Source of the DNA: a virus
Direction: 5' to 3' (one strand)
DNA: 33,174 nt
IMG/VR virus record: IMGVR_UViG_3300034120_002606
Coordinates: 1-33,174 of that record
Both the position numbers and the translations under genes were made by a program. Below are positions 1 to 33,174 of the stretch, one piece after another. A model generated the notes under the pieces. The model was given only the letters and a program-made list of their open reading frames with translations. It searched no databases and had not been told where the DNA came from. How positions within the stretch are numbered: the stretch's first letter is position 1; every line of letters starts with the position of its first letter.

Positions 1-148
1 ACGGCTGCGGGCGATCGAGCTCCTCGCGGCGCTCGACCGCGACAACATCGCGGCGCTCGCGACTCTCGATAAGGTCGAGAGGCTCGAAGGCGGGGAGGCG
101 ACCGAGCGTATCGAGCTCCTGCCCATCCGAATCGGGGTACGGGAGTGA
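1..148 (+). CDS. terS: Probable terminase small subunit, 3' part
   Basis: This is the C-terminal part of the gene beginning at 32966. Codon phase starts at base 2 (CGG) and runs to TGA at 146-148. It encodes a helical, charged segment (LLAALDRDNIAALATLDKVE) and a short tail ending RIELLPIRIGVRE. Small terminases usually form rings that recognise viral DNA and hand it to the large subunit; here that role is inferred from gene order. The stop overlaps the GTG start of the large terminase, so the two are translationally coupled. No start codon with a ribosome site lies inside the fragment, which agrees with it being the end of a split gene. Confidence 0.65.
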   Translation, partial: RLRAIELLAALDRDNIAALATLDKVERLEGGEATERIELLPIRIGVRE

Positions 149-1353
149 CGTCCGCGAGGATCGAGCTCCCTCCGCTGTATCGTCGACAGCATCAGGCGAT
201 CTGCGATCCGGCTCGGATCGTCGTCATAGAAGCTTCGACGAAGAGCGGGAAGACGCTCGGATGTCTCCTCTGGATCCTCGAATACGCGTGGAACCGTCCG
301 CGATCCACCTGCTGGTGGGTCGCTCCGACCTTCGAGGTTACGAAGACGGTCGGGTACGAGCGTCTCGTGGCTATGCTCCGGGACGCGGATCCCGAGCGAC
401 GGATATGGGATCGGAACGAATCGAGGCTCCTCGTAACGCTCGCGAACGGATCGCGGATCGCGTTCAAGTCAGCCGACAACCCGGACGGTCTCTTCGGCGA
501 AGATACGCACGCGGCGGTCATCGACGAGGCTACGCGATGTCCGGAGGAGAGCTGGCACGCGGTACGCTCGACGCTCTCCGCGACCCGGGGACCTTGCCGG
601 ATCATCGGGAACCTGAAGGGACGGAAGAACTGGTGCTATCGACTCGCCCGCTCCGCGGAGAGCGGGACCGAGCCGGATATGGCGTACCACAAGCTGACCG
701 CCTCCGACGCGGTGGAGGGAGGAGTTCTCGCGGAGGAAGAGGTCGAGTCCGCGAGACGTCAGCTTCCAGACCACGTCTTCCGGGAGCTGTACCTCGTCGA
801 GCCGAGCGACGACGGAGGGAACCCGTTCGGGCTCGACGCGATCCGGGGATGTCTCGCTCCGCTCTCGACCGCGGCTCCCGTCGCCTTCGGGGTCGACCTT
901 GCGAAGAGCACGGACTGGACGGTCGTGGTCGGGCTCGACGCGGAGGGATCGGTCTGCCGGGTTCTCCGCTTCCAGCTCGATTGGCAGGCTACGAGGTCGC
1001 GAGTCGCGGAAGCGATCGGAAACGTCCCGACCCTCATCGACTCGACCGGTGTCGGGGATCCGATCGTCGAGGACCTGCAACGCGGGCGCTCGAACGTAGA
1101 AGGGTTCAAGTTCACCGCTACGAGCAGGCAGCAGCTCCTCGAAGGTCTCGCCGCGAGCATCCAGAGACGGGAGGTCCGGTTCCCCGAGGTCCCGTTTCGG
1201 ATCGAGCTCGACGCCTTCGAGTGGGAATCGACGAGGACGGGCGTCCGTTACACTAGCTCGGGAGGAGTCCACGACGACACCGTGATGGCTCTCGCTCTCG
1301 CGGTACGAAGAACCTCGATACGTCCTCCGACCTTCCGCTTCCGGGTCATCTAA
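145..1353 (+). CDS. terL: Terminase large subunit (packaging ATPase and nuclease)
   Basis: This is the motor that pumps DNA into the prohead and cuts it. The 402-residue protein has an N-terminal ATPase with a Walker A loop (ASTKSGKT, residues 30-37) and a Walker B (VIDEA, 125-129) followed by a Thr. The C-terminal RNase H-like nuclease shows an acidic first strand (GVDLAKSTDW, Asp251), a second acidic site (LIDSTG, Asp299) and the terminal HDDTVMALALA (Asp377/378). The GTG start overlaps the small-subunit stop as GTGA. At 402 residues it is short for the family but both domains are complete. The next gene starts one base inside its stop. Confidence 0.93.
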   Translation: MTSARIELPPLYRRQHQAICDPARIVVIEASTKSGKTLGCLLWILEYAWNRPRSTCWWVAPTFEVTKTVGYERLVAMLRDADPERRIWDRNESRLLVTLANGSRIAFKSADNPDGLFGEDTHAAVIDEATRCPEESWHAVRSTLSATRGPCRIIGNLKGRKNWCYRLARSAESGTEPDMAYHKLTASDAVEGGVLAEEEVESARRQLPDHVFRELYLVEPSDDGGNPFGLDAIRGCLAPLSTAAPVAFGVDLAKSTDWTVVVGLDAEGSVCRVLRFQLDWQATRSRVAEAIGNVPTLIDSTGVGDPIVEDLQRGRSNVEGFKFTATSRQQLLEGLAASIQRREVRFPEVPFRIELDAFEWESTRTGVRYTSSGGVHDDTVMALALAVRRTSIRPPTFRFRVI

Positions 1354-4334
1354 TGCTCCACAGACTCCGCTCCCTCTTCTCGAAGCAGCCTGCGGCGGAT
1401 CCCCGGGACGCGAGCCGTTACTTCCGGGCTTCCATCGGGATGATCGGAGGCGGGAACGGAGCGGACTCGCGAGCCGCGTATACCGCTCTCGCCGGGATCC
1501 GGAAGTACCGCTCGTGGATATACGCGGCTGCTTCCATCAACGCCTTCGGGGTATCGAGCGTCCCGCTCCGGCTCTATGTCCGGAACGGTACGGGGACGAA
1601 GCTCTACAGGACGAGGGAAGTCCCGCGAGCCCGGAAGAACTACCTGCTCGGATCGGACTCGCGTACTCCGAGTCGAACGGTCCTGACCAAGCTGCACGAC
1701 TTCGGAGCGGACTTCGAGGAAGTCACCGAGTCGCATCCCGTCCTCGACCTTCTCCGGAAAGTCAACCCGGAGATGAACGGTTTCGACTTGGCTGCGACCC
1801 GTACGCTCTGGCAGGAGCTTACGGGTAACGCCTATCTCCACGTCATCCGTAACCAGCTCGGGGTTCCCGCGGAGCTCTGGCCGATGCCACCGCAATGGGT
1901 CGAGATCGTCCCGAGCGTCGAGAAGTTCATCGCGGAGTACCGCTACGGTCGAGACTCGAACTCCCGTATATCGCTCTCGCCCGAAGAGGTCCTGCATTTC
2001 AAGCGTCCGAACCCGGAGAGCCTTTACTACGGGATGGGAAAGGTCGAGGCGGCGTGGAATGTCGCGGAGCTGAACCTCGCGAACCACGATATGGACTTCG
2101 CGATGGCGAAGAACAGAGCGAGACCGGACTACCTCGCGACGATCCAGAACACGGACGCGAGCGAGGACGCCATCGCGGAGTTCGAGCGAGCGGTCAACGA
2201 GAAGCTACGCGGACCGGAGAAGCAAGGCGGGTTCATCGCTCTTACGGGTCAGGTCGACTTGAAGCCTATGCAGTTCGCTCCGAAGGACCTCGCGGGTCGC
2301 GACGAGATCGTCGAAGAGATCGCGGCGGTATTCGGCGTCCCGGTATCGATGCTGAAGGCGAACGATCCGAACCTCGCGAGCGCTACCACCGGATTCGCCC
2401 AATGGCGAGAGTCGACGATCCTCCCGCTCCTCCGTCTCGACGAGGAGACTCTGAACCAGAAGCTTCTGCCGATGTTCGGAATCGAGGACTCCGCGATCCT
2501 CGCGTACGACGATCCGGTCCCGGCTAATCGGCAGCTCGACCTTCAGGAGCATACCGGTCTCGTCGCCGCGGGCGTAATGACCATCAACGAGGTACGCGAG
2601 TCGCGAGGTCTCGACGCTCTCGATCTCGAAGAGGCGAACGTACCCATCATCGGCGGTATACCTCTCTCTCCTCTGGACGAGGTCCCGGAGCCGACATCCG
2701 CTCCGGCTACCGGGACCTCTCCGGAGGATCCGAGCAAGTCCGCTAGCGTCGAGCCTCCGTCCGCTCGCCTCGGGAAGCAGGAGATCCAGACCGCACAGGA
2801 GATCCTCTCCGCGGTCGCGGATGGAGCGATCTCCCCGCCCGCGGCGACGGCTCTGCTCGTGGCTCTCGGGTTCGAGGCTACGCAGGCGGAGTCGATGGTT
2901 ACTTCCCAGAAGGAACTCCGAAGCAGCCCGGTCGCGACCATCTCCGCGAACGTCACCGACGTCGGGAAGGCGGTAGCGGAATCGGCTCCCGAGCGGTACT
3001 CGGATATCGACTTCACCCCGACCGCGGAGATGGCTGCGGAGGCGGAGCGAGGTCTTCGGCTCCGCCGGGAGTTCAATCGCGGAGGGACCGAGGTCGGTGT
3101 CGCGCGAGCTGTCCAGCTCTCGAACCGAGAGGTTCTCTCGCCGGAAACGGTCCGCCGGATGTCGTCGTACTTCGCGAGACACGCGGTCGACCGCCGGAGC
3201 GGATGGGACGATCCGGAGAACCCGTCCGCCGGATTCATCGCCCACCTGCTGTGGGGAGGAGACGCGGGTCGGGATTGGAGCGAGCGAGTCGTCGCTCGGA
3301 TGGATCGAGCCGACGACGAGGAGAAGGGAATCGACGCGAAGGGAGCTCTGGAAGACTGCGTAGCGGAGAAGCTCCCCGGTCTTCTCGCGGAGGGATACGA
3401 CCAAGAGCAGGCACTCGCGATCGCGTACTCCAAGTGCGGCGAGAAGTCCGCCGGCTGCGAATGCGGCTCCTCTCACGCGACCTCGACGAAGACCGTCCGT
3501 CAGAGCGACGTACTCGACGGGACCTCGGATATGGTCGAGCTGAAGGCTCCGTTCGCGAATCGGGCGGAGGAGCGGATCATCCGGAGGCTCGAACGCGAAC
3601 TCGGGAAGATCGGACGCGAGGAGATCCGCAGGGTCATCCGCGAGATCAAGGCAAGCGGAGCCGTCGGGGAGGAGATCGTCGAGCGGGCTATCGCGGTACT
3701 TCAGGACGAGTTCATCGTCCGCGAGATTCAGGTACGAGTCGAACCGTACCTGAAGGAAGCGGTGGGTATCGGATTCGAGGACGGGAAGGATGGGGTGGAG
3801 GAAGCGATCCGGAGGACCACCGGAGGTACGCTCCCCGAATCCATCAGCTTCGACGAGGCTCCGGTCGTCGACTGGTCGCGGACGCGAGCCGCGGATCTCG
3901 TCGACGACTTCAAGCGGACCACCTCGATCCGGGTCTCCGAGATCCTCGAACCGATGGTGGAGCAGGGAGCTACCGTCGACGAGATGTCTGACGCTCTCGA
4001 AGAGAAGGGTTTCGACGCGGCGCGGGCTCGTAGGATCGCGAGGACGGAGACGAGCAGAGCGATGAACCGAGGTACGGTCGAGGCTTGGAAGCAGAGCTCG
4101 GTCGTACGCGGGAAGCGATGGATGGCGGCTCCTAACGCTTGCCCGTTCTGCCAGACCATCTCGGATCGAGGAGAGTCGAAGGGTATCGAGCAGGACTTCC
4201 TTCAGGTCGGAGATAGCGTCACCGCGGCGGACGGGAAGACGTTCGTCGTGGATTACGACGCGGTCTCCGGTCCGCCTCTTCACCCGAACTGCCGATGTAC
4301 GCTCTCGCCCGTTCTAACGGAGGAAAGCGAGTGA
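1353..4334 (+). CDS. Portal protein fused to a MuF-like head morphogenesis domain
   Basis: The 993-residue protein combines two head proteins. Residues about 1-430 look like an HK97-type portal (SWIYAAASINA near 50; LTGNAYLHVIRN near 150; PVSMLKANDPNLASATTGF near 330), the ring through which DNA passes. Residues about 590-690 carry a module I know from other phage head proteins (LSPETVRRM, then GWDDPENPSAGFIAHLLWGG, then CVAEKLPGLLAEGY with AIAYSKC), followed by a Cys cluster (CGEKSAGCEC). Residues about 830-990 are MuF-like: RRIARTETSRAMN near 890, CPFC near 930 and HPNCRC near 977. TAATG couples it to the terminase. The fusion is continuous with no sign of frameshift; cleavage by the adjacent protease is possible. 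Confidence 0.9.
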   Translation: MLHRLRSLFSKQPAADPRDASRYFRASIGMIGGGNGADSRAAYTALAGIRKYRSWIYAAASINAFGVSSVPLRLYVRNGTGTKLYRTREVPRARKNYLLGSDSRTPSRTVLTKLHDFGADFEEVTESHPVLDLLRKVNPEMNGFDLAATRTLWQELTGNAYLHVIRNQLGVPAELWPMPPQWVEIVPSVEKFIAEYRYGRDSNSRISLSPEEVLHFKRPNPESLYYGMGKVEAAWNVAELNLANHDMDFAMAKNRARPDYLATIQNTDASEDAIAEFERAVNEKLRGPEKQGGFIALTGQVDLKPMQFAPKDLAGRDEIVEEIAAVFGVPVSMLKANDPNLASATTGFAQWRESTILPLLRLDEETLNQKLLPMFGIEDSAILAYDDPVPANRQLDLQEHTGLVAAGVMTINEVRESRGLDALDLEEANVPIIGGIPLSPLDEVPEPTSAPATGTSPEDPSKSASVEPPSARLGKQEIQTAQEILSAVADGAISPPAATALLVALGFEATQAESMVTSQKELRSSPVATISANVTDVGKAVAESAPERYSDIDFTPTAEMAAEAERGLRLRREFNRGGTEVGVARAVQLSNREVLSPETVRRMSSYFARHAVDRRSGWDDPENPSAGFIAHLLWGGDAGRDWSERVVARMDRADDEEKGIDAKGALEDCVAEKLPGLLAEGYDQEQALAIAYSKCGEKSAGCECGSSHATSTKTVRQSDVLDGTSDMVELKAPFANRAEERIIRRLERELGKIGREEIRRVIREIKASGAVGEEIVERAIAVLQDEFIVREIQVRVEPYLKEAVGIGFEDGKDGVEEAIRRTTGGTLPESISFDEAPVVDWSRTRAADLVDDFKRTTSIRVSEILEPMVEQGATVDEMSDALEEKGFDAARARRIARTETSRAMNRGTVEAWKQSSVVRGKRWMAAPNACPFCQTISDRGESKGIEQDFLQVGDSVTAADGKTFVVDYDAVSGPPLHPNCRCTLSPVLTEESE

Positions 4335-4987
4335 ATCGCAAGGACTTCCAAGCGACCGGACAGGTCTCCGGTTCGACGTTCAAGGCAACGATCTCGACGG
4401 ACTCGGTCGACCGAGACGGAGAGGTAATGGTTCCGCAGGGGATGAACTCGAAGGACTTCGAGCGTAACCCGGTCATGCTCTGGAACCACGACCCCGCGCA
4501 GCCGATCGGACGAGCGATCTCCCTCCGTCGCGGAGAGTCCGCGATCGAGGCGGAGTTTGTATTCGCTCCCCGTCCGGACGAGTACGAGGGAGATTGGTTC
4601 CCGGATTACGTTCGAGGTCTCGTCGCGGCGAACGTCCTGAAGGCGGTGTCCATCGGATTCATGCCGATGGACGGAAGCCCGCGGATCGCGAGCAAGGGAG
4701 ACGTCGAAAGGTACGGACCCGGAGTACGTCGCGTCTTCTCGAAATGGAAGCTCCTCGAAGTATCGGTGGTGTCGATACCGGCGAATCAGGACGCTCTTAT
4801 CACGGCGGTTCGGAAGGGTTTCGTCAGCAGGTCCGCCGCGGAGAAGTTCGGATCCGTCGTCGTGCCAAGCTCGCCCGCTGTCGAGCGCCGGACGATCTCG
4901 ATAGTGGTCCCTCGTATCGGGACGAACGAGGTCTCTCGTATCGCCCGCGAGGAAATCGCGAAGGCGAGCGGAAAGCTCGTGGTATAG
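4331..4987 (+). CDS. Prohead maturation protease, HK97/S78 family
   Basis: This serine protease cleaves the capsid protein and any scaffold during head maturation. Counting from the GTG at 4331 it has 218 residues. The catalytic His is in WNHDPAQPIG (His53) and the nucleophile in KAVSIGFMP (Ser107), with the family's usual spacing and order. I chose GTG 4331 over an in-frame ATG at 4295 because it has GGAGG at 4319-4323 and overlaps the portal stop as GTGA, the pattern used throughout this genome. Residues after about 150 hold no recognised motif. The stop codon lies inside a TATAGT that may be the -10 of a promoter for the capsid gene. Confidence 0.88.
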   Translation: MNRKDFQATGQVSGSTFKATISTDSVDRDGEVMVPQGMNSKDFERNPVMLWNHDPAQPIGRAISLRRGESAIEAEFVFAPRPDEYEGDWFPDYVRGLVAANVLKAVSIGFMPMDGSPRIASKGDVERYGPGVRRVFSKWKLLEVSVVSIPANQDALITAVRKGFVSRSAAEKFGSVVVPSSPAVERRTISIVVPRIGTNEVSRIAREEIAKASGKLVV

Positions 4988-4988
4988 T
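4980..4988 (+). promoter_or_regulatory. Candidate extended -10 promoter for the capsid gene
   Basis: TG-G-TATAGT fits an extended -10 element, and the hexamer is identical to the -10 of two better-supported promoters at 18435 and 20246. No good -35 is visible upstream, as is common with extended -10 sites. It lies at the end of the protease gene, about 90 bases before the capsid start, and would let the capsid gene be transcribed separately at a high level. The 95-base leader has two small inverted repeats (GTTTC-GCC-GAAAC; TAGGGG/CCCCTA). Confidence 0.45.
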
Positions 4989-5082
4989 CAGGGAAGCCCG
5001 GCTCGGACGTGTGGCGGTTTCGCCGAAACGGTGTAGGGGCGCGCGTAGCTTCCTCCCCTAGAACCTTTCGGAAACCAATCCA

Positions 5083-6462
5083 ATGCAGTTCAAGACTTTC
5101 GCGGAGGTTCAGAAGAACCTCCAGAACATCGCCAACCAGACCGGCGCGTCCGGTTTCGTCAAGGCGAAGGCCCTGTACCTCGAAGGCGTCGTGGTCACCG
5201 ACGAGTCCGGCTCGGTCCTCGCTCCCGAGCAGCTCTCCTACGAAGTCAAGCTCGCTCCGGCGATGGAGACGGATACCGCAGCTCCGAAGCCCGCGGAAGA
5301 GCCCGCTCCCGAGAAGAGCCTCCGTCTCGCGGTACGCGAGGCGATCGCGTCGGAGATCAAGGCGGTCGCGACCCCGCGCGTCTCGGTTTCGAGCCCGCTC
5401 CGCGTCGACGGTCGCTCCAAGTATTTCAAGAACGATGAGCTCGCGTACCGCTTCGGTCGCTTCGTCGCCGCGGCTCGGAACCACCAGAAGAGCATCGACT
5501 GGTGCGCCTCGAACGGGATCTCCGTCAAGGGACATCAGGAGAACGTCAACTCCGCGGGCGGGTTCCTCGTCCCCGAGGAGTTCGAGACGGCTCTGATTTC
5601 GCTCCGCGAGCAGTACGGTGTCTTCCGTCGGAACGCGAAGAACGTCCCGATGGGCAGCGACAAGAAGAGTCTCCCGCGACGGAAGGCGACCCTGACCGCG
5701 TACGCGGTGGGCGAAGCTGCCGCGGGTACGGAGTCGCAGCAGACCTTCGACCAAGTCAACCTCGTCGCTCAGAAGTTTATGGTGCTCACGACCGCCTCGA
5801 ACGAACTGAACGAGGACGCCTTCGTCAATCTCGGAGACGACATCGGTCGCGAGATCGCGTACGCCTTCGCCCTGAAGGAAGACCAGTGCGGGTTCCTCGG
5901 GGACGGCACGCAGACCTACTCGGGGATCGTCGGTGTCGCGGAGTCTCTCCTCGCGGTCGACGGTACGGTCGGGAACATCAAAGGTCTCTTCGACTCGTCC
6001 GCCACCGCGTGGACGGGCGCGAGCGGGATCGTCACCTCGGACATCCTCGCTCTCCCCGCTCGTCTTCCGCAGTACGCGGATTCGCCTTCGGCGAAGTGGT
6101 ACTGCCACAAGACCTTCTATCACGAGGTGATGGAGCGTCTCGCGTACGCGGCGGGCGGCGTCACCGCTCGCGAGATCCGCGAAGGCGGTACGAACCCGGT
6201 CTTCTACGGGTATCCGGTGGAGTTCGTTCAGGTCATGCCGAAGGCGTACGCGGCTGCCTCGATCCCGCTCCTGTTCGGCGACCTCTCGATGGCTGCGTAC
6301 TTCGGCGACCGCAAGCAGACCTCGATCGCCTTCTCGGATTCGGCGCTCAACGCCTTCGAGCAGGACGAGGTCGCGATCCGCGGTATCGAGCGGTTCGACA
6401 TCAAGGTCGCGAACGTCGGGGACACCACGGACTCGGGTCCGATCGTCGGCCTGTACCTCTGA
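5083..6462 (+). CDS. Major capsid protein, HK97 fold
   Basis: The shell subunit, 459 residues. Residues 1 to about 150 resemble the delta/scaffold region of HK97-type capsid proteins: Ala/Glu/Pro-rich, with a charged helical stretch (SLRLAVREAIASEIKAV). The folded domain begins at AGGFLVPEEFE (about 158), the classic N-arm motif, followed by VPMGSDKKSLPRR, GEAAAGTESQQTFDQV, TTASNELNED and GFLGDGTQTYSGIVG. Cleavage near residue 120-150 by the neighbouring S78 protease is expected from family knowledge, but I cannot place the site. The ribosome site before the ATG is weak (GGAA at most), odd for the most abundant virion protein. A 14-bp hairpin follows the gene. Confidence 0.93.
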   Translation: MQFKTFAEVQKNLQNIANQTGASGFVKAKALYLEGVVVTDESGSVLAPEQLSYEVKLAPAMETDTAAPKPAEEPAPEKSLRLAVREAIASEIKAVATPRVSVSSPLRVDGRSKYFKNDELAYRFGRFVAAARNHQKSIDWCASNGISVKGHQENVNSAGGFLVPEEFETALISLREQYGVFRRNAKNVPMGSDKKSLPRRKATLTAYAVGEAAAGTESQQTFDQVNLVAQKFMVLTTASNELNEDAFVNLGDDIGREIAYAFALKEDQCGFLGDGTQTYSGIVGVAESLLAVDGTVGNIKGLFDSSATAWTGASGIVTSDILALPARLPQYADSPSAKWYCHKTFYHEVMERLAYAAGGVTAREIREGGTNPVFYGYPVEFVQVMPKAYAAASIPLLFGDLSMAAYFGDRKQTSIAFSDSALNAFEQDEVAIRGIERFDIKVANVGDTTDSGPIVGLYL

Positions 6463-6484
6463 TTTCCAAGCACCCCTCTTCCTC

Positions 6485-6516
6485 GTCCGGACCGGGAGAT
6501 GGCTCCCGGTCCGGAC
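6485..6516 (+). promoter_or_regulatory. Perfect 14-bp hairpin after the capsid gene
   Basis: Stem 6485-6498 pairs perfectly with 6503-6516 around the tetraloop ATGG. It is not followed by a T run, so it is not a standard intrinsic terminator. It may protect the 3' end of capsid mRNA or act as a partial terminator that lowers expression of genes downstream. Confidence 0.6.
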
Positions 6517-6538
6517 TTGAACGAAAGGCTCTCCTGAA

Positions 6539-6985
6539 ATGATTCCCTCCCAGAACGTCAAGTCCATCGTCGCGATCGGATCCCAGAGCATCGTCGGCGG
6601 AACCGGCGCGGTCGGAAACGTCGTCGACGCTCGCGGCTACGACTGCGCGACCTTCCACATCTCGCTCTTCTGCGCGACTGCTACCTCGGTTCCGACGTCG
6701 CTCTCGATCCAACACTCCGATATCACCGACTCGACGGGCTTCTCCGCGATCGCGGGCTTCCCGATTACCTCGGGACTCCCCGGTACGGTGAACACCTCGA
6801 CGGCGGTGACCAACTCCTACGCGGTCCTCGGTCTCGACCTCCGCGCCAAGAAGCGGTATCTCCGCCTCGCGATCATCGGCGGTACGTCGGCGAACACGAC
6901 CTCCGCGGTCTGCGTCCTCGACAACCCCGGAGAGGCTCCGATCTCGGCTGCGGCTGCGGGCTCGCGGTACTTCCTCGCGACCTGA
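6539..6985 (+). CDS. Probable capsid decoration or head-associated protein
   Basis: A 148-residue protein rich in Ser, Thr, Val and Ala, with alternating hydrophobic patterns suggesting an all-beta fold and no signal peptide or membrane segment. It contains YDCATFHISLF, TSLSIQHSDITDSTGF, LDLRAKKRYLRL and an Ala-rich end. A one-domain beta protein straight after the capsid gene is the usual position of a head decoration or stabilising protein. The family is not recognised with certainty; small proteins with the pattern 'QHSDxTDSxGF' commonly sit here in phages. Start ATG 6539 is preceded by a weak AAAGG. Confidence 0.5.
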   Translation: MIPSQNVKSIVAIGSQSIVGGTGAVGNVVDARGYDCATFHISLFCATATSVPTSLSIQHSDITDSTGFSAIAGFPITSGLPGTVNTSTAVTNSYAVLGLDLRAKKRYLRLAIIGGTSANTTSAVCVLDNPGEAPISAAAAGSRYFLAT

Positions 6986-7007
6986 TAGCATCTCTCCACG
7001 AACGCAC

Positions 7008-7045
7008 CGCAACGGGCGAGCGTCTCGGGACGCTCGCCTGTTGCG
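7008..7045 (+). promoter_or_regulatory. 17-bp hairpin between the decoration gene and the glycosyltransferase gene
   Basis: Bases 7008-7024 pair with 7029-7045 (one G.T pair) around the loop TCGG. No T run follows; the GGAGG of the next gene (7049-7053) starts four bases later. The stem is close enough to affect ribosome access, or it may be a processing/stability element. Confidence 0.55.
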
Positions 7046-7061
7046 CGTGGAGGAAACAGGG

Positions 7062-8162
7062 ATGCCTTTCGAGATTTCGGCGGACGGGAAGTCAAGCAAG
7101 CTGGCAGGACAGGACGAGCTCGCGAAGCTCGCGGATCGGTCGCTCGACTCGATCGAGGCTCGGGACGAAGTCATCCGATATCCGGGCGGGACCGCGGTCG
7201 ACGCGGTCAGGCTCTGGGCGTCGAAGCTCCGTACGAACGGGGAGCTCCGGATCTCGGTCCCGGACTTCGACAGGATCGTGGATGCCTACCGGAACGGGAC
7301 CGCTCCCGACGTCGAGAGGCGACTCCTCGGAGCCTCGGGAGAGCATGCCTCGATATGGAACCGAGGGAAGCTTACGGAGCTCGCTCGCGCGGCGGGTCTC
7401 GAAGAGGTCGCGAACTGGACGAGCGGACCGGACGAGCTTCACCTCGGGGTTCGAGGACTGAAGGTCGAGCCGATCGAGGCTCTTCCGAACGTCGAAGCTC
7501 TTATCTCGATGCCTCGTCTCGCTTGGACGGAGAACATGTTCTGCTCTTTCGGAGCTCTCCTCCCGCTCCGAATCAACCTTACGAAGCACACCGGAGCGTT
7601 CTGGGGCCAATGCCTCGAACGTCTGATGGAGGACGCGATCGCGAAGCCCTCCTGCGAATGGATCCTGACCGTCGATTACGACTCGATATTCAACCGAGAC
7701 GACGTCGTCTCCCTGTACCGTCTCGCGGTTCGGAAGAACCTCGACGCGGTCGCGGCGATGCAGGTAGGTCGAGAACGGCAGACCGTACTCATCACCTGCA
7801 ACGACGATAAGGGAGAGCCGCGAACGAACCTGACGGTGGAGGAGATCGAGAGCGAGGCTCTTCAAGTAGCCACCGCGCACTTCGGAATGACCCTCATCCG
7901 TACGTCCGCGATCCGCGATCTCCCGAAACCTTGGTTCTGCGGTCGACCCGCTCCCGACGGGAGCTGGCGCGACGGACGGGTCGACGACGACATCCATTTC
8001 TGGAAGCAGTTCGCCGCGGCGGGACGGAAGGTCTGGCAGGCGAATCGAGTCCGGATCGGACATATGCAGGTCGTCGTCTCGTGGCCGGACGCGAGGCTCG
8101 CCGCGCGGCACCAGTATCATTCCGAGTACGTCTCGAACGGAAAGCCCGATTGGGCGAGGTGA
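7062..8162 (+). CDS. Fusion of a degenerate methyltransferase-like domain and a GT-A glycosyltransferase-like domain
   Basis: The protein has 366 residues; ATG 7062 follows GGAGG at 7049-7053, so the in-frame TTG at 7041 is unlikely to be the start. Residues about 25-130 match the second half of class I SAM methyltransferases (GELRISVPDFDRIV at 60-73, then a C-terminal helix/strand pattern), but the glycine-rich SAM-binding half is missing, so this part is probably non-catalytic. Residues about 143-366 look like a GT-A glycosyltransferase: ALISMPR start, WILTVDYDSIF with the metal-binding DxD at 205-207, then VDDDIHFWKQFAAAG and a conserved-looking GHMQVVV. Lying between head genes, it may add sugar to virion proteins; that is inference. 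Confidence 0.65.
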   Translation: MPFEISADGKSSKLAGQDELAKLADRSLDSIEARDEVIRYPGGTAVDAVRLWASKLRTNGELRISVPDFDRIVDAYRNGTAPDVERRLLGASGEHASIWNRGKLTELARAAGLEEVANWTSGPDELHLGVRGLKVEPIEALPNVEALISMPRLAWTENMFCSFGALLPLRINLTKHTGAFWGQCLERLMEDAIAKPSCEWILTVDYDSIFNRDDVVSLYRLAVRKNLDAVAAMQVGRERQTVLITCNDDKGEPRTNLTVEEIESEALQVATAHFGMTLIRTSAIRDLPKPWFCGRPAPDGSWRDGRVDDDIHFWKQFAAAGRKVWQANRVRIGHMQVVVSWPDARLAARHQYHSEYVSNGKPDWAR

Positions 8163-8165
8163 CCT

Positions 8166-9023
8166 ATGGCGGTCGACCCGAACTCTCTCACGACTCTCGC
8201 GAAGCTCCAGACCTACCTCGGACTTTCCGTCAGCGTCGACGAGACGATCCTAGAAGCCTCGATTGACCGCGCGAGCGCGATGGTCGAGGCGATCGTCGGA
8301 AGGAAACTGAAGAGCCGCGAATACTACGAGTGGCGCGACGTCGCGGGACGTACGAAGAGCATCTCGGTTCGGAACCCTCCGATTACGCGCCTCGAATACG
8401 TCGCGGTCGGAGCGAATACCGCAATTGAGGTACGTCCCGCGTCGGGCGATACGAGCATCGCTCTTACGGTCAACGTCCTTCCGACCGAGGTACATCTCCT
8501 GCGGGTCGCTTCGAACGGACAGAAGCACCAGACCTCGCTCTCTTTCGGTTCCCACAAGACTCTCGCGGCGATGGCTACCGCAATCGACGGAACCACCGGG
8601 TTCGACGCCACGAACCTTTTCGACGGACCGGTACAGCTCCTGCATCCCGCGGGCGGATACAACGTCCTCGGGAGTACCGCCTTCCTTACGGGAGCGTGGG
8701 ACCTGACGCTCGATACGCGGGTGGACTACGACGCGGGGATCATCCACCTGATTTCGGACTCGTGGCCTAGTGACCATTGGCTACCGGAGTTCGAGGCGAA
8801 ACCGCGGAGCGTACTCCTCCACTACACGGGCGGGTACGATCCGATCCCGTACGACATCGAGCAGGTCGCGCTCGAAGCTGCCGCGGGTCTGTATCGCGAT
8901 CGGAAACGGGACGCGGGAGTCGCGAGCGAATCGCTCGGGGACTACTCCTACACGAACGCGGATCTCGGACGGATCGAGAGCTCGATCCGTACGCGGCTCG
9001 GATCGAGGACCCGTATCCGATGA
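8166..9023 (+). CDS. Head-tail connector (gp6-like adaptor)
   Basis: The N-terminus (LTTLAKLQTYLGLSV, then LEASIDRASAMVEAIVGRKL and REYYEWRD) is the standard opening of phage head-tail connector proteins: a helical bundle forming a ring under the portal. The C-terminus (LHYTGGYDPIPYDIEQVALEAAA...YRDRKR) matches the end of the same family. At 285 residues it is longer than the usual 100-200, because a beta-rich insert (about residues 60-200) separates the two halves. It begins three bases after the previous stop and ends in an ATGA overlap with the next joining gene. Confidence 0.75.
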   Translation: MAVDPNSLTTLAKLQTYLGLSVSVDETILEASIDRASAMVEAIVGRKLKSREYYEWRDVAGRTKSISVRNPPITRLEYVAVGANTAIEVRPASGDTSIALTVNVLPTEVHLLRVASNGQKHQTSLSFGSHKTLAAMATAIDGTTGFDATNLFDGPVQLLHPAGGYNVLGSTAFLTGAWDLTLDTRVDYDAGIIHLISDSWPSDHWLPEFEAKPRSVLLHYTGGYDPIPYDIEQVALEAAAGLYRDRKRDAGVASESLGDYSYTNADLGRIESSIRTRLGSRTRIR

Positions 9024-9397
9024 GCATCCCCTCGCTCATCGACTCCTACGGGCGGAGCCTGACTCGGATACGCCCGACGTCCGGGAGGGATACAGCGGGA
9101 GCGGTCGTCGCCTCGACGACGGCTCCGACCGCCACCGCGACCATCGCCGGGTATCTCCAGCAGGGAGCGGGCGGAGTCGCGGACCGCTACGGTCGGATGA
9201 ACACGAGGTACGCGGCGACGCTCTACTGTCTCGCGGAGTCGACGGACCTACGCGAAGGCGACCTCGTACAGGTATCGGTCTCCGGAGCGACCCGAACCTA
9301 TCGCGTCGACGCGGTTCGGATCCCCGACGATCGAGCTGCCGGAGATCCGCTCCGCCACCTAATCGCCTCGCTCGAAGAGGACCTCCCGAGAACATGA
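9020..9397 (+). CDS. Probable head closure / head-tail joining protein
   Basis: A 125-residue protein whose ATG overlaps the connector stop. Opening SLIDSYGRSLTRIRPTSG, then a region predicted to be beta strands (ATIAGYLQQG, TLYCLAESTDLREGDLVQV, TYRVDAVRIPDD), resembles the small beta-barrel stoppers that sit below the connector and seal the filled head. The assignment uses size, fold pattern and position among connector genes; the exact family is not certain. It overlaps the following gene by ATGA. Confidence 0.55.
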   Translation: MSIPSLIDSYGRSLTRIRPTSGRDTAGAVVASTTAPTATATIAGYLQQGAGGVADRYGRMNTRYAATLYCLAESTDLREGDLVQVSVSGATRTYRVDAVRIPDDRAAGDPLRHLIASLEEDLPRT

Positions 9398-9888
9398 GTA
9401 CGGGAGCGACCAACGGACCGAACGGAGGAGCGAGATACAGCTTCCCGAGACAGGAGATCGTTGACGCGATCGTCGAGGGATGCTCGGACGCTTCCGAGGA
9501 TCTGATCCTCCGGATCCAGAAGGGAATCCGCGACAACCTCGGGAAGCCCGGAAGCGGGAACTGGTACGTGGGTCAACCGGCGAGAAGCTCGAAGCCCGGG
9601 GAACCTCCGGCTACCCAGACCGGTCGCCTCTGGAACGCTTGGCAAGCCAAGCCGAAGAGGTTCGGGATGGCTCGGGTCATCGGATGGGCGATCGGAAGCG
9701 GTCGAGTCCCGTACGCCCGGATCCTCGAATACGGAGGGACTACGGGACGAGGCGGGTCGACCCGTATCGACAAGCGTCCGTACATCGCTCCGGCGGTCGT
9801 CGATGTCCAGAGGATCGCTCCACGAGTCTTCGCGGACTACATCTACAACTCGATCTCCCGGAGGCTCGGAAAGGCGAGAGGAACCTGA
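9394..9888 (+). CDS. HK97 gp10-like head-tail joining protein
   Basis: A 164-residue protein with an N-terminal helix (EIVDAIVEGCSDASEDLILR), a Gly/Pro loop (QPARSSKPGEPPATQTGRL) and the diagnostic C-terminal block VPYARILEYGG followed by KRPYIAPAV. These match the HK97 gp10-like family, which works at the neck or in tail completion. It is overlapped by ATGA at its start and by TGATG at its end, so it is co-translated with the neighbouring joining genes. Confidence 0.75.
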   Translation: MSTGATNGPNGGARYSFPRQEIVDAIVEGCSDASEDLILRIQKGIRDNLGKPGSGNWYVGQPARSSKPGEPPATQTGRLWNAWQAKPKRFGMARVIGWAIGSGRVPYARILEYGGTTGRGGSTRIDKRPYIAPAVVDVQRIAPRVFADYIYNSISRRLGKARGT

Positions 9889-10307
9889 TGAACGATTTCC
9901 TTCGAGCCCTGAACTCCGCCATCGTCGATACCGCGGTGACGTCGTGGTATTCGACGCTCGGAGCTCGCGTATACCTGAACGCGGCTCCCGAGGACGCGGC
10001 TCTTCCGCTCTGCGTATACCGGGTCGCGGACCACCAGATAGAGCCGGTGTTCGCGACGAACAAGCAGAGCCGCGAGCGGTTCGTCGTCGAGTTCGAGCAG
10101 TACCATCCGACGTCCGCGGGAGCGACCGCGGCTCTCTCCGCGTCCGAGTCGCTCGCGAACCTTCTCGACAACGCGACCCTTTCTCCGACCGGGTACGATA
10201 GGGTCGTGCTCCGATCCGAGACTCGCGGGGTCCCGGAGGTCGAGGAGCACGCGATCCGGACCCTTTCCCGGTTTCGCGGAATCGGAACACGTACGAGTAC
10301 GAGCTAA
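9888..10307 (+). CDS. Tail terminator / tail completion protein (DUF3168-like)
   Basis: A 139-residue alpha/beta protein: an N-terminal helix (FLRALNSAIVDTAV), then LGARVYLNAAPEDAALPLCVYRVADH and ERFVVEFEQYHPTSAGATAA. The pattern of a helix, a 'P..aplPyvvy' strand and a later strand-helix pair is that of the tail terminator family which caps the tube and joins it to the head. The ATG (TGATG) couples it to the gp10-like gene, and the tail tube gene follows, which is the expected order. Confidence 0.65.
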   Translation: MNDFLRALNSAIVDTAVTSWYSTLGARVYLNAAPEDAALPLCVYRVADHQIEPVFATNKQSRERFVVEFEQYHPTSAGATAALSASESLANLLDNATLSPTGYDRVVLRSETRGVPEVEEHAIRTLSRFRGIGTRTSTS

Positions 10308-10310
10308 CCT

Positions 10311-10745
10311 ATGCCCACCTACCTGACCGGAAACGATGGCGGAGTCGCTTTGGGGACGAACCACGGCGCTCAGTTCAACGTGTGGAACGCGAGCTTCTCG
10401 CGGAACGTCTCGGACATCTCGGGGTTCGGCGACGGAGCTCGACGTCGAAGGCTCGGAGTCCACGACGTCTCCGGATCCGCGGGCGGATATCTCGTCGCGG
10501 ACTCGAAGGGTCCGGGCGCGAACACGACGGACTGGGCGAGCGACGGAGCGACCATTTACCTTCACGCCCGCGGGAGCGGAACGTCGACCGGTTCGACGAG
10601 CGCGAACACGAACTGCACGCTCTCTTTCGTCGCGGTGGTCTCCGACATCGCGATCTCGAACGCGAAGACCGGAGACGCGGCGGTGTCATTCAACTTCCAG
10701 CTATCCGGCGGATCGGCTCCGACCGAGACGTGGGACGAGACCTAA
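10311..10745 (+). CDS. Tail tube-like protein, copy 1
   Basis: A 144-residue beta-rich protein starting TYLTGNDGGVALG, with WNASFSRNVSDISGFGDGAR, DVSGSAGGYL and ending PTETWDET. Position after the tail terminator and before the tail chaperones is that of the major tail protein. A clear paralog follows immediately; the two share the N-terminal TYLTGNDG, the FSRNVSD core, an Arg-rich RRRRLG turn, DVSGSAGG and TGDAA.SFNF near the end. The start is just three bases after the previous stop; no strong ribosome site is visible, suggesting coupling. Confidence 0.6.
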   Translation: MPTYLTGNDGGVALGTNHGAQFNVWNASFSRNVSDISGFGDGARRRRLGVHDVSGSAGGYLVADSKGPGANTTDWASDGATIYLHARGSGTSTGSTSANTNCTLSFVAVVSDIAISNAKTGDAAVSFNFQLSGGSAPTETWDET

Positions 10746-10748
10746 CCA

Positions 10749-11150
10749 ATGCCAACGACCTACCTGACCGGAAATGACGGGAGCATCGTCTTCCCGAACG
10801 CTCATCAGGCGCAGTTCGCGACGTGGAACGCGACCTTCTCGCGAAACGTCTCCGACGTCACCGGGTATTCCGATTCCGGTCGACGTCGTCGTCTCGGGAT
10901 TTGGGACGTCTCCGGATCCGCGGGCGGAACGATGATCACGGACGGAGCGAACTCGTCTCCCGGCGTCGGATCCCAGACCGAAGGCGGATCCTCGATTACG
11001 CTTCGCGCGAGCACCGCCTGTTACTACACCCTGACCGCGGTCATCTCGGAGATCGCCGCGACCTCGACGAAGACCGGGGACGCGGCTCTTTCGTTCAACT
11101 TCGCGATTTCCGACGGGACGATCCCGACCGAGACGTGGGACGAGAGCTAA
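10749..11150 (+). CDS. Tail tube-like protein, copy 2 (tandem paralog)
   Basis: A 133-residue paralog of the preceding protein. Shared blocks appear in the same order (TYLTGNDG, FSRNVSDVTGYSDSG, RRRRLG, DVSGSAGG, TGDAALSFNF, PTETWDES); the middle differs and is shorter, losing the Gly/Ser/Thr-rich stretch of copy 1. The two may form alternating rings, one may be the tube and the other a minor or decorating form, or one may be a spare. The start lies three bases after the previous stop, in the same taaccn-ATG layout. Confidence 0.6.
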   Translation: MPTTYLTGNDGSIVFPNAHQAQFATWNATFSRNVSDVTGYSDSGRRRRLGIWDVSGSAGGTMITDGANSSPGVGSQTEGGSSITLRASTACYYTLTAVISEIAATSTKTGDAALSFNFAISDGTIPTETWDES

Positions 11151-11153
11151 CCG

Positions 11154-11408
11154 ATGCGGCTCTGGCCTACGACGGTCCTGACTCCCGACGACTGGATCGC
11201 GGAGCTACGGTTCTCCGATGGGACCCGTAGCCGAATCGGGATCTCTCCGCATCTCTCGGAGGAGCAGGCTCTCGAACGGGTCAGGCAGCTCGTGGTCTGG
11301 AGGAACAAGACCCGGAGGCTCGTCGACTGCTCTCTCCGTCGCCGGTATCACGCGTTCGGATCGGTCGACGAAATGCATCCGGAGAACAGAGGGAGGCTCG
11401 TGAAATGA
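11154..11408 (+). CDS. Small protein of unknown function in the tail operon
   Basis: An 84-residue protein, basic at the C-terminus, containing DDWIAELRFSDGTRSRIGI and a helix LSEEQALERVRQLVVWRN. I do not recognise a family. It sits between the tail tube genes and the tail chaperone, three bases after one stop and overlapping the next start by four bases, so it is expressed with the tail genes and may be a tail assembly accessory. Confidence 0.5.
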   Translation: MRLWPTTVLTPDDWIAELRFSDGTRSRIGISPHLSEEQALERVRQLVVWRNKTRRLVDCSLRRRYHAFGSVDEMHPENRGRLVK

Positions 11409-11800
11409 AGACGGTAGAAGTACGGGAGGGACTTCGCGTCCCGCTCCTGACGGTTCGGGATCTCATCCAGCTCTGCGATCGAGCGTACGAGGAAGAGCGG
11501 AGCGCTCTCCTCGCGGACCTCGAAGCGTCGAACGCGGACGCGGACCGAAGGCTCGAAGAGCTCCGCGAACACTCGAAGCGGAAAGGCTCGACGGCTCTGC
11601 TTCTCCTCGCGACGTACCGCATCTCGATCGCGACCGAGATGGTCCGTACCGCTCTGGTCCGGTCCGGTGTGGCGGATCCGGAGGCGGAGCTGAACGCCCT
11701 TCGTCCCGACGTTCTGACCCGGACCGCACAGGCTCTCTGCGGATACGAGACGAAAGAGAGCTCCGCGAACCCTATCGAGCCGAGTCCGTCGACGAGCTGA
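11405..11800 (+). CDS. Tail assembly chaperone (G-like)
   Basis: A 131-residue, mostly helical, charged protein (VRDLIQLCDRAYEEERSALL, a coiled segment, then ATYRISIATEMVRTALVRSG and AQALCGYETKESS). A helical protein just upstream of the tape measure gene is the position of the lambda gpG-type chaperone, which holds the tape measure during tail assembly. Supporting this, the -1 frame past its stop is open with coding-like sequence up to the tape measure start, as in G/GT pairs. Sequence similarity to known families is not obvious, so the call rests on context. Confidence 0.65.
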   Translation: MKTVEVREGLRVPLLTVRDLIQLCDRAYEEERSALLADLEASNADADRRLEELREHSKRKGSTALLLLATYRISIATEMVRTALVRSGVADPEAELNALRPDVLTRTAQALCGYETKESSANPIEPSPSTS

Positions 11801-11991
11801 ACTCTTTCGACTGGCTCGGCTCCGCCGCGTTCATAGCTCGTAACGCTCCGGGCTTCGGGAACCCGCTCGACCTTCCTCTGGATCTCTTCGTCGAGATCCT
11901 CCGAAGCGTCTCCGATATCATCGTCTCGGAGAGCGGGTCTGATACCGGGCGGTCCGCGGTGGACCGCGAAATGCGGAGGCTCCTTGGCTAA
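11405..11991 (+). CDS. Probable frameshifted tail chaperone (GT-like product)
   Basis: If ribosomes slip -1 near the end of the G-like gene, translation continues to TAA at 11989-11991. The extension reads well as protein (YRAESVDELNSFDWLGSAAF, then IARNAPGFGNPLDLPLDLF), and the overlap holds no ATG, GTG or TTG in that frame, so independent initiation is unlikely. The stop overlaps the TTG start of the tape measure. I see no perfect XXXYYYZ slip site; possible places are CGAAAGA at 11751-11757 and ACCCT at 11769-11773, where CCT can re-pair as CCC. Frameshifted tail chaperones are well known in siphoviruses; this case is inferred. Confidence 0.55.
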
Positions 11992-13243
11992 CCCCGAAGT
12001 CATCGTATCCGTCGCTGCGGCGATCGGTCCTCTCCAGACCGGGATGCAGCAGGCGGAGCAGACCGTCGCCTCGTCGACCGCGGCGATGGCGTCGACGGTC
12101 GAGAAGGCTGGACTCGGGGCGAAGTTCGACAGGTGGATGACCGAGGGAGGTCGTGGAGCGAAGCGTCTCGGACTCGGAATCGGCGGAGCCGCAGCCGCTA
12201 CCGCCGCGGCGACGGGCGATATCGAGGGAGCCCTGAACGCCCTGCCGGGAGTCTTCGGAGCCGTCGCGGGCGCAGCCTACGGTCTGGGCGGAGCGATATA
12301 CGAGGCGTTCAGCGGAGCGAAGGCGGAAGCGGAAGCCCTGAAGAAAGAGGTGGAGGAGCTCGAACGCCGGAACGCATTCAAGGCGATGGCGCGAGACGCG
12401 GACCGCCTCCTGCGGATCGAGCAGGAGAGGGACGAGCTGTCGAGGATCGAGCTCTCGAAGCAGCGGGAGCTCGCGCTCGTACGCCAGTCAATCAACCAGC
12501 TCGAAACCGAGGGAGCTACGCAAGAGGCGGTGGCTATGGTCGCCGCGCAGGAGCGCCTGATTATCGCGAAGGCGGAGAACGCGGTGAAGGCGGAGATGGC
12601 GAAGAGGGAATCAGAGCAGGCGAAGCGAGCAGCGGAGATAGCGGAGTTCGAGCGCAAGCGAGCGGAAGAGGCGGAGAAAGCTGCCGCGGCGAAACGCGAG
12701 GCGCTCGCGAAGGCGAATACGGAGATGGAAGACAACGCGGCTCTGGTGGGAATCGCGAGGGAGCAGGACGAGTTCGTACGCAGGCAGCTCGAACTGGAGC
12801 AGGAGCTACGCGAGATCGCCCGCGAGCGGAAGGCTATCGCGAAAGAGATCGGAGACGTCGCCGCGGACGATCTCATCCGGTCCCGCCAGCTCGTGGCGGA
12901 GACGAAAGCGAGGAACGATCTCGACGAGATCGCCCAGAAGCGTATGGACGAATACAACAAGGAACGCGAGGACGCGAGGAAGAAAGAGCAGGAGGCGATC
13001 GTCGAGAACCTGAAGACCGAGCTGGAAGGAAGGAAGAAAGTTCTCGGGGAAGTCAGGGACGTTTCGAGCTTCACGCAGTCCGTCTCGACCAGCATCGGAG
13101 GTTCGTTCTCCGTCGCGAACCTCGGAGCGTCCGCCGCTATGAGGACGATCGCGGAGAAGCAGCAAGCGCTACAGGCTAGGATCGCGGAGCTAGTCGCGGA
13201 GATCGCCCGGAAGGTCGGAGGAGTCGAGGGAGGTATCGCATGA
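11984..13243 (+). CDS. Tape measure protein (short)
   Basis: A 419-residue protein starting at TTG 11984, with GGAGG at 11975-11979. Residues 1-60 are Ala/Gln/Ser-rich; about 65-108 are Gly/Ala-rich and hydrophobic (GIGGAAAATAAATG, then GAVAGAAYGLGGAIYEAF), as in the membrane-interacting part of tape measures; about 110-360 form a long Glu/Arg/Lys/Ala coiled coil; the end is Ala-rich helix. Tape measures set tail length; at roughly 1.5 A per residue this predicts a tail near 60 nm. Its place directly after the chaperone pair supports the call. It is unusually short and lacks any lytic transglycosylase or peptidase domain. Confidence 0.75.
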   Translation: MANPEVIVSVAAAIGPLQTGMQQAEQTVASSTAAMASTVEKAGLGAKFDRWMTEGGRGAKRLGLGIGGAAAATAAATGDIEGALNALPGVFGAVAGAAYGLGGAIYEAFSGAKAEAEALKKEVEELERRNAFKAMARDADRLLRIEQERDELSRIELSKQRELALVRQSINQLETEGATQEAVAMVAAQERLIIAKAENAVKAEMAKRESEQAKRAAEIAEFERKRAEEAEKAAAAKREALAKANTEMEDNAALVGIAREQDEFVRRQLELEQELREIARERKAIAKEIGDVAADDLIRSRQLVAETKARNDLDEIAQKRMDEYNKEREDARKKEQEAIVENLKTELEGRKKVLGEVRDVSSFTQSVSTSIGGSFSVANLGASAAMRTIAEKQQALQARIAELVAEIARKVGGVEGGIA

Positions 13244-14109
13244 GCGTTCAGGTGGTCGAACTCCTCGAATCGAGAACCGTCTCGCGGAAAGGCGGGAAGC
13301 TGACCGCGAGCCGTTCCTTCCACGTCTTCGACGACACCTCTCCCCTTACGTCTCCGGCTACGCTCGCGACCTATTTCGGCGCGGGCGGTCTTCCGATATA
13401 CGGGCAGGAGTTCCCCGACAGTCCGAACCTCATCGCGAGGGACTACGACTACGGACGGGTCTCGGGACACGCGGACCTCTGGCTAGTCCGATGGGAATAC
13501 GCGGAGACCGAGGTCGGAACCCTTCCGACAAAGGAACCGGGCGAGATCGGATACGTCGAGGTCTCCGCCTCGATCTCCGCTTCTATGGTTCCCGCGTGGA
13601 GATCCCTGACCGCGTCCGAGCTCGCGGGTCTCGTCGCGGACGGAGGCGACTATCCGTACGGGTCGTCTCCGAACCAGAGCGACATCGGAGGCGAGCCCAT
13701 CGACGTCGCCGGGAATCCCTTGCAGGACGTCGTACGGCAGGTCGAAATCACGATCACCGAGGTACGAGCCGGGATCCCAAATCTCCTCTTCCTTCTCCCG
13801 TTCACGTGGAGACGAAACAACACGAGATTCCTGAACGCGGAGAAGGGTCAGCTCCTGTACGTCGGGGCCGCGATCAATCGTATCGACGTCGACAAGTTCT
13901 CTTTCTCCCACAAGTTCGTTCTGGATCGTTGGTTCCATATGCGACAGCTCGCGGTCTGCGATCCGTTCGGGAACGTACTCCCGATGTCGTATCCGGCGAC
14001 GAGCCCGGAGGACGCCCGTATCGTCGCGGCGAAAGTCATCTTCGTTCAACCGTTCTCGACCTACGCGGATTTCTTCGCGATGTCGCCGAACTTCAGGGGA
14101 GCAGCATGA
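13240..14109 (+). CDS. Tail-tip/baseplate protein, family not recognised
   Basis: A 289-residue protein just after the tape measure, where distal tail and baseplate hub proteins are encoded. It begins VQVVELLESRTVSRKGG and TASRSFHVFDD and contains IGYVEVSASISASMVPAW, VRQVEITITEV, FTWRRNNTRFLNAEKGQLLY and VLDRWFHMRQLAVCD. Beta-strand patterning dominates, with no signal or membrane segment. I cannot assign it to the Dit family from sequence alone. ATGA overlaps at both ends tie it to the tape measure and the next gene. Confidence 0.5.
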   Translation: MSVQVVELLESRTVSRKGGKLTASRSFHVFDDTSPLTSPATLATYFGAGGLPIYGQEFPDSPNLIARDYDYGRVSGHADLWLVRWEYAETEVGTLPTKEPGEIGYVEVSASISASMVPAWRSLTASELAGLVADGGDYPYGSSPNQSDIGGEPIDVAGNPLQDVVRQVEITITEVRAGIPNLLFLLPFTWRRNNTRFLNAEKGQLLYVGAAINRIDVDKFSFSHKFVLDRWFHMRQLAVCDPFGNVLPMSYPATSPEDARIVAAKVIFVQPFSTYADFFAMSPNFRGAA

Positions 14110-14510
14110 GCAACGAAATCAGCTTCTCGGGTCGACTCTCGATCTCGAAGGGAAATCTACAGCACGTCTTCGCGCCTTCTACGCTCCTCGCGGATCTCGC
14201 CTCCGATACCGGAGCCGGCGGACAGCAGGCGATCGGCGGGAGCGCGGAGCAGCTCGAACTGAACGCGGACGTTACTCCGTACGGGATGGCGTACTTCAGG
14301 AACCTGTCGACCGCCATCCCCGTCGAGATCGGAGCGACTGCCTATAGCGCGACCGCCGCTACGACTCCGACGTCGCTCGTCTCGATCGTTCGTCTCCTCC
14401 CGGGCGAGTACGCGATCTCTCGCGTATCCCTGACTTCGCTCTTCGCGAAGGCGGTGACCGCCGGTACGAACACTTCCGCGGTCCTCCAGTTCCAAGTGTT
14501 CTCCCCGTGA
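14106..14510 (+). CDS. Structural protein, probably tail tip, unknown family
   Basis: A 134-residue protein beginning SNEISFSGRLSISKGNLQHV, rich in Ala, Ser and Thr. The middle (YGMAYFRNLSTAIPVEIGA) and the end (YAISRVSLTSLFAKAVTAGT, VLQFQVFSP) look like a beta sandwich. The phrase pattern 'G...fRNLs...pVeIG' followed by 'LLPGEYA..R' is common in small phage structural proteins. Its ATG overlaps the preceding stop and its stop overlaps a GTG start, so it is part of the late tail operon. Confidence 0.5.
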   Translation: MSNEISFSGRLSISKGNLQHVFAPSTLLADLASDTGAGGQQAIGGSAEQLELNADVTPYGMAYFRNLSTAIPVEIGATAYSATAATTPTSLVSIVRLLPGEYAISRVSLTSLFAKAVTAGTNTSAVLQFQVFSP

Positions 14511-15322
14511 CTCGGCGCTTCACGAGCGGTAGGGTCGGGCGTTTCGGTTTCGACGACGCGAACCGACTGATGGACGCGGCGGATCGCGTCGAGGGTATGT
14601 ACGTCGGATCTCCGGCGGATCCGTTCGGGAAGCGTCGGGTCATCGTCGCGAAGCTCGAAGAGGATCTCGGGACGGATCTCTTCGAGGAGAGCGAAGGGAG
14701 GACGTACAAGGTCTTCGAGTGGCAGGAGCTCGGGATCTCGACCGCGGGCGGGACCGGATCCGGTACGCAGACTCGCTCGATTCAATCGACCGGGATGAGC
14801 TCGTATATGTTCGGGGATCCTCCGAACGGACGAGCGGTCATCCTCGAAGGCGACGGGACCACGGGCGATATCGTCCAGCTCGTCCCGATGATCGGAGACG
14901 GGAAAGAGGTCTGGTTCGGGATCGTCCGCCAGAAGGCGTCTCTCGGGGCGTCCTCGATCCTGCGGATAGAAGGCGTGAAGGAAACCGATACTCCGGGTGT
15001 CTACGCCTATTCGGTTACCCCGCTCATCGCGCTCGCGAGCGGAGGACTCGTCCCGAATCCAGACCTTCCGGTCGGGACCGCGATCAACCTGTACGAGGTC
15101 GGGAACGGACACGGACAGCCGATGGAGTTCGCCGATCCTCCGAGCCGAATCTCGATCCTCGGTCCGGTCGGTGGTCTCGTTGTCGGGACGATCGGAGGAG
15201 CGTCCGCGGACGGTATTCTCTGGGCGTTCGACGTAGTTCCTCCGATGGGACCGGAATGTCTGAACGGAGCCGCGTTCGCCGCGGGCGCGACCGAGTCCGT
15301 CCTGACCAGAGGTATCGCCTGA
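14507..15322 (+). CDS. Tail-region protein of unknown function
   Basis: A 271-residue protein starting at GTG 14507 (GTGA overlap). It opens with a basic stretch (TRRFTSGRVGRFGFDDANRL), then YVGSPADPFGKRRVIVAKLEE and YKVFEWQELGIS. The second half has Gly-rich beta patterning with repeated hydrophobic strands (VQLVPMIGDGKEVWFGIV, AYSVTPLIALASGGLVPNP). No catalytic motif is visible. Similar openings (F..ddaNRl) occur in phage proteins next to tail genes, but I cannot give a function; a tail fibre or tip component is likely from position. Confidence 0.45.
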   Translation: MTRRFTSGRVGRFGFDDANRLMDAADRVEGMYVGSPADPFGKRRVIVAKLEEDLGTDLFEESEGRTYKVFEWQELGISTAGGTGSGTQTRSIQSTGMSSYMFGDPPNGRAVILEGDGTTGDIVQLVPMIGDGKEVWFGIVRQKASLGASSILRIEGVKETDTPGVYAYSVTPLIALASGGLVPNPDLPVGTAINLYEVGNGHGQPMEFADPPSRISILGPVGGLVVGTIGGASADGILWAFDVVPPMGPECLNGAAFAAGATESVLTRGIA

Positions 15323-15630
15323 TGCTCTCCCGCGTAACGCTACGGACGCAGGATGACCAGCTCTTCGCCGCGGAGAGCGGAGGAGAAACGGTCATTCACG
15401 CGGTGTACCTCGCGAATACTTCGAGCTCGCTCCGGAGGTTCCGGATCCACCACGTCCTTCAGGGAGAGACGAGCTCGACCGCGAACGCTCTCTTCTACGA
15501 CGTCGCGATCCCGGCGAACTCGACCTACGTCGACGACACGCGGATCGTCGTACGCGGAGGCGAAGAGCTTCGAGGACTCGCGGACGGAAGCGGTATCGTC
15601 GCGACGATATACGGTCTTCGCTCGCGATGA
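15322..15630 (+). CDS. Small tail-region protein, beta-rich, unknown
   Basis: A 102-residue protein (start TGATG overlap) with an apparent single beta domain: SRVTLRTQDDQLFAAESGGE, VIHAVYLANTSSSLRRFRIH and PANSTYVDDTRIVVRGGEEL. The layout resembles small structural proteins that cover attached surfaces ('vyicNtss..r.friHhv'). It overlaps the next gene by ATGA. The role is unknown beyond probable virion structure. Confidence 0.45.
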   Translation: MLSRVTLRTQDDQLFAAESGGETVIHAVYLANTSSSLRRFRIHHVLQGETSSTANALFYDVAIPANSTYVDDTRIVVRGGEELRGLADGSGIVATIYGLRSR

Positions 15631-16406
15631 TCGCCTCGCTCCTAGCGGTCCCCTGTTGTTGTCAGGGTCCTCCGCCGGAGACCTGCTGCGAACTCTTCGC
15701 CTTCTGCGGTAGCCGAACCTCGTACGCGGTGACCCTTACCCATCTCGTCGAGTTCGCGGTCTTCTCGGGAGGATCGGTCTGGGGTTCAGGTCGATACTCC
15801 GCGGTCGCGAGCGGAACGGTTCAGGGTCCGGCGCAGGTCTGCCAGCTCTACACCGGAACCGGTACGGTCTCGATCCAATGGTCTGCGAACTGGCCGGGTC
15901 CGAACTTCAACTCCCCGCGATCGAGCGCGAACCATAACGGAACCGGTCCGGCGAACTTCGAGCTCTTCTGCAACGGGTACGGACCCTGCAATCCGTTCGG
16001 AGGTACGACGTACGCGACCGGGCACGTGGTACGAGCGGTGTACGGGTATCCGTTCACCGCGGAGTTCTTCATCTCGGGTCCGAGCTCTTACAACGGACAG
16101 AGCTATACCGGGAGCTCATCGCCGGTAGGAGTCATCGGAGCGTCGAAGTTAGTAGTTCCTCCGATACCTCCCTGTCCCATCGGAGTCTTCGGAGGTACAC
16201 CGGACTGTCCCGCGGGAATATCCGCGAGCGCGGACGGGGTCGAGTGGAATAGTCCGAACCCGTTCAATCTCGGAGTACCGGTCGTCTCGTCTTCGCAGAG
16301 CGTGAACAGGACGTACTACGCGAACTCTTTCTCCCGTACCGGACAGGCGAGCGCATCGGGAGAGTACGTTCTTGGGAACGAGACCATATCGGTGGCGGTC
16401 GGATGA
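15627..16406 (+). CDS. Cysteine-rich tail-region protein, unknown
   Basis: A 259-residue protein. The start is hydrophobic and crowded with cysteine (SLLAVPCCCQGPPPETCCEL), with more Cys at CNGYGPCNPFGG, PPCPIGVFGG and DCPAGIS. The rest is Gly/Ser/Asn/Tyr-rich and beta-like, similar in composition to adhesin or fibre domains. The N-terminus is too short and lacks a proper lipobox for a confident signal peptide. The cysteines may bind metal or form disulfides in the mature virion. A small CxxC protein follows with an ATGA overlap, and the two may function together. Confidence 0.5.
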   Translation: MIASLLAVPCCCQGPPPETCCELFAFCGSRTSYAVTLTHLVEFAVFSGGSVWGSGRYSAVASGTVQGPAQVCQLYTGTGTVSIQWSANWPGPNFNSPRSSANHNGTGPANFELFCNGYGPCNPFGGTTYATGHVVRAVYGYPFTAEFFISGPSSYNGQSYTGSSSPVGVIGASKLVVPPIPPCPIGVFGGTPDCPAGISASADGVEWNSPNPFNLGVPVVSSSQSVNRTYYANSFSRTGQASASGEYVLGNETISVAVG

Positions 16407-16657
16407 TCCTCCCGGAGAGAGGTACGGTCGCGGACTACGTTCGCGCGTTCGACGGTCTCCGCGGAATCGCGAAGGCGATCTCCGGCGTGGATCGAGCGAG
16501 CGAGGAGACGATCGAGGCGAGACTCGCGGTCTGCCGGAGCTGTCCATCCGGACTGTTTCGCGACGGGGTCTGCGACTCGCGCGGAGGCGGATGCGGATGT
16601 CTCCTCCGCTATAAGGTCCGGCTCGCGTCGGAGTCCTGTCCGAAGAGCCACTGGTAG
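16403..16657 (+). CDS. Small CxxC zinc-ribbon-like protein
   Basis: An 84-residue protein with an N-terminal helix (ADYVRAFDGLRGIAKAISG) and a C-terminal Cys cluster: RLAVCRSCPSG, then DGVCDSRGGGCGCLL, then SESCPKSHW. The pattern of CxxC pairs with a final CP..HW is a recurrent small phage protein placed near tail genes and is predicted to bind zinc or iron. Function is unknown. Its stop TAG forms the first bases of a TAGGAT just before the next gene. Confidence 0.55.
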   Translation: MILPERGTVADYVRAFDGLRGIAKAISGVDRASEETIEARLAVCRSCPSGLFRDGVCDSRGGGCGCLLRYKVRLASESCPKSHW

Positions 16658-16666
16658 GATGCTCGT

Positions 16667-18094
16667 ATGGCGGTCGTACTAACGGGAAACGGCGGTCTCT
16701 TTACTCGGCTCGGGAAGCTGTTCGGACTCGCGAAGACGATCCGCCAGCACCAGCAGGCTATCGCTCCGACGAGCTCGACCGCGACGACGGGAGTACGAGC
16801 CGTCCTCTCCGCGTACTCGTCGACCGCGGGAACGATCCCCATCGCGACCGAGCAGGTACGCTCGATCGCGGACGAGGATCTCGTCGCGCTCCCAAGTCTC
16901 TCGACGCTCGAAGCGATTCGGCAGGCGGCTGCTCGTACGCTCATCGAGACGGTCGACGCGGACTCTCCGCTCCCGTCGAAGACCGTCGACGACGCTCTCC
17001 GGGAGCTCGCCGCGCAGCTGGTCGCGAGCTCTGACTCCGTCGAGCGTACGACGTTCACGGTGGCGAGCCCGTCGTACGCGAGCTCGAACGTCGGGAACGC
17101 GGTCGTGGTCGTCTCCTGCGAATGTACGAAGCTCATCAAGGACCGCGTGGTCTTCTCCTCGAAGCTCGTCGATTTCCCCTGCGTACGAACCGAGACCCTA
17201 ACCTTCGTCTGCCAGACCGATACGAAGACGGGCGGTACTCGTAGCGGATCCGAGATATGGCACGTCGAAGGCGAGCGGTCGTATCCGAACCTCGATCGGA
17301 GATGGAGGTCCGGGTCCGGAGCGAAGCTTCGGGTGACCGCGACGAGCTCGTCGATGGACGGAAAGGTCGGAGCGAATCCCGGAGACAATCTCCTGACCAA
17401 TTCGGACTTCGAGAGCTTCGCCTCGAACGTCCCGGTTCAATGGTCTCTGGCGGTCGGGACCGCGGGGACGCACGTCTCTTCGGCGTCGACGAAGTTCCGC
17501 GGGACTACCGCTCTCGCGATTACCGGCGACGGCTCGAATCTCACGAAGCTGAAGCAGCGGTTCGCCCATCCCGACGGTACGAACTCCCGGGTTCGCGGCG
17601 ATACCCTGTACCACCTATCGTTCTGGATCCGCAACGACGGGACCGCTCCCGCGGGCGGGGTACTTCAGGTCTCGGTTCAGGACTCCGCGGGGAACGTACT
17701 CGGGTCGAGTATGTTCGTGACCGTTACGCTCTCCGCGACGACGTCGAGCTACGCTCGACAATCCGTCTCGGTCGTATCGCCCATCGACATCCCGGACGAG
17801 ACGTACCTCGTGGTCGAGCTGACCACCGCTCTCTCGAACGGTCGGAGCGTATACGTCGACGATATCGTCCTGACCGCTATGACCCGTCTCGCTCCGGGAG
17901 GTCCCGCGGTCGCGATCCTCCCCGGTAGCACCGATTCGAGGAGAGGCGATCTCGCGACGGTCGCGATCTCCGCCAACGCGGTCGGGCAGTTCAACCTCGA
18001 ACTGGATCGTTTCTTCGGTCTGTACGAAAGCGGAATCGTTCTCCCCTCCGCGTCCTCGACTTCGGCGACGATCTCGGATAGCCTCATCTCCTAG
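16667..18094 (+). CDS. Probable tail fibre / receptor-binding protein with a carbohydrate-binding-like region
   Basis: A 475-residue protein. Residues 1-45 (VVLTGNGGLFTRLGKLFGLA) are an N-terminal segment I associate with virion proteins of related phages. Residues about 60-140 are helical. The central part holds a beta module opening NLLTNSDFESF, then VPVQWSL and LSFWIRNDGTAP and, later, SNGRSVYVDDIVLTA, which is the layout of a jelly-roll carbohydrate-binding module (CBM 4/9-like). An adhesin that binds surface sugar is the best inference. It begins with AGGA seven bases before ATG and is the last gene before a strong terminator. Confidence 0.55.
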   Translation: MAVVLTGNGGLFTRLGKLFGLAKTIRQHQQAIAPTSSTATTGVRAVLSAYSSTAGTIPIATEQVRSIADEDLVALPSLSTLEAIRQAAARTLIETVDADSPLPSKTVDDALRELAAQLVASSDSVERTTFTVASPSYASSNVGNAVVVVSCECTKLIKDRVVFSSKLVDFPCVRTETLTFVCQTDTKTGGTRSGSEIWHVEGERSYPNLDRRWRSGSGAKLRVTATSSSMDGKVGANPGDNLLTNSDFESFASNVPVQWSLAVGTAGTHVSSASTKFRGTTALAITGDGSNLTKLKQRFAHPDGTNSRVRGDTLYHLSFWIRNDGTAPAGGVLQVSVQDSAGNVLGSSMFVTVTLSATTSSYARQSVSVVSPIDIPDETYLVVELTTALSNGRSVYVDDIVLTAMTRLAPGGPAVAILPGSTDSRRGDLATVAISANAVGQFNLELDRFFGLYESGIVLPSASSTSATISDSLIS

Positions 18095-18124
18095 CCGGGT
18101 CTTCATCCCCCGGTCTCCTAGTAG

Positions 18125-18160
18125 CGCCCGCCTCCGGAGCCGGAGGCGGGCGTTCTGTTT
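18125..18160 (+). terminator. Rho-independent terminator closing the head-tail operon
   Basis: A perfect 12-bp GC-rich stem (18125-18136 with 18141-18152), loop GAGC, followed by the T-rich tail TTCTGTTT. It lies 31 bases after the stop of the tail fibre gene and is the best intrinsic terminator in the window. Confidence 0.85.
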
Positions 18161-18382
18161 GTAGAAGGGTCGAGGCTCGTCGGGTCCGGACCTCGTCCTC
18201 CGGGTCCTGCGTTGACCTACGAGGAGCCGGAGATCCCGGACGTCCCGAGGTAGCCGGAGAACCGGCGGACGCCTCCAGAGCTGTCCCCTGCCCTACCGGA
18301 CGAGCCCGCGAGACTCGTCTCGACGAAAAAAATCCGCGTTCATAAGTCCCGGTTTCTCCGGGACTTGTGGCTATAAGACCAA
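18161..18382 (+). other. Non-coding stretch between terminator and first early promoter
   Basis: No convincing gene on either strand. It holds an A7 run at 18326-18332, a small inverted repeat GAGAC/GTCTC near 18310-18322, and a perfect 9-bp hairpin (18344-18352 with 18358-18366, loop TTTCT). A TATAAG at 18372-18377 could be a further -10, without a clear -35. With the terminator and promoter on either side, the whole 18095-18484 interval looks like a control region; an origin or packaging role is possible but not shown. Confidence 0.5.
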
Positions 18383-18440
18383 GAAAGTACCGCGAAAGTA
18401 CCGTAGAAGACTGGCAGAAGGGTAGAAGGCGGGGTATAGT
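18383..18440 (+). promoter_or_regulatory. Early promoter P1 with upstream direct repeat
   Basis: -35 CTGGCA (18411-18416), spacer of exactly 18, -10 TATAGT (18435-18440). Upstream are two direct copies of GAAAGTACCG (18383-18392 and 18394-18403), 11 bases apart, the nearer starting 17 bases before the -35. The same layout recurs at P2 and P3, so the repeats probably bind a shared activator or repressor. Confidence 0.8.
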
Positions 18441-18446
18441 CTTCGA

Positions 18447-18476
18447 GTCGAGCGATGGTGCTCGACCTACTAGGAG
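18447..18476 (+). promoter_or_regulatory. 5' leader hairpin and ribosome site (P1)
   Basis: GTCGAGC (18447-18453) pairs with GCTCGAC (18460-18466) around GATGGT, then CTACT leads to AGGAG (18472-18476), eight bases before ATG 18485. The hairpin would sit near the 5' end of the mRNA and could block decay. The ATG in the loop is in frame with the gene but lacks a ribosome site. Confidence 0.7.
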
Positions 18477-18484
18477 CCCGACCG

Positions 18485-18817
18485 ATGAATACCGCCTCTC
18501 TCGAAACCGTCCGCTACGCCCTTCACGTCTCGTACTCCGACGTCGCCTGCTACGAGATCGTCCGAACGGTCTCCGAGAAGACCGTCGAGGTCCGCCGGAT
18601 GAACGCGATCCCCGACCCGAGCTGGCGTCCGGCGGTCTCCGTCGGAGGGTTCGCCGGACACGTCTCGAACGATCGCGAGCGGACCTACACCTTCGAGTCG
18701 AGCCCGGAGCATCCGATCGTCCGTATCCGCCTCGGGAAGCGGGGATGGAAGTCCGCGAGCGGATGCAACTTCGTCCTCTCGACCGAGCCGCGCGAGTTCT
18801 ACGACAGCAACTTCTGA
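18485..18817 (+). CDS. Early accessory protein of a small phage family, function unknown
   Basis: A 110-residue protein. Start ATG 18485 is set by AGGAG at 18472-18476. Its pattern (DVACYEIVRTVSEKTVEVRR, then VGGFAGHVSNDRERTYTFES, then IRLGKRGWKS and a final EPREFYDSNF) matches a widespread small phage protein in which a 'y.v...s.ktv.v.r..a' strand pair is followed by a W/G strand and a 'yyDp.F' end. No biochemical role is known to me. It is the first gene under P1, so it is likely expressed early. A related protein is encoded next. Confidence 0.55.
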   Translation: MNTASLETVRYALHVSYSDVACYEIVRTVSEKTVEVRRMNAIPDPSWRPAVSVGGFAGHVSNDRERTYTFESSPEHPIVRIRLGKRGWKSASGCNFVLSTEPREFYDSNF

Positions 18818-18836
18818 CCGCTCGCCCGGTCCGGAC

Positions 18837-18866
18837 GGGGAAACCCGTCCGGACCGATTCCGCCGG
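18837..18866 (+). promoter_or_regulatory. 13-bp intercistronic hairpin with GAAA tetraloop
   Basis: Bases 18837-18849 pair perfectly with 18854-18866 around GAAA, 20 bases after the preceding stop. No T run follows. Either a weak terminator or an mRNA stability/processing element. Confidence 0.6.
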
Positions 18867-18871
18867 AGGAG

Positions 18872-18898
18872 CGTCCTCCGGCTCGAACCAGCTAGGAG
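18872..18898 (+). promoter_or_regulatory. Second leader hairpin and ribosome site, repeated before the next gene
   Basis: GCCGGAGGA (18872-18880) pairs with TCCTCCGGC (18884-18892), followed by CTCGAAC and a TAGGAG ribosome site. A closely similar element (19565-19606) precedes the next gene, so it is a recurrent leader cassette different from the P1-P3 type. Confidence 0.6.
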
Positions 18899-18905
18899 AC
18901 CTGCG

Positions 18906-19523
18906 ATGAAGACGAAGAGGACCGTACGGGAAGAGGTCGAATGGGTGGCGATCGCCATCGACGAACACGGGGACGCGATCGAGAGCGATCTGTTCGACTC
19001 CTACGAGGACGCTTCGAGACACGCGATCGAGATGATCCAGAGCAGACCGAGCCGCGGTATCAGAGCCTCGGTCGTCGAGCGAATCACGCGGACCGTCGAG
19101 GGAGAAGAGCTCGTCGAGTATCCGGAGACGTTCGCGGTCTTCCCCGGATGCGCCTCCGCGATCGAGGCGGGAGGATGGAAGTCCGATCTCCCGTACGTCT
19201 CGCGGATCTCCCGGGAGACTCCGGACGCGAAGACCTGCTCGGTCCGAGCGTACGAGGTCCTCCGGTTCCGGAACCGGACTACGGTCGAGGTCCGGGCGAT
19301 GAAGGCTACGAGGATCCCCGGGAAATGGGAGACCTACTCGTGGAGCTCGCGAGGCGGTATCCGTCGAGAGCCGAAGCTCGACGAGCAGGTCTGGATCCAC
19401 GAGGTCGACGTCGAAGAGGACCATTTCGACATCCGCTATCGCGACGGGGCGTGGTACTTCGCGGGCGATTCCGAGCCGGTGGTCTGGACTCGGGATCCCG
19501 TCTCGCGACACGCGGAGTTCTGA
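18906..19523 (+). CDS. Early accessory protein, C-terminus related to the previous gene
   Basis: A 205-residue acidic protein. Residues 1-60 (EEVEWVAIAIDEHGDAIESD, then a helix) are unlike the previous protein. Residues about 110-205 carry the same layout: CSVRAYEVLRFRNRTTVEVR, MKATRIPGKWETYSW, then FDIRYRDGAWYFAGD and a final VSRHAEF. The two genes are therefore likely paralogs with a domain added to this one. Function unknown. Start ATG follows CTAGGAG with good spacing. The duplicated leader before it suggests joint duplication of leader and gene. Confidence 0.5.
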   Translation: MKTKRTVREEVEWVAIAIDEHGDAIESDLFDSYEDASRHAIEMIQSRPSRGIRASVVERITRTVEGEELVEYPETFAVFPGCASAIEAGGWKSDLPYVSRISRETPDAKTCSVRAYEVLRFRNRTTVEVRAMKATRIPGKWETYSWSSRGGIRREPKLDEQVWIHEVDVEEDHFDIRYRDGAWYFAGDSEPVVWTRDPVSRHAEF

Positions 19524-19530
19524 ACGATCC

Positions 19531-19560
19531 TCCCCGGGTCTCCGACAGGAGATCCGGGGA
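19531..19560 (+). promoter_or_regulatory. 13-bp intercistronic hairpin, counterpart of 18837-18866
   Basis: Bases 19531-19543 pair with 19548-19560 (one G.T pair) around GACA, eight bases after the stop. Same position and stem length as the hairpin after the previous gene, with different sequence, so the structure rather than the sequence may be kept. Confidence 0.6.
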
Positions 19561-19564
19561 CTTT

Positions 19565-19606
19565 GCCGGAGGTACGTCCTTCGGCTCGAACTTCTGGGAT
19601 ACCTCG
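19565..19606 (+). promoter_or_regulatory. Second leader hairpin, repeated copy
   Basis: GCCGGAGG (19565-19572) pairs with CCTTCGGC (19578-19585), followed by CTCGAAC and GGGATACCTCGCG just before ATG 19609. Much of it matches the copy at 18872 base for base. The ribosome site here is weaker (CTGGGAT in place of CTAGGAG). Confidence 0.6.
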
Positions 19607-19608
19607 CG

Positions 19609-20187
19609 ATGAAATCGCACCAACACCGAAGCATCTCGCTCGCGCTCGACGTCGTCGGGAAGAGTCCGCTCGCGGTCGAGCCGGAGCTCGCGGAGCCTCC
19701 GTTCGCGTGGTTCCCCTACGACCCGGCGGACCGGACTCCGGGACTGGCTCGCTCCGAGTCGACGTACGAGCTCGCGATCGGTCGAGCGGACGGGAGCCTC
19801 GAAGAGATCGAGGACGCGGGAACGATCGGAGACCGAGACGAGGCGCTCTGTCTCGCGGTCGAGATCGCTCGCGAGCTCGAAGAGGGAGCGACGGTCCTCG
19901 TCCTCCCGTACCAGTTCGGGAGCTTCTCGCTCGACGGGTTCGCGAGGCTCGAACCGATCGCGGGAGGAGACGTTCTCCTGACCGAGCTCCGCGAGGACCC
20001 CGGGAGCGACGGCTCGACGACGGATCCGCGACGGCTCGACGACGGAGCCGCGACGGGTTCGCGACGGGTCCCCGAGGTATCCGGGGTCTCCGGGTTCCTC
20101 CGGAGATCCTCGATCGTCCCGGGCTTCTGGGTCTCCCCGCGATCGGAAGGTACGGAGGAACCGAGACTTACGGAACGTCCGAAATAA
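19609..20187 (+). CDS. Early accessory protein of unknown function
   Basis: A 192-residue acidic protein. I do not recognise it. Residues about 20-45 are Pro/Ala-rich (EPELAEPPFAWFPYDPADR); about 48-120 look folded (YELAIGRADGSLEEIEDAG, EALCLAVEIARELEEGATVL, VLPYQFGSF); the rest is Arg/Gly/Ser-rich and probably disordered, and part of it is encoded by 22-bp tandem repeats (20008-20073). The tail may therefore be recently expanded DNA rather than conserved protein. Its stop lies eight bases before the P2 repeats. Confidence 0.45.
   Translation: MKSHQHRSISLALDVVGKSPLAVEPELAEPPFAWFPYDPADRTPGLARSESTYELAIGRADGSLEEIEDAGTIGDRDEALCLAVEIARELEEGATVLVLPYQFGSFSLDGFARLEPIAGGDVLLTELREDPGSDGSTTDPRRLDDGAATGSRRVPEVSGVSGFLRRSSIVPGFWVSPRSEGTEEPRLTERPK
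20008..20073 (+). repeat. Three tandem 22-bp repeats within the 19609 gene
   Basis: Units at 20008-20029 and 20030-20051 differ at one base; the third (20052-20073) is degenerate. Because 22 is not a multiple of three, each copy is read in a different frame, so the repeat acts at DNA level or arose by slippage rather than being a protein repeat. Confidence 0.75.
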
Positions 20188-20194
20188 CCTTCGG

Positions 20195-20251
20195 GAAATA
20201 CCTCGAAAGTACCGCGGAAGACTGGCAGAACCTCCCGACCCGAGGTATAGT
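20195..20251 (+). promoter_or_regulatory. Early promoter P2 with upstream direct repeat
   Basis: -35 CTGGCA (20222-20227), 18-base spacer, -10 TATAGT (20246-20251). Upstream copies are GAAATACCTC (20195-20204) and GAAAGTACCG (20205-20214), the latter 17 bases before the -35 as in P1 and P3. Confidence 0.8.
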
Positions 20252-20257
20252 CTCGAC

Positions 20258-20287
20258 GTCGAGCGATGGTGCTCGACCTACTAGGAG
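20258..20287 (+). promoter_or_regulatory. 5' leader hairpin and ribosome site (P2)
   Basis: GTCGAGC (20258-20264) pairs with GCTCGAC (20271-20277), loop GATGGT identical to P1, then CTACT and AGGAG (20283-20287), eight bases before ATG 20296. The loop ATG is again in frame with the gene. Confidence 0.7.
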
Positions 20288-20295
20288 ATCCACCG

Positions 20296-20547
20296 ATGAC
20301 CCGCCTCCCGCCGAAGCAGAACCCCGAGAAGCTCATCGCCGAAATCGCCGCGGAGTGTCTTCTCTTCCCGAGCCTGACCGAGACGAAGTCCGGAGCGGAC
20401 TTCCGCGAGGTCGCGGTCTGGACCGTCCGCGAGGCTCTTCTCGCCGCGTTCGCCGCGGGCGCTCGCGAGCTCGCGAACCGCTCGGATCCGATCCACCGGA
20501 ACCAGAGCCTCCGCAAGCATCTCGCCGATATCGAGACCGGTCGATAA
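20296..20547 (+). CDS. Small early protein of unknown function
   Basis: An 83-residue, mainly helical protein (PEKLIAEIAAECLLFPSLTE, then FREVAVWTVREALLAAFAAG, then a basic end). It has no recognised motif and no membrane segment long enough to be sure. It is a single-gene unit between P2 and P3, with its own promoter and leader, so its timing or dose probably matters. Start chosen by AGGAG spacing rather than the upstream in-frame ATG at 20266. Confidence 0.5.
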   Translation: MTRLPPKQNPEKLIAEIAAECLLFPSLTETKSGADFREVAVWTVREALLAAFAAGARELANRSDPIHRNQSLRKHLADIETGR

Positions 20548-20559
20548 CGGACGAGGAAG

Positions 20560-20616
20560 GAAATCCGAAGAAAGTACCGTAGAAGACTGGCAGAACGAAC
20601 CGAAGCAGGGTAGGGT
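20560..20616 (+). promoter_or_regulatory. Early promoter P3 with upstream repeat
   Basis: -35 CTGGCA (20587-20592), 18-base spacer, -10 TAGGGT (20611-20616, weaker than P1/P2). GAAAGTACCG lies at 20570-20579, 17 bases before the -35; the outer copy is degenerate (GAAATCCGAA, 20560-20569). Confidence 0.75.
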
Positions 20617-20625
20617 ACGCAGACC

Positions 20626-20654
20626 GTCGAGCGAGGAGCTCGACCTACTAGGAG
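20626..20654 (+). promoter_or_regulatory. 5' leader hairpin and ribosome site (P3)
   Basis: GTCGAGC (20626-20632) pairs with GCTCGAC (20638-20644) around GAGGA, then CTACT and AGGAG (20650-20654), eight bases before ATG 20663. The stem is identical to P1 and P2 but the loop differs and has no ATG. Confidence 0.7.
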
Positions 20655-20662
20655 ACAAGTCG

Positions 20663-21217
20663 ATGAAGACCCAGAACAGCTACAACGTCGGAGACCGCGT
20701 TCGGATCCAAGTCCCCGGGAACTCGACCGTATACCGCGGGACGGTCGCTCGAATCGTTCAGCAGGACGGTCGAGCCGGAGGAGTCTTCGAGATCGCCCTG
20801 ACGGACGGGAACCGCTTCGAGGACGGAGCGGACCTCGTCGCCGGAGACTGGATGACCCGGGAGCCGGAGGTTCCCGCCTGCTATCCGGTCACCCGGAATC
20901 TCGTCGAGCGGTTCCGGAGCGAGTTCGCGTATCACGCCTCGGACTCGAACCTCCCGAGCGGGGAGCGACGAGCCCATCTCCTCGGGTTCCTTTCCGGTCT
21001 CGCGATCTCCGCGATGGCTGCGGCGGAGACCGAGGACTTCCGGATCGCGGATCCGCAGCTCTGCCGCGAGGTCTTCAACGATCTCGGGGAGATGTACGAC
21101 CCTTCGCGGAACCCGTTCCTCCCGCGTCCCGCTCGCGACGAGCAGCTCCTCGGAGAGCTCCGTCGGATCGCTCTCGCCTCGACTCCTACGGGAAGGCTCT
21201 GCGATGAGCGCGCCTGA
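20663..21217 (+). CDS. Early protein with an SH3/KOW-like start, function unknown
   Basis: A 184-residue protein. Residues 7-35 (YNVGDRVRIQVPGNSTVYRG and VARIV) look like a small SH3/KOW-type barrel that could bind nucleic acid or protein. Residues 75-184 are helical, including LVERFRSEFAYHASDSNLP, GFLSGLAISAMAAAE and LLGELRRIALAS. It is first in the P3 operon leading into the recombination genes. It overlaps the following small membrane-protein frame by 14 bases. No catalytic motif seen. Confidence 0.5.
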   Translation: MKTQNSYNVGDRVRIQVPGNSTVYRGTVARIVQQDGRAGGVFEIALTDGNRFEDGADLVAGDWMTREPEVPACYPVTRNLVERFRSEFAYHASDSNLPSGERRAHLLGFLSGLAISAMAAAETEDFRIADPQLCREVFNDLGEMYDPSRNPFLPRPARDEQLLGELRRIALASTPTGRLCDERA

Positions 21218-21335
21218 AATCGCCCTGACCATCGGAGGGAGCTGCGTAGCTCTCTTCGCGATCCTACTCCCCTTCTGCGTCGAATCCGGTCGACGTAGCG
21301 GGATCGTCCGAACCGGATACGGAGACAAGCGATGA
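21204..21335 (+). CDS. Small single-pass membrane protein
   Basis: A 43-residue frame whose ATG lies inside the end of the previous gene and whose stop overlaps the ERF start (ATGA). The middle (IALTIGGSCVALFAILLPFC) is a clear membrane segment, followed by a basic cytosolic-type tail (ESGRRSGIVRTGYGDKR). Coupling by overlaps on both sides is this genome's normal gene layout, which supports it being real. Function is unknown; small membrane proteins in early operons sometimes act in superinfection exclusion. Confidence 0.55.
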   Translation: MSAPEIALTIGGSCVALFAILLPFCVESGRRSGIVRTGYGDKR

Positions 21336-22297
21336 AGACCGTGGAGAGAAGCTCGGGAGAGATCCCCGAGCGGAACCAGAAGACGATCGCGGCGACGTTC
21401 GCCGCGGCCCTGACCGAGATGCCTTCTCCCGCTCTCGACCGGGTGAACACCCGCTTCGGCCAGAAGTACGCGACCATCGGGAGCTACCTCGAAACCTGTC
21501 GGCCCCACCTCGCTCTATTCGGTCTCTCGCTCGCGAGCGACTTCGAGCCGATGGCGGACGGGAACCTGCTCTGCGTCACCGTCATCCGGAACGGGAACGG
21601 GGACGAGCTCCGGCTCGCTCCGATCCCGGTCCGCGTCGACCTTTCGCAGCCCCAGTCCACCGGTTCGGCAATCACCTACGCGCGGAGGTACTCGATTTCG
21701 AGCGCGCTCGGGGTGGTCGGGATCGAGGACGATGACGCGAACGCGGCGAGCCCGGAGCCGGAGACGCGGAGCCCGAAGTTCGCTCCTCGTCCGGTCGCTC
21801 CGTCGACTCCGCAGAAGGCTCCTCCGGCTCCGGCTCCGCAGCTCGCCTCGAAGGTCTCGGTTCCCGAGGCGATCGCGAAGAGCGTCTCCTCGCGGCTCCG
21901 GGAGGAGAGCGAGAAGCAGGAACAGGTGAAGGCGAAGAGCTCGCCCGCGGGCGGGGAGTTCGCCGCGGTCCGGGGTTTCGTCCCGGGAGCGAGCCACCTC
22001 TGGCGCTCGGTTCGGGTCATCCGCGTCGGGGAGAAGAGCGGGGAGACGAAGGGTCGACCGTGGGTCCGGTTCTCCGTTCTGGTCAACGACGGGGAGCAGG
22101 AGCTCTGGCTCTCGACCTTCGACGACAAGGTCGCGGAGCTCGCCCGGAAGCTGAAGGACCGGGACGCGGAGATCGTCTCCAAAGAGTCCCGCGGCGGACT
22201 CGATCTCGAAGCGATCCGCGAACCGGTCGAGGCGGTCGACACCGGTACGAACCAGAACACCGATACGGAGGTCTCCGATGACGATATCCCCTTCTGA
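21332..22297 (+). CDS. erf: ERF-family single-strand annealing protein with an OB-like domain and SSB-type tail
   Basis: A 321-residue protein. Residues about 15-135 match the ERF recombinase family: VNTRFGQKYATIGSYLE near 38 and STGSAITYARRYSISSALGV near 109, then an acidic EDDDAN. Residues 140-205 are a Pro/Ala-rich linker. Residues about 208-300 (SVRVIRV, TKGRPWVRFSVLV, LWLSTFDDKVAEL) resemble a small OB fold, and the last six residues are DDDIPF, the acidic hydrophobic tip by which bacterial SSB recruits repair proteins. ERF proteins anneal DNA strands during recombination and circularisation; the C-terminal half suggests it also protects single strands. The HTH gene starts 20 bases before its end. 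Confidence 0.85.
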   Translation: MKTVERSSGEIPERNQKTIAATFAAALTEMPSPALDRVNTRFGQKYATIGSYLETCRPHLALFGLSLASDFEPMADGNLLCVTVIRNGNGDELRLAPIPVRVDLSQPQSTGSAITYARRYSISSALGVVGIEDDDANAASPEPETRSPKFAPRPVAPSTPQKAPPAPAPQLASKVSVPEAIAKSVSSRLREESEKQEQVKAKSSPAGGEFAAVRGFVPGASHLWRSVRVIRVGEKSGETKGRPWVRFSVLVNDGEQELWLSTFDDKVAELARKLKDRDAEIVSKESRGGLDLEAIREPVEAVDTGTNQNTDTEVSDDDIPF

Positions 22298-22490
22298 GGT
22301 AATGACTTCCCGCGAGGCGGCGGAGTACCTCCGGATTCACCTGAAGACGCTCCGGGACTTGGTCCGGGACGGGAAGCTCCAACAGGTCCGGCTCGGATGG
22401 CGGACGGTCCGCTTCCGCCGGGAAGACCTCGACGCCTTCGTGGAGTCGAGGATCGAGGTACGGAAGAACGCTACGGAGGAACAGCGATGA
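22278..22490 (+). CDS. MerR/excisionase-like HTH DNA-binding protein
   Basis: A 70-residue winged-helix protein. Residues 9-55 (TSREAAEYLRIHLKTLRDLV, then KLQQVRLGWRTVRFRREDLD) are the standard helix-turn-helix plus wing of the excisionase / MerR-like family (HTH_17). Start ATG 22278 has GGAGG six bases upstream; a second in-frame ATG (22302) is possible. With no integrase in the window, an excisionase role is unlikely; it may be a regulator, perhaps of P1-P3. It overlaps the ERF gene and is coupled to the next gene. Confidence 0.75.
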   Translation: MTISPSEVMTSREAAEYLRIHLKTLRDLVRDGKLQQVRLGWRTVRFRREDLDAFVESRIEVRKNATEEQR

Positions 22491-23008
22491 AGACGAAGAG
22501 GACCCTGCTCGAAATCACGGAGGATCTCGCGGCGCTCGACGACCTGCTCGCGGAGGTCGGAGGAGACGTCTCGAACCCGAACGTGGCGGAGGCGATCGAG
22601 GACTGGATGTCGGAGCTCGACTCGAACCTCTCGACGAAGGCAGACAATTACGCGGCGCTCATCTCGGAGCTCCGGCTCCGGGCGGAGTCGCGGGCGTCGG
22701 AGGCGGAGCGTCTCGCGAGGCGGGCGAAGGCGGACGAGGCGAGCGCGGACTTCCTCCAGAGCCGTCTCCTGCAAGCGTTCGAGGAGCGAGGTCTCCGGAA
22801 GGTCGAGACGGAGCGGTATACGCTCTCGATCGTCGGGAACGGAGGGAAGGCTCCGCTCATCCTCGACCTCGACGTCCCCGCGGACTGGACCCGGACGGTT
22901 ACGAAGACCGAGCCGGATCGAGAACGCATCCGGGCTTGCCTCGAATCCGGGCAGGCGTTACCGTTCGCAACGCTCGGGGAACGGGGTCGACGGCTCTCGA
23001 TCCGATGA
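22487..23008 (+). CDS. Siphovirus Gp157-family protein
   Basis: A 173-residue protein: an acidic helical N-terminus (LLEITEDLAALDDLLAEVGG), a long coiled coil (about 45-100), then LRKVETERYTLSIVGNGG and VPADWTRTVTKTEPDRERIR. This order fits the Gp157 family of phage proteins found beside recombination genes, where the helical half leads to a small beta domain ('P..y....e.dk..Ir..Lk.G'). The family's exact biochemical role is uncertain. Start ATG overlaps the HTH stop and has a GGAGG ribosome site. Confidence 0.75.
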   Translation: MKTKRTLLEITEDLAALDDLLAEVGGDVSNPNVAEAIEDWMSELDSNLSTKADNYAALISELRLRAESRASEAERLARRAKADEASADFLQSRLLQAFEERGLRKVETERYTLSIVGNGGKAPLILDLDVPADWTRTVTKTEPDRERIRACLESGQALPFATLGERGRRLSIR

Positions 23009-23015
23009 CGCTCTC

Positions 23016-23065
23016 ACGGTCCCGGTACGTCGCTCGCGGATGTACCGGGACCGTTCTACTAGGAG
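23016..23065 (+). promoter_or_regulatory. 13-bp leader hairpin and ribosome site before the replication gene
   Basis: Bases 23016-23028 pair perfectly with 23042-23054 around a 13-base loop. CTACT and AGGAG (23061-23065) follow, eight bases before ATG 23073, the same CTACTAGGAGACA start region used by the P3 gene. No -35/-10 pair is evident within this gap. Confidence 0.65.
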
Positions 23066-23072
23066 ACAACCG

Positions 23073-23888
23073 ATGGACCGATGGGTCAAGGTCGACGTCG
23101 ACCTATTCCGGAAACCGAAGTTCCTCGCGCTCGTCTCGCGGACGAGGTCGAGCAGGCTCGAAACCGCGGGCGCTCTCGTCTCCCTCTGGGCGTGGGTTCA
23201 GACCTACGGACCGAGGACGAACCTCCCCGCGAGCCTCGTAGAAGAGGCGACCGGTACTCCTCCGGGGTTCGTCGACGCTCTCGTGGATGTCGGATGGGCG
23301 GAGCGGGTCGGGGATCCCGAGCCGGTACTTCAGTTCAAGTTCGCCGGTACTACCTTCCCCGAGCTTCGAGATAAGCGATCGGAGGCGGGGAGGCGGGGAG
23401 CGGAGAACCGATGGCAAGCGGATGGCAAGCGGATAGCAAAGGCGATGGCAAAGGGATGCCAGACAAAGAAAGAGACAGAGAAAGAGAAAGAGACAAAGAC
23501 AGAACAGGACTCTCCTAGCGGAGAGTCTTCCGTCGACGCGGTCGGAGCGACCGGTCGACGACGTCGAACGGCTCTGACTTGGAGCGAGAGCGGAGGGTTC
23601 GGAGGGATCGAGCCGGAGCTCCGGAAGGCGTGGAGCGAAGCAGCTCCCCTTGCCGATGTCGACGTCGAGCTCGCGAAGGCGCACGCGTGGATGCTCGGAA
23701 GGGACCCGGCTCGGAGGAAGCGGAACTATCGAGCCTTCCTCACGAACTGGTTCCTTCGGGTTCAGGAGTCGCGGGTACGTTCCTCGACGGACGGTCCGTC
23801 GAGAGGTACGCTCCCGCTCGGATGCTCGCGGCTACCGGATGGAACGATCCGGACCCCGTCGGGCGCGATACTAGGAGACAACCGATGA
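23073..23888 (+). CDS. Probable replication initiator (DnaD/O-like)
   Basis: A 271-residue protein. Residues 1-85 (WVKVDVDLFRKPKFLALV, then ETAGALVSLWAWVQTYG, LVDVGWAERV) look like the winged-helix domain of phage replication initiators. The linker (about 108-160) begins RRGAENRWQADGK and is Lys/Glu-rich and disordered. The end (WSEAAPLADV, AHAWMLGRDPARRKRNYRAF, LTNWFLRVQE) resembles the C-terminal domain that recruits the helicase loader. The linker DNA holds iteron-like repeats and an A-rich stretch, as in lambda O. No polymerase or primase was recognised, so it likely recruits host enzymes. Confidence 0.65.
   Translation: MDRWVKVDVDLFRKPKFLALVSRTRSSRLETAGALVSLWAWVQTYGPRTNLPASLVEEATGTPPGFVDALVDVGWAERVGDPEPVLQFKFAGTTFPELRDKRSEAGRRGAENRWQADGKRIAKAMAKGCQTKKETEKEKETKTEQDSPSGESSVDAVGATGRRRRTALTWSESGGFGGIEPELRKAWSEAAPLADVDVELAKAHAWMLGRDPARRKRNYRAFLTNWFLRVQESRVRSSTDGPSRGTLPLGCSRLPDGTIRTPSGAILGDNR
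23410..23463 (+). repeat. Iteron-like repeats in the replication gene (candidate origin)
   Basis: Five copies of a GATGGCAAG-like 9-mer start at 23410, 23421, 23432, 23444 and 23455, so 11, 11, 12 and 11 bases apart. The first two are identical; the others differ at one to three positions. An A/G-only-like segment follows at once (23461-23508). Repeats next to an A-rich stretch inside the initiator gene is the lambda origin design; a coding-repeat origin remains possible. Confidence 0.5.
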
Positions 23889-24424
23889 GAAGTACGACGT
23901 TCGGGACGAACACGGAGAAGCTGAAGGGACTCTGGCCTACCGCTCTCTTTCCCGGGGACTGGCTCGAACTCTTCCGGAATACCTTCGAGGGACGGAACCA
24001 GTTCTGGGTCTCGGAAGCCCTGAACCGGGTGAAGCTCCGCTACTCGTCGAGTCAACCGGAGCTGCGGTGGATCGCGGAAGCGTTCCGCGAGATCGAGCGG
24101 GAGCAGAGCGCCGCTACGCGGGCGAAGACCGAGACGGACAATCCGAGGAAGACCCGCGAGGACGATCTCGCGGAGGTCGAGGCGGACCACCGGATGATGC
24201 TCGAAGAGCTCCTGAAGCTCGACCCGTTCACCCGGTGGGAGGCTCTCGACCGGATCTCGAACGGTCCGCTCGGGTTCCTCGTCGGGAAGCTCGGACACGA
24301 CCCGAAGACGTGGGGACGCTTCGCGGTCGGGATGGTCTGGGCTTCCATCCAGCTCGAACGTCCCGGGGTACGCGAGCAGGTACTCGCCTCGATGCGCGGG
24401 GAGAACCGGAGGACCTATGCCTGA
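23885..24424 (+). CDS. Unknown protein of the replication operon
   Basis: A 179-residue, largely helical protein after the initiator, with ribosome site CTAGGAG and an ATGA overlap. Visible features are LKGLWPTALFPGDWLELFRN, WVSEALNRVKLRY, a charged coil (about 60-120), and LGFLVGKLGHDPKTWGRFAV. I see no Walker motif or zinc site. Its size and place would suit a helicase loader or a small regulator of replication, but nothing in the sequence proves this. Confidence 0.5.
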   Translation: MRSTTFGTNTEKLKGLWPTALFPGDWLELFRNTFEGRNQFWVSEALNRVKLRYSSSQPELRWIAEAFREIEREQSAATRAKTETDNPRKTREDDLAEVEADHRMMLEELLKLDPFTRWEALDRISNGPLGFLVGKLGHDPKTWGRFAVGMVWASIQLERPGVREQVLASMRGENRRTYA

Positions 24425-24764
24425 CCGAACCCCGACGAGACGGAAGGCGACGAAGGACGAGCTCTTCCCGGATCTCGAAATCGTGGAAGCGAACTTCGCC
24501 CGCGATCTTGAACACGGGCTCGGATCCGTAGTCCTTCTCGAACACGACAAGCGACGGACGAAATGGTGTCTCGATCGCGTACAGGTCCGTCTCGTCGAGG
24601 CGGCGATCGCGGAGCAGGGTTCGCTCCGGAAGCTCGCCTCGAAGACGAAGCTCTCCCCGACCTACCTCTCGCTCATCCGCAACGGGAAGCAGACCATCTC
24701 GCCGCGGGCGTTCCGAGTCCTTTACTACCTGCTCGAACGAAATCGAGGAGTCACCCGGATATGA
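24417..24764 (+). CDS. HTH regulator (XRE/Cro-like)
   Basis: A 115-residue basic protein. Residues about 66-110 (GSLRKLASKTKLSPTYLSLI, NGKQTISPRAFRVLYYLLE) form a helix-turn-helix of the XRE/Cro type, with recognition helix SPTYLSLIRNG. The first 60 residues are variable. It overlaps the genes on both sides, so it is made with the replication operon rather than from its own promoter. A regulator of early or late promoters is plausible; P1-P3 repeats are a candidate target, though the link is inference. No opposite-strand lysogeny control region exists. Confidence 0.65.
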   Translation: MPDRTPTRRKATKDELFPDLEIVEANFARDLEHGLGSVVLLEHDKRRTKWCLDRVQVRLVEAAIAEQGSLRKLASKTKLSPTYLSLIRNGKQTISPRAFRVLYYLLERNRGVTRI

Positions 24765-25489
24765 GCTCTCGAAACCCCGAGGACCTCGTCCGTAGGCTCC
24801 GCGAGATGTCGGGACCGATCGAGCCGAACGTATGCACCGACGCGGCGGATGCGATCGAGGAGCTTTCCAGACCGAGAGACGAGTACGCTCGGACTTGGCT
24901 AGAACTTCTCGAACGGATCGAGACTCTGCCTCTCGTCGACTGGCTTCGAGCGTACGTCAACGCTTTCGACTCTTCGGATTTCAGCCATCCGATGGCTCTG
25001 GAGTTAGTCCAGAGAACGGACGCCCGCATCTCCGCCGCGGCGGACGAGATCGAGCGACTGACCCGTGAGAGGGACGAGGCGAGACGGATGTGGTGCGAAC
25101 AGCAATCGGACTTCTGGGACGAGCCGACGACCCATCCTCCGAAACGATTCGCGACGGAGAAGGGATGGGACTGCTACGGTCCCGGGCAGGGAGTTCCGAT
25201 TCGAGCTCTCTTCGTCGGAGGTCCGTGGGACGGGACGGTACGGACCGTCTCGATGACCGCGTACGGACCACGAGCCTATCTCGTCGCGAAGAGCTTCAAA
25301 TCGGAATGGCGATACATCCAGCACCGGTTCGCCCGATACGCTCCGGGAAAGAGCGGAGCCGAGACCTGCCTCGTATACATCGAGAGCGAGACGCTCGGGA
25401 CCAAGACCTTCGCCGAACTCGATCGAGAGATACCGCCTCGGATCCCCGAGGAACTCTGGACCCAGACCGAAAGAGAGCAGACCGTATGA
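24761..25489 (+). CDS. Unknown early-region protein with coiled coil
   Basis: A 242-residue protein. The N-terminus (PEDLVRRLREMSGPIEPNVC, TDAADAIEELSRPRDEYART) is typical of small phage helical proteins in which the 'ADAIE.L....DE' motif recurs. Residues 90-120 are a second coiled coil (AADEIERLTRERDEARRMW). The C-terminus, about 145-235, is different: VPIRALFVGGPWDGTVRTVS, AYLVAKS and YIQHRFARYAPG, resembling a small beta domain seen in other phages with 'GGp.DG...' and a conserved Y/H. The role is unknown. Confidence 0.45.
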   Translation: MSSRNPEDLVRRLREMSGPIEPNVCTDAADAIEELSRPRDEYARTWLELLERIETLPLVDWLRAYVNAFDSSDFSHPMALELVQRTDARISAAADEIERLTRERDEARRMWCEQQSDFWDEPTTHPPKRFATEKGWDCYGPGQGVPIRALFVGGPWDGTVRTVSMTAYGPRAYLVAKSFKSEWRYIQHRFARYAPGKSGAETCLVYIESETLGTKTFAELDREIPPRIPEELWTQTEREQTV

Positions 25490-25722
25490 CCAAGACAGGA
25501 CCTACCTCCGCGATGTCGCGGGCGCACGCGATCGGACTCCGGATCATCGCGGATACGATCGAGGAACGGGATCCCGAGCTCGCCGGAGAAGCCCGCGAGC
25601 TTCGGGTAGCGGCGAAGGAAATCGAGAACCTAGTCGCCGAACGCGACGGGGCGTGGGCTGCGGTCGCGGCTCTTCAGGCGTCCATCAACCGCCTCCAGAA
25701 GAGCCTCGACGATGGGAACTAG
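25486..25722 (+). CDS. Small coiled-coil protein
   Basis: A 78-residue helical protein (HAIGLRIIADTIEERDPELA, then VAAKEIENLVAERDGAWAAV) with the ATG overlapping the previous stop. It resembles the N-terminal coiled segment of its upstream neighbour, so it may be a diverged partner. No function is known. It overlaps the nuclease gene by 11 bases. Confidence 0.45.
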   Translation: MTKTGPTSAMSRAHAIGLRIIADTIEERDPELAGEARELRVAAKEIENLVAERDGAWAAVAALQASINRLQKSLDDGN

Positions 25723-26170
25723 CTCGCGACCGGTATACGAGAAGCCCGACGACCGGAAGCGACAGACCGCGATCGTCGAGACCGTGGCGTCCGCCTTCGG
25801 CTACGGGTTCCGAGAGACCGATCGCTTCGAGGCGTTCGACGCGGAACTCTTCGACAGCACCGGGGAACCTCGTGCTATCGTCGAGGTGAAATGCCGGACG
25901 ATCCCGTCGAACCGCTTCGAGACCTTCCTCCTCTGTGCGGAGAAGTTCACGACCCTACGGAGGATCTCCCGGACCCGGGCGATCCCGGCGATCCTCGCGG
26001 TGAACTGGACGGACCGTCTCGCGATCCTCGACCTGTCCCGCGTCGGAGCCTACGTCATGACCGAGGGAGGACGGAAGGACCGCGGCGATCCGCTCGACAT
26101 CGGACCGGTGGTGGAGCTGGATATTTCGAGCTTCTGGACGGTCTCCTATCCGACGAGGATCCCGAGATGA
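25712..26170 (+). CDS. PD-(D/E)XK nuclease-like protein
   Basis: A 152-residue protein with the nuclease core: an N-terminal helix containing Glu23, then FDAELFDSTGEP (Asp43), then AIVEVKCRTIP with Glu58-x-Lys60, followed by a helix (FETFLLCAEKFTTLRRISR) and strands (IPAILAVNWTDRLAILDL). Asp, Glu-x-Lys spacing of about 14 residues fits the family. Phage members act as recombination or resolution nucleases, or as small anti-host nucleases; here a position between replication and RusA suggests recombination. Start ATG sits in the end of the previous gene. Confidence 0.65.
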   Translation: MGTSSRPVYEKPDDRKRQTAIVETVASAFGYGFRETDRFEAFDAELFDSTGEPRAIVEVKCRTIPSNRFETFLLCAEKFTTLRRISRTRAIPAILAVNWTDRLAILDLSRVGAYVMTEGGRKDRGDPLDIGPVVELDISSFWTVSYPTRIPR

Positions 26171-26457
26171 TCGAGGACCTCCAGACCCCGGGATGGGTCG
26201 TGGTCACCCTGCCGAAGCGGAGCGACCGCTTGACGCTCCTCTTCGGCTACGTCCCCGAGACGGACGTACTCCTCGTCGAGAGCTCCGAGACCGGAGATAC
26301 GCTCGTATTCCGGGACGGACGCCAGAGCGAGTTCCTCATCGCGAAGAGGATCGAGCTCGAAGAGGACGTCTCCGCCTTCGTCCTTCGGGTCTCCGAGTAT
26401 TTCCGACGTCACCCCGACGTCTCCGGAGTCGAGCTCGAAAGGCTCGACCAGACCTGA
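26167..26457 (+). CDS. Small acidic protein of unknown function
   Basis: A 96-residue beta-rich acidic protein (GWVVVTLPKRSDRLTLLFGY, VLLVESSETGDTLVFRDGRQ, FLIAKRIELEEDVSAFVLRV) whose ATG overlaps the nuclease stop. It is coupled to the nuclease and could be its partner or inhibitor. No family recognised. Confidence 0.45.
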   Translation: MIEDLQTPGWVVVTLPKRSDRLTLLFGYVPETDVLLVESSETGDTLVFRDGRQSEFLIAKRIELEEDVSAFVLRVSEYFRRHPDVSGVELERLDQT

Positions 26458-26458
26458 A

Positions 26459-26821
26459 ATGCTCCTCCGAGGCGCGGACGAACCGAGCGACCCGTCGCGA
26501 GCTACCGCCGCGGCGCGGATGCTCGGTCTCCGACCCTCGACCGCAGGCGAGCTCGCGGTCGCGTTACAGCTCGTCGAGGCTCTTCTGGAACGTCGCGGGG
26601 AGGTTCGGCTCGTCCGGGTCGGGACCGCCACCGTAGCCATCGCCGGGACCGAGATCGCGGAGAACGAGGTCGGAGGAGACGGTCCGGCTCTCGTCGAGGC
26701 GATCGTCGCCGCGACCTGCGATCTCGTACGGTACGAGGAGATGCGATCCCGGACTCCGGCTATCGACCTCGAACTGGATCCGGAAGACGAACTTGACCCG
26801 CAGGGGAGCTTCGCTTGGTGA
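26459..26821 (+). CDS. Small acidic protein of unknown function
   Basis: A 120-residue acidic, helical protein (ATAAARMLGLRPSTAGELAV, LQLVEALLERRGEVRLVRVG, LVEAIVAATCDLVRYEEMR) ending in an Asp/Glu-rich tail. It starts one base after the previous stop, and its stop overlaps the RusA GTG start (GTGA). The acidic tail is seen in DNA-mimic and protein-binding phage proteins but does not prove such a role. Confidence 0.45.
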   Translation: MLLRGADEPSDPSRATAAARMLGLRPSTAGELAVALQLVEALLERRGEVRLVRVGTATVAIAGTEIAENEVGGDGPALVEAIVAATCDLVRYEEMRSRTPAIDLELDPEDELDPQGSFAW

Positions 26822-27204
26822 CCGTCGTACTCCGGCTCCCGTCCCCGAGGCTCTCGCCAAACTCGCGGGGACATTGGACCATCCGGGCTCGCGAGGTTCG
26901 GAAGTACCGCCAGCTCGCCGCGTGGACCGCGACCGCGGAGCGACCGAGCGGATGGGTCGCGCTCCGCGAGGCGACGATCCTCTCCCGGTTCTGGTTCCGG
27001 GACCGTCGTCGACGCGATCGAGACAACCTGCTCGCGTCGATGAAATCCGCGTACGACGGACTGGTGGACGCCGGGATCCTCGAAGACGATAGCGGGGTCA
27101 TCCACCTGCCGATCGAGGTCGGGTACGATCGAGCGAGACCGCGCGTCGAGATCGTCGTCTCTCCGGTGTCTCCCCGGAGGGTAGGGGAGGCGGACCGCGC
27201 GTAG
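26818..27204 (+). CDS. rusA: RusA-family Holliday junction resolvase
   Basis: A 128-residue resolvase. It has LPSPRLSPNSRGHW (the 'N.ry' loop and basic patch), then RRRDRDNLLASMKSAYDGLV with the acidic D67-x-D69, Asp80, and GILEDDSGVIHLP with Asp90/Asp91. These fit the RusA motif 'DxDN...K...D.L...G.l.DD'. RusA cuts four-way junctions, working with ERF-type annealing in phage recombination. Start GTG 26818 overlaps the previous stop; an in-frame TTG at 26815 is less likely. It closes the recombination block. Confidence 0.85.
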   Translation: MTVVLRLPSPRLSPNSRGHWTIRAREVRKYRQLAAWTATAERPSGWVALREATILSRFWFRDRRRRDRDNLLASMKSAYDGLVDAGILEDDSGVIHLPIEVGYDRARPRVEIVVSPVSPRRVGEADRA

Positions 27205-27212
27205 AGCTCCGG

Positions 27213-27218
27213 TATCAT
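27213..27218 (+). promoter_or_regulatory. Possible -10 (TATCAT) just before the 27228 gene
   Basis: TATCAT ends nine bases before the ATG at 27228. There is no clear -35 and no good ribosome site. A similar TATCGT is placed six bases before ATG 31333. This would fit promoters giving very short or no 5' leader, but the match is short and may be chance. Confidence 0.25.
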
Positions 27219-27227
27219 CGGGGTCCG

Positions 27228-27578
27228 ATGGCTCTACGTTATTCCAAGCTCCATCGTCTCCCGTTCCCGTCGTACCCAGACCTCGCGAGCGTAGCCGCGA
27301 CCGTCGACGGTCTCGGACAGACCTGCTCGATATCGTGGACGAACGGTCCTCCCGGGCAGGATCCGATCTCCGCGGTCACGACCCATTTCGAGTACGCCCG
27401 GATTTCCGCGACGTCGACCACGTCCGCGGTGACCGCAGCCGGTTCGGTTACGTCCGCGAGCGTTACGCTCGGACTCCCGAACGAAGACATACGGGTACGG
27501 ATCCGGAGGGAGAACTCGGTCGGATTCGGGGACTGGACGGTCGGAGTACGCATCCCGACGAACGGAGCGACCGCGTGA
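27228..27578 (+). CDS. FN3-like small protein, unknown role
   Basis: A 116-residue protein with the strand plan of a fibronectin type III domain: CSISWTNGPPGQDPISAVTTH (the B strand Trp and C strand), VTLGLPNEDIRVRIRRENS (the L.N...vrvrA.N motif) and GFGDWTVGVRI at the end. There is no signal peptide. FN3-like domains are common on phage surfaces, where they may help hold the virion to cells, but location before the membrane/lysis genes is unusual. Confidence 0.5.
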   Translation: MALRYSKLHRLPFPSYPDLASVAATVDGLGQTCSISWTNGPPGQDPISAVTTHFEYARISATSTTSAVTAAGSVTSASVTLGLPNEDIRVRIRRENSVGFGDWTVGVRIPTNGATA

Positions 27579-27847
27579 ACGATTGGCTCCCGACGGTGGT
27601 GCAGGTAGTTACGATCCTCTCGACGCTCGTCGGTTTCGTCGTCGTCGTAACCACGAGAATCGCGAGACTGGAGTCGAGGATCGAGCTCCTCGCGACCGAG
27701 ATCCGGAAGGACCGCGAGCTCGTCGAGCACCGGATCCGCGCTCTCGAAATCGGGATGGCACAGGTACGCTCGGAACTCTCTCGCCTCTCCTACTCCGTCG
27801 GAGGACTCCGACGGCCAGAACACCACACCCCGGAGGAACAATGCTGA
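27575..27847 (+). CDS. Membrane-anchored coiled-coil protein
   Basis: A 90-residue protein starting at GTG 27575 (GTGA overlap). One membrane segment (PTVVQVVTILSTLVGFVVVV) is followed by a coiled coil (IARLESRIELLATEIRKD onward). The same plan is seen in inner-membrane spanins and in small accessory holin proteins. Placed just before a holin-like gene, it is likely part of the lysis set. Confidence 0.55.
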   Translation: MNDWLPTVVQVVTILSTLVGFVVVVTTRIARLESRIELLATEIRKDRELVEHRIRALEIGMAQVRSELSRLSYSVGGLRRPEHHTPEEQC

Positions 27848-28062
27848 AGACGAACGCCTCGTGGCGGACTACCTCGCTCGGAGTCATCGCGATCCTGACC
27901 GCGGTCCTCGGGTTCGCGAAAGCGGTCCTCGACTCCGACCCGACGACCGAGCCCGACGTCGCCGCGCTCGCCGCGGCTCTCGTCGCCGGGTTCGGTCTCC
28001 TCTTTGCGAAGGACGCGAAAGTCACCGGTCTCCCCGGTAGCTCGACCGCGGGGAATCCGTGA
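27841..28062 (+). CDS. Holin-like small membrane protein
   Basis: A 73-residue protein with two membrane segments: SLGVIAILTAVLGFAKAVLD and VAALAAALVAGFGLLFAKD, joined by a short acidic loop, with a charged end. Opening 'W.tt.lGvi.iL.a' and ending 'aGfGLLfAKDa.v' is a pattern I know from small phage membrane proteins that sit by endolysin genes. Holins make holes that release the endolysin, though none is recognised here. ATG overlaps the preceding stop. Confidence 0.6.
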   Translation: MLKTNASWRTTSLGVIAILTAVLGFAKAVLDSDPTTEPDVAALAAALVAGFGLLFAKDAKVTGLPGSSTAGNP

Positions 28063-28424
28063 AATGGCGGAGCTCGGGGTCCTGCTCGGAGCGATCGTCG
28101 CCGCGGTCCTCATCGCGCTCCTCGATCGAGCGACCGATCCCCGGGTCCGCGTACTCCGCTCTGGCGGTCACCGCGATCGCGTCCGCCGCGCTATCGACCG
28201 GATGCGAAGACAGGCTCCGAACGATCGCTCCTCCGGGAGATCCCCGGATGATCCTCCAAGCGGAGGGTAGGGTCCGGCTCGCCGCGTACGACGAGAAGAC
28301 CGGGGACTTCGTCGACCTCGGATGGCACGACTCCGCGGGTCTCGCCGGATGGACCATCGCGGACTACGACTGGACTCCGCTACCCGAGGAGACCGATGCG
28401 GCGATTCCCTCCGACGTTCGGTGA
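28059..28424 (+). CDS. Possible outer-membrane (Rz1-like) lipoprotein; second half convincing
   Basis: A 121-residue frame starting at GTG 28059 (GTGA overlap). Its first 31 residues are Ser/Arg-rich and look like a shadow of the overlapping frame at 28064. From about 32 on it reads as real protein: SALAVTAIASAALSTGCEDR, a lipoprotein-type signal with Cys at 49, then AEGRVRLAAYDEKTGDFVDL and GWHDSAGLAGWTIADYDW. If real, it could be an outer-membrane spanin, or it may be joined by +1 slip to the 28064 frame. Confidence 0.45.
   Translation: MKWRSSGSCSERSSPRSSSRSSIERPIPGSAYSALAVTAIASAALSTGCEDRLRTIAPPGDPRMILQAEGRVRLAAYDEKTGDFVDLGWHDSAGLAGWTIADYDWTPLPEETDAAIPSDVR
28064..28270 (+). CDS. Possible small membrane protein overlapping the lipoprotein frame
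   Basis: A 68-residue frame. The first 25 residues (AELGVLLGAIVAAVLIALLD) are a strong membrane segment with normal codon use for this genome; the remainder (RVRVLRSGGHRDRVRRAIDR) is Arg-rich and looks like a shadow of the other frame. The coding signal thus passes from this frame to the 28059 frame near CCCC at 28139-28142. Overlapping Rz/Rz1-type genes, a +1 frameshift, or a sequencing error are all possible. Confidence 0.45.
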   Translation: MAELGVLLGAIVAAVLIALLDRATDPRVRVLRSGGHRDRVRRAIDRMRRQAPNDRSSGRSPDDPPSGG

Positions 28425-28605
28425 AGACGAGACCGTCGTCGCTCCGGACTACCTCGTCCTGATGAGCGAGGCGGGACGCGCGCTCCCCTACGGGATAACG
28501 GGTCTGGGTATCGACTTCGGGACGCTCGCGTCTCCGACCACGATCATCTCGCTCGACGGAGGTACGCTCGCGAGCCCGTCGAGACTCCCTCTCGACTTCG
28601 GATAG
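28396..28605 (+). CDS. Small protein of unknown function
   Basis: A 69-residue protein with GAGGAG closely upstream of its ATG, which lies 29 bases inside the end of the previous frame. It contains DYLVLMSEAGRALPYGITGL, IDFGTLASPTTIISLDGG and a repeated TLASP. It ends in TAG, part of a TAGGAT before the tail fibre gene. Possibly a small virion accessory; no family recognised. Confidence 0.4.
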   Translation: MRRFPPTFGEDETVVAPDYLVLMSEAGRALPYGITGLGIDFGTLASPTTIISLDGGTLASPSRLPLDFG

Positions 28606-28614
28606 GATCGTCGT

Positions 28615-30168
28615 ATGCCTCTTCAGTTCCGACGGGGAACCGATTCCCAACGCTCGACGGTTACGCCCGCGGCGGGCGAACCGCTCTGGATTACGGATAC
28701 CCAGAAGCTCTACATCGGGGACGGGACCTCGACCGGCGGGATCGAGGTCTCCGGAGGCGGATCGGGCGGAGCTCCTACGAACGCTTCGTACATCGTCCTA
28801 GGGACGAACGCGAGCCTCTCCGCCGAGCGAGCTCTCTCGATCGGGACCGGGCTCGCCTCGACCGATGGCGGAGCCGGAGGGACGCTCTCGCTCGCTCTCG
28901 GAACCCATACCCATTCTGCTTCCGAGATCGCGACCGGGACGCTCGCTCTCGCTCGCGGCGGTCTCGCCGCGGATATCTCCGGATTCGGTCCGGGCTTCCT
29001 TCGGCAGACCGCTCTCGGAGCCGCGGTATCCGTCTCGGCGATCGTCGCGACCGATCTCCCGACCCACAACCACGTCGCCTCGAACATTACGAGCGGGACG
29101 CTCGCGCTCTCGGTCGGAGGTCTCGCCGCGGACCTATCCGCGACCGGAGGCTCGGGTCGATTCCTCAAGCAGACCGCGGCGGGAGCGGCGGTCTCCGTCT
29201 CCGTCGTAGCCGCGACCGAGCTGGCTACGAGCGGTACGCCCGGGACGGATACCTACCTCCGAGGCGACCTCACGTGGGGTACGCCTCCCGGCGGTAGCGG
29301 CGGAGCTCCTACGGACGCCTCGTACGTCGTCCTCGGGACGAACGCGACGCTGACGTCCGAGCGGGTCCTGACCATCGGGACCGGACTAGCCTCGACGGAC
29401 GCGGGAGCGGGCGGGAACCTCACGATCGCTCTCGGGACCCATACCCATTCTGCGGGCGATATCCAAGCGGGTACGCTCGCGGTCGCTCGCGGCGGTCTCG
29501 CGGCGGACCTCTCGACGACCGGAGGGACCGCGCAGTTCCTCAAGCAGACCGCGGTCGGAGGATCCGTCTCGGTAGGGACCATCGCCGCGACCGAGGTCGG
29601 GACGTCCGGAACCGCGAGCACATCGACCTTCCTTCGAGGCGACATGACGTGGTCGACCCCGAGCGGGACCGGCGGAGGGACGAAGACGTACGCCCGCTTC
29701 ACCCCGCTCGACAATCAGCCGACGACGTCCGCGTACGCGACCTTCGACACGCGGAACGGGATCGCGGTCCTCGACTACGACGCGACCGCTCTCGAATCGG
29801 GAGTCTTCGTCTCCGTACTTCCCGAGGCGGCGGTTACTACGGACGGACTCAAGGTCCGGCTCTTCTGGACTCCGTCGACGTCGACGACGACGAACGCGGT
29901 CGTATGGGGAGCCTCGATCCAAAGGATCGACACCGCGACGGACCTCGACGTCGACTCTTTCGGATCGACCGTAACCGCGAGCGGATCCGCGAGCGGGACC
30001 GCGGGCGTACCGACCATCGTCGAGATCACGATGACCGGGACCTCCGCTCTCGATTCGCTCGTCGCCGGAGACGCCTTCCGCCTCAAAATCTCCCGCGACG
30101 GGACCGCGGTCGCGGACGACCTAGCCGACGACGCTGAGCTCGTCGCGGTAGAACTACGAGCAGTCTGA
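28615..30168 (+). CDS. Tail fibre protein with duplicated repeat modules
   Basis: A 517-residue fibre. Residues 1-45 (PLQFRRGTDSQRSTVTPAAG, EPLWITDTQKLYIGDGTSTG) are the small N-terminal repeat found on many phage fibres and tropism proteins. Residues about 45-350 are a Gly/Ser/Thr/Ala-rich shaft with repeated units, each holding SERALSIGTGLASTD, LGTHTHSA and GLAADLS; the His pair in THTHS may bind metal. Residues about 355-515 form a beta C-terminal domain (YARFTPLDNQPTTSAYATFD, VLPEAAVTTDGLKVRLFWTP). The whole shaft is duplicated once within the gene. Receptor binding is likely. Confidence 0.75.
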   Translation: MPLQFRRGTDSQRSTVTPAAGEPLWITDTQKLYIGDGTSTGGIEVSGGGSGGAPTNASYIVLGTNASLSAERALSIGTGLASTDGGAGGTLSLALGTHTHSASEIATGTLALARGGLAADISGFGPGFLRQTALGAAVSVSAIVATDLPTHNHVASNITSGTLALSVGGLAADLSATGGSGRFLKQTAAGAAVSVSVVAATELATSGTPGTDTYLRGDLTWGTPPGGSGGAPTDASYVVLGTNATLTSERVLTIGTGLASTDAGAGGNLTIALGTHTHSAGDIQAGTLAVARGGLAADLSTTGGTAQFLKQTAVGGSVSVGTIAATEVGTSGTASTSTFLRGDMTWSTPSGTGGGTKTYARFTPLDNQPTTSAYATFDTRNGIAVLDYDATALESGVFVSVLPEAAVTTDGLKVRLFWTPSTSTTTNAVVWGASIQRIDTATDLDVDSFGSTVTASGSASGTAGVPTIVEITMTGTSALDSLVAGDAFRLKISRDGTAVADDLADDAELVAVELRAV

Positions 30169-30830
30169 TGTCATACGACTTCGACGGAACCGACGACTAC
30201 ATCCAGCTCGGAGGCGCGACGACGTACGCTCCGCCGCTTACGCTCTCCTGTTGGTTCAACCCGGACGTGGTTCCCGCGTCCGGAATCAGGACCCTGATAT
30301 CTCTCTCCGAAGCGACCGTAGGGGGTTCGAGCGGAACTACGCTGAATCACTCGGTCCTTCTGCTCATCAATTCGAGCCAGACCTTAGTCGCGAGAGCGGC
30401 GGTGAATAACGGAAACAGCTCTTCTCTCTCGACGAATACGTGGTCGACGGGAACGTGGTCGCACGCTCTCGGTCGCTTTACTTCCGCGAGTAACCGTATC
30501 GCCTGTCTGGATGGCGTGATAGGTACAAACTCCGGAGCATCGAGAGCCGCGACGAACCTCGACAACCTTCTGATGGGAAGAGCGTCGGGAGGAACGTACG
30601 CGGGTAATAATCCGTTCAACGGAAAGCTGGCGGAGGTCGCGGTCTGGGCGGCGACGCTCGCGGACGACGAGGTCGTCGCTCTCTCGAAGGGAGCGAAGGC
30701 GTCGAGCATCAGACCGGGCGACCTCGTTTACTATCAACCGCTTGTACGCGAAAGCTCGGACGTTATGTCGAGCGAGCCCGTTACCGTAAGCGGACCGCTA
30801 GTCTTCCAGCATCCTCGGAGATACGGATGA
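30168..30830 (+). CDS. LamG/concanavalin-like lectin, probable adhesin
   Basis: A 220-residue protein. Start SYDFDGTDDYIQLGGATTYA, then LTLSCWFNPDVVP and later NPFNGKLAEVAVWAATLADD match the LamG / concanavalin A-like jelly roll (Laminin_G_3), which binds surface sugars or proteins. The layout ('fdGt.dyi.....s.W..p..l....g.iaev.vw...Ls..ev..L..G') is complete. It begins inside the fibre stop (TGATG), so it is probably a fibre tip or accessory adhesin. Confidence 0.7.
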   Translation: MSYDFDGTDDYIQLGGATTYAPPLTLSCWFNPDVVPASGIRTLISLSEATVGGSSGTTLNHSVLLLINSSQTLVARAAVNNGNSSSLSTNTWSTGTWSHALGRFTSASNRIACLDGVIGTNSGASRAATNLDNLLMGRASGGTYAGNNPFNGKLAEVAVWAATLADDEVVALSKGAKASSIRPGDLVYYQPLVRESSDVMSSEPVTVSGPLVFQHPRRYG

Positions 30831-31300
30831 GCGAGCACGCCCGAATCGACTCGAACGGTAACGTCTCCGAGATCGTCGACCTCGACCCGAGCCTTCGAGC
30901 CGCTTGGATCGCGAGCGGGAATCCGAAGGCGGCGACATACCTCCCGGTCTCGGTCGATCCGATCCCGAGCTACAACCCGAAGACGTCGACGGTCGACGCT
31001 TACTACTCCATCGCTCCGGGCGTCGCGGTTACGCGGGCGTGGTTCGTCCGTCCTCTTACGGCGGACGAGCTTAGGAAGACTTGGAGCCCGCTCGACTTCC
31101 TCGCTCGGTTCTCGTCGTCCGAGCTCGACGCGATCGAGACCGCGAGGCTCTCGAACTCGATGGTCCGGGACTTCTACCGCTCGGCTCTCGCCGCTCAGGA
31201 GATCGTCTCCGACGACCCGAGGACCATCGACGGTATGAACCTGCTGGTGGCTCTCGGTCTGCTTACGACCGCGAGAGCGGACGAGATCCTCGGGAACTAG
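30827..31300 (+). CDS. Tail-region protein, possible fibre accessory
   Basis: A 157-residue protein. The first half (ARIDSNGNVSEIVDLDPSLR, TYLPVSVDPIPSYNPKTSTV) resembles a small beta domain at the end of fibres. The second (AWFVRPLTADELRKTWSPLD, FLARFSSSELDAIETARLSN, then LVALGLLTTARADEIL) is helical and like phage proteins with 'F...E..ai..a...d..v......a......dp....gm..L...GLl...Ra..Il'. Such proteins sit after fibre genes and may be assembly factors or virion parts. Function uncertain. Confidence 0.5.
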   Translation: MSEHARIDSNGNVSEIVDLDPSLRAAWIASGNPKAATYLPVSVDPIPSYNPKTSTVDAYYSIAPGVAVTRAWFVRPLTADELRKTWSPLDFLARFSSSELDAIETARLSNSMVRDFYRSALAAQEIVSDDPRTIDGMNLLVALGLLTTARADEILGN

Positions 31301-31332
31301 CCGCGAGCGTGACGTCCGGCTATCGTCCCGCT

Positions 31333-31848
31333 ATGGAAGAGCGGAAGTTACATCTCGGCGGGAAGCAGGCGAGTCCCGGATGGACGATAGTCGATATCGA
31401 GAACCGTCCCGAGGTCGATCTCGTCTCCGACATCAGGACCCTTCCGATCGCGAGCGAGAGCGTCTCCGAGATATACGCCTCTCACGTCGTCGAGCACCTG
31501 CCGTTCGCCGGAGTAGGGGACGCGCTCGACGAGTTCGCTCGCGTTCTCCTACCGGGAGGGCGTCTCCGTATCGCGGTCCCGGACCTCGATACGATCCTCT
31601 CGCTCATGTCGTCGAAGTTAGTCTCGACGGTCGGGGTATACGAGCTCACGCGGTTCGTATACGGTGGCCAGACCAACGAGCACGACTACCATCGGTCGGG
31701 CTTTAACTTCGAGACGCTCTCGGCGGTCCTCGAACAGAAAGGGTTCCGCGAGATCCGGAGGGTAGGTTCCTTCGGTCTCTTCCTCGACTGCTCCGAGATC
31801 CGGTTCCTCGGGGTCCCGATCTCCCTGAACGTCGAGGCGATCCGATGA
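31333..31848 (+). CDS. SAM-dependent methyltransferase (class I)
   Basis: A 171-residue protein. It has a SAM-binding N-terminus (KLHLGGKQASPGWTIVDIEN with the Gly-rich loop and an acidic strand end), SDIRTLPIASESVSEIYASH, VVEHLPF, and LLPGGRLRIAVPDLDTILSL. This is the predicted methyltransferase type often found beside glycosyltransferases. The substrate is unknown; sugar or protein modification of the virion or cell surface is plausible. The ATG has no ribosome site; TATCGT lies six bases before it. The N-terminus of the 7062 protein is related in its second half. It overlaps the next gene by ATGA. Confidence 0.7.
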   Translation: MEERKLHLGGKQASPGWTIVDIENRPEVDLVSDIRTLPIASESVSEIYASHVVEHLPFAGVGDALDEFARVLLPGGRLRIAVPDLDTILSLMSSKLVSTVGVYELTRFVYGGQTNEHDYHRSGFNFETLSAVLEQKGFREIRRVGSFGLFLDCSEIRFLGVPISLNVEAIR

Positions 31849-32969
31849 ACATCCGCGACCGTATCGTCGAGCTCCGTCGCGTACCGGCGAGCTCGCTCCG
31901 ACCGAACCCGAAGAACTGGCGGACGCATCCGAAAGAGCAGGCGGACGCTCTTCGCGGTACGCTCGCGGAGATCGGTTTCGCGGAGGCTCTCGTAGCTCGC
32001 GAGCTTCCGGACGGTACGCTCGAACTCATCGACGGACACCTCCGAGCCGAGACCGCGGGCGAAGCTTCCATCCCGGTCCTCGTCCTCGACGTCTCCGAGG
32101 CAGAAGCGGATAAGCTTCTCGCGACCCTCGATCCGCTCGCGGGTCTCGCGGGTCGCGACGAGCAGAAGCTGGCGGAACTCCTGCTTACGGTCGAGACGGA
32201 TAACGAAGCTCTCCAGAAGCTGCTCGACGATCTCGGAGAGGGAGCCGAGATCGCGAGCAGCGAGGAGATCGAGGAAGACGAGATCCCCGAGACTCCGGAA
32301 GAGCCGGTGACCAAGCCCGGAGACCTCTGGATCCTCGGGGACCACCGCGTCCTTTGCGGGGACGCCTCGAAACCCGAGGACGTCGAGAGGCTCCTCGGGT
32401 CCCGCTCCGTGGATCTCCTGCTGACCGATCCGCCGTACGGGATCGGATACCAGAAGAGCGGATCGTCCGGTACGCACGGATGGACGGACTACGGGGAGAT
32501 CGCGTGGGACCGGGAGCGACCGTCTCGCGAGACGATCGAGTCCGCGGTCCGGATCTCGAAAGAGCAGGTGGTCTGGGGAGGGAACTACTTCGCGGACTAC
32601 CTCCCTCCGTCGATGCGTTGGCTCGTGTGGGATAAGGGACAGAGGAGCTTCTCGCTCGCCGATTGCGAACTCGCGTGGACGTCGGAGCAGAAGGCGTCCC
32701 GGGTATTCGACTACTCGCGAGCCGCGGCTCTTCAGGACGGGAAGCGACACCCGACCCAGAAGCCCGTCGCTCTGATGGTCTGGTGTATCGAGCTCGCGGA
32801 CGATCCGAAGACCGTATACGACCCGTTCCTCGGATCCGGGACTACGCTCGTCGCCGCGGAGCAGCTCGGTCTGACCTGCTACGGGATCGAGCGGGAGCCC
32901 GCGTACGTCGACATCATCGTCCGGCGGTGGGAAGCCCTGACCGGGAAGACCGCTACGCTTTCTGGATGA
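31845..32969 (+). CDS. ParB-like domain fused to a DNA methyltransferase
   Basis: A 374-residue protein. Residues 1-90 are a ParB/Srx-like N-terminal domain (VPASSLRPNPKNWRTHPKEQ, ... LELIDGHLRAETA). Residues about 100-160 are acidic linker. The methylase core follows: the catalytic DPPY at 195-198, TQKPVALMVWCIELA near 304 and the SAM-binding FLGSGTT at 328-334. The DPPY-before-FxGxG order is that of beta-type N4/N6 methylases. Such fusions methylate viral DNA, possibly against restriction or to mark DNA for packaging; the target sequence is unknown. Its stop overlaps the small terminase ATG. Confidence 0.85.
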   Translation: MNIRDRIVELRRVPASSLRPNPKNWRTHPKEQADALRGTLAEIGFAEALVARELPDGTLELIDGHLRAETAGEASIPVLVLDVSEAEADKLLATLDPLAGLAGRDEQKLAELLLTVETDNEALQKLLDDLGEGAEIASSEEIEEDEIPETPEEPVTKPGDLWILGDHRVLCGDASKPEDVERLLGSRSVDLLLTDPPYGIGYQKSGSSGTHGWTDYGEIAWDRERPSRETIESAVRISKEQVVWGGNYFADYLPPSMRWLVWDKGQRSFSLADCELAWTSEQKASRVFDYSRAAALQDGKRHPTQKPVALMVWCIELADDPKTVYDPFLGSGTTLVAAEQLGLTCYGIEREPAYVDIIVRRWEALTGKTATLSG

Positions 32970-33174
32970 GCGATTCCGAACCAACCCCGGACGCGAGCGC
33001 GATCGTACCGGTCCCCGACGTCGACCCGCGACACCACCGCGAGACCCTGAATCTCCTGAAGAGAGCGGTCCGGAACCGGTGGCCGATCCCGGACTCGATG
33101 AGGGAGGCGGCTCCCCGGATCGCTTCGCAGATAGCTCTGGCCGGAAAGACGGACCGCGAACGGCTGCGGGCGAT
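32966..33174 (+). CDS. terS: Probable terminase small subunit, 5' part (continues at base 16)
   Basis: The ATG overlaps the stop of the DNA methylase gene (ATGA). The frame is open to the window end and continues in the same codon phase at the left end once the shared 15 bases are merged, giving a 113-residue protein. The N-terminus is Ser/Pro/Asp-rich; residues about 22-70 are basic and helical (LLKRAVRNRWPIPDSMR), as expected for a DNA-binding small terminase. The assignment rests on size, charge, helical content and position directly before the large terminase, since small terminases diverge quickly. A small DNA-binding protein of another kind cannot be excluded. Confidence 0.65.
   Translation, partial: MSDSEPTPDASAIVPVPDVDPRHHRETLNLLKRAVRNRWPIPDSMREAAPRIASQIALAGKTDRERLRA

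Follow-up and report, generated by a model that had tools for sequence, protein, structure and literature searches.

Three promoter cassettes with predicted 5'-terminal leader hairpins before the early genes of an IMG/VR phage

For most uncultivated phages it is not known how the early genes are controlled; the locus described here has one unit three times ahead of such genes. The window, meaning the whole 33,174-nucleotide stretch of IMG/VR phage DNA that was analysed, contains three promoter-plus-leader cassettes before its early genes, all on the plus strand: P1 (18383-18487), P2 (20194-20298) and P3 (20559-20665). Each consists of GAAAGTACCG, a promoter of the CTGGCA/18 bp/TATAGT type, a GTCGAGC...GCTCGAC hairpin and the ribosome-binding site CTACTAGGAG. 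The cassettes lie directly after the late-gene terminator, an intrinsic-terminator-like hairpin (18123-18154, plus strand) upstream of P1 and past the last late gene, which is supported by its position, such hits overall being at chance level. Downstream are genes with recombination and replication functions (Erf, Gp157/Gam-like, replication-initiation-like, PDDEXK and RusA). No nucleotide match to the window was found among GenBank phages, and the genes immediately after P1, P2 and P3 had no tblastn match in the related phages.

The P1 (18411-18440) and P2 (20222-20251) promoters have a CTGGCA -35, an 18 bp spacer and a TATAGT -10. They match the sigma-70 hexamers TTGACA and TATAAT at 9 of 12 positions, with a separation inside the 16-18 bp range of such promoters. 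A consensus scan of the region from 17.9 to 24.0 kb found only these two sites, where 0.2 were expected; the P3 promoter (20587-20616), with the same -35 and spacer and a poor -10, TAGGGT, was not picked up by sigma-70 scans. Sigma-54 was discarded as a reading of CTGGCA, since by eye the -12 TTGC is absent at the right distance. The earlier note had taken the three units for a phage early regulon, and their prediction as early promoters gained support from the position after the late-gene terminator and from related phages, six of the eight that were readable at the P1 position having one sigma-70 promoter there.

In P1 the leader hairpin GTCGAGC(GATGGT)GCTCGAC (18447-18466) begins 6 nt after the -10, at the predicted +1, and has corresponding hairpins in relatives; CTACTAGGAG and the ATG (18485) of a 110-aa gene without an assigned function follow (18467-18487). 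The same order is seen in P2 (20258-20298), with the hairpin at 20258-20277, again 6 nt after the -10, CTACTAGGAG at 20278-20287 and the ATG (20296) of a DUF6900 gene. In P3 (20626-20665) the distance is 9 nt, and the hairpin GTCGAGC(GAGGA)GCTCGAC (20626-20644) and CTACTAGGAG (20645-20654) precede the ATG (20663) of a 184-aa gene, which lies ahead of those for a small membrane protein and Erf. Three occurrences of GAAAGTACCGNNGAAGACTGGCAGAA, all on the plus strand, were found in the window, and a reversed control gave no match. A combined descriptor, drawn up with knowledge of the sequences and requiring sigma-70 hexamers, a gap of 4-9 nt, a hairpin and GGAG..ATG, matched P1 and P2 alone across the window, with nothing on the minus strand or in 10 shuffles; P3 was missed because its -10 is TAGGGT. 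When the leaders were folded from the predicted +1, the hairpin formed, with the Shine-Dalgarno sequence free in P1 and P3 and nearly free in P2. The folding z-scores were weak (-1.0 for P1, -1.4 for P2), and inclusion of the 6 nt preceding the P1 hairpin gave a competing structure. An intrinsic terminator was ruled out as a reading of the leader, there being no T run after the hairpin.

A motif search of related phages, as the earlier note had called for, showed that the promoter, the hairpin and the 6-nt distance recur, whereas the upstream repeat is only loosely similar. The descriptor gave one match each in G002, L101, L102, L103, L105 and L108, all directly past the last late gene, and did not recover G001 or L099. 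In these six the hairpin always starts 6 nt from the -10 and always has a GTCG...CGAC base, with differing upper stems. The 6-nt distance is likewise found in L163/L164 (one sequence), where the hairpin is GTCGCC...GGCGAC and none of the 16 early proteins tested had a homologue. The cassette was absent from L007 and L008, which are relatives by DUF6900. Three pairs of the leader stem were changed on both sides, with a covariation score of 0.286 compared to 0.151 when shuffled (5 of 500 shuffles as high); this covariation is modest, with 7 distinct rows and two of the five measures equalled by 114 of 500 shuffles. Because the relatives show compensatory stem changes and a fixed 6-nt start, the support for a shared leader hairpin is stronger than was originally stated.

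Exact copies of GAAAGTACCG number four in 33 kb (18383, 18394, 20205 and 20570), all at the cassettes, and with one mismatch allowed there were 7 sites against 1.8 expected, a count reached in 0 of 100 shuffles. The inner copy is exact in P1 (18394), P2 (20205-20214) and P3 (20570-20579), and its start is always 17 bp from the start of the -35; together with the 18 bp spacer this bears out the constant spacing described before. Only P1 has two exact copies, in tandem 11 bp apart (18383-18403). In the same 11-bp register the outer copy is degenerate in P2 (GGAAATACCT, 7 of 10 positions counted by eye, within 20194-20214) and weak in P3 (GGAAATCCGA, 5 of 10 by the same count, within 20559-20579). 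The recurrence of the unit at 18383, 20195 and 20560 is real, but the last two positions are those of degenerate outer copies, and an outer repeat one helical turn upstream holds exactly for P1 and in degenerate form for P2 and P3.

We consider it probable, at about 0.62, that the cassettes are host-polymerase early promoters whose transcripts start with a predicted 5'-terminal hairpin before the Shine-Dalgarno sequence, a reading drawn from sequence comparison. Each would be an early phage promoter that the host's housekeeping RNA polymerase reads, with a structured leader behind it. Initiation, directed by the -35 and -10, would fall at about the 7th base past the -10; in P1 and P2 this is the G that opens the hairpin, so that a 5'-terminal stem-loop would head the message, and in P3 the hairpin would begin about 3 nt into the message. 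Lying just 5' of a predicted open stretch that contains the Shine-Dalgarno TAGGAG, the stem-loop would most likely guard the message against 5'-end-dependent decay while leaving the ribosome site accessible, which would give strong early expression. A 5' hairpin impedes RppH and stabilises mRNA in E. coli (PMC3997798). The -35, CTGGCA, is weak, and the GAAAGTACCG upstream of it, present twice at a distance of one helical turn in P1, most likely offers a further point of contact to an activator or to the alpha subunit of the polymerase. P1 would be the ancestral site, with P2 and P3 probably extra copies serving genes without homologues in relatives.

The tandem-hairpin element found nearby may be the most novel part of the locus. 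Its first hairpin has stems of 8 bp and 4 bp, usually with a 1x1 mismatch between them, and a GNRA-type loop; a 4-nt linker, a second hairpin and a Shine-Dalgarno sequence follow. Copy E1 (18827-18882, plus strand) has a first hairpin with a GAAA loop (18827-18856), the linker and a second hairpin (18862-18882), followed by the CTAGGAG site of gene 18906, and copy E2 (19531-19585, plus strand), whose first hairpin has a GACA loop, lies upstream of gene 19609. Covariation was strong, 7 of 12 pairs being changed on both sides (0.491 versus 0.133; 0 of 500 shuffles). The search model was built from eight members, because aligning all tandem hairpins misaligned two of them, and the rest were counted without gaps; it did not recover E2, the second copy of L099 or one G001 copy. 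There was no Rfam match in the window at the gathering score, and a distant search with the tandem hairpin gave four weak matches. L163/L164 carries both this element and the leader, and encodes a PurZ-like protein and DNA polymerase I. It is a tentative idea, to which we give somewhat less than even odds, that the +1 hairpin with its GTCG...CGAC base and the tandem hairpin form an exchangeable expression module of otherwise different phages, the tandem hairpin separating early genes and setting mRNA processing or translation. Another hairpin, of 15 bp and followed by CTACTAGGAG, precedes the replication-initiation-like gene at 23073 (23017-23065, plus strand); by inspection, the corresponding place in G001, L101, L102 and L108 has long hairpins that differ in sequence.

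The earlier note had proposed that the GAAAGTACCG direct repeats bind a dimeric phage regulator cooperatively, either the HTH_17 protein (22278) or the XRE-like protein (24417), with the three promoters forming one early regulon. Such an operator would account for a repeat kept exactly in three promoters at a fixed place beside the -35 and in tandem at 11 bp in P1, and HTH_17 is confidently assigned as a DNA-binding protein with excisionase relatives; we nevertheless consider it unlikely, since the outer repeat is exact in P1 alone and the candidates do not track the box. The HTH_17 protein is 56% identical in G001, yet the promoters of G001 carry another upstream sequence, and the relatives with a more similar box gave no HTH_17 match at E 1e-3, by eye encoding a more diverged one. 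The 24417 protein matches HTH families only below cut-offs and is without a homologue in the relatives tested. Relatives do carry a conserved box, TTTAGTRCNGC, once each and at almost the position of the repeat, but the between-phage similarity is weak, with a genome-wide fraction of 0.006-0.03 per site before allowing for offsets and no significance once these are allowed for.

Instead of protecting 5' ends in general, the hairpin could be an RNA operator, recognised by a translational regulator of the phage or of its host. It lies directly upstream of the Shine-Dalgarno sequence, its GTCG...CGAC base hardly varies, and P1 and P2 share the loop GATGGT with the intergenic element of L101 and L102, where it caps the second hairpin; the loops of P1/P2 (GATGGT), P3 (GAGGA), G001 (CCACCTG) and L164 (AATTCC) differ, however, which argues against loop-specific binding. 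We consider this reading quite improbable. Least probable is a recent duplication of one promoter and ribosome-binding segment with gene insertions, the repeat itself having no selected function. P1-P3 are far more alike mutually than to any relative, and the relatives are single-copy, but duplication alone keeps no islands: the box and -35 are identical in P1-P3, whereas agreement is 8-11 of 18 positions in the spacers and 3-10 of 28 in the DNA still further upstream. The earlier claim that selection was at work, and not recent copying alone, is favoured by these islands kept among spacers that have diverged, and by the separate family of promoter-like sequences that G001 has in two copies; a repeated-motif search of L099 gave no promoter family.

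A fixed geometry of promoter, 6 nt, hairpin and Shine-Dalgarno sequence and a covarying intergenic RNA recur in phages diverged at these sites, which offers testable parts and a search handle. If confirmed, the two would amount to a compact early-expression leader and, among phages, a new family of structured RNA. Among species genomes the only match was the G002 contig, within a MAG named Coriobacteriia, and this bin is weak host evidence because the tandem-hairpin model found no other genome of the class (1 of 298).

Several known systems resemble the cassettes in part, the closest being cluster K ESAS/SAS elements and 5'-terminal stem-loop leaders. Promoters of the Pho-box type have 11-bp direct-repeat activator sites next to the -35. 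P1 is similar in that its repeats are direct, have an 11-bp period and adjoin a poor -35, but P2 and P3 have the outer repeat in degenerate form, and no such activator was identified among the proteins tested. The ESAS/SAS elements of cluster K mycobacteriophages comprise several intergenic copies of a conserved 46-47 bp unit whose SigA-like hexamers are separated by 17-18 bp; they occur in the half of the genome that holds the non-structural genes and lie upstream of a start-associated sequence conserved beyond the ribosome-binding site (PMC3203893, PMC11373665). The present phage likewise has multiple promoter units and a start context, TAGGAG or GGAGAYRACCGATG, that recurs before its early genes. 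ESAS has a 15-17 bp imperfect inverted repeat, whereas the cassettes have direct repeats upstream of the -35 and a short leader hairpin, their inverted repeat, by inspection, being 7 bp long and coming after the -10. None of the three cassette starts has the SAS consensus GGGATAGGAGCCC; they have CTACTAGGAG and then variable bases. The T7 gene 10 leader is an example of a 5'-terminal stem-loop leader. As in such leaders in E. coli (PMC3997798), the hairpin here is at or near the predicted 5' end, just upstream of the ribosome-binding site; the difference is that the GTCG...CGAC base and the 6-nt distance recur in different phages. Comparison with the related phages suggests that each message starts with such a hairpin ahead of the ribosome-binding site. 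A leader of this kind could plausibly protect early genes and give them strong expression, and it resembles arrangements in some other phages.

The window has a GC content of 64% over the 33,174 bases of this IMG/VR virus record, with terminase, portal, capsid and connector genes in its left part and, past 18.1 kb, genes for Erf, an HTH_17 protein, and Gp157/Gam-like, replication-initiation-like, PDDEXK nuclease and RusA proteins. Three promoter and leader-hairpin cassettes, P1 (18383-18487), P2 (20194-20298) and P3 (20559-20665), all lie downstream of the last late gene, which ends at 18094, and upstream of Erf (21332). A DNA search of GenBank phages with window 17.8-21.2 kb gave no match. 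Directly 5' of Erf is a 42-aa probable membrane protein (21204-21334), with relatives of 37-50% identity in the phage loci G001, G002, L101, L102, L105 and L108. Also observed were an Mtd_N domain protein (major tropism determinant; 28615-30168) with a 224-nt direct repeat of 79% identity inside its gene, a protein (31845-32969) with matches to ParB-like as well as DNA methyltransferase families, and, on the minus strand, a perfect copy of CTACTAGGAG (18115-18124), just before the late terminator-like hairpin.

The three-cassette observation of the earlier note holds: exact GAAAGTACCG, the upstream box, is found in the window only at 18383, 18394, 20205 and 20570, thus in all three cassettes, and GAAAGTACCGNNGAAGACTGGCAGAA, a longer motif, has three occurrences, compared with none for the reversed control. 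Two of the starts originally proposed, 20195 and 20560, are outer degenerate copies, the exact copies in P2 and P3 being at 20205 and 20570. The doubling of the repeat is exact only in P1; in the 11-bp register the outer copy, counted by eye, matches at 7/10 positions in P2 and 5/10 in P3. Since box and -35 are identical in P1, P2 and P3, whereas the spacers share 8-11 of 18 positions and the DNA farther upstream 3-10 of 28, these islands have been kept while the rest drifts. The -10 of P3, TAGGGT, is poor. P1-P3 are likely early promoters. A hairpin, AAGTCCCGG-TTTCT-CCGGGACTT (18344-18366), lies immediately 5' of P1.

A portal protein search of IMG/VR gave 327 relatives, and a search with A1, the last late gene, gave 17 loci, mostly with identities of 57-62%. 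L004 and L005, of the same species as the window, add nothing; several A1 loci stop short of where P1 would be, and three others (L109, L110 and L112) are distant, at 35%. The P1 position could be read in eight relatives (G001, G002, L099, L101, L102, L103, L105 and L108). All except G001 and L099 (6/8) have a single promoter at this position, with -35 TTGACA (scored as TGCACA in L101) 16 bp from a -10 of TACCTT, TACCAT, TATCCT or TACATT. G001 has its own promoter-like unit, TTTCCA-17-GATGAT, in two copies at comparable early positions. Because the relatives have a single copy and gave no matches to the genes that directly follow P1, P2 and P3, we infer that the copies P2 and P3 were added. 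A matrix built from the relatives' box places the window boxes at genome-wide fractions of 0.006-0.03 before correction for five offsets. The HTH_17 protein (22278), one of two earlier suggested as regulator of the repeat, does not track the box across phages; a regulator acting on the repeat is unproven.

The greatest interest of the finding lies in its RNA elements, the leader and the intergenic one. A leader descriptor (sigma-70 hexamers followed after 4-9 nt by a hairpin with 6 bp or more and then by GGAG..ATG) picked out P1 and P2 from the window but had no match in 10 first-order Markov shuffles; because it was composed after the sequences had been seen, its matches in close relatives are in part built in. 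The informative parts are the constant 6 nt from -10 to hairpin, found in 6/6 relatives with a GTCG...CGAC stem base and differing upper stems, and the case of L163 and L164, two loci identical at the leader site, which have the same 6 nt and base (stem GTCGCC...GGCGAC) and lack homologues of the 16 early window proteins tested. In 1.62 Mb of other GC-rich loci, 16 matches were listed, 8 being further copies of these phages and 8 lying elsewhere without the leader geometry. Among seven distinct hairpins three pairs are altered on both sides, a count matched or exceeded in 114/500 shuffles; the covariation score, 0.286 vs 0.151 in shuffles, was as high in 5/500. Covariation thus gives the predicted stem moderate support.

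Between early genes, directly 5' of their ribosome-binding sites, are two copies (18827-18882 and 19531-19585) of a tandem element: a first hairpin, hp1 (8 bp, a 1x1 mismatch, 4 bp, and a loop of GNRA or GACA), a second hairpin after a linker of 4 nt, and then the Shine-Dalgarno sequence. The mismatch position is paired in both window copies. The element is also present in L093, L095, L096, L099, L101, L102, L103, L105, L163 and L164. In an alignment of eight distinct sequences, 99% of cells are paired, 7/12 pairs are altered on both sides, and the covariation score was matched or exceeded in 0/500 shuffles. A model from these sequences, run on 1.1 Mb of loci, regained its own members and L103, others being borderline only. 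It scored 57 bits in L163/L164, where an hp1 match is expected, since both were located with a DNA pattern derived from this element; the adjacent leader lies outside that pattern. Rfam families gave no matches in the window. Leader hairpin and tandem element occur together at 10900-11440 in L163 and 940-1460 in L164, the latter also encoding DNA polymerase I and a PurZ-like protein (under the curated cut-off). Elsewhere, a 15-bp hairpin with CTACTAGGAG (23017-23065) precedes the replication-initiation-like gene, a place where G001, L101, L102 and L108 have long hairpins that differ in sequence, and a 17-bp hairpin with a TCGG loop (7020-7062) lies just 5' of a GGAG start, with a similar one in G001 near 21.4 kb.

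In the simplest account, host polymerase would initiate at the first base of the leader hairpin, so that the mRNA would carry a stem-loop at its very 5' end, adjoining an open Shine-Dalgarno sequence, and the upstream repeat would aid the weak -35. In E. coli, 5'-terminal hairpins impede RppH 5'-end conversion and stabilise mRNA (PMC3997798). In cluster K mycobacteriophages, SigA-like promoter units known as ESAS, seven of them in Adephagia, are found between genes and 5' of start-associated sequences (PMC3203893, PMC11373665). Two sequence features that define this kind of element are absent from the window's cassettes, which are therefore ruled out as members, although they resemble ESAS in layout.
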